In this document: positions 1-64,000 of the stretch, piece after piece
Position numbering within the stretch: the stretch's first letter is position 1
How the letters are laid out: every line of letters begins with the position of its first letter
From: Gemmatimonadota bacterium
Lineage (GTDB): Bacteria; Gemmatimonadota; Gemmatimonadetes; Longimicrobiales; Gaopeijiaceae
Direction: 5' to 3'
Assembly: GCA_027623325.1 (NCBI GenBank)
Contig: JAQBXY010000007.1
Coordinates: forward strand, 1 to 64,000
Length of the DNA: 64,000 nucleotides
Program-made: the position numbers and the translations under genes
Notes under the pieces: generated by a model
What the model saw: the letters and a program-made list of their open reading frames with translations, nothing else
Databases searched by the model: none
What the model was told of the DNA's origin: nothing

Positions 1-236
1 ACCCGCCCGAGCTACCAGAATTTTTCGGGGAACGGCGTTGCAGTGGCGTCGATGTGTGCGGTCCTGCACAAGCACCGCCCCGTGAACGCCAATAAGGGGG
101 GGGGCATATCAGGTCTGTTCTTACCCCTGAAAAAGAGCCTATTGGTAGACTTATGGTAGACTCAAGCGGCCATTGCTGGCCAACAAGAAAGACCCCACAA
201 GCTTGTAAGTGCTTGCAGGGCATTCTCTTCCCTAAG
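1..236. other. non-coding stretch beside tRNA-Lys
   Basis: No convincing gene is seen here. The stretch contains a run of nine G residues (96-104) and a short direct repeat, TGGTAGACT at 143-151 and again at 154-162 (11-bp period). On the minus strand, downstream of the tRNA, there is only a weak 5-bp hairpin (CAAGC/GCTTG) and no clear T-tract. No integrase or copy of the tRNA 3' end was noticed, so an attachment site cannot be claimed. Confidence 0.5.
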
Positions 237-309
237 TGACCCGGCTGGGAATCGAACCCAGGACCTACTGATTAAAAGTCAGTTGCTCTGCCAGCTGAGC
301 TACCGGGTC
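237..309 (-). tRNA. tRNA-Lys, anticodon TTT
   Basis: The minus strand folds into a full cloverleaf of 73 nt. The acceptor stem is GACCCGG/CCGGGTC, the D stem GCTC/GAGC, the anticodon stem ACTGA/TCAGT with loop CTTTTAA, and the T stem CTGGG/CCCAG with loop TTCGAAT. Anticodon TTT decodes lysine. The discriminator base is A and no CCA is encoded, so CCA must be added after transcription. It stands alone; no other tRNA is adjacent. Confidence 0.97.
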
Positions 310-574
310 GTACTCTCCTAACTACTTACTGCTATTCACGTTACCGCATTCGCAACGAATCGACAAAAGTGCCCGGAAACACATGGGTGGCCCAAGCTTG
401 GCCGAACGGTAGCAGAACCGGCACCGTCGGTCATCCCGTTGCCCGTTCGCCATGGAGCTTCGCCAACTTCGCGACGCCTCTCAAGGTCCGATCCGGCGAC
501 GATCGCATAGCGCCGATCGACCGCGAGAATCCGTCCCGTCTACGAGCCCGGTCCCGGCGCGCTTGTCGCGAGGG

Positions 575-1852
575 TCACCGACCCACTGACAGGCGATTGT
601 ACGTACGCAGCACATCGCGGAGCCGGTCGTGGGGCAAGGCGTGAACGGTCACGTCGTCGGCACCCGTCATGGTCCGGGCGGCCACCATCGCGTTGATGAT
701 CGCTTCCTCGGTGGCCTGCACGGTGGCGGCGAAGATGGGATTGAGACGCTCATTGGCCAGCATGTCGAGACTGGACACCGCGGCGCGCTCCTGAGCGGCA
801 CCCCGGTTCGCGGTCGAAAAGGCGATGAATATGTCTCCCGATCCGTTCCCCGACGTGGTGCCGTTGCGGGCGATTCCGAGCGAGATCCGGCGTGCGACAC
901 GCTTCAGCTGGTGCGCCATGAGTGGTGCGTCGGTCGCGGCCACTACGATGATCGAGCCCTCGCGGTCGGCGCCGTCGTCCGCCTCGACAGGTTCGCCGTT
1001 CTCGCCCGGGCGGCTCGGGAGCAGGTCCGTGATCTCCTGCCCTACCGGCACGCCTGCAATGCGCAGCGCGGCCCGATCTCCGTAGTTGCACTGCACCAAG
1101 ATCCCGACCGTATACCCTTGGCCATCGATCTCCACGGTGCGCGACGACGTCCCGATGCCGCCCTTGAAGCGATTGCAGATCATGCCGGTCCCGCCGCCCA
1201 CGTTGCCTTCGACGACGGCCCCACCGGTCGCGCCGTCCATCGCCTGCAGCGCGTCTTCCACGGTCACGTGCTGGCCGAGGATGTCGTTCAGCGTGCCGTC
1301 CCACGTCTCCGCCACCACGGGCAGTGAGGCGAGCCACGGGGGATATCCCCCTCCGGCATAGTCCACACTGCGGGTGGCGCCCCAGCGCACGACGGCGTGG
1401 TGGACGATGCCGACGTTGAGGGTGTTGGTGATCATGACCGGACCCTCGAGCAGTCCCGAGTCCTCCACCCACGTCGTGCCCGTCATCTCCCCGTCGCCGT
1501 TGAGCGAGAACCACGCTGCGAACACGGGGTCCGGCGTCTCGTTGCCGCGCGGCCACACCGCCGTGACGCCGGTCCGGACCGGACCCTGCCCCACGACCTT
1601 GGGTCCACTTCCCCGGATGAGCGTCACATGGCCGACCTCGACGCCCGCGACGTCCGTGATGGCATTGAGCGGGCCCGGAATACCTTCAAAGGGCACGCCG
1701 AGGTCCCGCGCCCGCACGGTCGGTGCGATGGCCTGGGCCTCCGCCGGCGGGACCCACGAGGGCGAGACGCCGGCGAGCGCCAGCACCAGGAAGGCCGCGG
1801 CAGCTCGACCGCAGCCGCGATGGCGAGTGGGCGCGGGATGGAGGAGGTGCAT
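575..1852 (-). CDS. secreted P1 (S58, DmpA-type) aminopeptidase
   Basis: This 425-residue protein has an N-terminal signal peptide (hydrophobic AAAAFLVLALAGVS, likely cleavage after AEA at about residue 39). It matches the S58/DmpA family of self-cleaving aminopeptidases. The Gly-rich segment GNVGGGTGMICNRFKGG is near residue 216. The pair Gly299-Ser300, in REGSIIVVAATDAP, is the expected autoproteolysis site and Ser300 the nucleophile of the beta subunit. NGSGDIFIAFSTAN follows near residue 335. Family members remove N-terminal, D- or beta-residues from peptides; the substrate here is unknown. It starts at ATG and stands alone, about 150 bp from the divergent DinB remnant. Confidence 0.9.
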   Translation of the reverse strand: MHLLHPAPTRHRGCGRAAAAFLVLALAGVSPSWVPPAEAQAIAPTVRARDLGVPFEGIPGPLNAITDVAGVEVGHVTLIRGSGPKVVGQGPVRTGVTAVWPRGNETPDPVFAAWFSLNGDGEMTGTTWVEDSGLLEGPVMITNTLNVGIVHHAVVRWGATRSVDYAGGGYPPWLASLPVVAETWDGTLNDILGQHVTVEDALQAMDGATGGAVVEGNVGGGTGMICNRFKGGIGTSSRTVEIDGQGYTVGILVQCNYGDRAALRIAGVPVGQEITDLLPSRPGENGEPVEADDGADREGSIIVVAATDAPLMAHQLKRVARRISLGIARNGTTSGNGSGDIFIAFSTANRGAAQERAAVSSLDMLANERLNPIFAATVQATEEAIINAMVAARTMTGADDVTVHALPHDRLRDVLRTYNRLSVGR

Positions 1853-2005
1853 GGACTAGCTACCTGTCACGAGAAGGGCCGGCCGACGGGTGCAAGCGAC
1901 GGTGCGGCGGGCCTGTCGGCAAGGGGTCGAGGGTGCGAACGGGCGTCGGGGCGCCTACACTGAATCCGATCGCATCGGTGAACCAAGTCCAGCGATGAGA
2001 ATGCC

Positions 2006-2323
2006 ATGACCACCCGGAGAGAGTTCCTCGTCGGCGCATCACAAGGCGTCACAGGTCTGGGGCTCGCCGCCCTCCTTCCCATGCAGGGGTGCGCCGAGGC
2101 GTCCTCCGTACGATCGGCCCCTGGTGGATGACATGCAGCCGGTGTCGCGCCTCACTCCCTCTGGGGCCAACCTCACACGCCGACGCCGACACGCCACACA
2201 GGAGCACCACCCATCGCGGCGTCCCATGAGGACTACCACCGCGGGCAGCTAGCGACCTACGCGCGATCGATGGGCCTGATCCCCGCGCTCACGCAGCGGA
2301 TCCACGGCGACGCGGCCAAGTAA
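2006..2323 (+). pseudogene. decayed Tat-signal DinB-family gene
   Basis: An ATG at 2006 opens a 41-codon frame beginning MTTRREFLVGASQG, a twin-arginine signal with a lipobox-like MQGC, and ends at TGA 2129-2131. The same frame, read past this stop to TAA 2321-2323, ends with HEDYHRGQLATYARSMGL, which resembles the last helix of DinB-like proteins. Only about 60 codons separate the two parts, far fewer than the 100 or more a DinB four-helix bundle needs. The simplest reading is a gene that lost its middle and gained an in-frame stop. It converges on doxX with an 7-bp gap. Confidence 0.65.
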
Positions 2324-2330
2324 CTCGGGG

Positions 2331-2714
2331 CTAGCTCGGCTTCCACCTGCGGTTTCGCCTCATGAAGCCGATCACGAGAAGCAGGATCAGATTGACGAGG
2401 GGTGGCACCGGGCCCATGTCCCCGGGATTCGTCAGGAGCGTGAACAACGCTCCGGCCATGATCACCACCAGCACACCGGCGGAGTACGTGGCGAATCGGG
2501 GGACGAGCAGCGCAAGTCCTCCGACGACCTCGACCGCCCCGATCACGTACATGAACCAGATCGGCAGCGACCATCCGGTGAACAGGGTGATCCACATGGC
2601 CGAGGCGGTGAATTTCGACTGACCCGCCAGCGTCATGCCAACGGCTACGGCCACGGTCACGATCCAAAGGGCCACGGTGGCCGCCTTCTGTCGTACCGTC
2701 TGCTCGTCGCTCAT
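2331..2714 (-). CDS. DoxX family membrane protein
   Basis: This 127-residue protein has four predicted membrane segments: VALWIVTVAVAVGM, the WSLPIWFMYVIGAVEVVGG region, FATYSAGVLVVIMAGALF and LVNLILLLVIGF. The GQSKF motif after the first helix and the glycine-rich second helix fit the DoxX family. These are small inner-membrane proteins, some linked to thiosulfate or quinone redox, but the role is not settled and none is assigned here. The ATG start has a strong Shine-Dalgarno (GGGAGG, 6-nt spacing). It follows the esterase gene after 41 bp on the same strand and may share its transcript. Confidence 0.85.
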   Translation of the reverse strand: MSDEQTVRQKAATVALWIVTVAVAVGMTLAGQSKFTASAMWITLFTGWSLPIWFMYVIGAVEVVGGLALLVPRFATYSAGVLVVIMAGALFTLLTNPGDMGPVPPLVNLILLLVIGFMRRNRRWKPS

Positions 2715-2755
2715 TCGTTACCTCCCGTCAAAAGAAGTCCCTGGCCCCTGCAGCA

Positions 2756-4633
2756 TCAACTGATCAGGCGCCCCAACACCTCAGCGCCTCCGACCACGGG
2801 TAAGGAGAGCGACGTGCCGTCGAGGTCGATGTTGAGCTCGGTCCCGGCTTCGGGCCAGAGCGTGAACTCGGGGTCGCTCGAGAAGATCATCAAGCCGATC
2901 CTCTGACCTGCCGCGATGATCTGATCGTCGGGCTGCAGGTCGAAGGTCAACTCATAGAACTCGCCGGGCACCAAAGGAGCACTCTCGGTCAGCGATCCCC
3001 GGTTTTGGGGATCCGCCCAGCCACGAGTAATGACATTGTCGGTGATGCGATCCCCGTCGACCCAAGGGAGCGAAACGAGCCAGACGGACAGGTTGGCAGC
3101 GTCAGCGCTCGCCGCGAGGCGGACGGTTACGCTCGCCACACCGGACAGATGAACGTCCTGAGCGAGTTCTGGGGTCGCATAGAGCAGCCGATGGCTCGAC
3201 TCGGACGCGCGAGCATGGCCAGCCCCGTCGATCGACACGTCGTCCGCGAGCGACTCCACACCCTGCGACTCGGTACTCCCGAGGCTGAGCAGGCCCACGC
3301 CGTTGCCCCCCGCCTGCGGGCGCAGCACCACCGACTCAGCCTCGGGATTCGGATAGTCGGCATACGGTGTCGGCGCGTTGGTGGCCGCACCCTCACGCAC
3401 GATCCAGGCACGTGGGTCCTGCTCGACACCGTTGTCGACATCGTAGAGATGTCGCGTGAACCACCGGTTCATCATGTCGAGCGGCGGTGGCCCGCCGTGC
3501 CCACCCTGGTGGTAGTAGATCTGGGCCGGAACGCCACGCTCCTCGAGCGCCCGGTAGATCCGGTAGCTGTGCTCGGGCATCACGTTCCAGTCGTTGAAGC
3601 CGTGGGCCATGAGCGTAGCGGCCTTCACCCCCTCGATCGCGTTCAGGTAGTCCCGGCCGGCCCAGAAGTCGTTGTAGTCGCCCGTGAGCCGATCCTGACC
3701 CGCGGCCATCTCGCCATCCCGGACCGTGGCATCACAGTACGCACGGCGCTCGGGATTGCCGGAGTTGATGAAGTCGTACAGGACGTCCACGTCCTCGCCG
3801 AGATAACCGCCCGGAGAACGCACGAGTCCGTTGGATCGGTAGTAGTGGTAGTAGGACGTGTTGGGTGCGATCGGGATGATCGCCTCGAGCCCCTCGACAC
3901 CGGTCGTCGCGGCCGCAAGCGGCAGCGTCCCGTTGTACGACGTCCCGGTCATGCCCACGCGTCCAGTCGCCCAGAACGCCTCCACCTCTTCGCCCCCGGT
4001 CGCCTCGCTGAAGCCGCGCGCTCGTCCATTCAGCCAGTCGATGACGGCCTTGGGCGCGAGCGACTCGTTGATTCCCCCGACCGTCGGGCACCCCTGCGAG
4101 AGACCGGTGCCCGGAGACTGCGAGTGCACCACGGCGAAGCCACGCGGGACCCAGTCGGCCACGTGTGAGTTCGAGATCACCGGCCTCCGGCTCTGGTGAG
4201 CGATCGCGGGCATATCGCCTCGCGGAGATGGCTCGGCCCCGATCTCGTGCTGAACGTTCCAGAAATACTCGCTGGCTACGGAGCCTGTGCCTGAGAAGTA
4301 CGGCGAGGACTCGTAGATGACCGGTACCGTGAGGCCCTCGTTGTCGGTCTGACTCTGGCGCGTGACATCGACGTGCACTCGATCGAGCCGGCCATCACCG
4401 TCCGAATCGAATTCGGTCTCGACCCAAAGGTCATGCCTCACCCAGAAGGCAGGATCGGCGAACCGAGGGACGACCTGGGCCTGGCCGTCCACAAAGACCG
4501 GTTGCGTCGGCTCCCGCGATTGGGCTTCGCCCGGCTTCGCGCTGACGGCCACGAGAAGCGCACCGGCTACGAGCGCACCAGAGCACGGGAAAGAACGGAT
4601 CGACTTTCGCTTGTCAAAGAGTCTGGTCTTCAT
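2756..4633 (-). CDS. secreted CocE/NonD (S15) alpha/beta hydrolase
   Basis: This 625-residue protein has a signal peptide ending near AKPGEAQ. The N-terminal two thirds is an alpha/beta-hydrolase of the X-Pro dipeptidyl-peptidase (S15)/CocE type, and the last about 200 residues form the beta-sandwich PepX C-terminal domain. A full triad is visible in the family order: Ser232 in GMTGTSYNGT, Asp348 in HGFNDWNV and His379 in HQGGHGGP. Family members act as X-Pro dipeptidyl-peptidases, acyl-ester hydrolases or beta-lactam acylases. The sequence does not tell which, so only a secreted peptidase/esterase is claimed. The start is ATG without an obvious Shine-Dalgarno. Confidence 0.88.
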   Translation of the reverse strand: MKTRLFDKRKSIRSFPCSGALVAGALLVAVSAKPGEAQSREPTQPVFVDGQAQVVPRFADPAFWVRHDLWVETEFDSDGDGRLDRVHVDVTRQSQTDNEGLTVPVIYESSPYFSGTGSVASEYFWNVQHEIGAEPSPRGDMPAIAHQSRRPVISNSHVADWVPRGFAVVHSQSPGTGLSQGCPTVGGINESLAPKAVIDWLNGRARGFSEATGGEEVEAFWATGRVGMTGTSYNGTLPLAAATTGVEGLEAIIPIAPNTSYYHYYRSNGLVRSPGGYLGEDVDVLYDFINSGNPERRAYCDATVRDGEMAAGQDRLTGDYNDFWAGRDYLNAIEGVKAATLMAHGFNDWNVMPEHSYRIYRALEERGVPAQIYYHQGGHGGPPPLDMMNRWFTRHLYDVDNGVEQDPRAWIVREGAATNAPTPYADYPNPEAESVVLRPQAGGNGVGLLSLGSTESQGVESLADDVSIDGAGHARASESSHRLLYATPELAQDVHLSGVASVTVRLAASADAANLSVWLVSLPWVDGDRITDNVITRGWADPQNRGSLTESAPLVPGEFYELTFDLQPDDQIIAAGQRIGLMIFSSDPEFTLWPEAGTELNIDLDGTSLSLPVVGGAEVLGRLIS

Positions 4634-4685
4634 ACGGTCAACGTAGGGTCAGAGGTCTCCCCGTGTCATACCCGGGGCCCCGGAC

Positions 4686-5324
4686 TCAAAGATCCAGCGT
4701 GAACTGGAGTCCGGTGAATGTCAGGCGGTGGTGTGGAGTGAGGCCCAGCTCAGCGATCGCGACCCTGTGCTCGGCGGTGCCGTATCCCACGTTCCGCTCC
4801 CAGGCATAGCCCGGATATCGCGCCGACAGGCGATGCATCAGTCGGTCCCGGATGACTTTTGCTACGATCGATGCACACCCGATGGAGTGGATCAACGCGT
4901 CGCCGTCGACTACGGCTTCGTGCTCGCGCCCCAAGTGCTTTACCGGGAGTCCGTCGATGACGATGTGGTCCGGTGGAGTCACGAGGTGGTCGAGGGCTCG
5001 CTGCATCGCGACTGTGGTCGCACGGAGGATATTGCGGCGATCGATCTCGCGAACGGACGCGGCGCCAACCCCGACCCCGGCGGCCACCTTCATGATCTGG
5101 CTGAAGAGCTCGGTCCGCACCGCGGCAGACAGTTGCTTCGAGTCGTCGGCGCCCTCGACCCGCACGCCCGACGGAAGAACCACGGCCGCTGCGACCACCG
5201 GGCCCGCGAGCGGCCCCCGCCCGGCTTCGTCTACACCCGCGACAGAACGGCCGCGGCCCCAGAACCGTCGCTCGTACTCGAGCAAGTCCTGGGGCCGCTC
5301 TGACCCTCGTGTCTCCGGCTTCAC
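4686..5324 (-). CDS. rnhB: ribonuclease HII
   Basis: This protein of 212 residues cleaves RNA in RNA-DNA hybrids and removes misincorporated ribonucleotides. The family hallmark GVDEAGRGPLAGPVVAAAVV is near residue 30 and supplies Asp and Glu of the metal site. SIGCASIVAKVIRDRLM and the C-terminal TPHHRLTF complete the RNase HII pattern, and the length is typical. It starts with GTG 14 bp after the rplS stop on the same strand, the usual last place of the rpsP-rimM-trmD-rplS-rnhB operon. No terminator was recognised downstream. Confidence 0.95.
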   Translation of the reverse strand: MKPETRGSERPQDLLEYERRFWGRGRSVAGVDEAGRGPLAGPVVAAAVVLPSGVRVEGADDSKQLSAAVRTELFSQIMKVAAGVGVGAASVREIDRRNILRATTVAMQRALDHLVTPPDHIVIDGLPVKHLGREHEAVVDGDALIHSIGCASIVAKVIRDRLMHRLSARYPGYAWERNVGYGTAEHRVAIAELGLTPHHRLTFTGLQFTLDL

Positions 5325-5338
5325 GGCCGGGTGACCGA

Positions 5339-5692
5339 TCAGCGCGCCGTGCGCTTCTCCGCGATCCGTGCCGACTTACCGCGCCGACCACGCAGGTAGT
5401 ACAGCTTGGCGCGACGCACACGGCCCTGCCGCATTACCTCGACACCCTTCACGGTCGGGGCGTGGAGCGGGAAAATGCGCTCGACACCAATGCCGCTGGA
5501 GATCTTGCGAACGGTGAACGTCTCGTCGACGCCCCCGTGCTTGCGCGCGATGCAAACGCCCTCGAATGCCTGAATTCGCTCCTTGGCACCCTCGCGAACG
5601 AGGTAGAGCACCTTCACGGTATCGCCAGGAGAGAACTCGAGCTGGTCGGCCCGGAGGTGGTCTTTCGCAGATTCTTTGATTATGTCCGTCAT
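5339..5692 (-). CDS. rplS: 50S ribosomal protein L19
   Basis: L19 lies at the 30S-50S interface. The 117-residue protein begins [20 protein letters not shown] and contains the family segments [35 protein letters not shown] and [18 protein letters not shown]. An open frame extends 46 codons upstream (to 5830), but homologues start here and a Shine-Dalgarno (GGAG) stands 8 nt before this ATG, so the shorter form is chosen. Unlike the normal arrangement it does not follow trmD directly: an opposite-strand M28 gene lies between, so rplS probably needs its own promoter. Confidence 0.96.
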
Positions 5693-5738
5693 CACCGACT
5701 CCAATGACACCGCCAGAGACGTTCTAGCAGAGACAAGT

Positions 5739-5767
5739 AACATAACGCGCGCGCCGTAACCGGTGAA
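5739..5767 (-). promoter_or_regulatory. possible sigma-70 promoter for rplS-rnhB
   Basis: On the minus strand TTCACC (5767-5762) and TATGTT (5744-5739) are separated by 17 bp, each matching the consensus at four of six positions. A start near 5732 would give a leader of about 40 nt with the rplS Shine-Dalgarno. The match is modest. The main argument is need, because the upstream M28 gene is read in the other direction and cuts rplS off from trmD transcription. Confidence 0.35.
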
Positions 5768-5841
5768 GTCCTTGAAGTGGCCGTTGGCAGAGGGCTTCGC
5801 TTGGACCATGTTGGCCCGATTCCAGCCCATCAGGAGCCCCG

Positions 5842-6930
5842 ATGCCCTCCGTTCGACGACCCGCCCCCGTTCTCTCTTCTTTGCTCCTCGTCGCCGCCTG
5901 TGGCGGGGCCACGGAGCGATCCACCCAACAGCCCGACGCAGCCATACCCCGAGCGGTCCGAATCGAGAGCCTACTCTCGACGTTGGCGGCCGATTCGATG
6001 GAGGGGCGGCGCACGGGGACGATCGGAGCGCACCGCGCGGCGCGCTTCCTCGCGGCGGAACTCGAGCGTTATGGCGTCGAAGCGGCGGGCGATGACGGGT
6101 ACTTCCAACGCGTCCCGTTGGCGCGCGTGGAGGTGCAGGGTCGAAACGGACCGCAACAGCGCCTACTGCTGCCGTCGGCTGATCTCGACTTCGACACCCT
6201 CCCCGCCGATCGCGTTGTTTCGACCGAGGCGAATGTCGTAGGGATCATCCGAGGGTCCGATCCCACGGTCTCGCACGAGGTCGTGGTCCTCGGAGCCCAC
6301 TACGATCACGTGGGCATCGGTGCGCCGGTCGATGGTCTGACCGAGGGTACGGATTCGATCTACAACGGCGCCGACGACGACGGGTCGGGCACCATCGCCG
6401 TCCTCGAGATCGCCCGTCAGCTGGTGGAGGGCCCCGCTCCCCGCCGAACGGTGGTCGTTCTCCTGAGCACCGGCGAAGAAATGGGCCTACTGGGAACCCG
6501 ATGGTACATCGAGAGCCCCGTCGAGCCTCTGGAGCAGACCGTGGCCAATCTGCAGATCGAGATGATCGGGCGACCCGATCCGGAGGCAGGCGGTTTCGGC
6601 CGAGGCTGGCTCACCGGATACGAGCGCACAACCATGGGCGATCAACTGGCTGCCGCGGGGTCACCGATCGTGGCCGATCCCCGGCTCGAGCAGAACTTCT
6701 TCTTCCGTAGCGATAACATCGCGTTCGCTCGAATCGGCATCCCGGCGCACACGCTGTCCTCGTTCAATCTGCACAGCGACTACCACCAGCCCTCGGACGA
6801 AGTCGACAAAGTCGATTTCGCGCACATGTCAGCCCTCGTGGAAGCAGCGATCGAAGCGGTCCGTTTCCTGGCCGATGGGCCGAAACCGGAGTGGAAGCCC
6901 GGCGGGATGGATGGGCTGACCGGGAACTAG
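5842..6930 (+). CDS. M28 family zinc aminopeptidase, lipoprotein
   Basis: This 362-residue protein has a lipoprotein signal (lipobox VAAC, Cys20) and an M28 co-catalytic zinc peptidase domain. Visible metal-site motifs are GAHYDHVG (His153, Asp155), NGADDDGSG (Asp near 178), [10 protein letters not shown] (Glu212/213), IGRPDPE (Asp246) and [10 protein letters not shown] (His315). Members release N-terminal residues from peptides outside the cytoplasm. The ATG has a good Shine-Dalgarno (AGGAG, 5 nt). It is the only plus-strand gene in a minus-strand ribosomal operon, and its TAG stop shares the tetranucleotide CTAG (6927-6930) with the trmD stop. Confidence 0.9.
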
Positions 6931-7604
6931 CCCAGTTCTTCCAACAACTCGGGTCTCCGCTCCCGTGTGAGTCGTTGGGATTGTTGGGCCCTCCACGCCT
7001 CGATCGACTTGTGGTCGCCCGAGCGTAGCACATGGGGCACTTCGTGCCCCCGGTACTCCGCCGGGCGCGTGTACGAAGGAGCGGACAACATTCCGTCGTC
7101 GTAGAAGGAATCCGTCGAGGCGGCGAGGTGGTCACCGATGGCACCGGGGAGCAACCGCACCACGGTATCAGTAATGGCGAGGGCCCCCACTTCACCGCCT
7201 GACAGGACGAAGTCGCCGATCGAGATCTCCTCGGTCGCGAGGTGATCGGCGACCCTTTGGTCGACATCCTTGTAGTGCCCGCACAGGAGCGTCAGCTCCT
7301 TCTCCACACTGAAACGAACGGCGTCCTGGTGTCGAAACGGGCGACCCCGGGCCGACAACAGGACGATCGGACCCTCGGGGGCCAGGGCGTCCACGGCCTC
7401 GAAGAACGGCTCCGGCTTCATGACCATTCCGGCGCCACCCCCGTAGGGGATGTCGTCGACGGTACGATGGCGGTCGTGCGTGTAGTCCCGCAGGTCCACG
7501 AGCCGGTATTCGACCAACCCAGCCTCGGCGGCCCGCGCCGGAATCGAGAGACCGAGTGGCCCCTCGAAGAAGCTAGGGAAAATCGAAACGATGTTGATGC
7601 GCAT
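6927..7604 (-). CDS. trmD: tRNA (guanine37-N1)-methyltransferase
   Basis: TrmD methylates G37 of tRNAs that read CNN codons, using S-adenosylmethionine, and so prevents +1 frameshifting. The 225-residue protein starts MRINIVSIFPSFFEGPL and has the SPOUT trefoil-knot motifs LLSARGRPF, LLCGHYKDVDQRV and ISIGDFVLSGGEVGA. ATG 7604 is preferred to an in-frame TTG at 7613 because homologues begin at MRI. It lies 11 bp after rimM. Its stop overlaps the convergent M28 gene. Confidence 0.96.
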   Translation of the reverse strand: MRINIVSIFPSFFEGPLGLSIPARAAEAGLVEYRLVDLRDYTHDRHRTVDDIPYGGGAGMVMKPEPFFEAVDALAPEGPIVLLSARGRPFRHQDAVRFSVEKELTLLCGHYKDVDQRVADHLATEEISIGDFVLSGGEVGALAITDTVVRLLPGAIGDHLAASTDSFYDDGMLSAPSYTRPAEYRGHEVPHVLRSGDHKSIEAWRAQQSQRLTRERRPELLEELG

Positions 7605-7615
7605 CGGATCCAACT

Positions 7616-8158
7616 CTAGAGGTCCAGGAGACCAGGCGGAGGGTCGATCACCATCCGCTTCGCCGCGACGTCGACCTCGACCACCACGTGATCGAGATAA
7701 GGGATTATGACCGTCTTCTTCGGACCGCGAACCTCCAGGAGGTCAGCCGGGCTCATCTCATAAACCTCGCTGATGGTGCCGATGTCTTCTCCCTCCGTAG
7801 TCGTGACCGACATACCGAGCAGCTGATGGTAGAAGACCTCCCCATCGGCCAAGGGCTCGAGTTGGTCTGCCGCCTGGAAGAGATATCGGCCCCGGAGCAG
7901 TTCGGCCTGATTGCGATCCTCGACGCCACCAAACCGGACGAGCAGCCCCTTCTGGAAAGGACGGGCCGCCTCGACCCGCAGCGGCGGGAGGTCCGGGTCG
8001 GGTTCGTCGTCGGCCTCACCACCCAACAACAAAACTACCCCGGGAGCATATACGCTCTCGGGGTAGTCCGTGAGTGGCCACACGAAGAACTCGCCCTTCG
8101 TTCCGTGAGGCTTGTTGAGCTGTCCGACGACGAGATGACGCGGGTCTTCGCGACCCAT
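7616..8158 (-). CDS. rimM: 16S rRNA processing protein RimM
   Basis: RimM binds S19 and assists maturation of the 30S head. The 180-residue protein has the N-terminal RimM beta-barrel (VVGQLNKPHGTKGEFFVWPLTD) and the C-terminal PRC-like barrel (GEVFYHQLLGMSV, DLLEVRGPKKTVIIPYL, MVIDPPPGLLDL). It sits in the canonical rpsP-rimM-trmD order. No Shine-Dalgarno is seen before the ATG; instead the leader carries CCTCC and a hairpin at the rpsP end (see the terminator entry), so its expression may be set below that of rpsP. Confidence 0.95.
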   Translation of the reverse strand: MGREDPRHLVVGQLNKPHGTKGEFFVWPLTDYPESVYAPGVVLLLGGEADDEPDPDLPPLRVEAARPFQKGLLVRFGGVEDRNQAELLRGRYLFQAADQLEPLADGEVFYHQLLGMSVTTTEGEDIGTISEVYEMSPADLLEVRGPKKTVIIPYLDHVVVEVDVAAKRMVIDPPPGLLDL

Positions 8159-8161
8159 GAC

Positions 8162-8189
8162 TAAAAGGAGGTCCGAGTGCTACTCGGAC
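8162..8189 (-). terminator. terminator/attenuator between rpsP and rimM
   Basis: On the minus strand GTCCGAGT and ACTCGGAC form a perfect 8-bp stem with a 3-nt loop (AGC), followed by CTCCTTTT. The rpsP stop codon TAG (8182-8180) overlaps the loop and the rimM ATG is only 3 nt beyond the T-run. This looks like a partial intrinsic terminator that would favour S16 over the downstream genes. Confidence 0.55.
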
Positions 8190-8707
8190 TTCTCCTCTTC
8201 GTCCGCGGACGCTTCTGCGGCCGGGGCGTCGTCGGCGGAAGCCTCAGGCGCCTCCGCAGCTTCGGCGGCCGCTGCAACGGCCTCGGCAGCCTTCGCTTCC
8301 TCGGCAGCCTTCGCCTCAGCGGCGGCGGCCTCAGCAACTGCGGCGTCGGCGGCCTTCGCGTCGGCAGCAACCTTCTGCTCGACGGCGCGGCGCGAAGCCA
8401 GTTCCTCGGCCCGCTTGGCCTGACGCGCTTCCGCGTCTTCGGCCCCGATCACGAGGGTGGCGTCTCCGCCCCTGCGTGCCTTGGAGATGAGCGACTTGAC
8501 GGTACCGGACGGACTGGCACCGGCGGTCAGCCAGTGATCGACGCGCTCGAGGTCCACAACCAACCGGGCGGGGTGCGAGAGCGGCTTGTAATAGCCGAGC
8601 GTCTCGACGAAACGGCCGTCGCGCGGTGAAGCGCTGTCAGCCACCACAATCCGATAATGGGGCGTCTTCTTCCGGCCCATGCGCCGGAGACGAATACGTG
8701 CAGGCAT
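8180..8707 (-). CDS. rpsP: 30S ribosomal protein S16 with Ala/Glu-rich tail
   Basis: The first about 80 residues are a normal S16 (MPARIRLRRMGRKKTPHYRI, DGRFVETLGYYKP, DHWLTAGASPSGTVKSL). Residues about 85-175 form a long low-complexity tail of Ala, Glu, Lys and Asp, starting charged and helical (AEDAEARQAKRAEELASRRA) and ending acidic (ASADEEEKSE). This doubles the usual length of about 80-90 residues. Comparable tails are known in S16 of Bacteroidetes-type lineages; the function is unknown. It heads the rpsP-rimM-trmD block, starts at ATG, and follows dinB after 131 bp with no clear promoter. Confidence 0.95.
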   Translation of the reverse strand: MPARIRLRRMGRKKTPHYRIVVADSASPRDGRFVETLGYYKPLSHPARLVVDLERVDHWLTAGASPSGTVKSLISKARRGGDATLVIGAEDAEARQAKRAEELASRRAVEQKVAADAKAADAAVAEAAAAEAKAAEEAKAAEAVAAAAEAAEAPEASADDAPAAEASADEEEKSE

Positions 8708-8838
8708 CTTCTATCTACTATTCCTGGCTCTGTGTTCTCGCTCCGACTCAACCGGGAGCGCCACCCTGCGGCCCGATTGGCCGGAAAATGGGTAGACGCA
8801 AACAATAAAGGAGTGGGGCGCGGCTGTACAGCGATGGG

Positions 8839-9315
8839 TCAGTCGAATTCGTAGTTCGGTGGTGCCTGGCCAGAGCCGACCTGGCCAATTTCAATGGTCG
8901 CCTTGAAGTAGTTCTCGCCCCGAACAGGCGCCCCTGCGACCCTTCGAAGCATCGCGATTTGCCCGACGTGCGTAAGCGCATCGGCAAAGGGACCCTGCAG
9001 CAACTTCGTCTCGGGTCGGCCCAACGGCTCGGGCGAAGCCAGCCGGGCATCGACGGCGGCCAGCCCGGCGAAGAACCGTTCTACCTGGGCGTCCCAGTCA
9101 TCCGACTTGGTCTCGCTCCACCGATATTCGCCGTCGGCTAGAGCGAGTCCCCAGGCGAAAAGGTCGCCCATGTGTGCCAGAATCTGGACGGCGGTTCGAG
9201 AGCCGCCCCCGGCTGTTGTGGCTCCAAAACCCTCGGGGGCGTCGCGAAGCGCCTTTCCTCCGCGGTAGGCGATGGTCGCGAGTGTGTGACGGAGCATCGT
9301 GCGTTCGTCGCTCAT
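8839..9315 (-). CDS. DinB family protein
   Basis: This 158-residue protein has the DinB/YfiT-like four-helix pattern. Potential metal-binding histidines are in AVQILAHMGDLFAWGLAL and DALTHVGQIAMLRRVAG. Members include bacillithiol or mycothiol transferases and damage-inducible proteins of unknown function; no substrate is inferred. The start MSDERTMLRH at 9315 is chosen because ATG overlaps the preceding TGA in an ATGA junction with the BNR-protein gene; the longer frame (to 9495) would lie inside that gene. Translation is probably coupled. Confidence 0.85.
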   Translation of the reverse strand: MSDERTMLRHTLATIAYRGGKALRDAPEGFGATTAGGGSRTAVQILAHMGDLFAWGLALADGEYRWSETKSDDWDAQVERFFAGLAAVDARLASPEPLGRPETKLLQGPFADALTHVGQIAMLRRVAGAPVRGENYFKATIEIGQVGSGQAPPNYEFD

Positions 9316-12300
9316 GCTCCTTCTCCGTCCGAGACGATGGCCGGCCGCCCCAGCGCCTGCAGGCGGTCGTTCAAGAGGTTGAGCTCCCCATCGAGGAACT
9401 GTTGGATTGCCAGCTTCGCGTCCTCCAGACGTTCGGTCAGGACCTGGTGAACCTGGCGCTGTGCGACGGTCGGAGCGAAATCCGACCCCTTCCAATCCAC
9501 ATCCGACGCGAGCGAGCTGAACCGCCCAAAGAGCTGCATGGGATTTCGGAAGGAGTCCTCCCGAGCTCCCGTCAGGTGAACGTCGACCAGCCGGTTCTCC
9601 AGCGTCGTCGCCACCGTGGCGAGCCGATCGACCTCGGCGCGGACCTCCGACGCGGCGGCGTCACGCGCCAGGGCGGCTCCAGCCGCCTGAAGCTGGACCC
9701 TGGTGTGCTCCATCCGCTCGATCGACGCCGTGATGTCGGAGATCTGGTCGCGCATCTGGAGGCTGAACGCCACTTGAGCCTCGATATCGGCCAGCGTTCC
9801 CGTCGAATAGGGGTCCTTGCGCACCTCGATCGGTGTCTGGAACTCCTCGCCGGCGATGGTGACCCGTGCGGTATAGGCGCCGGGTACAGCCAGCGGCCCG
9901 CGCTGACCGCGAATGAGGTCGATGTCCCATACGTAGACGACTCGGTCTGCTCCCTGTTCGAGCGGCACCCAGTCGCGGCCGGGCGGTTTGGTGTAGAAAC
10001 GGGGTAGTGTCGGAGCCGTGTGTCTCAGGTCCCAATACACCCGATTGATCCCGGGCCGGCCCGACCCGCTCAACGCGCGCACGACGTTGCCGGCTCCGTC
10101 CTCGATCGTGATCGACACGCGGCTCACGGCGTCCCCGGCGACGAAGTAGTCGATGTCGGCACCGTACTGGGGATCTCGCCCCGTGCTCATGCTCGACTCG
10201 GTCTTGATGCCCTGGACCTCCTGCCAACGGTAGGTCGGGCGCACGTCGAAGAGTGTGTGGGAGGCCATCGACGCGCCGTCGAGGGCTCGAAGAGAGCCGA
10301 TGTCGTCGAGGATATAGAAACCCCGCCCGTACGTGGCGACGACCAGGTCGTCGAAGTCAGGCTGGACCACCAGCCAATACACCGGCGCGGGCGGCATATC
10401 GAGCCGCAGGTTGGTCCAGTGCGCACCGTCGTCGAGCGTCATCCAGACGGCGTTGTCCGTCCCCGCGAAGAGCATGCCCGGACGTTTCGGATCCTCCCGG
10501 ACCACGTGCACGAAGGAGTGCGGAGAAGTGGGGATACCGTCACTGATCTTCCTCCACCTCCGCCCGTAGTCCTCTGTCTTGAAGATCCACGGGTCGAAGT
10601 CACCCATCTGGTGGAGATCGACCGACACGTAGGCCGTCCCGGCATCGAATCGGCTCGGTTCCACATTGGCGATCGTCCCCCAAGGGGGGAGGTCCGGGAG
10701 GTTGGACGTGAGGTTGGTCCAGCTCGCTCCCCCGTCGCGCGTGAGTTGGACCTGTCCATCGTTCGTACCGACCCAGATGGTGCCCGCTTCGAGCGGAGAC
10801 TCGGCGATCGCGAACACCAGCGACCCGTCGTAGGTCATCAGGTTGTCGATCGCGACGCCACCCGAGGACTGCTGGTGGTCCTTGAGGTTCAGCGTCAGAT
10901 CGGGGCTGATTTCCTGCCAGGAATGTCCGCCGTCCTCGGTCCGATGAACGTATTGGCTGCCCACATAGACGACGTCGGAGTCGTGAGGTGAGATGTGGAT
11001 CGGGAAGTTCCAATGCCACCGATACTTCATGTCGGCCGGCGCCCATCCGTACCCCGCTTCGGGCCAAACCCTGACGTTGCGTACCTGCTTGTTCCGATGG
11101 TCGTAGATCTCGAGACCGCCGTCATAACAACCCGACCACACGATGTTGGCATCGTCCGGGAGCGGCTGCGCAAAGCCGGATTCGCACCCACCGACGTCCT
11201 GCCAGAGCCCGAGCGGAATCGATCCGGTGCGGGAGTTCGATGGCCCACGGTACGAGTACCCGTCCTGCCGGTTGCCGTAGACGTTGTAGGGCACCTCGTT
11301 GTCGACCGCGACGTGATACATCTGCGCCACGGGGAGCCTGTGATTGCGGAACGTCCGACCGTCGAGAGCCACGTTGGTATTACCCACGTCGTCGCCGACC
11401 ATGATGCGCTTGGGATCGGTCGGGTCGATCCAGATGTCGTGCGTGTCGCCTCCGCCGTTTCCAGGGTTCGCGACGAGCGTGCGGCCTCCATCGACCGACA
11501 CGCTGTACCGGACGCTGATGAAGTAGATCTTGTCGGCGTTCTCGGGATCGACACCGATGCGCGTGTAATAAGGCGCACGCTCGTTCATGGTGTGGTTCGT
11601 GGACACGTGAGTCCACGTCCGCCCGTAGTTGTCCGAACGGTACAGCCGCGGTGCGTCCTCTTCCGTGAGGGCGTACACTCGCCCGGGCTCACTCGGCGCC
11701 ACTTCGACGGCGATCTTGCCGATGGTCTGTCCCCCCTCGAGCGGGAGTCCGCGTCCGACCGAGGAAACCCGCTCCCACGTGTCACCGCTATCGGTGGATC
11801 GCCAAACGCCCGAATCGGGGCCACCCGAGTCGAGGCCCCAGGTATTGATGTGGATGTCCCAGATCGCCGCATAGAGGAAGCGCGGATTGCCGGTATCCAT
11901 AGCCAGATCGATACACCCCGACTCTTCGCTCACGTGGAGGACCAACTCCCAGTTGTCACCACCGTCTTGGGTGCGATAGACACCCCGAGATGGCTGTGGA
12001 CCGTAGGTGTGGCCCAACGCGCAGGCATACACGATGTCGGGGTTGGTGGGATGCACTCGAATCCGACCGATTCTCCCCGTATCCTCGAGACCCATGTGCT
12101 CCCACGTCGCTCCGGCATCCGTCGATTTGTAGATGCCGTCTCCCATGGCGTGGGCCGGACGGATCAGGAACGTCTCACCGGTCCCCACCCATATCTGATT
12201 GAAGTCCGACGGAGCCATCGCCAACGCCGAAACGGACGAGGCTTCCTGGTCGTCGAAGATGGGCCGCCATCGCACACCGCCGTCGTCCGTCTTGAAGAGG

Positions 12301-12539
12301 CCACCGGACGCCGCTCCCGCGTACATGACCAGCGGTTCACCTGGCTCGCCCATGACCGAAATGATTCGGTTTCCGTCGGGGCCGATGAAGCGATACGACA
12401 GCCCTGACAGCAGTGCCGGATCGACCTCCTGCGCCACCAAGGCAGGGGCAGACACCCCCAGGAAAACAGGGAGCGCTCCAGCCAGAAGCCAGCGCGGCGC
12501 GGCACACGCCCGAAAAGGTGTTCTTGAAACGGAAGGCAC
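9312..12539 (-). CDS. large secreted BNR/VPS10-fold beta-propeller protein
   Basis: This 1075-residue protein has a signal peptide (WLLAGALPVFLGVSAPALVAQ). Most of it is a beta-propeller marked by repeated Asp-box-like motifs: STDAGATWEHM, TQDGGDNWELV, STDSGDTWERV, SDNYGRTWTHV, TEDGGHSWQEI, TRDGGASWTNL and TEDYGRRWRKI. The last about 300 residues are a different, partly helical domain (QVAFSLQMRDQISDITASIE). Such proteins are often named sialidase-like or VPS10 glycosyl hydrolases, but no catalytic residues are evident, so enzyme activity is unproven. GTG 12539 is preferred over TTG 12575 because AGGA lies 6 nt before it. Coupled to dinB. Confidence 0.85.
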   Translation of the reverse strand: MPSVSRTPFRACAAPRWLLAGALPVFLGVSAPALVAQEVDPALLSGLSYRFIGPDGNRIISVMGEPGEPLVMYAGAASGGLFKTDDGGVRWRPIFDDQEASSVSALAMAPSDFNQIWVGTGETFLIRPAHAMGDGIYKSTDAGATWEHMGLEDTGRIGRIRVHPTNPDIVYACALGHTYGPQPSRGVYRTQDGGDNWELVLHVSEESGCIDLAMDTGNPRFLYAAIWDIHINTWGLDSGGPDSGVWRSTDSGDTWERVSSVGRGLPLEGGQTIGKIAVEVAPSEPGRVYALTEEDAPRLYRSDNYGRTWTHVSTNHTMNERAPYYTRIGVDPENADKIYFISVRYSVSVDGGRTLVANPGNGGGDTHDIWIDPTDPKRIMVGDDVGNTNVALDGRTFRNHRLPVAQMYHVAVDNEVPYNVYGNRQDGYSYRGPSNSRTGSIPLGLWQDVGGCESGFAQPLPDDANIVWSGCYDGGLEIYDHRNKQVRNVRVWPEAGYGWAPADMKYRWHWNFPIHISPHDSDVVYVGSQYVHRTEDGGHSWQEISPDLTLNLKDHQQSSGGVAIDNLMTYDGSLVFAIAESPLEAGTIWVGTNDGQVQLTRDGGASWTNLTSNLPDLPPWGTIANVEPSRFDAGTAYVSVDLHQMGDFDPWIFKTEDYGRRWRKISDGIPTSPHSFVHVVREDPKRPGMLFAGTDNAVWMTLDDGAHWTNLRLDMPPAPVYWLVVQPDFDDLVVATYGRGFYILDDIGSLRALDGASMASHTLFDVRPTYRWQEVQGIKTESSMSTGRDPQYGADIDYFVAGDAVSRVSITIEDGAGNVVRALSGSGRPGINRVYWDLRHTAPTLPRFYTKPPGRDWVPLEQGADRVVYVWDIDLIRGQRGPLAVPGAYTARVTIAGEEFQTPIEVRKDPYSTGTLADIEAQVAFSLQMRDQISDITASIERMEHTRVQLQAAGAALARDAAASEVRAEVDRLATVATTLENRLVDVHLTGAREDSFRNPMQLFGRFSSLASDVDWKGSDFAPTVAQRQVHQVLTERLEDAKLAIQQFLDGELNLLNDRLQALGRPAIVSDGEGA

Positions 12540-12548
12540 GATTCGTCC

Positions 12549-12574
12549 TGCTCCTTGAGGGTCGGTCAGGAGCA
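12549..12574 (-). promoter_or_regulatory. hairpin covering the BNR-gene ribosome binding site
   Basis: TGCTCCT and AGGAGCA form a perfect 7-bp inverted repeat with a 12-nt loop in the 48-bp gap between ffh and the BNR gene. On the minus strand the 3' arm contains AGGAG, the purine-rich part of the likely Shine-Dalgarno before GTG 12539. If it forms in the mRNA it would hide part of the ribosome binding site. Function is inferred only. Confidence 0.4.
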
Positions 12575-12587
12575 AGAAACTACGGCG

Positions 12588-13928
12588 TCACCGCCCGAAC
12601 GGCATATCCGGCATCCCGCCACCCATGCCGCCCATCATGCCCTTCATCTGCTTCATGAACTTCTGCATTTCGGCGAACTGCTTCATGAGCCGATTGACCT
12701 CGGCGACAGGACGGCCACTTCCTTTCGCAATCCGTGCGCGCCGCGATCCGTTGAGCAGCTTCGGATTTCGGCGCTCTTCGGGGGTCATCGACAGGATGAT
12801 CGCCTCGACGTGTTTGAAGCGTTTCGCATCCAGGTTCGCCGTGGGGATCTTCATTCGGCTCGCACCCGGGATCAGCTTCAGCAGCTGATCGATGGGGCCC
12901 ATCTTCTGGATCTGTTTCATTGCGACGAGAAAGTCTTCGAGCGTAAAGCGTCCTTGTCCCAGGACCTTTTCCTGGAGCTGAGCCTGATCCTTGTCGTCGA
13001 TGGCTGTCTGGGCGCGCTCGACAAGCCCGACCACGTCGCCCATCTGCAGGATGCGCCCGGCGAGCCGCTGCGGATCTGCAGTATCGAGGTCATCGATCCC
13101 CTCCCCGACACCCACGAATTTGATGGGCTTGCCCGTGATGCTACGGATCGAGAGGGCCGCACCACCACGCGCGTCCCCGTCCATCTTGGTCATGACGATG
13201 CCCGTGATGCCCAACGCGTCGTCGAAGCCCTTGGCGATCGTGACGGCTTCCTGCCCCGTCATGGCGTCGGCGACGAGCAGGACTTCGGTCGCCTCCACGG
13301 CGTCGCGCACACGGCGAAGCTCATCCATGAGCGCGTCGTCGATCTGGAGCCGTCCCGCCGTATCGACGATCAACACGGAGTGCTTCTCCTCGACCGCCCG
13401 CTCCCTGGCCTCCCGCGCAGCGGCCACGGGATCGCCGCCGAACGTACCGGCGAAGACCGGAGCGCCGATCTGACGCCCCAACGTCTGGAGCTGCTCGATG
13501 GCCGCAGGCCGCTGAAGGTCGCACGCCGCTAGCAGGGGCGTCTTGCCGTCGCGACCAAGCCGGCGGGCCAGCTTGGCGGCGGTGGTCGTCTTACCCGCGC
13601 CCTGGAGGCCCACCATCAAGATGACCGTGGGGCCCAAAGCCGCCCGCTCGAGCTCGGCCCGCCCCTCCCCGAAGAGATTGGCCAGCTCATCGTGCACGAT
13701 CTTGACGATTTGCTGACCAGGCGACACGGCCTTGAGAACGGCCTCTCCGAGAGCACGCTCCTGAACTCGTGCCAGGAAGTCGCGTGTCACCTGGAAGTTC
13801 ACATCGGCTTCCAGCAAGACTCTGCGAACCTCGCGGAGCCCCTCCTTGATCATCGCTTCGTTGAGGACGCCCCGCTGACGCAGCTTCTTCAGCGCACCAT
13901 CGAGTTTGCTTCCTAATTCGTCGAACAC
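12588..13928 (-). CDS. ffh: signal recognition particle GTPase Ffh
   Basis: Ffh binds 4.5S RNA and signal sequences of nascent membrane and secreted proteins and docks with FtsY. The 446-residue protein shows the N domain (FDELGSKLDGALKKLRQRG), the G domain with GLQGAGKTTTAAKLA, VDTAGRLQ and TKMDGDARGG, and the M domain ending in a Met/Gly-rich stretch. GTG 13928 is chosen because homologues begin at this FDEL segment; a longer frame would run into purA. It starts 5 bp after the purA stop. The usual downstream neighbour rpsP is displaced by about 3.9 kb. Confidence 0.96.
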   Translation of the reverse strand: MFDELGSKLDGALKKLRQRGVLNEAMIKEGLREVRRVLLEADVNFQVTRDFLARVQERALGEAVLKAVSPGQQIVKIVHDELANLFGEGRAELERAALGPTVILMVGLQGAGKTTTAAKLARRLGRDGKTPLLAACDLQRPAAIEQLQTLGRQIGAPVFAGTFGGDPVAAAREARERAVEEKHSVLIVDTAGRLQIDDALMDELRRVRDAVEATEVLLVADAMTGQEAVTIAKGFDDALGITGIVMTKMDGDARGGAALSIRSITGKPIKFVGVGEGIDDLDTADPQRLAGRILQMGDVVGLVERAQTAIDDKDQAQLQEKVLGQGRFTLEDFLVAMKQIQKMGPIDQLLKLIPGASRMKIPTANLDAKRFKHVEAIILSMTPEERRNPKLLNGSRRARIAKGSGRPVAEVNRLMKQFAEMQKFMKQMKGMMGGMGGGMPDMPFGR

Positions 13929-13933
13929 TGGGG

Positions 13934-15220
13934 TCAGCCGACCGGAATGATCTGACTCCGTTTGCTGCCCACCGATACCCAATCCACCGGCGCGTTGGTC
14001 AGCTCTTCAATCCGGTCCAAATAAGCACGAGCGTTCTTCGGCAGATCCTCGAGTTTCCGTACGTGACCGGTCGGCGATTCCCACCCGGGCATGGTCTCGT
14101 AGACAGGCTCCACGGCCGAGAGTGACCAGGTGTCAGCCGGAAACCGCTCCGTGACACTCCCGTCGGGCATCCGATAGGCCGTGGCGATCTGAAGCTCGGA
14201 CAGCGTATCGAGAACATCGAGCTTCGTGACGGCCACGCCGGTCAGGCCGTTCACTTGCGAGGCATAGCGGGTCAGAACCGAGTCGAACCAGCCGCAACGT
14301 CGTGGGCGACCCGTGGTCGCTCCGAATTCTGCCCCAAGCTCCCGAATGTGCGCGTCCATCTCCGGCTCGAACGCGCTCGGGAGCGGCCCCTCACCGACCC
14401 GCGTGGTGTAAGCCTTCACGACCCCGATTACCCGATCGATCGATGTCGGCCCGATCCCGGTCCCCGTCGCGGCCGCCGCCGCGGTCGTGTTCGAGGAAGT
14501 AACGAAGGGGTAGGTCCCGTGGTCGAGGTCCAGCGCCGTACCCTGAGCACCTTCGAGGAGCACCCGGCGGTCGGCCTTTAGCGCCGCGCTGATTTCGGGG
14601 CCTACGTCGGTCGCGAGTGACAGGAGTCGCTCGCCGAGAGCCAAGGTGACGTCCATCGCACGATCGAGCTCCTCGGTGCCGACACCCATCTCGTTCAGGC
14701 GTTCACAGATGCGCGCCTTGGCAGCATCGATCCGCTGCACGAGGCGCCCAGGGTTCGCGAGATCCGCGACCCGAACACCGCGGCGGCCCGCCTTGTCCTC
14801 GTATGCCGGGCCAATACCCCGACCGGTCGTACCGATCTTCTCTGCGGCGGAGTCCTCGAGTGCCTTATCCATCATCTTGTGATAGGGCATCAAGAGCTGC
14901 GCCCGCCGGCTCACGCCGACACGACCCTCCATGTCGATGCCGCGGGCGACCAACGCGTCGTACTCCTCGAAGAACTGCTGCACGTCGAGGACGACCCCGT
15001 TCCCCAACAGGCATCGTTTGCCCTCGTGCAGAATTCCTGACGGAATCTGGTGGAGAATGAACTCCGCGCTCCCGACGTGCACCGTATGGCCGGCGTTCGC
15101 ACCGCCCTGGTAGCGCGCCACGATGTCCACGTTCTCGGCGAGCACGTCGACGATCTTGCCCTTGCCTTCGTCGCCCCACTGGCAGCCGACGATGACGGTG
15201 CACAAACCCTGATCAGGCAT
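13934..15220 (-). CDS. purA: adenylosuccinate synthetase
   Basis: This enzyme joins IMP and aspartate using GTP, the first step from IMP to AMP. The 428-residue protein has the N-terminal VIVGCQWGDEGKGKIVD loop, GGANAGHTVH, TTGRGIGPAYEDKAGRRG and GVAVTKLDVLD (the guanine-specific TKLD). ATG 15220 is preferred to TTG 15232 because a GGGGAG Shine-Dalgarno lies 4 nt before it. A terminator-like hairpin ends only 18 nt upstream, so the gene may be regulated by attenuation. It is followed at once by ffh. Confidence 0.96.
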   Translation of the reverse strand: MPDQGLCTVIVGCQWGDEGKGKIVDVLAENVDIVARYQGGANAGHTVHVGSAEFILHQIPSGILHEGKRCLLGNGVVLDVQQFFEEYDALVARGIDMEGRVGVSRRAQLLMPYHKMMDKALEDSAAEKIGTTGRGIGPAYEDKAGRRGVRVADLANPGRLVQRIDAAKARICERLNEMGVGTEELDRAMDVTLALGERLLSLATDVGPEISAALKADRRVLLEGAQGTALDLDHGTYPFVTSSNTTAAAAATGTGIGPTSIDRVIGVVKAYTTRVGEGPLPSAFEPEMDAHIRELGAEFGATTGRPRRCGWFDSVLTRYASQVNGLTGVAVTKLDVLDTLSELQIATAYRMPDGSVTERFPADTWSLSAVEPVYETMPGWESPTGHVRKLEDLPKNARAYLDRIEELTNAPVDWVSVGSKRSQIIPVG

Positions 15221-15230
15221 TGAACTCCCC

Positions 15231-15270
15231 AAAAAGAAACGGACCCACCCCCTGCGGGGGATGGGTCCGT
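15231..15270 (-). terminator. intrinsic terminator or attenuator before purA
   Basis: Read on the minus strand, a stem of 9+5 base pairs (ACGGACCCA, then CCCCC/GGGGG with one bulged base and a 3-nt loop) spans 15270-15239 and is followed by TTTCTTTTT at 15238-15231 (overlapping the stem base). This is a textbook rho-independent terminator. The T-run ends 11 nt before the purA ATG and abuts its GGGGAG Shine-Dalgarno, leaving no room for a promoter between. It either ends the trpS-pilT-dapA transcript or controls read-through into purA. Confidence 0.8.
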
Positions 15271-15305
15271 GACCGCTGTATCCTTTGGGAAAAGCTAGGC
15301 GGGGC

Positions 15306-16220
15306 TCATGGGGGTGTCAACGAAGCCTCGCGAAGCAGTTCGGCAGTGCCCAACAGTCGCCGGATTTCGTCGATCCGGCCCGGCGGCGACGGCTCCAACG
15401 GCGGCCTCGGTGGCCCACCGTACAACCCCAGCATGTCCAGCGCGGCTTTCACTCCTGGCACGCCCATCCCACCGACGATCTCTTGATGGATAGGAGCGAT
15501 CCTCTCCTGGACTCGCCCGGCGTCTGCCGTGCGCCCTTCGGCGTGCGCGACCGATATCTCTGCGGCCTCGGCAGCCGCGAGGAGACCCACTGCGACGATC
15601 CCACCGACTGCGCCGGTCTCGAGGGCCCCATACAAGAGCGCTCCGCTTCCCACCAGCACCTGGAAGTCGTCAGCCGAATGTTCGACCAGCTCGCCGACCA
15701 ACTCCAGCTTTCCGCGAGAGTCCTTGATCCCGACGATATTCGGATGCTGCGACAGGTCCTCGACGAGACCCGTCGGAAGGTCGAGCGTGCTCAACCTCAA
15801 CGGAACCTGGTAGATGAGGACCGGAACGGGCGACGCATCTGCGACCGCCTTGTAGTGCCGCGCCAGGACCGCCGGCGACATCGCACCCTTGAAGTAGGCG
15901 GGGGGGCTCACGAGGACCGCATCGGCCCCGAACTCCGCGGCCTGCCGGGTCAGGTGGATCGTGTGGCGGGTCGCCTCCGAGCCCGTACCCATGATGACGA
16001 TCTTGCCCTCGGGCACCACGTCAGCGGCCGCCTCCAGCAGCGTCACCCGCTCGGCTTCGTCCAGAAAGACCGACTCACCCGTCGAGCCCGCGATGAGAAT
16101 GCCGCTGATGGGGTGTTCGAACCAGCGCCTCAGATTCGAGCGGAAGGCGACGACATCGACGTCGCCGGTCACCTTGTCGAACGGAGTGGTTACCGGCAGA
16201 AACGTTCCCGCGAAGTTCAA
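15306..16220 (-). CDS. DapA/HOGA-like class I aldolase
   Basis: This 304-residue TIM-barrel protein belongs to the dihydrodipicolinate synthase/N-acetylneuraminate lyase superfamily. Lys166 in IVGIKDSRG is the Schiff-base lysine and Tyr137 in LIYQVP the catalytic tyrosine. The GSTGE motif (45-49), with Ser in place of the first Thr of GTTGE, recalls 4-hydroxy-2-oxoglutarate aldolases, so dapA is not assigned. The TTG start is supported by a strong Shine-Dalgarno (GGGAGG, 6 nt) and lies 2 bp after the pilT-like stop. Substrate is unknown. Confidence 0.8.
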   Translation of the reverse strand: MNFAGTFLPVTTPFDKVTGDVDVVAFRSNLRRWFEHPISGILIAGSTGESVFLDEAERVTLLEAAADVVPEGKIVIMGTGSEATRHTIHLTRQAAEFGADAVLVSPPAYFKGAMSPAVLARHYKAVADASPVPVLIYQVPLRLSTLDLPTGLVEDLSQHPNIVGIKDSRGKLELVGELVEHSADDFQVLVGSGALLYGALETGAVGGIVAVGLLAAAEAAEISVAHAEGRTADAGRVQERIAPIHQEIVGGMGVPGVKAALDMLGLYGGPPRPPLEPSPPGRIDEIRRLLGTAELLREASLTPP

Positions 16221-16222
16221 GG

Positions 16223-17356
16223 TCAGCCTCCCATCATCTTGGACATTTCGTCCGCGAGTCCCTGCGTCCCGGACGGCCCGCCGCCGCCCGAAGACGCTCC
16301 CAGCATGTTCATCTTGAGGTCGAAGTCGGCCCGGTTGTTCGCTGCCGCCTTGGCGACCTCGAAGTCGACATCCTTACTCTTGACCAATTCCATGAGATGT
16401 TGGTCGAAGGTCTGTGAGCCGTAGTGCGAGCGCCCCTCTTCGATGAGATCGCTGATCTGGTCCATGCGGTCCTGTTCACGCACGCAGTCCCGGATGGTCG
16501 ACGTCATGAGCATGACCTCCATCGCGGCGACACGCCCTCCCGAGGTCTTCTGGACGAGGCGCTGCGAGACGACGGCCTGTAACGACTCGGAGAGTCGCAC
16601 CCGGATCATCTCCTGCTCCGACGGCTCGAAGACGGCGATGATGCGGGACAACGTCTGCACAGAGTTCTTCGTGTGTAGTGTTGAGATCACGAGGTGCCCC
16701 GTCTCGGCGGCCTTGAGGGCGGTCTCGATGGTCGTCTTGTCGCGCATCTCGCCGATGAGAATGACGTCGGGGTCCTGGCGAAGGACACTCCGCAAACCGC
16801 TGGAGAACGACTCGGTGTCCGTGCCGATGTCCCGCTGCGTGATGGAACACTGGTTGTCTCGGTGCAAGAACTCGATCGGGTTCTCGAGCGTGACGATGTG
16901 GAGCTTCTTGTTGCGGTTCATCCAGTTGATCATCGCCGCCATCGTCGAGCTCTTCCCCGAACCGGTCACGCCCGTCACCAGGATCATGCCCCGCTCGAAC
17001 GCAGCGATGCGGTTGATGATCGGGGGAAGACCGAGGTCCTCCACCGAGGGGATCTCGATGGGGATCGAGCGCATGACGATCATCGGCGATCCGCGCTGCT
17101 TCATGATGTTCACGCGGAACCGGCCAACCCCGGGAATGCCCCACGAGCAATCGTAGTCGAGGATCTTGTCGAAGTTGTCGCGATCGTCCTGATGTGGAAT
17201 CAACTTCAGAGCGATCCCCTTCACCTGGTCCACGGTGAGCTTCTGCTGGGTCAGGGGCTGTAACTCACCGTGAATCCGGGCCCGCATGAAATCGCCGGCC
17301 TTGATGTGGATATCGCTGGCGCCCCGTTCGACGGCGGCCTTGAACAGTTCCTGCAA
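16223..17356 (-). CDS. PilT/PilU-type pilus retraction ATPase
   Basis: This 377-residue hexameric GspE-family ATPase would power type IV pilus retraction at the inner membrane. Visible are the N-terminal PAS-like domain (GASDIHIKAGDFMRARIHGE), Walker A GVTGSGKSS (129-137), the Asp box, Walker B ILIGEMRD (Glu202) and the His box ISTLHT. The C-terminal region (SQTFDQHLMELV, NNRADFDLKMNML) is closer to PilU-like paralogues than to classic PilT, so the symbol is left open. The TTG start has GGAG 7 nt upstream. It lies in trpS-pilT-dapA; a pilin gene is at 60 kb. Confidence 0.88.
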   Translation of the reverse strand: MQELFKAAVERGASDIHIKAGDFMRARIHGELQPLTQQKLTVDQVKGIALKLIPHQDDRDNFDKILDYDCSWGIPGVGRFRVNIMKQRGSPMIVMRSIPIEIPSVEDLGLPPIINRIAAFERGMILVTGVTGSGKSSTMAAMINWMNRNKKLHIVTLENPIEFLHRDNQCSITQRDIGTDTESFSSGLRSVLRQDPDVILIGEMRDKTTIETALKAAETGHLVISTLHTKNSVQTLSRIIAVFEPSEQEMIRVRLSESLQAVVSQRLVQKTSGGRVAAMEVMLMTSTIRDCVREQDRMDQISDLIEEGRSHYGSQTFDQHLMELVKSKDVDFEVAKAAANNRADFDLKMNMLGASSGGGGPSGTQGLADEMSKMMGG

Positions 17357-17419
17357 GAGGTTTCTCCAAGACGAAGAACGCGATCGCCGGAAAATAGGGA
17401 CCCGCGCCCGGGAATGCGA

Positions 17420-18439
17420 TTAGTCGATCGAACTCCGCCAGTCCATGCCCATCTTCTGACGGACTTCCGCCATCGTGGTCTTCGCGATCGAGCGGGCCTT
17501 CTCGGCACCGTCGTCGAGGATCCGGCGAACCGCGGCGGGATTCGCGCGAAAGTGCGCGGCCCTCTCACGAAAGGGCTCGAACGCCGTGACGATGTTGTCC
17601 GAGAGGATACGCTTGCAGTCCACGCATCCGATCTCCGCCGACCGACACTTGGCGTCGATGTCCGCTCGAGCGTCGGCATCGGTGAAGAAGCCGTGGAGAC
17701 TGAAGACGTTACACACCTCAGGTCGGCCCGGGTCGGTGCGACGCACGCGCTGGGGGTCGGTCACGGCCGTGCGGACCCGGTCCCAGACCTGCTCCGGCTC
17801 CGACAAGATCGCCACCGTATTCCCGAGCGACTTGCTCATCTTCGCCTCTCCGTCGAGGCCCATGATGCGCCCGACGTCCTTCTCGATGATCGCCTCGGTC
17901 TCGGGGAAGGTCTCACCGTAGGCCGCGTTGAACTTCCTGGCGATTTCGCGCGTGAGTTCCAGATGCTGGCGCTGATCTTCTCCGACGGGAACGGCGTCGG
18001 CCTTGTACAGAAGGACGTCCGCAGCCTGGAGAATCGGATAGTTGAGGATGCCCGCGGGGATCGATTCGAACCGCTGAGACTTGTCCTTGAACTGCGTCAT
18101 GCGCTCGAGTTCACCGACCGGAGTGACCGCGTTGAAAAGCCATGCGAGTTCCGTGTGCTCGTGAACATCCGACTGCACGAAAATGATCGAGCGCTCGGGA
18201 TCCAGCCCGACGGCGAGGAACGACACCGCGAGATCGATCACGTTGGAAGCCAACTCAGCCGGATCACCACCACCTGTGATCGCGTGGTCGTCGACGATAC
18301 ACCAGACGCAGTCATACTCGTCCTGCATATCGACCCAGCGACGAAGCGCGCCGAGATAGTTGCCGAGATGGGCCTCGCCGGAAGGTTGCATCCCGCTGAA
18401 TACACGTCTCTTCGTGCTCGCGGAGTTGGATGACGTCAT
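17420..18439 (-). CDS. trpS: tryptophanyl-tRNA synthetase
   Basis: This class Ic synthetase charges tRNA-Trp. The 339-residue protein has the HIGH-like motif HLGN (24-27, in PSGEAHLGNYLG), the dinucleotide-fold core (VDDHAITGG, ILQAADVLLYKADAVPVGEDQ) and KMSKS at 200-204. The CxxC pair in GCVDCKRILSDN is in the C-terminal part. The length is typical. It starts at ATG, first of the minus-strand block and divergent from the suhB-like gene; the 123-bp gap between them must hold both promoters, but none is clear. The gap contains the palindrome GCTAACTTAGC (18475-18485). Confidence 0.96.
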   Translation of the reverse strand: MTSSNSASTKRRVFSGMQPSGEAHLGNYLGALRRWVDMQDEYDCVWCIVDDHAITGGGDPAELASNVIDLAVSFLAVGLDPERSIIFVQSDVHEHTELAWLFNAVTPVGELERMTQFKDKSQRFESIPAGILNYPILQAADVLLYKADAVPVGEDQRQHLELTREIARKFNAAYGETFPETEAIIEKDVGRIMGLDGEAKMSKSLGNTVAILSEPEQVWDRVRTAVTDPQRVRRTDPGRPEVCNVFSLHGFFTDADARADIDAKCRSAEIGCVDCKRILSDNIVTAFEPFRERAAHFRANPAAVRRILDDGAEKARSIAKTTMAEVRQKMGMDWRSSID

Positions 18440-18562
18440 GCGTTCGTGTACCTGTGTGGGGCCTCGCCAACGCGGCTAACTTAGCGGCCCCCCGATGGAC
18501 GCGGCACCTCCGCAAAGGCGAGCTGGCGCGAACGACCGATCCTCTGATCCGGGCCCCGTAAC

Positions 18563-19366
18563 GTGAATCCCCTCCTTCGAACTGCCCGCGAGGCCGCCGA
18601 GGCAGCTGCCCGCATTCATCGAAGAGATGCAGGGAAGATCCTGCTCGCCGGCGCGACGGTCAAAGCACGTGCCGACTACGTGTCCAAGACCGACATCGAC
18701 GCTCAGACCGCTGCGCTCTCGATCATTCAGAGAAACCATCCGGATCATGCCATTCTGGTCGAAGAGAGCGAGGACAGTGTTGAGGAGCAGCTCTCATCGT
18801 GGGACGGCCGGCCGCTCTGGATCGTGGATCCGTTGGACGGGACGGCGAACTTCCTGCACGAACACCCCCAGTACTGTTCGTCGGTCGCCGTGGCGGTCGA
18901 AGGCCGGTCGGTAGCGGGCTCCGTCGTCTCCGGTTCGACCGGGGAGGCCTGGTGGGCGTCTGATGGCGAAGGGGCCTTCAAGAACGGACGCCGGATTCGT
19001 GCGTCGAGTCAAAGGCCCCTCATCGAGGCCTTGGTCGGAACGGGCTTTCCCTTCAAGCTGCTCGACGTGCTACCGACGTATCTGGGTCAGCTCGACCGCG
19101 TTCTGCGCTCGGCATCCGGCGTCCGACGAGCAGGTTCGGCGGCCCTGGACCTCTGCTACCTGGCTCAGGGTTCGCTCGATGCGTTCTGGGAGGAAATCCT
19201 CATGCCATGGGATTTCGCGGCCGGTCTCGTCCTGGTCCAGGAGGCCGGAGGGGTGTTGTCCCGACCGGACGGCAGCAGCCTTGAGATCGCCGTGGGCGCC
19301 GTACGTGGCGCCAATTCCACAACCCTCCTCGACGAGCTACGGTCGGTCCTTCACGACGACCCCTGA
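18563..19366 (+). CDS. inositol monophosphatase family protein
   Basis: This 267-residue protein is a Mg-dependent, Li-sensitive sugar phosphatase of the IMPase/SuhB family. Metal-site motifs are EES (near residue 68), WIVDPLDGTANF and the C-terminal PWDFAAGLVLVQEAGG; SAALDLCYLAQGSLDAFWE is also typical. Substrates in the family include inositol-1-phosphate, fructose-1,6-bisphosphate and histidinol phosphate, and the choice cannot be made here. The start is GTG 18563. It is divergent from trpS and convergent with hsp20. Confidence 0.88.
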   Translation: MNPLLRTAREAAEAAARIHRRDAGKILLAGATVKARADYVSKTDIDAQTAALSIIQRNHPDHAILVEESEDSVEEQLSSWDGRPLWIVDPLDGTANFLHEHPQYCSSVAVAVEGRSVAGSVVSGSTGEAWWASDGEGAFKNGRRIRASSQRPLIEALVGTGFPFKLLDVLPTYLGQLDRVLRSASGVRRAGSAALDLCYLAQGSLDAFWEEILMPWDFAAGLVLVQEAGGVLSRPDGSSLEIAVGAVRGANSTTLLDELRSVLHDDP

Positions 19367-19374
19367 AGGTGGAA

Positions 19375-19404
19375 CGGGCCCGGGGCTCCCAATCCCCGGA
19401 CCCG
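19375..19404. terminator. hairpin between convergent suhB-like and hsp20 genes
   Basis: CGGG-C-CCGGGG and CCCCGG-A-CCCG form a 10-bp GC-rich stem with one mismatch and an 8-nt loop in the 46-bp gap between two convergent genes. No T-run follows on either strand, so it would be a weak or factor-assisted bidirectional terminator. Confidence 0.5.
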
Positions 19405-19412
19405 CGCCGTGG

Positions 19413-19871
19413 TTACTTCTTGATCTCGATCCTGCGGCCCTTCGACTCTGAGACCTTCGGAAGCTTGATGCTCAGCACGCCGCCTTCGAACGTCGCCTCG
19501 ACGTCCGACCCGTCTACGGTGCGCGGTAGCGTGAACGACCGACTGAACGATCCGAAGCTCCGTTCCCAGATGTGATAGCGGGCTTCTTCGTCGTCTTCCG
19601 TTCGGGTCTCGACCTTCTCTCCACTGATCGTGAGCACGTTGTTCTCGAGCTCGATCGAAATGTCCTCTTCCTTGAGTCCCGGGAGTTCGGCGGTGAGCGT
19701 CAGGGCATCGACGTTCTCCGCGACGCTAACGGGTGGAATCCAGTGGCCTTCCCGCGCACCGGGGAAGAGGGCGGTGTCGTCGAAGAGCCGACCCAAGCGG
19801 TTGGGGGCTTCATCCAGATCGCGCCAGGCGGAGAACGCAGGGCGCCGGAACGCGTATTTCATGATTGCCAT
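19413..19871 (-). CDS. small heat-shock protein, Hsp20 family
   Basis: This 152-residue ATP-independent chaperone holds unfolding proteins for refolding. The alpha-crystallin domain (about 45-145) includes AENVDALTLTAELPGLKEED, NNVLTISGEK, RYHIWERSFGSFSRSFTLP and FEGGVLSIKLPK. The C-terminal I-E-I is the IXI anchor used in oligomer assembly. ATG 19871 has a strong Shine-Dalgarno (AGGAGG, 5 nt). Upstream lie a consensus sigma-54 promoter, a pair of direct repeats and an inverted repeat near the predicted transcript start. No CIRCE element is present, so control differs from the common HrcA type. Confidence 0.93.
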   Translation of the reverse strand: MAIMKYAFRRPAFSAWRDLDEAPNRLGRLFDDTALFPGAREGHWIPPVSVAENVDALTLTAELPGLKEEDISIELENNVLTISGEKVETRTEDDEEARYHIWERSFGSFSRSFTLPRTVDGSDVEATFEGGVLSIKLPKVSESKGRRIEIKK

Positions 19872-19884
19872 GATGGCCTCCTAA

Positions 19885-19906
19885 TTGGAGTGATGTGGTA
19901 CTCCAA
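19885..19906 (-). promoter_or_regulatory. inverted repeat in the hsp20 leader
   Basis: TTGGAGT and ACTCCAA form a perfect 7-bp inverted repeat with an 8-nt spacer, ending 13 nt before the hsp20 ATG. In RNA its 3' arm (ACTCC) could instead pair with the GGAG of the ribosome binding site across the loop AATTA. It also overlaps the transcript start expected from the sigma-54 promoter. It could be an operator, a 5' stem or part of an RNA switch; none is proven. Confidence 0.45.
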
Positions 19907-19911
19907 GGTGT

Positions 19912-19927
19912 TGCAATCGCCGTGCCA
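19912..19927 (-). promoter_or_regulatory. sigma-54 (RpoN) promoter of hsp20
   Basis: On the minus strand TGGCAC (19927-19922), 5 nt, then TTGCA (19916-19912) matches the -24/-12 consensus TGGCAC-N5-TTGCA exactly, with the required 10 bp between the GG and GC dinucleotides. Transcription should begin near 19901, giving a 30-nt leader with the hsp20 Shine-Dalgarno. Such promoters need an AAA+ enhancer-binding activator. No rpoN or activator gene is in the window. Confidence 0.8.
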
Positions 19928-19941
19928 TTCTGCGCCGCTCA

Positions 19942-19993
19942 CAATACTGCCAAAATGAACGGCACCAACGAGTTAGTAGCCTCGATACTGCCA
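19942..19993. repeat. two direct repeats upstream of the hsp20 promoter
   Basis: CAATACTGCCA (19942-19952) and CGATACTGCCA (19983-19993) match at 10 of 11 positions and are offset by 41 bp, about four helical turns. They lie about 41-51 and 82-92 bp upstream of the predicted sigma-54 start. Each is followed by GGCA, giving loose TGCC/GGCA dyads. Position and phasing fit activator-binding sites. Confidence 0.5.
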
Positions 19994-20054
19994 CTTGGGC
20001 AAACGCTCACGCCCGTAGTCTGCCGTTCCGGCACGGCACGAGGAAGACGCCTCG

Positions 20055-20954
20055 TCAGACCGCCGAGGCGAGCTTTGCGGCGCCCATCGCCGGGTCTACA
20101 GCGGGCATCTCGAGTCGCACATCGAGCCCCTCGAGTGCCTCCTCCACCATGCGCCGAAGGGGTTGACCCTGCACGAGCAGCCCACCCCACAACACGAGGG
20201 GTGCGGCACCGACCCACGGACCGGCCGACACGACGGCGGCCCTTATGTGATCGACGAGGGCTCGCGCGGCCTCCGACGCGATCGCCGACGCCAACCCGTC
20301 CCCTTCCGCCGCCGCGTGGAGCACGAGCGGAGCGAGGGCTGCCACCTGTGCCTTCGACGCAGTATCGATCCAGGCAATCAAGGCATCGACGGAAGCGACC
20401 CCGCAAGCCTCTAGCAGGCCCGCCCGCATCGCTGTGGGGCCTATCCTACCATCCTCTGCCCGAGCCAGCCCCCGGAGCGCCTCGAGTCCGATCGAGTATC
20501 CGCTCCCCTCATCACCGAGAAACCGACCCCACCCTCCAGCGCGTTGGGAAACGCCACTCTGTCCCCGGGCCCAGGCAACGGACCCGGTTCCCGCGATCAA
20601 CAGGACGCCGGCGCCCTCACCGAACGCGTCGTGAAAAGCGGCCTCCACGTCTGTGCCAACGTGTACCCGCTTGGCGAGTGAGCCATCATCGAGCAGATCC
20701 ATAACCGCCCGGTTCGCGGCTTCACTTCCCGCGCCGGCGAGACCGGCCCACATCACTCGCGCGGGCAGTTCGAGCCCCGCCTGTTCAACGGCGTTCCGCA
20801 CGGCCGAGCGCACCGCGTCCGCCGCTCGGGACGGATGGTCAACGGTGACGACTGCCCCGGCGACCTCGCCTCTACCGACTTCGTTGCCCGCATCGTCCAC
20901 CGCGACCGCGCGAGCTCGCGTACCCCCACCATCGATGCCGAGAACGAACGTCAC
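20055..20954 (-). CDS. BadF/BcrA-type amino-sugar kinase (GlcNAc/MurNAc kinase-like)
   Basis: This 299-residue ASKHA-fold kinase has the phosphate-1 loop GIDGGGTRARAVAVDD at the N-terminus, the central GTDVEAAFHDAFGEGAGVLL and GTGSVAWARG, and GGWGRFLGDEGSGYSIGLEA. This is the pattern of N-acetylglucosamine kinases of the BcrAD/BadFG group, which includes the clostridial MurNAc/GlcNAc kinase MurK. GTG 20954 is chosen because it overlaps the symporter stop in a GTGA junction; the 27-codon longer frame lies inside that gene. It ends a four-gene operon of peptidoglycan-sugar enzymes, so phosphorylation of imported GlcNAc or MurNAc is the likely role. Confidence 0.82.
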   Translation of the reverse strand: MTFVLGIDGGGTRARAVAVDDAGNEVGRGEVAGAVVTVDHPSRAADAVRSAVRNAVEQAGLELPARVMWAGLAGAGSEAANRAVMDLLDDGSLAKRVHVGTDVEAAFHDAFGEGAGVLLIAGTGSVAWARGQSGVSQRAGGWGRFLGDEGSGYSIGLEALRGLARAEDGRIGPTAMRAGLLEACGVASVDALIAWIDTASKAQVAALAPLVLHAAAEGDGLASAIASEAARALVDHIRAAVVSAGPWVGAAPLVLWGGLLVQGQPLRRMVEEALEGLDVRLEMPAVDPAMGAAKLASAV

Positions 20955-22381
20955 GAGGGCTTCGGATCGAAGCGCCCTACAAGCGAACCCGTCACGAAGG
21001 TCACGGTCGAGCCAACCAGCACGTACCAGGGCCACGCCATCGCATCACGAAGGAGCGTCACAGTGCCGACGCCGACGATGACCCCGATGATGGCGGCCCT
21101 TTGCCCGGGACGGCGCGTGAAGACTCCGAGCGCGAATGCACCGAGCAGGCCGCCGTAGACGAGCGAAGCGATCCCGAGCGCGACCTCGACCGCTGACGTG
21201 CCTCGAGAGAGCGGAATGAAGAGGATCGCCCCCGCCACAAGCAACGCCGCCCACACGAGTGTGAAGACCTTGCCCGCCTTCATGATTCGAACATCGTCGT
21301 CTCGAGCTCCGACCATGGGAGCCCAGTAGTCGTACGCTGTCGCCGACGCCAGCGAGTTGATCGACGAAGACAGAGACGACATCGCCGCGGCGAAGACACC
21401 GGCAATCAGGAAGCCGGTCAGCCCGGGTGGAAGCTGCTGCACGATGAACGTCGCGAAGATCTCGTCATTGCTGTCGAACGCCCGCCCCTCGTAGAAGGCC
21501 CACAGCCCCAGTCCGACAGTGAGAAAAAGAAAGAACTGGACCATCACGACCACGCCGCTGCCGATGAGCGCTTTCTGGGCCGAGCGCTGATCGCGGCACG
21601 TGAGAAGTCGTTGCACGATGAGCTGGTCAGTCCCGTGCGACGCCATGGTAAAGACCGCTCCACCGAAGAGGCCCGCGAAGATCGTATACGGAACTGTCGG
21701 ATCGAGGGCGAAGTCGAACAGCTGCAACTTGCCCGCAGCCGAGGCGCTGGCAAATACATCGACCCACCCGCTCGGCACGAGCAGCTGCACGGCGACGACG
21801 GTCACGACCGCACCCAGCAAATACAGTCCCATCTGTACCGCGTCGACCCAGACCACCGCCTTGATCCCGCCGAAGTAGGTGTACACGACAGTGAGCACCC
21901 CGATCACGCCGATCGAAACGGGATACGGCCAGCCCGTGATCAGCGCGAGCGGAATCGCCGTCGCGAAGAGTCGCACGGAGTCGGCGAGGAGCCGGGTGAC
22001 CATGAAGATCGCTGAGGTGAATCGGCGGGCTCCCAGCCCGAACCGCTCCTCGAGCAAGGCATAGGCCGTCGTCAGCGAGCCGGCGTAGTAGGCAGGCAGG
22101 AAGAGAGTCGACACGAGGATGCGCCCCGCCAGGTATCCCAAGGTGAGCTGGAGGAACACGAGGCTGCCCGCATACGACACGCCCGGGACACTGAGGAAGG
22201 TCAGCGTGCTCGTCTCCGTGGCCACGACCGAGAGCATCACGGCGACCCACGGGAGGGAGCGGCTTCCCAGGAAGTAGTCGGTTCCCCCTTTCTGGCCACG
22301 TCCGAGCCAAGCACCCCACGCCGTGACACCCAACAGGTAGGCGATCAGCACGGCGAGATCGAGCGTAGTGAACCCGGTCAT
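20951..22381 (-). CDS. sodium:solute symporter (SSS family)
   Basis: This 476-residue membrane protein has about 13 predicted helices, beginning LAVLIAYLLGVTAWGAWLGR. SSS features include YFLGSRSLPWVAVMLSVVAT near the first helices, GGIKAVVWVDAVQMGLYL and GFLIAGVFAAAMSSLSSSIN, where the Ser-rich segment matches the family's sodium-site region. It probably imports a sugar with Na+. Because it lies between the GH3-hydrolase and amino-sugar-kinase genes, with 4-bp overlaps on both sides, GlcNAc, MurNAc or a small muropeptide is the best guess. Specificity cannot be read from the sequence. Confidence 0.85.
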   Translation of the reverse strand: MTGFTTLDLAVLIAYLLGVTAWGAWLGRGQKGGTDYFLGSRSLPWVAVMLSVVATETSTLTFLSVPGVSYAGSLVFLQLTLGYLAGRILVSTLFLPAYYAGSLTTAYALLEERFGLGARRFTSAIFMVTRLLADSVRLFATAIPLALITGWPYPVSIGVIGVLTVVYTYFGGIKAVVWVDAVQMGLYLLGAVVTVVAVQLLVPSGWVDVFASASAAGKLQLFDFALDPTVPYTIFAGLFGGAVFTMASHGTDQLIVQRLLTCRDQRSAQKALIGSGVVVMVQFFLFLTVGLGLWAFYEGRAFDSNDEIFATFIVQQLPPGLTGFLIAGVFAAAMSSLSSSINSLASATAYDYWAPMVGARDDDVRIMKAGKVFTLVWAALLVAGAILFIPLSRGTSAVEVALGIASLVYGGLLGAFALGVFTRRPGQRAAIIGVIVGVGTVTLLRDAMAWPWYVLVGSTVTFVTGSLVGRFDPKPS

Positions 22382-25300
22382 CGGTTCACCCTTGGACTGA
22401 TGGGGCGGTCGGTGATCGCTCGGACCGCGGCGTCCTGCACCGCGCGCCGAAGCGGCACGTGCTTCTGGTTACTTCGTGTCGGGTGAACACGGTTCGTAAG
22501 GAGAACCACCCAGAGATCCAACTCGGGATCCATCCAGATCGATGTCCCGGTGTACCCGGTGTGCCCGAACGCTTCATTCGTGATGAGATCGCCGCCGGAG
22601 GAGCCTTCCGTCGGAGTGTCCCAGCCGAGCGCCCGTGACGACGTCCCGTCGAAGCGCGTCGTGAACATGTCGAGCACGTCCGCATCGAGAAGACGGATGG
22701 ACTCGCGCCGGCGCACCGGGCACGGCTCACCCGCCTCGTCATCGGGAGCGCACGCCACGGCGACGCCTCTGTTCAGCATCATGCGGGCAAAGACCGAAAG
22801 ATCGACCGCAGTGCTGAACAATCCGGCGTGCCCGGCGACGCCGCCCATGGCATCCGCGTTCTCGTCGTGCACGGTCCCCCACACCATCTCGTTTCTCCAG
22901 ATGGTATCGACTTCGGTAGCGGCGATACGGGGTCGCAGCGACGCGTCGGGGCGGTAGCGCGTCTCGAGCATGCCGAGCGGATTCCACAGCCGCTCCTGCA
23001 GGAAGTCGTCGAGCGACTGACCGGAGATTTCTTCAATGACCCAGGCCAACGTCATGATGCCGATGTCGGAGTAGGCCGTCCGTTCTCCGGGAGGCATCTC
23101 GAGCGGCTCAGCCGCGGCCGCGGCCTTGTAGGCCTCCATCCCATCCATCTCGAAGTACCACGTGCGGAACGGAATCAGGCCCGTACGATGAAGCAGAAGG
23201 TGGCGTACGGTTACGTCGTTCTTTCGTACGTCACCGGCCGACCACCAGGGGAGGTACGACACCACGGGAGCATCGAGGTCCAGAAGGCCGTCGCCCACGA
23301 GCATCATGGCAGCTGTCGTCGTTCCGACCACCTTGGACACCGAGGCGAGATCGAATAGGGACGTCGGCGTCACCGGCCGCCGCGTCCCGTACTGAAGTTC
23401 ACCATATCCGCGGAGCGCCACGAGCCGGCCGCGACGACCGATCGCCACGGCGGCACCAGAGGCGGCCGAATCGGCGATCGCCGTGCGGATGATGGAGTCG
23501 ATAGCGGCGAGCCGGGTCGCGGACATCCCGACCGTCCCGGGGTCGGCCACGGTTTGACTGCGGCCCCTCGCCCCGGAGTCGCGACTCACGATGCCGGCCG
23601 CGACCAGTGGGTCGTCGACCACGAGCGTGGCCGCCCGGTCGGCCATCTTGGCTCGGTCGAGGCCGTGCCCGATGTCATGAAACGGCGGCAGAGGAATCGG
23701 CAACCGGCCTGAGATCGCCTCCTCACCAAAAAGCGCGGACAACGCTGCCCGCTGCGGCACGTCGCGATCGCCCCACGCGAGGAGATAACTTCCGACGTCG
23801 GGCACTGCGGCCAGCAGGTAGGGATTCCCAAAGGAGAGGAGAACCGTCGGTCGCACTCTCGCGCTCTCGGCCACCAGTTCCCGGAGGCGATCCGGCAGCG
23901 CCGATTCCCCCGAGCCAGCCGACGCAGAAACGTAGGCACTCACGATGACGCGATCGGCGTCTGCCAACGCTCGAGTCGCCGCCGCGTAGGCCGCTGAGTC
24001 ACTGCGTTCGTCGAGGTTGACGACCGCGAGGTCGAACACACGCTCCGCGAGCCCGGCGGCGAATGCTCGATCCGCCCAGAGCCTCATAGAAGGCGCGTAC
24101 CGGAGGTGCAGCGTCGGAGCGAGTGAACCCGCATCCATCGGGACGAGTTGATCCACGTCGCGAACGAGGGTTATCGAGCGGGTCGCGGCCGTATCGGCGA
24201 AAGCCACATGGGCACCCGATCCGACGACTTCATCGACGCGCTCGAGTGAAACGAACCGGTTCTTGTGTAAGCCAACCCGAGCCTTCAGTACGAGGAGGCG
24301 CCGTACAGACTCCTCGAGGCGACTGCGTGTGAGACGACCCTCCCCCACCGCCTCCAGGATCGCCTCGAGCGCTTCGGTGACGGCCTTGGGCGACAGGACC
24401 ACGTCCGCACCCGCTTCGATGGAGCGCACCGACGCTTCTCCGATCCCGTACATGTCCGTGATGCCCCGCATGGTGAGCGCGTCCGTGAGGAGCAGTCCAT
24501 CAAAGCCGAGGTCGGTGCGAAGGATCCCAGTCATCACTTCGGGCGAGAGAGTCGCAGGCGGGGCAGCCGGTCCGAGCACCGCCGGAAGCTGGACGTGCGC
24601 CGTCATGATCGCGTCGACCCCTTCGCGGATCGCCGCCGCGAAAGGAACGAGCTCCATCTCGTCCAGGCGAGCACGGTCCGCTTCCACCACCGGAATCCCG
24701 GTGTGAGAATCGGTCGATGTGTCGCCGTGTCCCGGGAAGTGTTTGCCCGTGGTAAAGGCACCACCGTCTCTGGCCCCTCGAACGAACGCCGCCCCGAGTC
24801 GGGCTACCAGCGCTGCGTCACCGCCGAAGGATCGAGTGGCGATGACGGGATTGTCGGGATTCGAGTTCACGTCCAAGACCGGTGCGAAGAGGAGATGTAC
24901 TCCACTCGCTCTGGCCTCCCGCGCTGTGATCCGGCCGTACTCGTACGCAAAGCGTTCGTCGCCGATGGCGCCGAATGCCATGGTCGGAGGGAAGTCCGTG
25001 CCCCCACCCTGCGGAAGCATCGACGGCAACGCGTAGGACCCGTTGATGCGCATGCCCGGGCCGCCGTTCTCGAAGTCGGCGGTGACCAGGAGCGGTACCT
25101 CGGCCACCGCCTGCAGCGCATTCAACTTGGCCACGTAGGCGTGGGGCGAACCGATCGAGGGCGACACGCCCCCGATGCGGTCATCGGCAACCCAACGTCT
25201 CAGAGGTTCGAAGTCGGGGCTGGAAGGCGCAGTGAATCCACCCGGAATCCACTCGATGATGATCTGGCCCGCGAGTTCCTCAATCGACAGCCGGGCCAGA

Positions 25301-25491
25301 GTTCGCTCGACCCAGGCGCGCCCTTCCGCATCGAGTTCAGCCGTGAGCCCCGGATCGTCTTGCGGGTCGCGATCGGCCGTCGGAGCGGGCAGGGTCACGG
25401 TCGCGGTCTGACACGACAACAGCGAGAGAGCGAGGCACGCGGCTACGGCCCTCAGCCAGTGCGCAGCCAACGAGCCGGCTTCAGCGACCAC
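22378..25491 (-). CDS. NagZ-like GH3 glucosaminidase fused to a serine hydrolase, lipoprotein
   Basis: This 1037-residue protein has a lipobox LLSC (Cys27). Residues about 50-410 are a GH3 barrel with the NagZ signature KHFPGHGDTSTDSH (250-263, Asp/His acid-base dyad) and nucleophile Asp337 in LLLTDALT. Residues about 430-610 form the GH3 C-terminal domain. Residues about 655-1030 are a class C beta-lactamase-type serine hydrolase with SVSK (717-720), YSD (807-809) and HTG (977-979). In Bacillus subtilis the separate proteins NagZ and AmiE, the latter also of the beta-lactamase superfamily, act in sequence on muropeptides; this fusion could combine both steps (inference). The GTG start overlaps the upstream gene by 11 bp. 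Confidence 0.85.
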   Translation of the reverse strand: MVAEAGSLAAHWLRAVAACLALSLLSCQTATVTLPAPTADRDPQDDPGLTAELDAEGRAWVERTLARLSIEELAGQIIIEWIPGGFTAPSSPDFEPLRRWVADDRIGGVSPSIGSPHAYVAKLNALQAVAEVPLLVTADFENGGPGMRINGSYALPSMLPQGGGTDFPPTMAFGAIGDERFAYEYGRITAREARASGVHLLFAPVLDVNSNPDNPVIATRSFGGDAALVARLGAAFVRGARDGGAFTTGKHFPGHGDTSTDSHTGIPVVEADRARLDEMELVPFAAAIREGVDAIMTAHVQLPAVLGPAAPPATLSPEVMTGILRTDLGFDGLLLTDALTMRGITDMYGIGEASVRSIEAGADVVLSPKAVTEALEAILEAVGEGRLTRSRLEESVRRLLVLKARVGLHKNRFVSLERVDEVVGSGAHVAFADTAATRSITLVRDVDQLVPMDAGSLAPTLHLRYAPSMRLWADRAFAAGLAERVFDLAVVNLDERSDSAAYAAATRALADADRVIVSAYVSASAGSGESALPDRLRELVAESARVRPTVLLSFGNPYLLAAVPDVGSYLLAWGDRDVPQRAALSALFGEEAISGRLPIPLPPFHDIGHGLDRAKMADRAATLVVDDPLVAAGIVSRDSGARGRSQTVADPGTVGMSATRLAAIDSIIRTAIADSAASGAAVAIGRRGRLVALRGYGELQYGTRRPVTPTSLFDLASVSKVVGTTTAAMMLVGDGLLDLDAPVVSYLPWWSAGDVRKNDVTVRHLLLHRTGLIPFRTWYFEMDGMEAYKAAAAAEPLEMPPGERTAYSDIGIMTLAWVIEEISGQSLDDFLQERLWNPLGMLETRYRPDASLRPRIAATEVDTIWRNEMVWGTVHDENADAMGGVAGHAGLFSTAVDLSVFARMMLNRGVAVACAPDDEAGEPCPVRRRESIRLLDADVLDMFTTRFDGTSSRALGWDTPTEGSSGGDLITNEAFGHTGYTGTSIWMDPELDLWVVLLTNRVHPTRSNQKHVPLRRAVQDAAVRAITDRPISPRVNR

Positions 25492-27412
25492 CCGCAGCCT
25501 GGACCTTCCGAGGGATCATGAGGCCGGCGCCGATCTCGAAGAGCGGAGGAATCTGAGTGGGGGACCGACCCACGATTTCCGCCTGTCCGAGAAGCGCCTT
25601 TGCCGCAGCACGCTGGCTGGCTTCTGATCCGTTCCAGGCAAGCATGTATGCCCGCACGTCAGGGAACGCCGAAATCAGATAGGGATTTCCGAACGACACG
25701 ACGACGTGGGGCACTCCAATGCGACGGAGCTGCTCGATGAAGTCGACGAGTTCGTCGGGGACGGCAACCGACCCAGAGTACGACACCGCGGTGACGTACG
25801 TACTCACGACCACGAGTGCGTTGTCGCGGGCCCCCCGCAGGACGCTCGCATACGCTTCGTCCGACGTCTCCACATCGAGTTCCACCGTCGTGAGGCGCGG
25901 ATACGTACCGCGAAGGACACCATTGAAGAAACGACCCGCGAGGACGTCGGAGGTCCGCCGGTAGGACACGGACATGACCCTCGCCGTTCGTGTGCCGGCC
26001 AATGGAATCAGTTCACCGTCGTTCTTGAGGAGCGTGATGGAGCTCTGGGCGATCCGATCGGCCACGGCGATGTGCGCGGGAATGCCAACCTGTTGGGGGA
26101 TAGCCTCGATCGGAACGAGCCGGTCCTCGTGCAGACCCAGCCCTTCCTTCGATTCGAGCATTCGTAGCACCGAGCGGTCGAGCCGTACCTCGCTGATCCG
26201 ACCACTCTGTACCGCTTCGACGATCCCCTTGATGGCCTCTTCGACGGAGGCCGGCATGAGAATTACATCCGCTCCCGCTTCGATGGCCCGCACGGCCGCT
26301 TCACTGGCATCGTGCTGCCGAGAGATCGCGTTCATGTCCATGGCATCGGTGAAGATGATCCCGTCGAAGCCCATCTGGTCGCGCAGCACGTTGGTGAGCA
26401 CCAGCGGAGAGAGCGTAGACGGTTCGGTAATGCCCCCGTTGAGCGACGGGACCGAGATGTGAGCCGTCATGATCGCACCCATGCCGGCGTCGATGGCATC
26501 CTGGAAAGGCCGAAGTTCGACCGAGTCCATTCGAGCCCGGTCGTGGCGAATCACGGGCAACGCGACGTGAGAATCGACTTCGGTGTCCCCGTGACCAGGA
26601 AAGTGTTTTCCGGTCGCGATTGCCCCGTTCTCCTGGACCCCGCGGATGAAGGCCAGGCCCATCTTGGAGACACTCGTGGCATCCCCTCCGAACGACCGGA
26701 CGTTGATGATCGGGTTATCCGGATTGTTGTTGACGTCCAGGACCGGCGCGAAGGGAACGTGGATGCCGACCGATCGTGCTTCGAGCGCCGTGATGCGCCC
26801 CATTTCATACGCGAGGCGCTCCTGTCCCGTAGCACCGACAGCCATGAGCGTGGGAAAGTCGGTCGCGCCCCCGAGGTCGATGGTGCCCGGCATGTGGATG
26901 GCACCCCGCATACGAAAGCCCGCGCCCGTCTCGAGGTCGGCCCCTACCAGGAGCGGAATCCTGGAATGCCGCTGGAGGTCATTGAGCTTGGCCGCCACTT
27001 CGAAGGGCGTGCCAACCGACATGACGAGCCCGCCGATTCCACTTTCCTCGATGTACGTGAGCACCCGGTCATGACTAGCGGATCCTTCGGGTGCAAAGTC
27101 ACCCAACACCCACGGCATGATGAGCTGACCCGCCTTCTCGGCCACGGTCATCTCATCAAGTGTTCGCAACGCCCAACTCCGCGGTTCAGGCGCAGGGAGT
27201 GGGTCGGCGGCGACCTCCAGAATGGCTACGCTGTCGAGCGCAGCGTCGAGTGTTCGAGCGACTTCGGAGGCCTCTGGAGAACGAGACTCGTCGGGCGGCG
27301 TGGGAGTACCCGAGCCCGAAAACAGGCCGCAAGCCGCCGCTCCGAGCGGAAACAGCGCGACGGTCAACGCCCGTATCATCGGGCCGGCATGGATCCCTAA
27401 TCTCTCGGTCAT
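25481..27412 (-). CDS. NagZ-like GH3 beta-N-acetylglucosaminidase, lipoprotein
   Basis: This 643-residue protein has a lipobox GAAAC (Cys28). The GH3 barrel (about 80-430) carries KHFPGHGDTEVDSH (269-282) and the nucleophile Asp356 in IIFTDAMDM; a GH3 C-terminal sandwich follows. This fits retaining exo-beta-N-acetylglucosaminidases that cut GlcNAc from MurNAc. It is a paralogue of the downstream fusion but lacks the serine-hydrolase part. It heads the operon nagZ2, nagZ fusion, symporter, kinase and is divergent from namZ across a 70-bp gap. Start ATG 27412; an ATG at 27379 nearer the signal peptide is also possible. Confidence 0.87.
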   Translation of the reverse strand: MTERLGIHAGPMIRALTVALFPLGAAACGLFSGSGTPTPPDESRSPEASEVARTLDAALDSVAILEVAADPLPAPEPRSWALRTLDEMTVAEKAGQLIMPWVLGDFAPEGSASHDRVLTYIEESGIGGLVMSVGTPFEVAAKLNDLQRHSRIPLLVGADLETGAGFRMRGAIHMPGTIDLGGATDFPTLMAVGATGQERLAYEMGRITALEARSVGIHVPFAPVLDVNNNPDNPIINVRSFGGDATSVSKMGLAFIRGVQENGAIATGKHFPGHGDTEVDSHVALPVIRHDRARMDSVELRPFQDAIDAGMGAIMTAHISVPSLNGGITEPSTLSPLVLTNVLRDQMGFDGIIFTDAMDMNAISRQHDASEAAVRAIEAGADVILMPASVEEAIKGIVEAVQSGRISEVRLDRSVLRMLESKEGLGLHEDRLVPIEAIPQQVGIPAHIAVADRIAQSSITLLKNDGELIPLAGTRTARVMSVSYRRTSDVLAGRFFNGVLRGTYPRLTTVELDVETSDEAYASVLRGARDNALVVVSTYVTAVSYSGSVAVPDELVDFIEQLRRIGVPHVVVSFGNPYLISAFPDVRAYMLAWNGSEASQRAAAKALLGQAEIVGRSPTQIPPLFEIGAGLMIPRKVQAAGGR

Positions 27413-27482
27413 ACGGTGGATTCAGAGCCTTTTTGTGGCCGGATGCGTTGACGCGGTCCAATGTGTCCCCGAAGCTTGCCTC

Positions 27483-28802
27483 ATGTCACGGACAAACTCT
27501 GCACCGCGATGGGGCCGCCCGGCGCACGGATCGGAACGTATTGGCTCTCTGATACCCCAACAATCCTTTCTGTTCGCCGCTTTCGTCGTGATCGCGCTCA
27601 TGGGTTGCGTGGGGTCCCCGGACGAGAGTGCAAGCGACGCGCAACCTCAGGTCGCTGGCGTTCGACCAGGAATCGAGGTTCTCCTGCGGGACTCGCTCCA
27701 TCTCGTCGCGGGTCGGCGGGTCGGGCTGGTGACGAACCATACCGGCGTCGATCGAACCGGCCGTTCGGACATCGATCTGCTCGCGGGTCACGAAGCGTTC
27801 GATCTCGTCGCCCTGTATTCGCCCGAACACGGCATCCGAGGTGTGGAGCGCGCTGGGGCAGCGATCGACAGCAGTGTCGATGAGCGTACGGGCCTACCGA
27901 TCCATTCACTGTATGGCGAGACACGCAAACCGACACCCACTATGCTGGACGGTGTGGATGTCCTGGTCTTCGACATGCAGGACATCGGCGCGCGTTACTA
28001 CACGTACGTCTCGACGATGGCACTCGCCATGGAAGCGGCGGGCGAACAGGGAATCCCCTTTCTGGTCCTCGACCGGCCGAACCCGATCCGAGGGGACGTG
28101 GTCCAGGGCAGCGTGCTCGATCCCGAATACGCCACATTCGTCGGTATGTATCCGGTACCCATGCGCCACGGGATGACGCCCGGGGAGTTGGCGCGCATGT
28201 ATGTCGGGGCATTTGGCATCGATGTCGAGCTTCACGTCGTACCGGTGGACGGTTGGACGCGAGCGACACTCTTCACCGAGACCGGACTGCCATGGATTCC
28301 CCCTTCCCCGAACATGCCATCGGTGGAGAGCGCGCTGGCGTATCCCGGCACGTGCCTCTTCGAGGGGACTCCACTCTCGGTCGGCCGCGGAACCGACCGT
28401 GCCTTCCAGTGGATCGGGGCCCCATGGCTCGACGGTGAGAGTCTCGCAGCCGCCCTCAACGGGTACGAGATCCCGGGCGTGCGATTCGAAGCCGTGGCTT
28501 TTACACCGGTCGACGCGGGAGATCGTAAGTTCGAGGGTCAGGAAGTGTACGGCGTGCAGCTCATTCCCGAGTCGAGTGACTACGATGCCAGCAGGGCTGT
28601 GGTGGCGATGCTCATCGAGACGTACCGGGCCTCGGGGAGCAACTGGGGCTGGTTCGTGGCGCACTTCGACCGCCTCGCGGGAAGCGACGCGCTCCGGCTC
28701 GGCATTGAAGCCGGTCAGGACCTCGACGCCCTGACGCGTGGGTGGGCGGCGCCACTGGCCCAGTTCGAAGAGCTGCGGGCCCCCTTCTTGATCTACGATT
28801 GA
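27483..28802 (+). CDS. namZ: NamZ-type exo-beta-N-acetylmuramidase (DUF1343), lipoprotein
   Basis: This 439-residue protein has a lipobox LMGC (Cys42). The DUF1343 (GH171) fold is marked by GLVTNHTGVDRTGRSDIDLL, LYSPEHGIRG, IHSLYGETRKPTP, FDMQDIGARYYTYVSTM, LDRPNPIRG and SVGRGTDRAFQWIG. The characterised relative, YbbC/NamZ of Bacillus subtilis, removes MurNAc from the non-reducing end of peptidoglycan chains and works with NagZ. The longer frame to 27222 overlaps nagZ2 on the other strand, so ATG 27483, just ahead of the signal sequence, is used. It is divergent from the nagZ operon. Confidence 0.85.
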   Translation: MSRTNSAPRWGRPAHGSERIGSLIPQQSFLFAAFVVIALMGCVGSPDESASDAQPQVAGVRPGIEVLLRDSLHLVAGRRVGLVTNHTGVDRTGRSDIDLLAGHEAFDLVALYSPEHGIRGVERAGAAIDSSVDERTGLPIHSLYGETRKPTPTMLDGVDVLVFDMQDIGARYYTYVSTMALAMEAAGEQGIPFLVLDRPNPIRGDVVQGSVLDPEYATFVGMYPVPMRHGMTPGELARMYVGAFGIDVELHVVPVDGWTRATLFTETGLPWIPPSPNMPSVESALAYPGTCLFEGTPLSVGRGTDRAFQWIGAPWLDGESLAAALNGYEIPGVRFEAVAFTPVDAGDRKFEGQEVYGVQLIPESSDYDASRAVVAMLIETYRASGSNWGWFVAHFDRLAGSDALRLGIEAGQDLDALTRGWAAPLAQFEELRAPFLIYD

Positions 28803-30115
28803 AGACACCCTTGAGGTCCCGTCGACTTTGGCCGCTCGCGGCCGTCGGACTCTTCGCCTGCGGTGGTGCCTCGTCCCTCCGATACGCCCCTCCACGCCCG
28901 GCTCCGACTACACCCACGGAACTGATCGCGCTTCAAGGAGAAGCACGCGTCCCCGGACTGGATGACCGACGCTTCGACCACGAGACGTATTGGTCCGCCC
29001 TCTCGCCCTTCCTGGGAGGAGCCGTGTCCTCTTATGTGGCGGGCGAGAGTGGAGAAGGGCGTGAGATCCGTCACCTGACGTACGGGCACGGAGCGACGCG
29101 CGTGCTTCTCTGGTCTCAGATGCATGGGGACGAGAGCACAGCGTCGATGTCTCTCGCGGATATCGTTCGGTTCTTCAACGATTCGCCGGATCATCCGCTG
29201 GCACGGAGAATCGCAGACGGGGTGACCGTCCACATGATCCCGATGTTGAATCCGGACGGCGCGCAGCGTTTTCAAAGGCGCAACGCTCAAGGAATCGACA
29301 TCAACCGGGACGCTCGCCTGCTCCAGACACCCGAGGGGCGCCTCTTGAAGTCCATCCGTGACGAGGTGGAGCCCGACTTCGGCTTCAACCTCCACGATCA
29401 GAGTGCAGCCGTCCGGGTCGGTCGATCGGACCGTGGCGTGGCAATCGCGCTGCTCGCTCCGGCCTTCAACGCGGCACGCGAAGTCGACGACAAACGTCGC
29501 CGCGCCATGCAGGTGGCATCGGTTCTGATCGAGGCGATGGATCCTCTGGTCGGGGACCATATCGCCAAGTATGACGACACCTTCAACCCGCGCGCCTTCG
29601 GAGACTTGATGGGGGCTTGGGGTGCCAGCACGGTCCTCATCGAGTCGGGTGCCTGGGACGACGACCCTCAGAAGCAGCACCTCCGCGCGGTGAACTTTGT
29701 GGGGATCCTGACCGCGCTCGACGCGATCGCGACCCGACGCTACGAGCAGTTCGATCCCGGAGTGTATGAGGGACTCGAGTACAATGGTCGGCGTGTCGCC
29801 GACCTCCTGATCGCCGGCGGCACGATCATGACCCCGGGCATTCCCGGCCTCCAGGCCGATATCGTCGCGAACTACGAACGTCCCCTGTTGAAGGAGGACG
29901 CCGTCATCGCGGATATCGGCGACATGCTCGGCTCCGAAGCGCAGGACACCCTCCGCGTCGACGGACTCTTCCTGATTCCGACCGAAGCGGCCCTCGGAGA
30001 ACCCGGGGGACTCGACGTCGGGGCTCCGGCGCACTTCATCGTGACCGAGGACCCGGAGGGTCGGCGCATCCGCTTCATCTTCGAGGGTCGGATTCCCCAG
30101 TCCCTGCTCCGCTAG
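28799..30115 (+). CDS. M14 zinc carboxypeptidase-like protein, lipoprotein
   Basis: This 438-residue protein has a lipobox LFAC (Cys21) and an M14 metallo-carboxypeptidase domain. Zinc ligands are His109 and Glu112 (QMHGDEST) and His199 (FNLHDQS). Arg170 (DINRDAR) and the catalytic Glu282 (LIESGAW) are also seen. M14 includes murein tripeptide amidase MpaA and gamma-D-glutamyl-diamino acid peptidases, so stem-peptide cleavage is plausible here but unproven. TTG 28799 is chosen because it overlaps the namZ TGA (TTGA), implying coupled translation. About 150 residues follow the peptidase core. Confidence 0.82.
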   Translation: MKTPLRSRRLWPLAAVGLFACGGASSLRYAPPRPAPTTPTELIALQGEARVPGLDDRRFDHETYWSALSPFLGGAVSSYVAGESGEGREIRHLTYGHGATRVLLWSQMHGDESTASMSLADIVRFFNDSPDHPLARRIADGVTVHMIPMLNPDGAQRFQRRNAQGIDINRDARLLQTPEGRLLKSIRDEVEPDFGFNLHDQSAAVRVGRSDRGVAIALLAPAFNAAREVDDKRRRAMQVASVLIEAMDPLVGDHIAKYDDTFNPRAFGDLMGAWGASTVLIESGAWDDDPQKQHLRAVNFVGILTALDAIATRRYEQFDPGVYEGLEYNGRRVADLLIAGGTIMTPGIPGLQADIVANYERPLLKEDAVIADIGDMLGSEAQDTLRVDGLFLIPTEAALGEPGGLDVGAPAHFIVTEDPEGRRIRFIFEGRIPQSLLR

Positions 30116-30132
30116 CGGGCCTCCCTACGCTC

Positions 30133-31188
30133 TCAGCGAGAGAAGCGGAACTCGGTCCCGATTTCAGGGCGCCACCACTCTCCCGAGAAGACGTGTTCGA
30201 GCCGGTCCTGAAAGTGACCGATATCGCTCAACATGATGGCGCGCGTGGGGTCGTCGATCGGGACGAAGAAGTCCTCCCAATGACCGAGCAGGACTCTCTT
30301 GGGTTGGAGGTTTTGCACGAAAGCCTCCGGATGCCAATCGACCTGATCGAACGTCGCGGGCACGAAGATCGCTACGTCCACAGGGTGCTGGGCGATCAGT
30401 ACCTCAGGGGCGAACCCCAGCGGGGGTGCCACCACGGCATCTTGATAGTAGATCCGGAACGCCACCTCGCCCACTGCGTCCATGAAGTCGATCAGGAAGG
30501 CGAAGGTCGCCCCATCGAGCCATTCGGTGGCGTACCGCGGGGGGCTAGCTAGCGGGGAGTCGACGCTGCCCTGGTACAGGGTATACCCATCGAAGTGTGG
30601 CGCATGGTGAGAGCGGAGCGCCATCACCCGGATACCGGGACCATACGTCAGCCAGCGTCCGACCGAGGACTGATCGCCCGCCGAGTCGTCCACCACATCT
30701 ACCCTTCCGCCGACGCCCGACCACGATCCGAGCGTATTGGCGACGGTTCGGCTGCCGACGATGCGCGCGTTCGGTGCGTGCACGGCCGCCACTCGAGGGA
30801 CGTCCATTAGGTGATCGTAGTGCGCGTGACCGCTGAGAATCGCTCGGGCGCCACGCACGTCGTACGGCGCCATGTGCCGATCGATCTCCACCGTGTCGGC
30901 CCGGATCGGCCGCAGGCCAGTCTGAAGAAAACTGGGATTCGTGAAAAGCGGCGCGGCGAGCACCATGTCCGAGCCGTGCTGGAAGATCCAACCACCTGTG
31001 CCCAGATACGTGAGCCTAAGCTCGTCCTCGCCTGATGTGGTGAGGTCCACCAGGCCACGGATACCGGGCCCGAGTCGAACACACGCTGCCGTCGACATCC
31101 ATGTAAGCAGGACAACCAGCGCCGCGCGGGAAATCCAGGCCCGGCCGCAAATCTGCCGGCCGTAGCGACCGAGGCGAGTCTTGTCCAC
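30133..31188 (-). CDS. MBL-fold metallo-hydrolase, probable lipoprotein
   Basis: This 351-residue protein has an N-terminal hydrophobic segment ending MSTAAC, a weak lipobox (Cys36). The metal motif HxHxD is intact in SGHAHYDHLMDVP, near residue 120, and further histidines (SHHAPHF, LLGHWEDF) fit a two-metal MBL site. It resembles UlaG/phospholipase-type MBL proteins more than beta-lactamases. The substrate is unknown. It starts with GTG 22 bp after the aminotransferase stop, so the two are probably cotranscribed, and it is convergent with the M14 gene. Confidence 0.75.
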   Translation of the reverse strand: MDKTRLGRYGRQICGRAWISRAALVVLLTWMSTAACVRLGPGIRGLVDLTTSGEDELRLTYLGTGGWIFQHGSDMVLAAPLFTNPSFLQTGLRPIRADTVEIDRHMAPYDVRGARAILSGHAHYDHLMDVPRVAAVHAPNARIVGSRTVANTLGSWSGVGGRVDVVDDSAGDQSSVGRWLTYGPGIRVMALRSHHAPHFDGYTLYQGSVDSPLASPPRYATEWLDGATFAFLIDFMDAVGEVAFRIYYQDAVVAPPLGFAPEVLIAQHPVDVAIFVPATFDQVDWHPEAFVQNLQPKRVLLGHWEDFFVPIDDPTRAIMLSDIGHFQDRLEHVFSGEWWRPEIGTEFRFSR

Positions 31189-31210
31189 GTGCCTTCCGGT
31201 TCGGCCGGCG

Positions 31211-32080
31211 TCAGCCGGCTTTCGCCGCGTCCCTCGTCGCTTCGATGCGCGCCAGCAACAGATCGGAAAGCCGCCGGGTCACCGGCCCCACCCGGCCGTC
31301 TCCCACGGCACGACCGTCGACTTCGACCACGGGGCGTACTTCACCCGTCGTTCCCGTGAAGAAGAGTTCCTCCGCATCAATCAACTCCTCGACCTGAATG
31401 GGCCGCTCCTCCACCGGTACTCCCGCCGCGTGAGCTTCTTCGAGGACGACGCCACGAGTAATTCCGGGCAAGATGTGTCCAGTCTTCGGATGGGTCACCG
31501 CCGTACCGCCGAAGACGCCCCAGAAGTTCTGGTGAGCCCCCTCGATCGCGACGCCATCGCGGACCAGAATGGCATCGTCGGCGCCGACGTCGCGCGCGGC
31601 CTGAAACGCCATCGCGTTCGGCAGCAGGCAGATCGTCTTCACGTCGACCCTACTCCAGCGACGATCCGGCACCGTGATGGCCCGGAAGCCACGGTTCCAT
31701 ACTTCGTCGGTCGGCCGACTCCACGCTTTCGCGGACGCGAAGATCGTGGGCGTAACATCACCCTCGGGAAAATAGTGCGTGCGCGGCGCCGCGCCCCGGG
31801 TGATCTGCATATACACCATGGATCGCTCGGCATTCTCGAGCCCGTTTCTCGTCAGGAGCTCCCGGTGCATAGCCTCCAGCGACTCCACGTCGTAGGCGAT
31901 CCGAATCCACTCCAGGCCTCGGGCCAAACGGGCCAGATGCCGATCGAGTCCGAAGGGAACCCCTCCGTAGAAGGGGGTGACCTCGTACAGGCCATCTCCC
32001 AACAGGAATCCCCGATCGTCAACGGAGATCATGGCTTCCGACTTCGGAATGAAGGCTCCGTTCAAAAAGACCGTCGTCAT
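31211..32080 (-). CDS. dat: D-amino-acid aminotransferase (fold-type IV PLP enzyme)
   Basis: This 289-residue protein transfers amino groups between D-amino acids (D-Ala, D-Glu, D-Asp) and 2-oxo acids. The PLP lysine is in DVKTICLLPNAM, matching the DxK...LLPN pattern of D-alanine transaminases. The substrate segment YMQITRGAAPRTHYFP matches the family's RG-AP-R-H carboxylate trap, which separates it from branched-chain aminotransferases. MISVDDRGFLLGDGLYEV is typical near the N-terminus. ATG 32080 is chosen over the longer frame to 32188, which would include a terminator-like hairpin. Next to murein-salvage genes it could consume D-Ala and D-Glu from stem peptides. Confidence 0.85.
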   Translation of the reverse strand: MTTVFLNGAFIPKSEAMISVDDRGFLLGDGLYEVTPFYGGVPFGLDRHLARLARGLEWIRIAYDVESLEAMHRELLTRNGLENAERSMVYMQITRGAAPRTHYFPEGDVTPTIFASAKAWSRPTDEVWNRGFRAITVPDRRWSRVDVKTICLLPNAMAFQAARDVGADDAILVRDGVAIEGAHQNFWGVFGGTAVTHPKTGHILPGITRGVVLEEAHAAGVPVEERPIQVEELIDAEELFFTGTTGEVRPVVEVDGRAVGDGRVGPVTRRLSDLLLARIEATRDAAKAG

Positions 32081-32140
32081 CGTCACACCTGTCTTGGAAG
32101 GATTCGCCTCGGCGAAAGATGCGGAGGGCTCACGCGCGCG

Positions 32141-32170
32141 AAAGGGGGAGGCCCTGTCGGACCTCCCCCT
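32141..32170 (-). terminator. hairpin after pspA
   Basis: AGGGGGAGG (32143-32151) and CCTCCCCCT (32162-32170) form a perfect 9-bp stem with a 10-nt loop, 46 bp past the pspA stop. On the minus strand only TTT follows, so it is a moderate intrinsic terminator. It separates pspA from dat. Confidence 0.55.
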
Positions 32171-32215
32171 CGCTTGGGGCCTCTGCACGAGGTTCCCTAG
32201 CTCCCATGTCAGGAA

Positions 32216-33085
32216 TCAGCTTTCGGCTTGCTTCCCTTCGAGCCTGTCGAACTCCGAAAGAAGTTGCGCCTCGGGGATGTGGTCGGCTTCCGCATCGGAA
32301 ACTTCCTCCACGTCGGCGTCCTGGACTCCCGGAGTAGCACCGTCCGTCTGACCCTTCGCACCCGCTTCGAGCTGCCTAGGTTCCGCACCGGTGGAGGGCG
32401 GAGCGATGAGTCCCATATCGGCCTTGAGCGCCAGCAACTGGTCCTCGACGTCGACACCACCTGAACCGGCCTCGAGCCGCAGGAAGTCGTGCTCAAGCGA
32501 GTCGCCCGTCAGTTCGGCGGAAACCTCTGCGTGGGCGACACTCTGGCGCTCCTCCTCCTCGATCTTGTCGGCCATCCGATTGAACGCCTCGAAGGCTGAA
32601 GTATCGGAGAGCCCCGACATCGTCTCGTGAATCCGACGCTGCGCCTGGGCCCTTTTCTGCTTCGCAACCAGAAGATTCCGCTTCCGCTTGGCTTCCTCGA
32701 TCTTGTCGTTCAGCTGCCGCAACGAGCCCTTGAGCTTCTCGGTCTCGCCGGCCTGAGCCTCCCAAGTCTGTTGGAGCACGTGCGCTCGCTCGGTGTGTTC
32801 CTTCTGACGAATCAGCGCCTGCTTGGCCAAGTCGTCGCGGCCTTCCTTGACCGCGAGCATCGCCCGGTGCTGCCAATCGCGAGCCTGCTTGACCTCGGCC
32901 TCCATCTGCGACTTGAGCTTCCGCTCATCGGCAATCGCCGCCGCAACCTCGCGCTTCGCTTTGGCGAGTTGGTCACGCATGTCGAGAATGATCTGATTCA
33001 GCATCTTCTCGGGGTTTTCAGCCCGAGAGATGAGATCGTTGATGTTCGACTTGATGACCGTTGAGAGCTTCGTGAAGATCCCCAT
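32216..33085 (-). CDS. pspA: PspA/IM30 family membrane-stress protein
   Basis: This 289-residue protein begins with the amphipathic membrane-binding helix MGIFTKLSTVIKSNIN. LISRAENPEKMLNQIILDM follows, then a long coiled coil (about 25-200) rich in Lys, Glu, Gln and Arg, as in PspA/Vipp1/IM30 proteins that form ESCRT-III-like coats and protect the membrane. The last about 80 residues are acidic and less ordered, longer than in E. coli PspA (222 residues). It starts 3 bp after the YbjN-like gene, so the two form an operon. No pspF or pspBC was seen. Confidence 0.9.
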   Translation of the reverse strand: MGIFTKLSTVIKSNINDLISRAENPEKMLNQIILDMRDQLAKAKREVAAAIADERKLKSQMEAEVKQARDWQHRAMLAVKEGRDDLAKQALIRQKEHTERAHVLQQTWEAQAGETEKLKGSLRQLNDKIEEAKRKRNLLVAKQKRAQAQRRIHETMSGLSDTSAFEAFNRMADKIEEEERQSVAHAEVSAELTGDSLEHDFLRLEAGSGGVDVEDQLLALKADMGLIAPPSTGAEPRQLEAGAKGQTDGATPGVQDADVEEVSDAEADHIPEAQLLSEFDRLEGKQAES

Positions 33086-33088
33086 CGT

Positions 33089-33490
33089 CTATGCCTTCGC
33101 TCCGTTGACGGCGAGATCCCGGATTTTCTGCATTTGAGTGGCGGCTGCGATTTCGATCGACTCCATGGAAGCCTGAAGTTCGAGGAAGTCCAGCGTCTCC
33201 AGTTCGAGGGTATCGCTAAGAATCAGGTCGTCGCCCTCGATCCCATACGCACCGTGGACGATTTCCGTGGCGTTCAACTCAAGGAGCGTACGGTACAGTG
33301 CTTTGCTCGAATCGTTGTCCGCCGGCATGTCCATGACCTTCATGCGAATGATCAGAAGGTTGTCGGTGCAGTGGACGACCAACGGGAGCCCGCTGGTCCC
33401 ACCGCGAGTAAGAAACATCCCCTCATCGATCTCGTCGTAATCGAGATCCATGCGGATGAGGAAGCTTTCGAGATCCTCTCGGCTTACCAT
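33089..33490 (-). CDS. YbjN-like protein of unknown function
   Basis: This 133-residue cytoplasmic protein has alternating helices and strands (MVSREDLESFLIRMDLDYDE, LPLVVHCTDNLLIIRMKVMD, ALYRTLLELNATEIVHGAYG) like the YbjN/type III chaperone-like fold; this is a pattern judgement. ATG 33490 is preferred to 33541 because of a Shine-Dalgarno GGAG 6 nt upstream. It precedes pspA by 3 bp, so a role linked to membrane stress is possible. Upstream on the minus strand TACAAT resembles a -10 box but lies very close to the start. Confidence 0.65.
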   Translation of the reverse strand: MVSREDLESFLIRMDLDYDEIDEGMFLTRGGTSGLPLVVHCTDNLLIIRMKVMDMPADNDSSKALYRTLLELNATEIVHGAYGIEGDDLILSDTLELETLDFLELQASMESIEIAAATQMQKIRDLAVNGAKA

Positions 33491-33618
33491 GAACGTCTCC
33501 GTATTGTAAGGCTGCTGCCGCAGCGAAAGGCCGGCATTCATCGAATCCCTACGGCGCCACCAGAACCGCAGTTTCCTACGGCCAATAAGGTAAGCGCTGC
33601 CGCCCGACGTCGCACCGG

Positions 33619-36540
33619 TTACGACAAAAGGGCTGCCAGGTGCTGACCCGTATAGGACGCTTCGTTGGCCGCGACCGTTTCCGGCGTGCCCTGAACGATG
33701 ATACGTCCCCCGCCCGCGCCACCTTCAGGGCCGAGGTCGATCACCCAGTCCGCAGTCTTCACGACGTGCAGGTTGTGCTCGATGACGACGACGGTATTTC
33801 CACGATCGACGAGTTGGTGAAGAACGTTGAGAAGAACCCGCACGTCCTCGAAATGGAGGCCGGTGGTGGGCTCATCCAGGATGTACATCGTGTTGCCCGT
33901 CGCCCGCTTGGAAAGCTCGCTCGCCAACTTGACTCGCTGGGCTTCACCACCCGACAGGGTCGTCGCCGACTGGCCTAGATGCACGTAGCCCAGCCCCACG
34001 TCATGGAGCGTCTCGAGCTTCTGCTTGAGACGTGGAACCGCGTCGAAGAAGTCGAGCGCATCTTCGACCGTCATGTCGAGGACGTCCGCGATGTTCTTCC
34101 CTTTGTAGTACACGTCGAGGGTTTCGCGATTGTACCGACGACCTCGACAGACGTCACACGGCACGTAGACGTCGGGGAGAAAGTGCATCTCGATCTTGAC
34201 GAGACCGTCGCCCTGGCACGACTCGCAGCGGCCACCCTTCACGTTGAAGGAGAAGCGCCCGGGACCGTAGCCCCGCATCTGTGACTCGGGGAGGTTTGCG
34301 AACAAATCCCGGATGGGCGTGAACAGGCCGGTGTACGTCGCCGGGTTCGAGCGAGGGGTCCTGCCGATGGGAGACTGATCGACGTCGATCACCTTGTCGA
34401 TGAGATCGATGCCCTCAATCGTGTCGTGCGAAGCCGTGACCAGCTTGCTCCGATAGAAATGCCGCGCCAACGCATGGTAAAGCGTGGAGTTGACCAGCGT
34501 GGACTTTCCGGAGCCGCTGACACCGGTCACACACAAGAAGGTGCCGAGCGGGAAACTCGCATCGAGGTGCTGAAGGTTGTGGCCGCGCGCGCCCCGAACG
34601 GTAACGGCCCGCGCCGGATCGACCGGCCGCCGCTTCGCCGGCACTTCGATCGCGCGGTCGCCTCTGAGGTAGGCGCCTGTCAGGGAACGCTCCGAAGCCA
34701 GGACGTCGGCCAATGTCCCGCTGGCGACGACCTCACCTCCATGGCGACCGGCCCCCGGTCCCAGGTCGACGACGTAGTCCGCCATCCGGATGGTCTCCTC
34801 GTCGTGCTCCACAACGATGACGGTGTTGCCGAGGTCGCGCAGCCGCTCCAGCGTGGTGAGGAGGCGAGCGTTGTCGCGTTGATGCAGCCCGATGGAAGGC
34901 TCGTCCAGAATGTAGAGCACGCCGACGAGGCGGCTGCCGATCTGAGTGGCAAGGCGGATTCGCTGGCCCTCGCCTCCGGACAGCGACCCCGCCGATCGAC
35001 CGAGCGTCAGATACTCCAGCCCGACGTCCCGTAGGAAATGCAACCGCTCCGCAACTTCTTTCAGGATCGGGCCGGCGATAGCGCGGGGGAGCGGTGCGTA
35101 CCTCGACTTCTTGCCCTTCTTCTTGGCGCCGCCATCTCCTTCGACGGGGACCTCCTCAAAGAAGGTGGAGGCGTCGCCGATGGACATCTCCACGATGTCT
35201 CCGAGGGAGCGACCGGCAATAGTGACCGCTCTCGAGGCGTCCTTCAGCCGAGTGCCCGAGCACGCGGTGCACGGAAGGGTCGACATGTACTCGTCGAGTT
35301 GGGAGCGCACCGTGTCGGAAGAGGTCTCTCGGTAGCGGCGGGCCACATTCTCGAGCACGCCTTCCCAGTGATCCTCGTAGTGTCCGTCGAATTTCCCCGT
35401 CCCGGACCGGTACGGGAATCGGATCTTCATCCCCTCGGAGCCATGGATAATCGCGTGACGGACCTCCGGTTCGAGGCGCGACCAGGGCGTACTCGGATTG
35501 AACTCGTAAGCTTCCGCCAGCCCGACGATCACGGAACGCCGCAGGTGTCCTGATGGGTCGCCCCAGGGAAGAATGACGCCCTCGAGGATCGTGAGGCTCG
35601 GATCGGCCGTGAGGAGGTCCGGATTCACTTCTTTTCGAGTGCCGAGCCCACCACAATCCTCGCACGCCCCGTACGGCGAATTGAAAGAGAATTGGCGTGG
35701 CTCAAGTTCGGCGAGACTCGTGCCACAGTTGTCACACGCATAGTGCTCGCTGAAGAGGTGCGGGAGGGGGTCACCCTTCTTCCGGTGTTCGAGCACCTCG
35801 ATGATCCCGTCGCCGGTGCGCAGCGCGGTTTCGACGGAGTCGGCGATACGGTCCCGATCGGCCTCACGGATCACGAGTCGGTCGACGACGACCGCGATGT
35901 CGTGGTTCTCATATCGATTCAGCGAAGGCGGCTCGGTAAGGTCGTAGGTCTCGCCATCGACAAGCACCCGTACGAACCCCTCCTTCCGGGCCTTCTCGAA
36001 GAGATCCCGGAATTCACCCTTCCGGCCCCGAACGAGCGGGGCGAGCACTTCGACGCGGGTTTCTTCGCCGATCGCAAGAAGTCGCTCGACGATCTGAGTC
36101 GCCGATTGACGGACGACGGGCTCACCGCACTCCGGGCAGTGCGGGGTGCCAGCCCGAGCCCAGAGCAGGCGCAGATAGTCGTAGATCTCCGTTACGGTGC
36201 CGACGGTCGAACGCGGATTCCGACCGACCGTTTTTTGCTCGATCGAGATCGCCGGGGACAGTCCTTCAATGGAGTCGACGTCGGGCTTCTCCATGAGTCC
36301 GAGAAACTGACGCGCATAGGCGGACAACGACTCTACGTATCGACGTTGTCCCTCCGCATAGATCGTGTCGAACGCGAGCGACGACTTCCCCGACCCCGAC
36401 AGCCCCGTGATGACAACCAGGCGCTCCCTGGGTAGCTGCACGTGCACATTCTTGAGATTGTGCTCGCGCGCGCCCCGCACGATGAGCATTTCATCGGGGC
36501 GGCGGTTGTTTCCGGTCGAGTCGGCGGGAGGCTGAGGCAT
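33619..36540 (-). CDS. uvrA: excinuclease ABC subunit A
   Basis: UvrA is the damage-sensing ATPase of nucleotide excision repair. The 973-residue protein has two ABC cassettes: Walker [14 protein letters not shown] and [12 protein letters not shown], signatures [13 protein letters not shown] and [13 protein letters not shown], and Walker [15 protein letters not shown] and [14 protein letters not shown]. Zinc modules are CDNCG...CEDCGG and CESCQGDG...[11 protein letters not shown] 36540 adds 17 residues before [14 protein letters not shown], where many homologues begin. A promoter only 8 nt upstream of ATG 36540 suggests a leaderless message from that codon. No uvrB or uvrC is nearby. Confidence 0.96.
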
Positions 36541-36548
36541 AGCCTGGA

Positions 36549-36578
36549 ATACTAATCAGACACGCAAGGCGCGTTCAA
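36549..36578 (-). promoter_or_regulatory. uvrA promoter, likely leaderless transcript
   Basis: On the minus strand TTGAAC (36578-36573), 18 bp, then TAGTAT (36554-36549) matches sigma-70 at 5/6 and 4/6 positions. Only 8 nt separate the -10 box from the uvrA ATG, so transcription should begin at or within 2 nt of the A of ATG. No Shine-Dalgarno is present, which agrees. Confidence 0.5.
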
Positions 36579-36600
36579 TCCGCGATATCCGACATAGCGA

Positions 36601-36628
36601 AGGGTCGGGCGATCGCTCGCCCGACCCT
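36601..36628 (-). terminator. strong hairpin after htpX
   Basis: AGGGTCGGGCGA (36601-36612) and TCGCCCGACCCT (36617-36628) form a perfect 12-bp stem with a 4-nt loop in the 108-bp gap after the htpX stop. There is no T-run on the minus strand. It marks the probable 3' end of the long yebC-to-htpX run and lies 23 bp upstream of the uvrA -35 box. Confidence 0.6.
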
Positions 36629-36648
36629 CATGCCGACGAATCGTACGA

Positions 36649-37497
36649 TCAGAGACTCAGACGATTCAGCGCCGCGACCCGATCTTCCGTGGGCGGATGG
36701 GTACGAAAGAGGCCCGACAGCGGCGGCGCGTGCCCACCGGAGAGGGGGTTGATGATCGCGAGGTGTGCGGCGGCCGGGTTCACGATCATCGGTACGTTCT
36801 GAGCCGCGTGCTCGATCCTTCGGAGCGCGCTGACGAGGCCCTTCTGGTTTCCGACGATGGCAGCGGCCGTCGCATCTGCCTGAAATTCGTTCTGCCGGCT
36901 AATGGCCATTTGGACGACCATTGCGGCTATGGGAGCTACGATCGCCATGGCGAGAAGGACGATGGGGTTCCCCCGACCGTCGTCGCGGCTTCCTGATCCG
37001 AAGATGAATCCCCACTTGATGATGCTCGCGAACAGACCGATCGCGCCGGCCATGGCGGCAGCCAGTGTCGCCACCAGCATGTGCTTGTGTTTGACGTGGG
37101 CGAGCTCGTGCGCAATGACCCCCTCGAGTTCCTCTGTGCTGAGAAGATTCATGAGACCGATCGTGACGCAAACAACCGCCTTGTCCGCACTCCGCCCCGT
37201 GGCAAACGCGTTGGGCTGGGGGGACGGCGCGATCGCCAGGGTCGGCATGGGCAAGCCCGCATTCTGACGCAGCCGATCGACCATGCGGTAGAGGTCCGGT
37301 GCGTTCTCAGGACCGATGACCTGAGCACGGTACATGCGAAGAACCGCCCGATCGCTGAACCAGAAGGTCCCGAAGTTCATCACGAGACCGATCACGAAGA
37401 ACAACGCCGCTCCCGAAGATCCCCCCATGTACGACCCGAACGCGACGAGCAAGAACATCATCGCGGTCATGAGTCCGAACACCTTGGCGATCTGCAT
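36649..37497 (-). CDS. htpX: HtpX-type membrane zinc protease
   Basis: This 282-residue M48 protease of inner-membrane quality control shows two N-terminal membrane helices (VFGLMTAMMFLLVAFGSYMG, AALFFVIGLVMNFGTFWF), the zinc motif HELAHVKHKHM and two further hydrophobic stretches (AAAMAGAIGLFASI, PIVLLAMAIVAPIAAMVV). SRQNEFQADATAA supplies the third ligand, Glu. The ATG has AGGAG 7 nt upstream. It follows tamB after 29 bp, so it may be the last gene of the envelope run. Confidence 0.94.
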   Translation of the reverse strand: MQIAKVFGLMTAMMFLLVAFGSYMGGSSGAALFFVIGLVMNFGTFWFSDRAVLRMYRAQVIGPENAPDLYRMVDRLRQNAGLPMPTLAIAPSPQPNAFATGRSADKAVVCVTIGLMNLLSTEELEGVIAHELAHVKHKHMLVATLAAAMAGAIGLFASIIKWGFIFGSGSRDDGRGNPIVLLAMAIVAPIAAMVVQMAISRQNEFQADATAAAIVGNQKGLVSALRRIEHAAQNVPMIVNPAAAHLAIINPLSGGHAPPLSGLFRTHPPTEDRVAALNRLSL

Positions 37498-37526
37498 GCT
37501 TCAACTCCTGTGCGGTCCGCGCACGG

Positions 37527-40500
37527 CTAATAACCCCAATCCCGGAAAAGGAAGATCCCCCAGATCTGCTGGTTGTCCAACTGCCCTGTAGCTCCGAGCG
37601 TACTACTCGCGCTTCGAAGGAATCGGTCCTCGAGGAAGCCCTCGATACTCAACTCATCGGTCAAGGCCCATTCTACCCGCACGCCGGGGAATTGATTCGC
37701 GTTGTCGGGGCGCTGCGGTCGCCAGACGACAACGACGAACAATTCGTCTCCGACATAGCGACCGAGCTCGACCTGGGTGTCGCGATCGGTGCCCCCGCCC
37801 GCTCCCTGCGCCCCTGCACTACTCTGCACCGACAGGTAGTCTAGCGTGAGGCCGCGCGCGATCGCCGCTCCGAACCGATTGGCGAGGGCGCCGCTAGCAT
37901 ACGTGAGAAGTCCCTGTCCCACGACGCTCTGACTCAGCTGACCGAGGACCTGACCCTGGCTGCCGCCGAGCGAGGAGCTAGGCTGTCCGAAGATCAGATA
38001 TGAGACAAGATCCGACTGAGCATACCCGACCTCGTCGGTGGACAGAGTCACAATCGGTTGGATCAATGTCCCTTCAACGAGGGCCGTTACGTTCAGCGGG
38101 CGATCCGCCGGCCTTCGAATACGGGTCGACGCCCGGATGTCGAGGTCAGGGTTCAGGCCCGGCCGACCGATGAAGTTGACGGTCCCTCCATCCAGCCCGA
38201 AGGTCCGCCCGAGAACTAGATGAGACCCTCGTAGGGCCTGGAGTTCGCCAATGAGGACGAAGTCTCCGGCGGACCGGTCGTAACGGACCAGGAGGTTGCC
38301 GCCCATCTCGACGTTGGTCTCATTCGAGCGAAGCCATGTATCGCTCGGCACGGACAGGTCGACGTTGACGCGAAGATTGTCGAAGAAGGGGTTGCGAAGC
38401 CCCGCGAACAGGGGCTGTGCGACCAGGGCGGTCGTATCGACGGCGATTCCTCGGTCGAAGAGAGATGGATCGCTGAGGTCGACGACGCCTGCCGCACGTT
38501 GGAACTCATCGACGTAGATGGTGCCCCGATCCACTCGCAGCGCTCCCTGAGCCACGGGGCGTTCGTAACGGCCGCTGAGGAGGAACTGACCGCTGATCAA
38601 TCCTTCGACGTCGGGACGGGAAACCGCAGCGAAGCGCTGGAACGTAAACGTCAGGTCGAGCGCGGGGTTGGTCAGGGGTTCAAGCAGCAACGTCCCCGTC
38701 ACGGTCGACGAACCCACTCCTTCGGAGATCAAGGAGACGTCGACGGTCCGGTCGGGATGAAGGCGTAGTTCACCACTGACTGCCGTGTGTCGCACCCCAA
38801 TCGCCTCGATCGACCACGCGGCATCCTTGAGTGTGATGACACCATCCGGCTCGGGCGCGTCCGGGGTACCACCGATGTGAACATCGGCGGAAAGGGTGCC
38901 GACTACTTCCTCGAAAGTCGTCAGAAAGCTGAGCGCGATCGCCGCGTCGAGGGAGTCAGCCCGCACGCGAATGTCGAGAGGGGCATTGCGGAGGCGATCA
39001 TCGCTGGACCCGAGCGACAGGTCGAGCGGAACCGTGCCGTTCACTTCGATCGCCTGCCGGATGCCATCCTGACCCGAGAGGCCAAACCCCAGCAGTCGCT
39101 CCGAATAATCCAAGGAGCCTTCGACTTGGGTGAGCTGCATTTGACCGAAACGTGGGCCGTCGACCCGAAAGGTGCCGTCGATCGTCGGAGCTTCCGACGG
39201 ACCGTGCACGGTGAGCTGCACGTCGACGTGCCCGCCAAGGTCCAGCTGCTCCAGCTGAGCCATCCTCAGGACCTCCTCGACGTGCAGGCCCTCAACGTCG
39301 ATATGGAAATCGCTCTCTCCGCCACGATTGAGCGTTCCGTCGATGACCATGGTCATGGGGTCACCGTCCGTACGCGCCACCAAGAGACTGTCCACTCTCA
39401 GCGTGGTCTCACTCCAGACGATCTGCCCCGGTTGAGTCAGCTGCCAGAGCTTCTCGTCGATCTGGATGTGGGCCTCGCTCAGCGACACCTCACCGCCGAG
39501 GGAATCCCAACCGAAATTACCCTGCGCCCTGTAGCGCTCCCCCGGCCGACGAAGGAGGTCGATGCCGCCGCTTCCCCGTCGCTCGACCATATCGGCCTCG
39601 AAGCCTCCCTGCGCGAACTCACGGTCCTGGACGACGATGCCGAGGGCGGTCGCGCCCACCTGCCACGACCCGGCCAAGCCCGGGAGTCCGGTCGCGGTGA
39701 TGCCCACTCGTGCGCTGTCTACTTGATTGGCCTTGTAGGCGGCGTCCACGAGGTCGACGACGAGTCCCACGTCGAAATCGGCCAGCTGCCCGCTCAGGCT
39801 CGCACTACCTGAGACGCCCCCCACCAACCGCACGTCCCGCAGGGTCGGAAGCGTGTCCGGATCGATGCCCTCCAGTCGCAGGAAATCTCGCTCGAGCTCG
39901 CCGAGGCCATCACTCACGAGAATGGAATCGGGCAATCCCATGAGCAGCGGTCGAAGTCCGACCAGCGACGGGCTCTCGAAGTTGATCTGCGTGCTGCCCC
40001 AGCGGCCCGGCCTCACTCCGAACTGCCCGCGTCCGGTCATCGACACGCCGGCGATCTCAGCCATCAGCGAATCCGTCATGAGAACACCACCCGACAGGCG
40101 GAGTCCGGCGCGGATGGCGTCGATTCGGACCGAGCCAACGCGCGAGTCCTGTACCGTCACCTGGGCCTCGGCGACGAGCGAATCCAGATCGAATCCCGTG
40201 CCGGACAGGGTGATTCCACCCGTCCAGAACGAGCGCTCGGGGAGTCGCGTGGAGAACGCCGTAACCGGCACCGAGTCACCTTCCACCCGGATCCGGTAGG
40301 CGTCGGCCGGGGAGCGGACATTGATAGTTCCGTCGACCACCGCGCGCCCTCCCATGACGGTCAGATCGGCGCCCACTGCCAACTCGTCGAGCCCGCCTTG
40401 AGCATACCACGACCCCACCAACGAGCCCCTCAAGCCGACCGTAGGCGCAAGACGGGCGAAGAGGCCCACCGAGAGAGGCTGGACTTCGCCCCGCATGTCC

Positions 40501-42098
40501 GTGACCCACCGATCAGCGGACTCTCTGCTCACCAATCCTTGCATCGTGACCCGAGACATTCCCTCCGAAGCCGCCGCGTCCCCCCGGTGGGTGAAATCGG
40601 CGACGACGGTCATCCCGCGACCGACGCGACCCCCGAATTCGAGGCGCCCGAACCCGTTCCCGACGACCGGCATATCGGGCCAGATCGACTGGAGGGCTGT
40701 GTAGTTGAGCGGATCCAGGCGCGCTCGGAATCCCGTAGCCCCAGGGTTGGCTCCCCGGTGTACCGTGCCCGAGAAATCCGCGGTCGTGGGACTCCCCCCG
40801 AACCCTGTCGGAACCAGGGTCATCCGCCCTACCGTATTCAAATTCAACAACGTGCCGCTGAACGTTGCGCGACCACTGATCCAACCTTCGAGAGGGAATT
40901 CCATCTGAAGCCACGGCTCCAGACGTGCCAGTGCTATCGGGCTCGCTGTAAGCTGCAGCGATTGCATCGACATTTCCGCTCCGAACGCCACGTGTCCGTC
41001 CGCAATGAGGTGACTCGCCTCCAGTTCAACCTCGAACTGATCGAAATCCACCTCGATCGCGCCGGCGACGGCGATATCGGCTCTGCCCCGGAAGCGCCCC
41101 TCAGGAATCCGTGGATCGATCCAGCCGAGATCCTCGAGGTCTCCCCACCCATCGACGTCGAGTTCGCTCGAGACCACCCATGCTTCGCCCGGGCGACGCG
41201 GCCCCACATCGAGGTGACCTCGGAACAGCGTATTCGGCATACGAAAGGCCGCGTCCGCCACGCGAATGCCCCGCGCTCCGTATGTCAGGCGTCCGAACAC
41301 TTCGCGAATGACGAACGGGTCCGGGACAGTCGAAATTGTGGAGGAAAACGATACGAGGCGCGCATCGAACTCGACCGCACTGCCCGGCGAAACGACCGCC
41401 GCTTCGAGGTCGAAATCCAACTCATCGAAGAGAAGTTGGCGAAGTGGTTCCCCGCTCGGCCCGAGCACAGTGGGCGCCGTCGACGCTGGATCGGCCGGTG
41501 TTAGAACGCGGGCCCTCCCCTCGCGCACACCGATGCGACCCAACGAAAGCCGGCGCACGCCTGAGCGTTCGGGTGACTCCGGATCCGGCGCTACCAGCAC
41601 CCGCGCAACGTTGACCTCTTCTTCTCCCTGGTACTGCGAAATCTCGACATCGAGACCCCAGAACGTCGTGGAGCGCAGCGGCGAGCCGGTGACCAGCGCG
41701 GTGAGCAAAGAGTAGCGGACCACCACGGAGTCGGCTCGAAGAAACTCACGCCCGCCGGCCGCATCCAGACGAACGTCGGTGAGTGTGGCGCCGAGGAGGA
41801 GCGTCCCGTTGCGAATGCTCCCGATGCTCAGCTCACCCGCCAGCGAGCCACGGACACGATCGAGCGCGGTCTGCAGGATCCAAGCATGCCCACGTGCCGT
41901 CTCGGTAACCAATACGACCACCAGAACGATCATGAGGACCACGAGGGTGATCCCACGCCTGAACCGGTGTCCGATTACGGCGAGCCTCGAGATCTGCTTC
42001 TTCACAACGGCGACCGGCCGACCCTCCGTCATCCCCTCCTTCTCGGAGCTCTCACCCGAGGCGCCCGCCTCGACCGCATCGGGATCAGGGGTCACCAT
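37527..42098 (-). CDS. tamB: TamB-like inter-membrane protein (DUF490)
   Basis: This 1523-residue protein has an N-terminal membrane anchor (ITLVVLMIVLVVVLVTETA), a very long beta-rich body and a C-terminal TamB domain (about 1150-1523; SDLVSYLIFGQPSS, SQSVVGQGLLTYASGALANR, GRYVGDELFVVVVWRP). Such AsmA-superfamily proteins bridge the periplasm, forming a lipid-conducting groove, and work with the Omp85 protein TamA. The gene immediately upstream is an Omp85 member whose TGA overlaps this ATG by 1 bp (TGATG). It is longer than E. coli TamB (1259 residues). Confidence 0.9.
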   Translation of the reverse strand: MVTPDPDAVEAGASGESSEKEGMTEGRPVAVVKKQISRLAVIGHRFRRGITLVVLMIVLVVVLVTETARGHAWILQTALDRVRGSLAGELSIGSIRNGTLLLGATLTDVRLDAAGGREFLRADSVVVRYSLLTALVTGSPLRSTTFWGLDVEISQYQGEEEVNVARVLVAPDPESPERSGVRRLSLGRIGVREGRARVLTPADPASTAPTVLGPSGEPLRQLLFDELDFDLEAAVVSPGSAVEFDARLVSFSSTISTVPDPFVIREVFGRLTYGARGIRVADAAFRMPNTLFRGHLDVGPRRPGEAWVVSSELDVDGWGDLEDLGWIDPRIPEGRFRGRADIAVAGAIEVDFDQFEVELEASHLIADGHVAFGAEMSMQSLQLTASPIALARLEPWLQMEFPLEGWISGRATFSGTLLNLNTVGRMTLVPTGFGGSPTTADFSGTVHRGANPGATGFRARLDPLNYTALQSIWPDMPVVGNGFGRLEFGGRVGRGMTVVADFTHRGDAAASEGMSRVTMQGLVSRESADRWVTDMRGEVQPLSVGLFARLAPTVGLRGSLVGSWYAQGGLDELAVGADLTVMGGRAVVDGTINVRSPADAYRIRVEGDSVPVTAFSTRLPERSFWTGGITLSGTGFDLDSLVAEAQVTVQDSRVGSVRIDAIRAGLRLSGGVLMTDSLMAEIAGVSMTGRGQFGVRPGRWGSTQINFESPSLVGLRPLLMGLPDSILVSDGLGELERDFLRLEGIDPDTLPTLRDVRLVGGVSGSASLSGQLADFDVGLVVDLVDAAYKANQVDSARVGITATGLPGLAGSWQVGATALGIVVQDREFAQGGFEADMVERRGSGGIDLLRRPGERYRAQGNFGWDSLGGEVSLSEAHIQIDEKLWQLTQPGQIVWSETTLRVDSLLVARTDGDPMTMVIDGTLNRGGESDFHIDVEGLHVEEVLRMAQLEQLDLGGHVDVQLTVHGPSEAPTIDGTFRVDGPRFGQMQLTQVEGSLDYSERLLGFGLSGQDGIRQAIEVNGTVPLDLSLGSSDDRLRNAPLDIRVRADSLDAAIALSFLTTFEEVVGTLSADVHIGGTPDAPEPDGVITLKDAAWSIEAIGVRHTAVSGELRLHPDRTVDVSLISEGVGSSTVTGTLLLEPLTNPALDLTFTFQRFAAVSRPDVEGLISGQFLLSGRYERPVAQGALRVDRGTIYVDEFQRAAGVVDLSDPSLFDRGIAVDTTALVAQPLFAGLRNPFFDNLRVNVDLSVPSDTWLRSNETNVEMGGNLLVRYDRSAGDFVLIGELQALRGSHLVLGRTFGLDGGTVNFIGRPGLNPDLDIRASTRIRRPADRPLNVTALVEGTLIQPIVTLSTDEVGYAQSDLVSYLIFGQPSSSLGGSQGQVLGQLSQSVVGQGLLTYASGALANRFGAAIARGLTLDYLSVQSSAGAQGAGGGTDRDTQVELGRYVGDELFVVVVWRPQRPDNANQFPGVRVEWALTDELSIEGFLEDRFLRSASSTLGATGQLDNQQIWGIFLFRDWGY

Positions 42099-44359
42099 CA
42101 GAAGGCCTGCCCGATGGAGAAGTGGAGTTGAAACCGATTGTCCATCACGCCGAAATCTACGAGTGGCCTCAACAGCGCGAGTTGCCCGCTGGGCACCCAG
42201 TCGATCGCCCCCCCCAGGAGCCTCGCGTCGGGGGAATCCATCGACGCATCGAAGGGTCGAATCTGAGGAGTTACGACCGTCAACGCCTCACCCCCCCGGA
42301 ACCGATACGCGACATCGATCCGAATCGGACCGACGGGGCTCGGAAACCGAATGCCGACTCCGGGCGAGAATTCGAGGTCGGCGAGCTCGGCGCTCTCTTC
42401 TCCCCACGCCTGACCAACGTCCGTGAACAACACTCCTTCGAGCCACGAACTGACGGGAAAGCGCACCTCTGCGTTGGCCTCGAACACACGAGTGCCGCCG
42501 GTCGGTCGGAGGTCGAAGCCCGTGTCGGCCATCGAGTTCGCGTCACAGCTGACATCCACGATTTGTGACGGGACGCATCCGGCTCCGGCGTTGATCGTGC
42601 TCGTAAGCAACTCGTCAGCGGTCGCGAACAGTACACGAGGACCGAGCCGGCTCTGCGCAAAACCGCGCACCGAGTTGGCGCCCCCCGAGTAGAACCTCTT
42701 CTGTGGGTGCGTGAGCTCCACGCTCTGACTGGCCCCGACCAGGTCCTCGAAGACTCCGGAACCCACCCAGCCACCGCGGACTCGAGCTGCGAGCACGACT
42801 CCTCCGGCGACCGACGTATACCGAATCGCCTCGCCGACGACCCGATCGTAGCGGAAGTCCGAAGCCGTCCAGGGAGCTGCATGCTCCAGATCGAAAAGGA
42901 GTCGGTACCCGTGGCGCGGATTCAGCAAGTCGTCCGAGCGGTCGCGCCTCAGATTGAGGCCCACCGGAGACAGCCAGTTGGCTCCCTCCAACGCTGCCAC
43001 GTCATCCGGAGTGCAGACGAGAAACCCGGAACAGAACAGTACGCCGTCGGCGGCGAGCTGCGAGAGTTCAGGCCGATAGAATCCGGTGAGGAACGTCTGC
43101 GGACTCACGGAGCGAGTCAGCGAGAGCTGAAAACCGACGGCACGGCGGATGAATACGTCGGGAAGCGACTGACGCTCGGCGAAGACGGAGGCCGTCAGTG
43201 AATTGGCCGTCGAGAAGACCCAGGGCTGGACCAGATCGACGGCGGCGAGCCAGGTCAACGACGCGTAGGGTCCTACGCCGCTCTGACTACACAGAACGTC
43301 GCGGAACTGGGGTGCGAGCAGGTTACCCACGCGACCCCTGACCTGCAGGAGTCGTGCACCGCCGAGGAAGTTTCGACTCGCCCACCGGGACTCGAGGTTG
43401 AGGCACTCCGCCGTACTCCACCCGCCTCCCGCGCGGACCCGGTAGGCATCCCCTTCCTGAACCACCACGTCGATGTCGACGACCGGGTCTGGATCCAGGC
43501 CGAGCACCGGGGTCACGTTCGCGCTTCGAACGATTTCCAGTCCGTAGAGTCGGCCGATCGCTTCGTCGATGTCGGCGCTCCGATACATGTCGCCGTCGCT
43601 GAACCGTACGGTTCGCCGCACCGTGCCGAGGCTCAGATTCTCGAGCCCGCTCACGTTGATCTGTCCGTAGGTGGTCGCTGGACCCGGCACGATCTCGAAG
43701 GTCACACGGGCCCGGTTCGGGTCGCTCGCGGGGCGCAGGGCCTGCCGAAAGACGTCCGCATAGGCGTAGCCCTGGTTGCTCAATCGCCGGGTGAGCGAAT
43801 CCCTCGTCGCATCGAGCCGCAGGGCGCTCAAACGGTCTCCCCTCTCGAGAGGAAGATTGTCGAGCAACCCGGTCGCCTCGAACCCTTCGGCTCCGACGAA
43901 CGTGATGCTGTCCGCGATGACCGGCTCGCCTTCGACGATCGTATACAACACATCCGCCGTCGCTGCTCGGCGCGTCACTACGGGGGCATCGACACGCACC
44001 TGGAGAAAGCCACGGCGCTGATACCAGATCATCAGTCGGGCCTGGTCCCTCGGAAGCTCACGCTCGCGAAGCTGAGATCGGCGAATCGCAAATTCGATCC
44101 CGAGGCCACAGAACGGAAACAGAACTCTCGACCGACAGCTGGTCTCTTGCGTCACGATGGCACGCGCCAGCGAGTCGCCCGGGAATGTGTGATTGCCCTC
44201 GAAGCGAACATTCTCGACTTCGGGGCCTCTCAGCTGGCCAGCTGCGGGCATGGCCCCGATGGCTACGAGAACCGTCGCCGCGAGGGGCACCCACAGGCCA
44301 CCTCTGGCCTGCCGTTCGACCCGTCCGACCGTCCTGAGCCGATCAGCTATCCGACACAT
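42098..44359 (-). CDS. Omp85-family outer-membrane protein, TamA/BamA-like
   Basis: This 753-residue protein has a signal peptide (LAATVLVAIGAMPAAGQ). POTRA-type repeats begin at VENVRFEGNHTFPGDSLARA, SITFVGAEGFEATGLLDNLP and INVSGLENLSLGTVRRTV. A C-terminal 16-strand barrel follows, with the lid-loop motif SVRGFAQSRLG and a terminal Phe (FQLHFSIGQAF). Three visible POTRA starts and coupling to tamB favour TamA over BamA, but the length is intermediate. ATG 44359 has GGGGAG 5 nt upstream and is preferred to GTG 44374. Its first codons overlap the small membrane-protein gene. Confidence 0.88.
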   Translation of the reverse strand: MCRIADRLRTVGRVERQARGGLWVPLAATVLVAIGAMPAAGQLRGPEVENVRFEGNHTFPGDSLARAIVTQETSCRSRVLFPFCGLGIEFAIRRSQLRERELPRDQARLMIWYQRRGFLQVRVDAPVVTRRAATADVLYTIVEGEPVIADSITFVGAEGFEATGLLDNLPLERGDRLSALRLDATRDSLTRRLSNQGYAYADVFRQALRPASDPNRARVTFEIVPGPATTYGQINVSGLENLSLGTVRRTVRFSDGDMYRSADIDEAIGRLYGLEIVRSANVTPVLGLDPDPVVDIDVVVQEGDAYRVRAGGGWSTAECLNLESRWASRNFLGGARLLQVRGRVGNLLAPQFRDVLCSQSGVGPYASLTWLAAVDLVQPWVFSTANSLTASVFAERQSLPDVFIRRAVGFQLSLTRSVSPQTFLTGFYRPELSQLAADGVLFCSGFLVCTPDDVAALEGANWLSPVGLNLRRDRSDDLLNPRHGYRLLFDLEHAAPWTASDFRYDRVVGEAIRYTSVAGGVVLAARVRGGWVGSGVFEDLVGASQSVELTHPQKRFYSGGANSVRGFAQSRLGPRVLFATADELLTSTINAGAGCVPSQIVDVSCDANSMADTGFDLRPTGGTRVFEANAEVRFPVSSWLEGVLFTDVGQAWGEESAELADLEFSPGVGIRFPSPVGPIRIDVAYRFRGGEALTVVTPQIRPFDASMDSPDARLLGGAIDWVPSGQLALLRPLVDFGVMDNRFQLHFSIGQAF

Positions 44360-44609
44360 CGCGACTCCCCTCACGACCCGGAGGCAGCGCCTCCCGCCCC
44401 GAGGTCGGCAACGGCCCCGAGGTCGGCAACCGCTCCGAGATCGGCAACCGCTCTCCCGCCTCCCTCCCGGACATAGGCACCCGCGACAGGAAAAGCCGCG
44501 TCACATAGAGGACAGCCGCCCCCACACCTACACCCACCAAGATGGAGGCAGCAGCTGACGCGACCGATTCTCCCCGAGTTGGCTTCCCTCGCCGATACCG
44601 GGGGCTCAT
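44343..44609 (-). CDS. small single-pass membrane protein, unknown
   Basis: This 88-residue protein has a basic N-terminus (MSPRYRRGKPTRGE), one membrane helix (ASILVGVGVGAAVLYVTRLF) and a Pro/Ser-rich tail with a hexapeptide repeated as RLPISE, RLPTSG and PLPTSG. It is accepted as real because its ATG overlaps the upstream TGA (ATGA) and its end overlaps the Omp85 start by 17 bp, as expected for coupled genes. No family was recognised. Its place between a phosphoesterase and tamA suggests an envelope role, no more. Confidence 0.6.
   Translation of the reverse strand: MSPRYRRGKPTRGESVASAAASILVGVGVGAAVLYVTRLFLSRVPMSGREAGERLPISERLPTSGPLPTSGREALPPGREGSRDVSDS
44397..44450. repeat. three 18-bp tandem repeats
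   Basis: The unit CCCCGAGGTCGGCAACGG occurs three times head to tail with 1-3 changes per copy (44397-44414, 44415-44432, 44433-44450). It lies inside the 88-residue membrane-protein gene and encodes the RLPTSG-like hexapeptides, so copy-number change would add or remove six residues without shifting the frame. Confidence 0.8.
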
Positions 44610-45472
44610 GAGGCTCGCTCCCGACGCGAGCTGTCTCCCGCGTCATGTCCCTTCCTGCGGGCAAAGCGGAACTCCTCGGCCTTCTCGAAATCCTGCGCCC
44701 CGGCGTCGAGCAGATAGGGCGTCACTCTCATGACATCCTGCTCGAAACGAATCACGTGCAAGCTGTTGCGGTGCGCCTCGACGCCACGCCCCCTGCGAGA
44801 TGTCGTGGTTCCCGAGGCGACCAAGGGTACCCCGGTCGAAGCATCGGCCGACGTGAGGACGCCCGACCTCCGCACGTGGATCTGGTGGACGTGCCCTCCG
44901 AGAACCGCATCGACCCCCATCGACTCGAACTCACGGGCCAGCCGCGACGCGCCGGGCAGGGGCCGTCCGCCCTTCCCGTCAGGCACGGCGATGAAGTGAT
45001 GGTGGATCACTAGAATCCGCAGATCGCCCGGCGCTGCAGCCGCGAACGTCCGACGGGCGAACGCGACCTGCTCGTCACCGATGCGACCATTCACGAGAGC
45101 GCGATGCGGGGCCGAAGAATTCAGCGCCACGAAGGTCGCCCCTGGTACCTCGGCGGCCGAGTTCAGGTCAGGGCCGGCGAACCGGCGCCAATTCCGGTAG
45201 GGGTCGGTGAGACGTTCCCACACTCGATAGAGAGGCACGTCGTGATTGCCCGGGGTAACCACCTTCGGGACGTCGCCGAAGCGATCCAGTACCGAACGTG
45301 CTGTCGCGAACTCTCGGACTTTCGCCCGCTGGGTGAGATCGCCCGAGGATACGATCACGTCGGGCCTGATCTCGTCGGCTAGGCGAATCATCGCGTCGGC
45401 GGCATGAGGCCTGAACGGTGAACCACACTGGAAGTCCGAGGTGTGGAAGACTGTGAGGACCCCGCTCGACAC
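44606..45472 (-). CDS. calcineurin-like metallophosphoesterase
   Basis: This 288-residue protein contains most of the metallophosphoesterase motifs: SSGDLTQRA, TPGNHDVPLYR, VIHHHFIAVP and GGHVHQIHV. The first motif, normally D-x-H, reads HTSDFQCG, so the usual His is Gln. Relatives include CpdA-type cyclic-nucleotide phosphodiesterases and UDP-diacylglucosamine hydrolases; the altered metal site makes a choice unsafe. It starts with GTG 1 bp after the lgt stop and overlaps the next gene by 4 bp. Confidence 0.82.
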   Translation of the reverse strand: MSSGVLTVFHTSDFQCGSPFRPHAADAMIRLADEIRPDVIVSSGDLTQRAKVREFATARSVLDRFGDVPKVVTPGNHDVPLYRVWERLTDPYRNWRRFAGPDLNSAAEVPGATFVALNSSAPHRALVNGRIGDEQVAFARRTFAAAAPGDLRILVIHHHFIAVPDGKGGRPLPGASRLAREFESMGVDAVLGGHVHQIHVRRSGVLTSADASTGVPLVASGTTTSRRGRGVEAHRNSLHVIRFEQDVMRVTPYLLDAGAQDFEKAEEFRFARRKGHDAGDSSRRERAS

Positions 45473-45473
45473 G

Positions 45474-46328
45474 CTAAGCCCGCTCCGACTCCAGCCCGCC
45501 CTTCGAGCGCAGCTTCATCAGCCCGACCAACCCCACAGCAACGATCGCGAGACTGATTACCTGAGCGAGAGTCAGAAGCCCGAAGAAGCGATCATCCTTG
45601 GCCCGCAGGAATTCCACCATGAATCGCTCCAGCCCGGCGAGCGAGAGCCAGACCATGAAGAGCCATCCCTTGGCGTGGGAGTGGTCGCGCATTCTCCAGA
45701 GCACGAAGAAAATCAGCGTACTGAGCCCTACCTCGTAGAGCTGCGTCGGATGCACCGGTACGACCTGCCCGTACTGTTCGATCAACTCGGGATCGACCGT
45801 GATGCCAAACATCTGTTCGATATTCTGCACGGTCGTGGCCGGAGTTCCACGCGGAAAGCGGACCCCAAACATCGAGTCCGTGGGGCGGCCCCAGTCGTCG
45901 CCGACGAGGAAACAGCCGACCCGTCCGACGGAATACCCCAGGGCCAGCGCGGGCGCGATAATATCGGCCATGCGTGGCACACCGAGTTTCTGGCGCTTGA
46001 TCTCTCGGATCACGAGCACCGTCGCCAGCAGGAAGCCGCCATACCACACGAGTCCGCCGCGAGAGAGGATCATGCCCACAGGGTCGGCGATGAGGCTCGG
46101 GTAGTTCAGGAGGAGATAGTACCCCTTCGCCCCGACGATGCCCCCGACCACACCCATGAATACGAGGTCCCACGACTTCTCAGGATCCTCTCCGATTCGG
46201 CGCAACTCAGCCCGAATTACATAGCCGCCCGTGAGAAACGAGAGCAGCATGAACACCCCGAAGGAGGTGATGGGCGCCCCTCCGAGGAAGGGAAACCAGG
46301 TCGGCAGTTCGAAGATTACGGGATACAT
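45474..46328 (-). CDS. lgt: prolipoprotein diacylglyceryl transferase
   Basis: Lgt moves diacylglycerol from phosphatidylglycerol to the lipobox cysteine of prelipoproteins, the first step of lipoprotein maturation in the inner membrane. The 284-residue protein has about seven membrane segments with the family motifs SRGGLVWYGGFL and YSVGRVGCFLVGDDWGRPTD and a C-terminal region with WLSLAGLERFMVEFLR. The ATG start is 28 bp after tsaD. The window encodes at least five likely substrates of this enzyme in the peptidoglycan-salvage island. Confidence 0.94.
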   Translation of the reverse strand: MYPVIFELPTWFPFLGGAPITSFGVFMLLSFLTGGYVIRAELRRIGEDPEKSWDLVFMGVVGGIVGAKGYYLLLNYPSLIADPVGMILSRGGLVWYGGFLLATVLVIREIKRQKLGVPRMADIIAPALALGYSVGRVGCFLVGDDWGRPTDSMFGVRFPRGTPATTVQNIEQMFGITVDPELIEQYGQVVPVHPTQLYEVGLSTLIFFVLWRMRDHSHAKGWLFMVWLSLAGLERFMVEFLRAKDDRFFGLLTLAQVISLAIVAVGLVGLMKLRSKGGLESERA

Positions 46329-46356
46329 AGGCCTTTAAGTTCGTTGGACCGGGCGC

Positions 46357-47457
46357 TCACGGGAACCGCGTTCGAGCACCCGGGGCCTCAAGAGGCGCAG
46401 TGTGTAGGCCAGGAAACGGCATGGACGCCGCCGCAGTGCCATCCCACGCGGCGACCTCACCCCGGTCGTACCGGAAGCGGGCAGCGCGGGCGACCATTGC
46501 CCCGTTGTCGAGGGAAAGACGCGGAGACGCAAAGAAGACTCGGTTCCCCGGTGTGTCCCGGAGCCTCCGGGACATCTCCTCCCGCAGCGCGAGATTCGCG
46601 CTGACTCCGCCGCCGAGCACGACCCGGGGACAATCCGTCTCCTCGACGGCTCTCAAAGTCTTGGAGACGAGGACGTCCACCGCCGCGCGCTGGAACGCCG
46701 CAGCGACATGGGCCCTCTCGTCGTTCAGCCTTCCCTCGGCGTCCAACCTGCGCACGAGTTCGACGACGGCGGTCTTCAGCCCACTGAATGAAAAGTCGTA
46801 GTAGTCGCTGTCGGGGGGCCGCTGATTGCGCCGGAGCATGGGACGAGGCAGCCGGTGCCGCTTGGCATCACCTGTGGCCGCGAGTCGCTCGATGGAAGGG
46901 CCGCCCGGGTAAGCGAGGCCAAGGAGCTTCGCGACCTTGTCGAAGGCCTCACCGGCCGCATCATCGCGCGTCTGCCCGAGGAGCCGATACTGACCCCACT
47001 CCGTGACGTGGAGCAGGAGCGTATGTCCACCGGAAACCAGCAGACCGATGAACGGAGGCTGCGCATCGGGCTGTTCCAGCGAAGGAGCGAATAGGTGCGC
47101 CTCCATGTGGTGCACACCGACCCAGGGGCGATCGAGCCCGTAGGCGACCGCCTTCATCCAGCAGACCCCGACGAGGAGCGCCCCGATCAATCCCGGCCCA
47201 GCGGTGACGCCGAAGACGTCCACGTCATTTAGCTCGAGGCCCGCCTGTTCCAGCGCTTCGGTGACCACGGAATCGATCTTCTGCAGATGGGCACGCGCCG
47301 CGAGTTCCGGGACGACGCCACCGTACACGAGGTGCACGTCCTGGGAGAGGATCACATGACCCAAAATCTCGTGATCCCCCGAGAGAACCGCAGCAGACGT
47401 CTCGTCACACGACGTCTCGAGGCCCAGTACGACAGGTCGCGTCAATGTCCCGCTCAC
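46357..47457 (-). CDS. tsaD: tRNA N6-threonylcarbamoyladenosine transferase TsaD
   Basis: TsaD transfers the threonylcarbamoyl group to A37 of ANN-decoding tRNAs, together with TsaB and TsaE. The 366-residue protein shows LGLETSCDETSAAVL, the metal ligands in VHHMEAHLFA, LVSGGHTLLL, GEAFDKVAKLLGLAYPGG and GGGVSANLALREEM, and a late Asp in SLDNGAMVA. The length is slightly above the usual 340 because of a C-terminal tail. GTG overlaps the ybbR stop (GTGA). tsaB and tsaE are not in the window. Confidence 0.95.
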   Translation of the reverse strand: MSGTLTRPVVLGLETSCDETSAAVLSGDHEILGHVILSQDVHLVYGGVVPELAARAHLQKIDSVVTEALEQAGLELNDVDVFGVTAGPGLIGALLVGVCWMKAVAYGLDRPWVGVHHMEAHLFAPSLEQPDAQPPFIGLLVSGGHTLLLHVTEWGQYRLLGQTRDDAAGEAFDKVAKLLGLAYPGGPSIERLAATGDAKRHRLPRPMLRRNQRPPDSDYYDFSFSGLKTAVVELVRRLDAEGRLNDERAHVAAAFQRAAVDVLVSKTLRAVEETDCPRVVLGGGVSANLALREEMSRRLRDTPGNRVFFASPRLSLDNGAMVARAARFRYDRGEVAAWDGTAAASMPFPGLHTAPLEAPGARTRFP

Positions 47458-48434
47458 CGGGATCCCCCCAACGGATCCCCACCCGCCTGGTCGATCGCCC
47501 GACGCACCCTGATCCGTTCGATTCCCGGAACCGCTACGACGAGCGGCGGAACACCCTCCAACTGGACCCGAACGACGCGTTCTTCTCCTGGAGCCATCCC
47601 CTGCAGGAACTCCGGCGGGACCCAGACGCGTAGTCGAGCAGGATCCAGAGCGGTCACTACGCTCCGTGCGCCGGACAGCCGAACCTGCACGACGGCAGGT
47701 TCGGCAACCACCGCGTCCTCGCCGGGACCCCCGACGGCCTCGACGGTGACGTCCAAGATCCTTTCAACCATGTCCTCGACGCGAATACCGAGGGTCGCGG
47801 TGGGAGGCACGATCGACGCGCCAAGCAGGCCAGCCGTGTCAACGGCGACCGTGAAGGCGCCCGATCGGGAAAGTGTCGACAGGTCGAAGGGGATCAGCGG
47901 TACAGAGTCGAGTCCCGCGAGTCGGCTCTCCGGCCCGCGCACGCGGACAAGTTGCGGACTGAGCTCGATGCCCGCTGCGAGAGCCAGATGATCCCGTACA
48001 CGGCCGACCATGCGCATGGAGACAGGGATCAATCGAGTGCGCGCAGGCTCGAATGACACCCGAATCGTAGAGGGTGAGACGGACTCGACGGTCAGCCCCG
48101 AGCGCTGGCCGAGTTCGACCCATTCACGCCGCAACGTGATCAATGTGTCCCGGGAGCCGATCGCTCCCACGGGTACCCTTATGCTCGTGCCCTCACGAGC
48201 CAGACGGATGATCTCTCGTGCGGGTCCACCGAGCCTGAGCTCCACGGTAGCTGGGGTCGGAGCACCCGAGGTCGTCCAGCCGGTATCAGCGATCTGAACT
48301 CGAACCGGCACGGAGGAGAACGTCTCCTGGTTCGTGGGCTCCGTCTGGACGAGTGCCCATAGGAAGATCGACAGCCCCAACGCGGAAAGCTTCAAGCGCC
48401 AATTCAGCACGAGCGCCCGAGAGCTCGACGTCAT
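47454..48434 (-). CDS. YbbR-domain protein (CdaR-like)
   Basis: This 326-residue protein has an N-terminal membrane anchor (WRLKLSALGLSIFLWALV) followed by three or four YbbR-type beta domains. VPVRVQIADTGW, TVESVSPSTIRVSFEPA, SPQLVRVRGPESRLAGLDSV and DVTVEAVGGP are typical starts. YbbR proteins regulate the diadenylate cyclase CdaA in Gram-positives, but no cdaA is adjacent here. ATG 48434, 4 bp after the tlpA stop, is chosen; the longer frame to 48557 lies within that gene. Confidence 0.85.
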   Translation of the reverse strand: MTSSSRALVLNWRLKLSALGLSIFLWALVQTEPTNQETFSSVPVRVQIADTGWTTSGAPTPATVELRLGGPAREIIRLAREGTSIRVPVGAIGSRDTLITLRREWVELGQRSGLTVESVSPSTIRVSFEPARTRLIPVSMRMVGRVRDHLALAAGIELSPQLVRVRGPESRLAGLDSVPLIPFDLSTLSRSGAFTVAVDTAGLLGASIVPPTATLGIRVEDMVERILDVTVEAVGGPGEDAVVAEPAVVQVRLSGARSVVTALDPARLRVWVPPEFLQGMAPGEERVVRVQLEGVPPLVVAVPGIERIRVRRAIDQAGGDPLGGSR

Positions 48435-48438
48435 GACG

Positions 48439-48999
48439 TCAGTTCGCGAGGAGCCGTCGGACGAGCTCCTCATTTTCGATCGAATCCCACTCGGTCGGGC
48501 CGGCCACCTTCTTGTAGATGATCCCGTCCTTTCCGATGACGAAGCTCTCCGGGACACCCGTCGTCTGGTACATCAGCTGGATGTCACCACTCGGGTTGTG
48601 GAGAATCGGAAACGTCAGGCCGAGTTCATCGGCGAACGCCTGCAGGTTCCCACCGGGGCGACCTCCGATGTCGAACTGCCCGAACGGCGCATCGACGCTC
48701 ACAGCCATGATTTCGAAGTCCTCCCCCGAGAGCGACTCGTAGAGTCGTTGCATGGAGGGCATCTCAACGACACACGGTCCGCACCAAGTCGCCCAAACGT
48801 TGACGAGGACGACCCTGTTCCCTCGGTAGTCGGAGAGGCTCACCTGCCCCCCGTCGAGCGCGGTCACCACGAAGTCCGGTGCGTCGCTTCCGGTGATGAC
48901 GGGTCGATAGTTCTCGCGACCGATCCAGGCCGTCGTCACGACGGCGATAACGCCGACGATAGCCCAGAGGTACGGAGACCGAACGAAGGAGCGCTTCAT
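48439..48999 (-). CDS. membrane-anchored TlpA/ResA-type thioredoxin
   Basis: This 186-residue protein has an N-terminal anchor (YLWAIVGVIAVVTTAWIG) and a periplasmic thioredoxin domain with the redox pair in VWATWCGPCVVEMP and the cis-Pro region TTGVPESFVIGKDGII. TlpA/ResA proteins keep periplasmic cysteines reduced, for example for cytochrome maturation; no cytochrome gene is near, so the partner is unknown. It starts at ATG 52 bp after the PASTA-protein gene. The gap contains a run of eight G on the plus strand. Confidence 0.9.
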   Translation of the reverse strand: MKRSFVRSPYLWAIVGVIAVVTTAWIGRENYRPVITGSDAPDFVVTALDGGQVSLSDYRGNRVVLVNVWATWCGPCVVEMPSMQRLYESLSGEDFEIMAVSVDAPFGQFDIGGRPGGNLQAFADELGLTFPILHNPSGDIQLMYQTTGVPESFVIGKDGIIYKKVAGPTEWDSIENEELVRRLLAN

Positions 49000-49051
49000 G
49001 GCTCGAGGCTGGGGGGGGTGCGGACGTCAGAAATGCTACGGATTCCAGGGG

Positions 49052-49933
49052 TCATTGTTCCCCTTCCCGACCCCGGCGCCCTACCGCGAGTCGTACGCTG
49101 CCACCCCGCTGCAACTCGGTGTCGGCAGCGGGTTCCTGCTCCACGACGATCCCCTGGTCGCGTCCAAACCGGAAGACTTCGTCGACCACCGATATGACGA
49201 GGCCGAGCGAGTCGAGCATGAGCTCGACCTCGGCGAGTTCGAGGCCGAGTACCAACGGCATGGGGATGACGGGTGGGCCGGTGCTGATCACGAGCCTGAT
49301 CTGGGCCGGAAGGGCGACGATACTGTCCGGCCCGGGGGACGAGTCGACCACGCGTCCGCGGGGCTCCTCGTCCTCGACGGTGTCCACCGCGACGACGAAA
49401 CCGCTGGTCTCGAGAACGATCCGGGCGCGCTCGAGGTCGAGACTCAGCACGTCGGGGACGGACCGCATCTGCGGACCGAGGCTGATCGTCACGCGTACGC
49501 GCGATTCGGAGAAACCGATCTGGCCGGGTAAGGGCGACTGGCCAAGAATCAGGCCGGCCGCCACGGACGGATGGCGGAGGGAGTCGACAGCCCCCAGGGC
49601 CAAGCCGGAGCCGACGAGCCTTTCACCCGCGCTCGCCAAGCCGAGCCCACGGAGATTGGGTACCTCGAACAGGTCTCCTGTTGGCGGCGGAGCGGGAAAG
49701 AATACCCGGGTCGCGAGCTGATACCCAAAGACCCACCCGACCACCGAGAGCCCGCCTGCCACCATGAAGAGCGTGCTCCACGGCATCCTCTTCATTCGCG
49801 ACGGCCGCTCCGAAGTCCCCATGGCTCGTCGCGTATCCGGTCCACTGTCGGTCGAGTCCGGAGACCCAGCGCGCTCTGCAGCGGCCTTCCGTCGAGCCCG
49901 GCGGCTCCGGCCTAGCGAGTCTCCGAGTTTCAT
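49052..49933 (-). CDS. single-pass membrane protein with three PASTA domains
   Basis: This 293-residue protein has a basic cytoplasmic N-terminus (about 1-50), one membrane helix (LFMVAGGLSVVGWVFGYQLA) and three PASTA units outside, starting FEVPNLRGLGLASAGERL, RSVPDVLSLDLERARIVL and PMPLVLGLELAEVELMLD. PASTA domains bind peptidoglycan or muropeptides and usually sit on PknB-type kinases or PBPs. Here neither a kinase nor a transpeptidase domain is present. ATG overlaps the rsmB TGA (ATGA). Confidence 0.87.
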   Translation of the reverse strand: MKLGDSLGRSRRARRKAAAERAGSPDSTDSGPDTRRAMGTSERPSRMKRMPWSTLFMVAGGLSVVGWVFGYQLATRVFFPAPPPTGDLFEVPNLRGLGLASAGERLVGSGLALGAVDSLRHPSVAAGLILGQSPLPGQIGFSESRVRVTISLGPQMRSVPDVLSLDLERARIVLETSGFVVAVDTVEDEEPRGRVVDSSPGPDSIVALPAQIRLVISTGPPVIPMPLVLGLELAEVELMLDSLGLVISVVDEVFRFGRDQGIVVEQEPAADTELQRGGSVRLAVGRRGREGEQ

Positions 49934-51228
49934 CCGGCCTTCCTCAGTCGGGCCGCAAACGCTCCGTCAAATCCGGTGCCCTGGGGGACCACGCTGAGAT
50001 AGCCGCTCGGGGTGAGATACTCGGCGGGAACGGCCTCCGTCGCATCCAGCACGAACTCCGGATGGGATTCCAGGAAGGTGCTCACCTGCTCCTCGTTCTC
50101 TTCGGGCTCCAGCGTGCAAGTGGAGTAGACCAGTAGCCCTCCGGGCGACACCACCCCCGCGGCCGACTCCAACATCCGGGCCTGAACCTCCGCCAACTCC
50201 GTGATCGACTCGGGCTTCAGCCGCCAGCGAGCGTCGGGGTGCCGGGCCATCGTCCCGGTACCTGTGCAGGGGACGTCGAGGAGCACAACGTCGACCTCGA
50301 CGATCGGTGGGTGCATGGCATCAGCCACCATGAGGCCCACCGGGCGTCCCGTTCGACGGGCGTTGTCTCTTACCATGCGGATGCGCGACTCCGAACGATC
50401 GGCGGCCAAGACCTTCCTCGGGCGGTCCGACAGGGCGAGTACCTTGCCGCCGGGTGCCGCGCAAAGATCTGCAACGATCGTGCCTGAAGGAACATCGGCG
50501 TATAGGGAGACGAGATTGGCCGCGGGATCCTGTACAATAGCACGCGGCAATACTTCGAGGGCCTTCGGAGTATCCACGCCGTCCGCAAGGCGAACACACG
50601 GGGTCCCCGCGCCCACCTCCATGGCCTCGATTCCCGCATCGGCCAACCGTTGAACCGCTTCGGTCGACTCCATGTCCGTTGCGATCAGATTCACGGAAGG
50701 CCGGCGGTTATTCGCCTCCACGAGCCTCTTCACTTCCGCTGGACTCCAACGTGACAGCCAACGGTCGATCAGCCACCGCGGATGTGATCCCCAGGTGGTG
50801 AGAAATGCTCCGGGGTCACCCTCCTCGTCGGGGAAACGGCCAGGCCCGTCGCCTGCGGCTCCGACCTTGCGCAGCACTGCGTTCACGAATCCGGCTGGTG
50901 GCGCTCCGACGGCTACGCGCACCTGCGCAACGGTTTCGGAGACCGCCGCATAAGGCGGAACGCTGCCCATGTACAGCAGCTGATACGCGCCCAATCGGAG
51001 CATCTCGAGCACCGTGGCGTCGACGCTTTCGATTCCGCGAGCGACGTGCGGCGCAATGAGGTGGTCGAGGCGACCACGCATCCGGGTCACGCCGTACGCG
51101 AGTTCGTGCGCGAAGGCTCGATCTCTCGGCTCCAGGCGCGAAGCCGCCTCTCCGAACGCCCGGTCCAGCCGTCTGCCGCGTTCCGTTTCGAGTCGAACCG
51201 ACAGGGCCGCCGAGCGGCCGGAGCTCAC
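49930..51228 (-). CDS. rsmB: 16S rRNA m5C methyltransferase RsmB
   Basis: This 432-residue protein has an N-terminal NusB-like RNA-binding domain (DRAFAHELAYGVTRMRGRLD, VLEMLRLGAYQLLYM) and a C-terminal SAM methyltransferase. The SAM loop is DLCAAPGGKVLAL. The two cysteines of the m5C mechanism are in DVPCTGTGTM and YSTCTLEPEENE. RsmB methylates C967 of 16S rRNA. GTG 51228, 5 bp after the thiG stop, is used; the frame open to 51426 lies inside thiG. fmt and def, often next to rsmB, are in the same run. Confidence 0.93.
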   Translation of the reverse strand: MSSGRSAALSVRLETERGRRLDRAFGEAASRLEPRDRAFAHELAYGVTRMRGRLDHLIAPHVARGIESVDATVLEMLRLGAYQLLYMGSVPPYAAVSETVAQVRVAVGAPPAGFVNAVLRKVGAAGDGPGRFPDEEGDPGAFLTTWGSHPRWLIDRWLSRWSPAEVKRLVEANNRRPSVNLIATDMESTEAVQRLADAGIEAMEVGAGTPCVRLADGVDTPKALEVLPRAIVQDPAANLVSLYADVPSGTIVADLCAAPGGKVLALSDRPRKVLAADRSESRIRMVRDNARRTGRPVGLMVADAMHPPIVEVDVVLLDVPCTGTGTMARHPDARWRLKPESITELAEVQARMLESAAGVVSPGGLLVYSTCTLEPEENEEQVSTFLESHPEFVLDATEAVPAEYLTPSGYLSVVPQGTGFDGAFAARLRKAG

Positions 51229-51233
51229 AGGAT

Positions 51234-52019
51234 TCAGTCGAGCATCCCGACGGTCGGTGAGGAGGGCACGGCGATCTCTCGGGCGGGCATCCGGCCGGCA
51301 AGGTAGGCCAGCCGGCCCGCGACGACGCCGTGCCGCATCGCATGGGCCATCCGTACGGGATCGCCGGCAGCCGCGAGGGCCGTATTCATGAGAACGCCGT
51401 CGACGCCCTGCTCCATCGTGATACACGCGTCGGACGCGGTTCCTACCCCGGCGTCCACGATCACCGGAACCTCGAGACGACGCTTGATCTCACGAATGAA
51501 GTATGGATTGACGATGCCGAGCCCACTCCCGATCGGGCTCGCCAGCGGCATCACGGCCGCACACCCCGCGTCCTCGAGGCGCAACGCGGTTATGAGGTCG
51601 TCATTCGTGTAGGCCATGACCTTGAAGCCCTCGCCCGCGAGCGTCCTGGCCGCTTCGAGTGTCGCGTGAACATCCGGAAGCAGCGTCAGCTCGTCGCCAA
51701 TGACTTCCAGCTTGATGAACTCATTGAAGCCGGCGGCTCGCGCGAGGCGCGCATACCGGACCGCGTCCTCCGCCGTGTAGCAGCCGGCCGTATTGGCCAG
51801 AAGGAAGTAGTCCTCGGGGGGAAGGTGGTGGAGGATGGCCTCCTCCTTGGTACGATCGAGATCGACTCGGCGAACCGCGACCGTCACCATCTCGGCCCCC
51901 GAAGCCCGGATCGCATCGACCATGACCTCGTTCGTCTTGTACTTCCCCGTACCCACGATCAGCCGTGACGTGAACGTCACCCCACCGATTTCGAGGGGGC
52001 CATCGAGTCCCTTAGTCAT
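51234..52019 (-). CDS. thiG: thiazole synthase
   Basis: ThiG condenses deoxyxylulose 5-phosphate, dehydroglycine and ThiS-thiocarboxylate to form the thiazole of thiamine. The 261-residue TIM barrel has the Schiff-base lysine in FIKLEVIGD, the start motif SRLIVGTGKY and the phosphate loop MPLASPIGSGLGI. ATG 52019 is chosen because ThiG begins MTKGLDGPLEIGG and the gene follows the thiS stop by 1 bp. The dehydroglycine-forming enzyme (ThiO or ThiH) and ThiC, ThiD and ThiF are not in the window. Confidence 0.95.
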   Translation of the reverse strand: MTKGLDGPLEIGGVTFTSRLIVGTGKYKTNEVMVDAIRASGAEMVTVAVRRVDLDRTKEEAILHHLPPEDYFLLANTAGCYTAEDAVRYARLARAAGFNEFIKLEVIGDELTLLPDVHATLEAARTLAGEGFKVMAYTNDDLITALRLEDAGCAAVMPLASPIGSGLGIVNPYFIREIKRRLEVPVIVDAGVGTASDACITMEQGVDGVLMNTALAAAGDPVRMAHAMRHGVVAGRLAYLAGRMPAREIAVPSSPTVGMLD

Positions 52020-52020
52020 A

Positions 52021-52239
52021 TCATCCGCCACCGACGAAGTGAACGAGTTCGAGAGCGTCACCCTCGGTGACGGGAAACTCCTCGTATCGATCACGTTCGA
52101 GGATGTCTCGGTTCAGCTCCACCACCACCATCCCGGGCGTCAGCTCCAACCACGCCAGGAGCGATCGCACAGTGTGGCCGCGATCTATGACGCGCTCCTT
52201 GCCGTTCAACTGAACCTTGATCGTCGTTTGTTCACTCAC
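52021..52239 (-). CDS. thiS: sulfur carrier protein ThiS
   Basis: This 72-residue ubiquitin-like protein ends in the required Gly-Gly (VHFVGGG), which is adenylated and thiocarboxylated to give sulfur to ThiG. IKVQLNGKERV, TVRSLLAWLEL, VVELNRDIL and EGDALELVHFVGGG match the family. GTG 52239 is preferred because GAGGA stands about 7 nt upstream; it overlaps the end of the thiE/tenI gene by 8 bp. The last Gly seems an extra residue after the usual GG. Confidence 0.92.
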   Translation of the reverse strand: MSEQTTIKVQLNGKERVIDRGHTVRSLLAWLELTPGMVVVELNRDILERDRYEEFPVTEGDALELVHFVGGG

Positions 52240-52909
52240 ACGCACTTCCTCGTCCAGTAAACCGTCCCCTGCCAACCTCGATCGCTTCGAGATAAGCTGC
52301 CACAGTCGCGCCCGCGTCTGCAGAGCTCCACACCCCGCGTACCGCGGCGACACCGTACGCACCCTCGGCGAGTACCGAGGTGGCCCGTGCCGCATCTACT
52401 CCACCGATCCCGATGACGGGAAGGCCGCCGCCCCCCCTCATCATGCCTCGGATCCCATCAACCCCGATGCCCGCTTCGTCCGGATGCGTCGGAGTTGGGA
52501 AGATCGTACCCACGAAGGCGTAATCTGCCCCCCCCGAAGCGGCCGCGGCTACTTCGGCGCCCGAATGGCAAGAGACGCCTACACCCGTGGTGCGCGCGAA
52601 CAGGCCGCGCGTGACCGCGATCGGTAGCGACCTCTGGCCCAAATGGACTGCATCGGCACCTATTGCGATCGCGACATCGACCCGGTCATTGATCACCAAC
52701 AAGGTTCCGGTTCGACGGGCGTGGGGGAGGAGTGCTGAAGCGAATCGGTAGATCGTAGCGCCACTCGACCGGGGCCCACGCACATGGAGTGCGATCGAGG
52801 GACCTCCCGCCTCCATGACCGAAACAGCAGTCGTGAGCCATCGTTCACCGGCGAGCACATCGTCGTCGGTCACGACGTGCAGATGTGGTACCCGCCACGC
52901 ACGGCTCAC
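52232..52909 (-). CDS. ThiE/TenI family protein
   Basis: This 225-residue TIM barrel belongs to the family of thiamine-phosphate synthase (ThiE) and thiazole tautomerase (TenI). LHVVTDD, LVINDRVDVAIAIGADAVHLGQ, VGVSCHSGAEV, YAFVGTIFPTPTHP and PVIGIGGV are clear. The ThiE pyrophosphate motif Q-x-R-x-K is here LHVRGPR, without the Gln and Lys; the family also includes TenI, often encoded beside thiS and thiG. Either role is possible, so no symbol is given. GTG overlaps the fmt stop (GTGA), leaving no place for a TPP riboswitch. Confidence 0.82.
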   Translation of the reverse strand: MSRAWRVPHLHVVTDDDVLAGERWLTTAVSVMEAGGPSIALHVRGPRSSGATIYRFASALLPHARRTGTLLVINDRVDVAIAIGADAVHLGQRSLPIAVTRGLFARTTGVGVSCHSGAEVAAAASGGADYAFVGTIFPTPTHPDEAGIGVDGIRGMMRGGGGLPVIGIGGVDAARATSVLAEGAYGVAAVRGVWSSADAGATVAAYLEAIEVGRGRFTGRGSACE

Positions 52910-53895
52910 TCGAAGCGTTGTCCCGGCGCGACGCCGCGTCCCCCGATCCAGTCCGTCGCGGTCATTCGACGGCTACCCGACGGTTGAACCTCCGAGAAGA
53001 GCACCGCGCCGTCTCCGGCGCGAACGAGCACTCCTTCATCCTGCGCCGTACGTAGCACCGTCCCCGGAACGATGTCCTGTTCCGACACCGGTGGGCCCCC
53101 GTTCGTGCTGGGGTCGGATAGCGAACCCTCAGACTCGTCGAGGGAAACCACGACCGGTCGGTACAGTTTGACCGGCGAACCGTTCAGCTCCGACCACGCG
53201 CCCGGAACCGAGTCCATGCCGCGCACGTGGGCAGCAACCGCCGCCGCTCCACGCGTCCAATCAACCCTTGCGGTCGCGCGGTCGACCTTGGGCGCGTAGG
53301 TCGCGGCGTCGTGATCCTGCTCGATTTCGTCGACCTGCCCGGCCGTCATCAGCGCCAGAGCCTCGATCAAGGCCTGCGCGCCCACCTCAGACAGCCGCAC
53401 GGTCAGCTCACCCGCGGTCTCATCGTTGAGGATCCGCTCGCGGACCTGATAGATGATCGCGCCGGCGTCCATCGCCTCGACCATACGCATGATGGTAATC
53501 CCCGATTCCTCGTGGCCGCGCGCAACAGCCCAGTTGATCGGAGCGGCGCCGCGGAGTTCCGGAAGCAACGACGCATGGATATTGATCGATCCGAGTCGGG
53601 GAACGTCGAGGACGTCGGGCCTCAAAATGCGGCCGTAGGCCACCACCACGGAGATGTCGGGCTCGAGGCGCCGAATCGCGGCGAGAAAGTCCTCGGTCTT
53701 GGGTTGTTCCGGCTGCAGTACTTCGAGGCCGAGTTCCAGGGCCACTTCTTTGACCGCAGATGGCGTGAGACGCTGTCCTCGCCCGGCAGGTCGATCCGGT
53801 TGAGTCACAACGCCAACGATCTCGAAACCCTCGTCATCCAGGGCACGGAGCGACGGCACTGCGAACGTGGAGGTACCCCAGAAGAGCACTTTCAC
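52906..53895 (-). CDS. fmt: methionyl-tRNA formyltransferase
   Basis: Fmt formylates initiator Met-tRNA with 10-formyl-THF. The 329-residue protein has the N-terminal Rossmann part (MKVLFWGTSTFAVPSL), the catalytic segment SINIHASLLPELRGAAPI (Asn, His) and the Asp in MVEAMDAGAI, then the C-terminal beta-barrel domain that binds tRNA. Length is typical. GTG starts 7 bp after the def stop, the standard def-fmt pair. Confidence 0.95.
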   Translation of the reverse strand: MKVLFWGTSTFAVPSLRALDDEGFEIVGVVTQPDRPAGRGQRLTPSAVKEVALELGLEVLQPEQPKTEDFLAAIRRLEPDISVVVAYGRILRPDVLDVPRLGSINIHASLLPELRGAAPINWAVARGHEESGITIMRMVEAMDAGAIIYQVRERILNDETAGELTVRLSEVGAQALIEALALMTAGQVDEIEQDHDAATYAPKVDRATARVDWTRGAAAVAAHVRGMDSVPGAWSELNGSPVKLYRPVVVSLDESEGSLSDPSTNGGPPVSEQDIVPGTVLRTAQDEGVLVRAGDGAVLFSEVQPSGSRRMTATDWIGGRGVAPGQRFE

Positions 53896-53902
53896 CGAAC
53901 CG

Positions 53903-54423
53903 TCACGGCTCCTCCGCTAGGAGCTTTCGCCACTTCTTGAGCAACAGCCTTCGCTTGAGCGGCGTAACCCGATCGATGAAGAGAATACCGTTCACGTGAT
54001 CAATCTCGTGCTGCAGCGCCCGACCATATAGATCGTCGGCTTCGACAACGACATCGTTCCCGTCCGGATCCTGGCCTTCCACAACCACCGACACCGGACG
54101 TCGAACGACCTCCTCCAACTCCGGAATGCTGAGGCAACCTTCGGACTGCCGATAAGTGTCTTCACTCGACCAAGTGACAACCGGGTTCACGAGGGCAATG
54201 CGATGGTCCTGCACGTCATCGCCTTCGTCCCTCCGGAGGTCGACCACGACGACGCGCGTCGAGACTCCGATCTGTGGTGCCGCAAGACCGATGCCCTCCG
54301 CGTGGTACATCGTCTCGAACATGTCCCGAACCAATCGCCGCAATCCGTCGTCGAAGACGGTCACGGGCTCGGCCTCCGCGCGGAGAACCGGGTCGCCCAT
54401 AAGGACGATCTCGCGAATGGCCA

Positions 54424-54424
<1 letters not shown>
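53903..54424 (-). CDS. def: peptide deformylase
   Basis: Def removes the formyl group from nascent N-termini. The 173-residue protein has the three motifs GIGLAAPQIG, EGCLSIP and QHEIDH, supplying Cys and two His to the metal and the catalytic Glu. The C-terminal tail is rich in Lys and Arg (PLKRRLLLKKWRKL). GTG shares one base with the yajC stop (TAGTG), and fmt follows after 7 bp. Confidence 0.96.
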
Positions 54425-56982
<2,558 letters not shown>

Positions 56983-56983
<1 letters not shown>

Positions 56984-58032
56984 TACTCCCCCACGAAGAG
57001 CGTGCCCTGGGCCCCTTCTGTGCCCTTCCTTTCGGGGAGTGTGTAACCGAAGTGCCGAAAAGCGCGAGGCGTGGCGACCCGCCCCTGAGCCGTCCGCATG
57101 AGAAACCCCTCCATGATGAGGAAGGGCTCGTAGACTTCCTCGAGCGTGGTCGCGTCTTCTCCCATCGCTACGGCTAATGAGTTCAGTCCGACCGGACCAC
57201 CTTCGAATTTCTCGATCAGGGTCTTCAGGACCTGCGTGTCCATCTCGTCGAGGCCGTATTCATCGACGTCGAGCAGAAGCAACGCCTGCCGGGCCACATC
57301 CGCGTCGATATGTCCCTCGGCTCTGACCTGCGCAAAGTCGCGCACTCTTCTCAGCAGCCTGTTCGCAACTCGTGGCGTGCCCCGCGACCGCTTCGCGATT
57401 TCCTCGGCGCCCTCGACCGTCGTTTCCACACCGAGAATCTCCGCGCTTCTCCGCACGATCGTCACCAATTCGTCGGGCGGATAGAAGTTCAGACGCTGCA
57501 CGATGCCGAAACGCGCTCTCATGGGGGATGTGAGCAAGCCAAAGCGCGTCGTCGCCCCGACCAGGGTGAAGCGCTCGATCTTCATCGTCATGGTCTGGGC
57601 CTTCGGACCATCAGACAGTCGGATGTCGACCTGCCAATCCTCCATGGCCGGATACAGGAACTCCTCGATCACCGGGCGCAGACGGTGGATCTCATCGATG
57701 AAGAGGATGTCACCCTCACGCTGGTTCGTGAGGATGCCTACGAGGTCCGCCGGCTTCTCGAGGACCGGCCCCGAGGTCGTCTTGATGTTCACGCCCATCT
57801 CACGGGCAAGAAGGGACGCGAGCGTCGTCTTCCCGAGCCCGGGGGGACCGTGAAAAAGAAGATGGTCGAGCGGGTCACGCCGTTGTTTTGCAGCCTCGAT
57901 CGAGATCGAGAGCGCGTCGCGGACTCGCGCCTGCCCGATGAACTCGGTGAGGCGATGAGGCCGGAGCGTCGGCTCGGCCGCCACGTCCTCCGAAAGCGGC
58001 TCCGGTGTCGTGATATGGGTGTGTTCTGTCAT
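56983..58032 (-). CDS. ruvB: Holliday junction branch-migration ATPase RuvB
   Basis: This 349-residue AAA+ motor drives branch migration with RuvA. Visible are [12 protein letters not shown], Walker [14 protein letters not shown], Walker [10 protein letters not shown], the Arg-finger region [18 protein letters not shown] and the C-terminal winged helix with [20 protein letters not shown]. Length and order are typical. ATG lies 4 bp after the ruvA stop, giving the order ruvC-ruvA-ruvB. Confidence 0.97.
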
Positions 58033-58036
58033 GCCC

Positions 58037-58618
58037 CTACCCAGCCAGTGCCTGACGGATCAGATCCTCGGTCGTCTTCGGCGCCCCACTCTCGAGCACG
58101 CCGCGTACGGCTCGATCGGCGTCCCCGAAGGTGTACCCAAGGGCCACGAGCGCCTTCACGGCCTCCTGCGCCCCACTGGACTGCCCTGGACTCGACGGAG
58201 TAATGATCGCGAGGTCGGCCACCTTGTCGGACAGGTCGAGCGCGATCTTCTCCGCCTTCTTCCGCCCGATCCCACTCACCTGTTGCAGCGCGGCCGTGTC
58301 CTTTTCGAGGAGGGCCCGCGCGAGCCGCTCGGCCGTGTAGGTCGACATCATCGCGAGCGCGAGTCGGGCGCCCACACCCGAAGCCGTGAGCAATCGCTGG
58401 AAGAGGGTGCGTTCCAACGCGTCCACGAAGCCGTATAGCGATGCCGAACTGTCCGTGACGACCTGCAATGTCCGGAGTTCTACGGCTCCGCCCGGAGCAG
58501 GGAGTCTTTGTAGCACGAAGAGCGGTACCTCCACCTCATAGACGACTCCACCCTTCGTCTCGATCTCGACTCGATCCGCGGCTCGGGACAAGACGACACC
58601 CTGGAGCCGGGAGATCAT
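58037..58618 (-). CDS. ruvA: Holliday junction-binding protein RuvA
   Basis: This 193-residue protein binds the four-way junction as a tetramer and loads RuvB. It has the N-terminal OB fold ([20 protein letters not shown]), two helix-hairpin-helix motifs ([16 protein letters not shown] and [19 protein letters not shown]), a flexible linker and the small C-terminal RuvB-binding domain ([19 protein letters not shown]). It starts 4 bp after ruvC. Confidence 0.95.
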
Positions 58619-58622
58619 CTAG

Positions 58623-59135
58623 TCACCGGGGGAAGCTGCCAATCAGGCAGTGGCAAAGCGCAGCCGCAACCCCGTCCGCCGCGTCCGCAGGGGTCGGAAT
58701 CTCTTTGAGTCTGAGCTGTTGCTGCACCATGAATCCGACCTGGTCCTTGGTTGCGTTGCCGGTTCCGACCACGGCTTTCTTGATCTGGCGGGGCGCGTAC
58801 TCGGCAATGATAAGGTCGTGGTGCGCCGCAGCGAGAAGAATAGCTCCCCGCGCATGGCCTAGCTTCAACGCACTCTGCGCGTTCTTGCCGTGAAAAACGT
58901 CCTCCACCGAAACCGCGGCAGGGCGATGCCGGGCGATCAGGCCGACGATGGCGTCATAAATCTCACGAATCCGTGTCGGCAGAGGTTCGCTCGCAGAGGT
59001 CCGGACCACGCCACATTCGATCAAGGTGACCGAGCCGGTCGGACTTCTGAGTACGACCCCGTATCCCGTGGCCGCGGTCCCGGGGTCGATCCCCAGGATC
59101 CGCACCCCCTCGGGGGGCGGCCCCACAGAGGTCAC
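58623..59135 (-). CDS. ruvC: Holliday junction resolvase RuvC
   Basis: This 170-residue RNase H-fold nuclease cuts Holliday junctions. Catalytic acidic residues are seen in ILGIDPGTAATGYGVV, VSVEDVFHGKNAQSALKLG and DAADGVAAALCH, and APRQIKKAVVGTGNATKDQV is the typical central part. GTG 59135 is supported by its GTGA overlap with the yebC stop; the protein then carries about ten residues before the conserved ILGIDPG. Confidence 0.95.
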   Translation of the reverse strand: MTSVGPPPEGVRILGIDPGTAATGYGVVLRSPTGSVTLIECGVVRTSASEPLPTRIREIYDAIVGLIARHRPAAVSVEDVFHGKNAQSALKLGHARGAILLAAAHHDLIIAEYAPRQIKKAVVGTGNATKDQVGFMVQQQLRLKEIPTPADAADGVAAALCHCLIGSFPR

Positions 59136-59878
59136 GATGCTTCGGCGAGGACGGCCTCGTCGATGTCCGCATTGGAGTGGACTTTCTGCACATCATCGAG
59201 GTCGTCGAGCATGTCCATCAGCTTGAGGAGTTTCTCCGCATCGGCGCCCGACACCGCCACCTCGTTCTTGGCGATCCTGGTCAATTCGGCAGATCGCACC
59301 TCGATGCCCGACGTCCTCATGGCCTCCTGAACGGCCGCGAATTCTGTTGGCTCCGTCGTAACCACGAACTCCTCTCCGTCGCCCACGACGTCCTCCGCCC
59401 CCGCATCGATCGCAGCTTCAAAGACGGCTTCCTCTGAATACCGCGTCGCGTCGATGACGATTTGCCCCTTGCGATCGAACTGCCACGCGACGGAACCGTC
59501 GGTTCCGAGACTCCCGTCGTTCTTGGTCAGGGCAAAGCGAACGTCCGCGACCGTCCGATTGGTGTTGTCGGTCAGGCATTCGATGAACAGCGCCACCCCA
59601 CCAGGACCGTACCCCTCATACGTGGACTCTTCGTAATTCACACCCTCGAGTTCACCCGTGCCTTTCTTGATGGCCCGGTCGATGTTCTCTGCCGGCATCG
59701 AAGCCGCTTTGGCCGTATCAACGGCAAGGCGCAGTCGGGCATTGAACTCGACGCTGCCGCCTCCTTCCCGCGCTGCCACCGTGATTTCTCGAATGAGCTT
59801 GGTAAAGAGCGCGCCACGCTTGGAATCGGTGACGCCCTTCTTGCGTTTGATCTTCGACCACTTGTTATGACCTGCCAC
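59132..59878 (-). CDS. yebC: YebC/PmpR family protein
   Basis: This 248-residue protein of the YebC/TACO1 family begins MAGHNKWSKIKRKKGVTDSK and contains LFTKLIREITVAAREGG, NIDRAIKKGTGE, YEGYGPGGVALFIECLTDN and NRTVADVRFALTKNDGSLG. The family was long called transcriptional regulators; some members relieve ribosome stalling. It is the first gene of the 23-gene minus-strand run, directly upstream of ruvCAB, as in many bacteria. Confidence 0.95.
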   Translation of the reverse strand: MAGHNKWSKIKRKKGVTDSKRGALFTKLIREITVAAREGGGSVEFNARLRLAVDTAKAASMPAENIDRAIKKGTGELEGVNYEESTYEGYGPGGVALFIECLTDNTNRTVADVRFALTKNDGSLGTDGSVAWQFDRKGQIVIDATRYSEEAVFEAAIDAGAEDVVGDGEEFVVTTEPTEFAAVQEAMRTSGIEVRSAELTRIAKNEVAVSGADAEKLLKLMDMLDDLDDVQKVHSNADIDEAVLAEAS

Positions 59879-59919
59879 GGGTCCTCCGGATGTCCAGCGG
59901 TCGGCTCTGAGCGGACAAA

Positions 59920-59947
59920 AGTATAGGGTTCAAGGGGTCTCGATCAA
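59920..59947 (-). promoter_or_regulatory. sigma-70 promoter before yebC
   Basis: On the minus strand TTGATC (59947-59942), 16 bp, then TATACT (59925-59920) matches the consensus at 4/6 and 5/6 positions. A start near 59913 gives a leader of about 35 nt to the yebC ATG. It is the best promoter candidate for the long yebC-to-htpX run. Confidence 0.55.
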
Positions 59948-59999
59948 TTGACTCGGGGGCCCATATTGCGCTTGCGGGCCGCATGGGGCCAGCGTAGCG

Positions 60000-60008
60000 T
60001 GGTATAGT
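60000..60008 (+). promoter_or_regulatory. extended -10 promoter for the pilin gene
   Basis: TGGTATAGT is an extended -10 element (TG-N-TATAGT, five of six matches to TATAAT). No good -35 box stands at the right distance, as is usual for this type. A start near 60015 would give a leader of about 78 nt before the pilin ATG. Confidence 0.5.
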
Positions 60009-60092
60009 AGTTATCCCGTCGCCCCCCAAGAAAATTCATGTGGGTGAGGTGTCTCACAGTGCTACGTGGGGCCTCGAAGCCGAGAGAGTGCA

Positions 60093-60476
60093 ATGGAACG
60101 TAAAGGCTTTACGTTGATCGAATTGTTGATTGTCGTCGTCGTGATCGGGATTCTGGCCACGATCGCGATCCCGAAATTCTCCGCAATGCGGACGAAATCG
60201 TACATCGCGGCCGTGACCTCAGATCTGAAGAACGTTGCGAGTCAGCAAGAAATCTATCTGAGCAACCAGTATTCGTATTCGTCGACGATCGCGGCCATGG
60301 ACATGCAGCTCACCGCCGCCGTGTCGGTTACGATCAACGAAGCGACCGGAACAGGCTGGGCGGCGACCGGGACGCACACCGGCCTCGCCGGCCAGCAGTG
60401 TGGGATCTATTTCGGGGACGCCGCAGCCAGTGGCGCGACCCCCGCGACGGCACCGGGCACGGTGCAGTGCAACTAG
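60093..60476 (+). CDS. type IV major-pilin-like protein
   Basis: This 127-residue type IVa pilin has a short leader MERKG, then the prepilin peptidase site before FTLIELLIVVVVIGILATIA, with Phe at +1 and Glu at +5 of the mature protein. The hydrophobic helix continues into IPKFSAMRTKSYIAAVTSDL. The C-terminal head is small and rich in Ala, Thr and Gly, with cysteines in GQQCGIYFG and the terminal VQCN that could form the disulfide loop. ATG 60093 has GAGAGAG just upstream. It is far from the pilT-like gene at 16-17 kb; no prepilin peptidase is in the window. Confidence 0.92.
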   Translation: MERKGFTLIELLIVVVVIGILATIAIPKFSAMRTKSYIAAVTSDLKNVASQQEIYLSNQYSYSSTIAAMDMQLTAAVSVTINEATGTGWAATGTHTGLAGQQCGIYFGDAAASGATPATAPGTVQCN

Positions 60477-60500
60477 GGAACCTTTGTTCCGTACCGTCGG

Positions 60501-61853
60501 CTAGTTGCGTCCGCCTCCACCGAATCCTCCGCCACCAAAGCCTCCTTCGCCGGTCCCGCGGAATCGATTGTTCACCACGTTGTTGAAGATCGATCCGAAC
60601 TGCACCGAGAAGCCAACGGACATCCCGTAGTTGAAGTCGGTGCCGCGCTGCTGCAGGCGGAGCAACGCCTCTTCATCGGTGGTCCCTTGGGCGGACAGAT
60701 AGATCTGGTCGTTCACCCACGCGATGTTGGCTCGCGCGTTCACGCTGAAGCCACGGACGACGCGAAAGTCGATATCTCCACGTAGGGAAAGGTTGTTGCG
60801 CTCGAAGTCATGCAGGAAGTGCGACCCGACGACCGTAACGCCAGCGTCTCCCCACGTCTGACGCTGCGAGAACTCGACCTCGATCGACTCTTCCCAGCGC
60901 GTCTCGTCCAACTCACCGTACACGGTCTCTTGGATGTAGTCGCGATAGGCCGGCCCGATCTTGTAGAAGGCGGTCAGCGATCGCCGCGTCGCCTGTTCGT
61001 AGGGAAACACACTGAACTCGACGGCAGGAGTGAGTTCGGCACGGAAGTTCTGGTTCACTCGCGTCATACGCGCGACCTGACCCTGGAACCCTATGGACCA
61101 GTGGTCGGCGATCGAGTACACAACGAGAGGAGTGAATCCCCAGTCCGTCCGGGCATCACGGAACGTGCCGTCGTCGAGATCGAACTCTTGACGACTGTAA
61201 TTGAGATTCCCGTTGTAATTCATTTTCCACGCGGGCGTCACGCGGGAAACATTGAAGCTCCCGTTCAAGCGCTCCGTCTTGCGCGTCTCCTCTCCGTCGA
61301 TGTTCCCGCTACCGTTGAGGCGGATGACCCACAGGTTCCATGGGTCGTCGACTTCTTGGCTAGAGACGACCCGGCGACTGCCCTGTCCTGAACTCTCAGG
61401 ATCAGGGGCCGTAAGGTGCACGAGGTCGCGATAGCCGGCGGAGTTCGCGAAGCGCGCCATCCCCAATCCGAGGGTGTGGGCGAGTCCGTCGAGTTCCTCT
61501 CGATCGGTATCCGTCGGAAGCGTTTGAAAGCGGACTCGGTCGACGTATGCGCTTTGTGCCCCACGCCCGATGAAATCGAGCTGATATTCCCTCCCCCCCG
61601 CCCCGGTTGTGAGGCTGGCCATGATCACGTGCACGTCGGAGACGGCCTGATCGTTCACCCAGTTCACCCAGGTGATTTCGGTCCTGTAATACTGCGAGTT
61701 GCAGTTCCTACCATCACAGTCGAAGAAGACGTTGGGCCGTCCAGAGCCCTGCTGTGCCCCTAGCGTACCCCCGACGGCGGAAAGAGCGAGACCGAGAAAC
61801 AGTGCCGAAGTGGCGGATCTATGAAGAGAACGCATGCTTATGGGGGCAGACAT
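60501..61853 (-). CDS. secreted protein of unknown function, possible outer-membrane barrel
   Basis: This 450-residue protein has a signal peptide (SALFLGLALSAVGGTLGAQ). After cleavage comes a conserved-looking segment with two cysteines (VFFDCDGRNCNSQYYRTEIT) and REYQLDFIGRG. The second half has many alternating aromatic strands (WKMNYNGNLNYSRQEF, WSIGFQGQVARM, SLTAFYKIGPAYRDYI) like an outer-membrane barrel, and the end is Gly-rich (GEGGFGGGGFGGGGRN). No named family was recognised. The start is ATG 61853 or 61835; an open frame runs to 61928. It is convergent with the pilin gene. Confidence 0.65.
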   Translation of the reverse strand: MSAPISMRSLHRSATSALFLGLALSAVGGTLGAQQGSGRPNVFFDCDGRNCNSQYYRTEITWVNWVNDQAVSDVHVIMASLTTGAGGREYQLDFIGRGAQSAYVDRVRFQTLPTDTDREELDGLAHTLGLGMARFANSAGYRDLVHLTAPDPESSGQGSRRVVSSQEVDDPWNLWVIRLNGSGNIDGEETRKTERLNGSFNVSRVTPAWKMNYNGNLNYSRQEFDLDDGTFRDARTDWGFTPLVVYSIADHWSIGFQGQVARMTRVNQNFRAELTPAVEFSVFPYEQATRRSLTAFYKIGPAYRDYIQETVYGELDETRWEESIEVEFSQRQTWGDAGVTVVGSHFLHDFERNNLSLRGDIDFRVVRGFSVNARANIAWVNDQIYLSAQGTTDEEALLRLQQRGTDFNYGMSVGFSVQFGSIFNNVVNNRFRGTGEGGFGGGGFGGGGRN

Positions 61854-61949
61854 GAATAAGAGGGTCACCCCTACGAGACACGACGGCGACCGGTTTGGTT
61901 GAGGTCGGTTCTCGACGAGACCTCGCAAGGACCAAAACGAACCGCGGCC

Positions 61950-63560
61950 TCAGCCGATCGGCTTTTCCACGAGGACCGGGGCCGTCCGTGACTGCGTCGC
62001 CTGCTCGAACGCATACGCGAACGACAGAAGTCGCGCCTCAGTCCACATGTCTCCGATGAACGCGAGCACGAACGGAGTCCCGTCGTCGAAGTAGCTGAAC
62101 GGGACCGTGACCGTGGGAACACCGAGGTCGTTGACGATGTTGCTCGGAATCTCGGCCCAATTGTTGGGCGCGAATTCGGGACGCGTAGGGTCTTCGACCA
62201 GATTCCTGTTGGGCGTGCCTGACTGCGGGAAGAAGAGGCCGTCCAAGTTGTTCTGTTCGAGGACGCTGCGGAACAGGTTCCGAATCTTGTATCGCCACGC
62301 CTGATACGCGTCACCTTGCTCGGTCGCGCTGGGCCGGGCCGGTACCGGAGGCGGCCCTCCCCCACGGCCCCCGCGACCGCGTGAGTACTCGCGGCCGCTC
62401 AAGATCTCCCACTCCTCGATGGTATTGAAGGGCGCACCGGACCCAAGACCCTGGAGGTACACGAACATGTCATGCGTGCCCTGTGAAGGGACATTCGTGC
62501 GCTCTCCGTACATCTCCACGAAGCCGGTACCGGCGAAGGGGTCCTCCACCACTTCTGCGCCGAGTCGCGTCAGCTCGTCCACGGCCCGCCGATAGTGCTC
62601 TTCGGTGAGAGAATCGAGCGGCAAGAAATCGGTCCGCCAACCGGTGCCGACCAGACCGAAGCGCTTCCCACTCAGCGCCCCGGCGTCCAAACTGGCCGCG
62701 TACCCCCCCTCCGGCATATGGCCGACGGCCGCGAAGGTGGCCAGGTCCTCCGTGGTCGGACCCGCGAGGACATCCAGCGTCACCGCCGCGTCGTACACGG
62801 TCTTCGCGAGCGGCCCAACAACATCGACGTACGTGCCGCTGAGCGGCACCACACCTTCGATCGGAACCAGACCGTACGTCGGCTTCACGCCCACAAGCGC
62901 CTGGGCCGACGCGGGATTCTGAATCGAACCCCCTGTTTCCGACCCGAGGCCGAGTACGGCGAAGCTGCCGCTCACGGCGGTAGCGGTGCCACCACTCGAC
63001 CCACCCGGGACCTTGTCGACGTTGTAGGGGTTGAGCGTCTGACCCGCGACTGTGCTGTTCGTCCGCGTACCGTGGCCGGCAAAATCGGGAAGGTTGGTCT
63101 TGCCCAAGATGATGGCGCCGGCGGCTCGCAGCCGCGTCACTACAGCGGCATCGTCATCGGGAATCATGTCGACGCCACCCGTGCGGGCGCTGAAGCCCTC
63201 CCACCCCGCTGTGGTGACCAAGCCCCCGTAGTCGATGTTGTCCTTGATGACGACCGGAACGCCGTGCAAGGGACCGCGCGGACCCGAACCCGCGTACTCG
63301 ACGTCGAGTGCCGCCGCGATCGCGAGCGCATCAGGGTTCATCGAGATGAACGCGTTGTAGTGGCTTTCGTATCGGGCGATCCGGTCCAGGAAAGCCCGGG
63401 TGAGTTCAACCGCCGTAAAGTCGCCCGCTGCGTAGCCAGCGAGGACGTCACGCGTAGTCATCTCCACGACGGAGATCTCTTGTCCCGCGGCGGAAGCGGG
63501 GCCCGCCAGGGCAGCCGCGGCGAAGGCGGCTATCCACGGCGCGGTCCGACTACTCCCCAC
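61950..63560 (-). CDS. secreted amidase-signature enzyme
   Basis: This 536-residue protein has a signal peptide (WIAAFAAAALAGPASAAGQ). It has the full Ser-cisSer-Lys triad of the amidase-signature family: Lys106 in VVIKDNID, the cis-Ser in PGGSSGGTATAV (188-189) and the nucleophile Ser212 in LGSETGGSIQNPA. An unusual Gly/Arg/Pro-rich insertion (SRGRGGRGGGPPPVPARP) lies near residue 395. Such enzymes hydrolyse amides or aryl amides; the substrate is unknown. The GTG start overlaps the upstream amidohydrolase gene by 11 bp, suggesting coupled expression. Confidence 0.88.
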   Translation of the reverse strand: MGSSRTAPWIAAFAAAALAGPASAAGQEISVVEMTTRDVLAGYAAGDFTAVELTRAFLDRIARYESHYNAFISMNPDALAIAAALDVEYAGSGPRGPLHGVPVVIKDNIDYGGLVTTAGWEGFSARTGGVDMIPDDDAAVVTRLRAAGAIILGKTNLPDFAGHGTRTNSTVAGQTLNPYNVDKVPGGSSGGTATAVSGSFAVLGLGSETGGSIQNPASAQALVGVKPTYGLVPIEGVVPLSGTYVDVVGPLAKTVYDAAVTLDVLAGPTTEDLATFAAVGHMPEGGYAASLDAGALSGKRFGLVGTGWRTDFLPLDSLTEEHYRRAVDELTRLGAEVVEDPFAGTGFVEMYGERTNVPSQGTHDMFVYLQGLGSGAPFNTIEEWEILSGREYSRGRGGRGGGPPPVPARPSATEQGDAYQAWRYKIRNLFRSVLEQNNLDGLFFPQSGTPNRNLVEDPTRPEFAPNNWAEIPSNIVNDLGVPTVTVPFSYFDDGTPFVLAFIGDMWTEARLLSFAYAFEQATQSRTAPVLVEKPIG

Positions 63561-64000
63561 CGGGCCCCCTCACTTCGGGCTCGCCATCCGCCGCCCCGTC
63601 GCTCGCATCGGCACCATCTTCGGAAACCGGGCGCGTGCGCACCGTCGGGTATTCGATACCGAGCTGCTCGAGATACGAGGAATACCGCGTCGCATCGTAG
63701 TAGAACGGGCGCATGCGCTCACGCCACTGCGCCATGATGCCCTCGTTCAGCCAGATCGCGGGCTGATCGGACGGCGCGATGAACGGGATGTACTCCTGTT
63801 CGGCGGTCTGGATGTCGTTGAAGTAATCCCACGCCGCAGCGACGGTCTCTCCGTCGAGGAAGAGATCGAGAAGCGTGAGTGCCTGCGCCTTCGCCCCCGC
63901 AACGCCACCCTTGTGCGCGATGGGCGTGGCCATGGCGATCCCGTTGGCCCAGTTGTGTCCCGGACCACCTCGCATGTTCGACGGGAAGTTCATGGTAACG
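63550..64000 (-). CDS. AbgB-like amidohydrolase (M20D), C-terminal part, cut by the window edge
   Basis: The frame stays open to the last base of the window (codons for Val-Thr precede the first Met), so only the C-terminal about 149 residues are present. SNMRGGPGHNWANGIAMATP, IAHKGGVAGAKAQALTLLDL and YEQLGIEYPT-like YSSYLEQLGIEYPTV resemble the C-terminus of p-aminobenzoyl-glutamate hydrolase subunit B and related M20D amidohydrolases. The tail is acidic (DGADASDGAADGEPE). It is upstream of, and overlaps, the amidase gene. Confidence 0.75.
   Translation of the reverse strand, partial: VTMNFPSNMRGGPGHNWANGIAMATPIAHKGGVAGAKAQALTLLDLFLDGETVAAAWDYFNDIQTAEQEYIPFIAPSDQPAIWLNEGIMAQWRERMRPFYYDATRYSSYLEQLGIEYPTVRTRPVSEDGADASDGAADGEPEVRGPGGE

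Follow-up and report, generated by a model that had tools for sequence, protein, structure and literature searches.

The hsp20 locus and its -24/-12 site

The window analyzed here, a stretch of 64,000 nucleotides, corresponds to contig 15 of the 3.35-Mb draft genome of a Gemmatimonadota bacterium, which is assembled in 60 contigs. On its minus strand, it carries an hsp20 gene (19413 to 19871), an open reading frame encoding a 152-amino-acid small heat-shock protein (PF00011; E value, 2.5e-22). The Shine-Dalgarno sequence AGGAGG is read at 19877 to 19882 on the same strand, and the sigma-54 promoter motif TGGCACGGCGATTGCA (-24/-12) lies at 19912 to 19927 (minus strand), 40 nt ahead of the ATG at 19871. 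TGGCACGGCGATTGCA is an exact match, with the TGGCAC-N5-TTGCW context and a GG-GC spacing of 10 bp, which bears out the agreement with the RpoN consensus noted in the preliminary description of this DNA. From sigma-54 promoter geometry, 12 nt past the -12 C at 19913, transcription is predicted to start at about 19901 (minus strand), so that the leader would be about 30 nt long, as had been proposed. The promoter and the operators described below are all within intergenic DNA. The upstream gene, encoding a BadF-type kinase, is on the same strand as hsp20 and ends 183 bp ahead of it. It belongs to a likely muropeptide or amino-sugar recycling cluster (20055 to 27412, minus strand; Pfam), which also encodes a sodium:solute symporter and two tandem glycoside-hydrolase-family-3 (NagZ-like) proteins, one with a fused beta-lactamase-family domain.

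A scan of the window for -24/-12 sites, with one mismatch allowed, gives 2 matches compared with 0.39 expected, and TGGCAC-N5-TTGC occurs 8 times genome-wide, compared with 6 times for the backward pattern. The bare motif is thus not enriched, so that TGGCACGGCGATTGCA alone is weak evidence, and its significance comes from its conservation across related hsp20 loci. A search for the Hsp20 protein covered 59 related genomes, and 30 loci were compared over their upstream regions. GGCAY-N5-YTGC is found upstream of hsp20 in 25 of the 30 in the sense orientation and in none of the 30 in the antisense or reversed form, and dinucleotide shuffles of the same regions give a mean of 0.20 and a maximum of 2. 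At these loci, the spacer and the leader have diverged, and the distance from the promoter to the start codon ranges from 39 to 124 nt, which argues that the conservation of the promoter is more than overall sequence similarity. By this conservation, the site is confirmed as a real -24/-12 element and is taken as the predicted hsp20 promoter. A chance match to the -24/-12 consensus, with a housekeeping promoter, or transcription running on from the kinase gene, accounting for hsp20 expression, would be in keeping with the unenriched genome-wide counts and with the position and strand of that gene, but it is extremely improbable in view of the strong positional conservation between diverged flanks, the intergenic location of the promoter and operators, and the absence of any sigma-70-like site from the hsp20 region, in which a scan for sigma-70 promoters and terminators found neither.

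A perfect inverted repeat, TTGGAGT-N8-ACTCCAA (19885 to 19906), lies directly upstream of the hsp20 ribosome-binding site; it was dropped as a candidate element because none was seen in relatives. Its position would suit an RNA thermometer in the leader, with most of the control of hsp20 acting posttranscriptionally. However, about a quarter of the repeat is upstream of the predicted start, the predicted leader folds no better than its shuffles (z, -0.8), an Rfam scan for thermometers gave no match, and the leaders of the relatives are divergent in both length and sequence, which makes thermometer control very unlikely here.

Operators of hsp20 and dnaK and the division with HrcA

Upstream of the promoter, three copies of a putative operator were found, the full form of which is the 15-bp inverted repeat CTGCC-N5-GGCAG. 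The proximal copy, CGTTCATTTTGGCAG (19947 to 19961, minus strand), is 19 bp upstream of -24 and has a perfect right half and a degenerate left half, and the second, TTGCCCAAGTGGCAG (19988 to 20002, minus strand), and third, GTGCCGGAACGGCAG (20020 to 20034, minus strand), are 60 and 92 bp upstream of -24, each with a perfect GCC-N5-GGC core. The half-site TGRCAG occurs 44 times in the sense orientation in the hsp20 upstream regions, compared with 11 times in antisense and 3.8 times in shuffles. In the relatives, it ends 18 to 19 bp (n = 20) or 60 to 62 bp (n = 14) before -24, and half-sites at 92 to 94 bp support the third operator as well. Across the hsp20 and dnaK promoters, the operator distances follow a 10.5-bp period, with a resultant of 0.85 compared with 0.68 at 10.0 or 11.0 bp, a statistic that is descriptive only because the loci are related to each other. 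These arrays would therefore provide the upstream activator sites that are characteristic of sigma-54 promoters. The operator centers at hsp20 are at about -53, -94, and -126 from the predicted start, and the putative operator near -53 is nearer than is usual for sigma-54 enhancers, which counts against the circuit proposed below.

The same arrangement is found at dnaK. dnaK was searched in 33 genomes, and 28 upstream regions were scored for the promoter; 25 of them have a sigma-54 promoter, compared with 0 in antisense and 0.2 in shuffles. The dnaK gene of this genome has the promoter CGGCATGGGGATTGCA, with CCGCCATTTTGGCAG and CCGCCAATCCGGCGG upstream. GCC-N5-GGC cores at dnaK are centered about 25.5 and 56.5 bp upstream of -24, the nearer one nearly matching the proximal operator of hsp20 in position. 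Pattern searches over 121 family genomes, which required only an operator and a promoter and named no gene, recovered the same two genes. The strict search gave 15 matches, 14 at hsp20 and 1 at dnaK, compared with 1 for the backward control. The looser search gave 36 matches, compared with 16 for the control; of the 30 examined, 27 are ahead of hsp20-family genes and 1 is ahead of dnaK, and every hsp20 match has a gap of 19 or 20 bp, though 14 to 24 bp was allowed. The full palindrome at 22 to 52 bp from the promoter gave 26 matches compared with 1 control match, and 24 of these are at dnaK. A promoter match at L046/L138 was considered as autoregulation of the activator gene on contig C27 and was rejected because it lies inside the upstream gene and has no operator. 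In genus g41 (L234 to L247), the dnaK operator is 29 to 33 or 39 bp ahead of GGCA, instead of 48 to 51 bp, and many of these distances differ from 50 bp by whole helical turns.

groES in these genomes has the CIRCE element of HrcA about 60 to 80 bp ahead of its start, whereas a full CIRCE was present ahead of dnaK at 0 of 29 loci, and none was seen upstream of the related hsp20 loci compared. A -24/-12 site was found at 0 of 15 groES loci in the window's family. In two sister families (f2 and f3; L259 to L282), 6 of 10 groES loci have both a -24/-12 site and CIRCE, with the former 145 to 170 nt before the start and upstream of CIRCE. From this distribution, either a loss or a gain of dual sigma-54 and CIRCE control of groES seems to have occurred between families of the order. 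In the window's family, hsp20 and dnaK form one predicted regulon with a common sigma-54/operator arrangement, and groES is left to HrcA/CIRCE. Among other chaperone genes, near which the preliminary description had proposed a scan for this promoter, those covered in this genome's family are dnaK, with promoter and operators, and groES, with CIRCE. Two observations on these loci also count against the proposed circuit. G001 and G002, which belong to the same genus and keep the candidate activator, have no detectable hsp20, although the dnaK gene of G002 retains a sigma-54 site and a half-operator. In addition, no such promoter was found at the lon, clpPX, hslUV, and activator gene loci examined.

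rpoN and the candidate activator

The preliminary description had made its promoter depend on an rpoN gene in the genome, and this gene is present (PF04552; E value, 2.2e-62), broken at a contig border. Both the activator-interacting N terminus and the RpoN-box domain are found: the start of contig C25 encodes the DNA-binding domain, and the N-terminal part is cut off by the start of contig C53. The ends of C25 and C53 overlap and are nearly identical, so that a single rpoN gene broken by the assembly is the simplest reading. The genome encodes five full-length enhancer-binding proteins. The activator implied by the promoter is not as obscure as had been supposed, since one of the five candidates stands out.

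This candidate is encoded on contig C46 of this genome (G000) at about 31973 to 33619 and combines an AAA+ domain (PF00158; E value, 8e-71) containing the GAFTGA loop with a long linker and a Fis-type helix-turn-helix (PF02954; E value, 3.7e-12). The C46 protein has no match to the receiver domain PF00072, and its N terminus is weakly receiver-like (hhalign probability, 76%; identity, 16%). This pseudo-receiver has no aspartate at the expected phospho-accepting position, so phosphorylation of the C46 protein is unlikely. The protein is present in all 8 Gemmatimonadota genomes examined, and G026, a genome with the hsp20 arrangement, has just two full-length activators, one of which is of the C46 type. 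In G000, G132, and G133, the gene faces clpP-clpX-lon-engB in convergent orientation, with hslUV nearby; in G026, clpX and engB adjoin the activator gene, lon was not called in a stretch that contains Ns, and hslUV is absent from the stretch. In G000, G001, and G002, dnaK shares a contig with the activator gene, at a distance of about 12 kb. A putative orthologue of the C46 protein is also present in 5 of the 6 Bacteroidota genomes that carry the arrangement, but without the pseudo-receiver of the Gemmatimonadota candidate. These orthologues share a linker helix with the C46 protein (EREILYQILFDLRREVNELK compared with PELEFVFRTLVELRVDMDDL), most of them have the same recognition helix, ERTLYRKI, and they group with the C46 protein in the tree at 94/92, just below the cutoff of 95. 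No orthologue was found in the Bacteroidota draft genome G150, though htpG in that genome has operator and promoter; this gap and the tree support short of the cutoff both weigh against the proposed circuit.

The four other full-length activators of the genome carry receivers, and the promoter and operators as described could instead serve a phosphorylatable response regulator, such as the C2 or C27 protein, with two-component input, for example in response to envelope stress or starvation. The C2 protein belongs to a group of activators (group A) that is also shared with Bacteroidota, with 100/100 in the tree, and the only full activator found in G150 is of this type. However, G026 lacks group A, none was found in G145, G147, and G148, and the members in G146, G149, and G150 have lost the DNA-binding helix-turn-helix. 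The C27 protein has no Pfam HTH_8 match and was not found in Bacteroidota, and its neighborhood, as examined, contains no chaperone or protease gene. Two-component control by one of these regulators is therefore rather unlikely, and the losses and absences of group A make the C46 protein the best candidate activator, a choice that rests on association and is probably correct. The Bacteroidota group A proteins at L173, L175, and L213 end directly after the AAA lid, without a DNA-binding domain.

The reading favored here is a sigma-54 circuit of hsp20 and dnaK with the C46 protein as its most likely activator, to which we give about two chances in three. In this circuit, whose promoter, operators, spacing, common regulon, rpoN gene, and candidate activator are each documented above by sequence comparison, RNA polymerase carrying sigma-54 would transcribe hsp20 from 19912 to 19927 and would be switched on by an AAA+ enhancer-binding protein on the CTGCC-N5-GGCAG array. 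The operators, about 27, 68, and 100 bp upstream of -24 when measured to their centers, would lie on one face of the helix, and the activator may contact the sigma-54 holoenzyme from these close sites. The same activator would control dnaK, and groESL would stay with HrcA/CIRCE. The C46 protein is predicted to bind the operators and, because it has no phosphorylatable aspartate, is probably controlled by a partner protein or by the protein-folding state rather than by a kinase. Unfolded protein may release the C46 protein, upon which Hsp20 and DnaK would be made, and heat or protein damage would thus induce both genes.

Comparison with Bacteroidota and other heat-shock systems

Bacterial heat-shock genes are generally described as controlled by sigma-32, HrcA, CtsR, or RNA thermometers. 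Of the HrcA/CIRCE regulon, the same genomes have CIRCE at groES, and this element is absent from the dnaK promoters scanned. The preliminary description had suggested a parallel to E. coli ibpB in another phylum. A sigma-54 hsp20 promoter is supported, and the comparisons support predicted sigma-54 control of hsp20 by a dedicated activator in a phylum other than that of E. coli, but a nearer precedent is the sigma-54 regulon of Bacteroidota. ibpB likewise encodes a small heat-shock protein and has a sigma-54 promoter, as cited in PMC4316790. ibpAB is additionally under sigma-32, and the operator array, the sharing with dnaK, and the dedicated candidate activator indicate a regulon in Gemmatimonadota, unlike ibpB. 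In Myxococcus xanthus, the NtrC-like regulator HsfA of the HsfBA/lonD system activates a heat-shock gene (PMC9109919 and its reference 22). HsfA receives its phosphate from the hybrid kinase HsfB, whereas the C46 candidate has no phospho-accepting aspartate, and the target genes differ. Both ibpB and HsfA-lonD are thus looser parallels to the hsp20 circuit.

The pattern ATTTTGRCAG-N14-21-TGGCAC-N5-TTGC was scanned over 84,980 species genomes of GTDB and matched 38 stretches, including 13 from Gemmatimonadota and 8 from Bacteroidota. Eleven of the 13 Gemmatimonadota stretches have a readable downstream ORF, and all 11 are ahead of hsp20; the remaining two (L114 and L119) match contigs of L051 and L061, whose sites precede hsp20. 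Six of the 8 Bacteroidota stretches are ahead of chaperone genes (groES, 2; dnaK, 2; hsp20, 1; and htpG, 1), so that the same operator and promoter precede groES, dnaK, hsp20, and htpG in Bacteroidales. Matches in other phyla (Herpetosiphon, Acidobacteria, Omnitrophota, and others) were set aside as chance matches, since no chaperone is among the ORFs examined.

The FCB group also includes Bacteroidota, and NCBI taxonomy places Gemmatimonadota within it. Sigma-54 promoters of chaperone genes are already known in Bacteroidota. In one flavobacterium, Flavobacterium psychrophilum, PMC9723704 reports mapped starts with sigma-54 motifs ahead of groESL, lon, dnaK, grpE-dnaJ, htpG, clpB, and skp and notes three PF00158 proteins without assignment. 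For Bacteroidota and Planctomycetota, a survey from 2025 predicts sigma-54 chaperone clusters; it does not mention Gemmatimonadota (PMC12316311). The accessible portions of these papers name no activator or enhancer, PMC9723704 giving neither the operator nor the activator of the Bacteroidota regulon. In the literature searched, Gemmatimonas, heat shock, and sigma-54 are joined only by a taxonomic mention, and no heat-shock or transcription start data were found for Gemmatimonadota. Within this literature, there is no precedent for the operator and its spacing rule, for the division of targets with HrcA, or for the candidate activator.

The regulons of Bacteroidota and Gemmatimonadota share the promoter class, the operator, and chaperone targets, and they differ in that the Bacteroidota regulon covers groESL, whereas in the Gemmatimonadota family groES is under CIRCE and hsp20 and dnaK are under sigma-54. 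Both may descend from a common ancestral sigma-54 heat-shock regulon with GCC-N5-GGC enhancers and one orthologous, phosphorylation-independent activator, a tentative reading to which we give slightly less than even odds. An operator, a spacing rule, and a single best candidate in two phyla turn the control of these chaperone genes into a directly testable question. If unfolded protein rather than a kinase regulates the activator, sigma-54 transcription would respond to a new kind of input, and if one orthologous activator does control an ancestral regulon, that protein would add a third general way of controlling heat shock in bacteria, next to sigma-32-type factors and HrcA-type repressors. 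The activator gene of Bacteroidota had been expected beside groESL; at L100, the upstream neighbors form a ribosomal protein operon instead.
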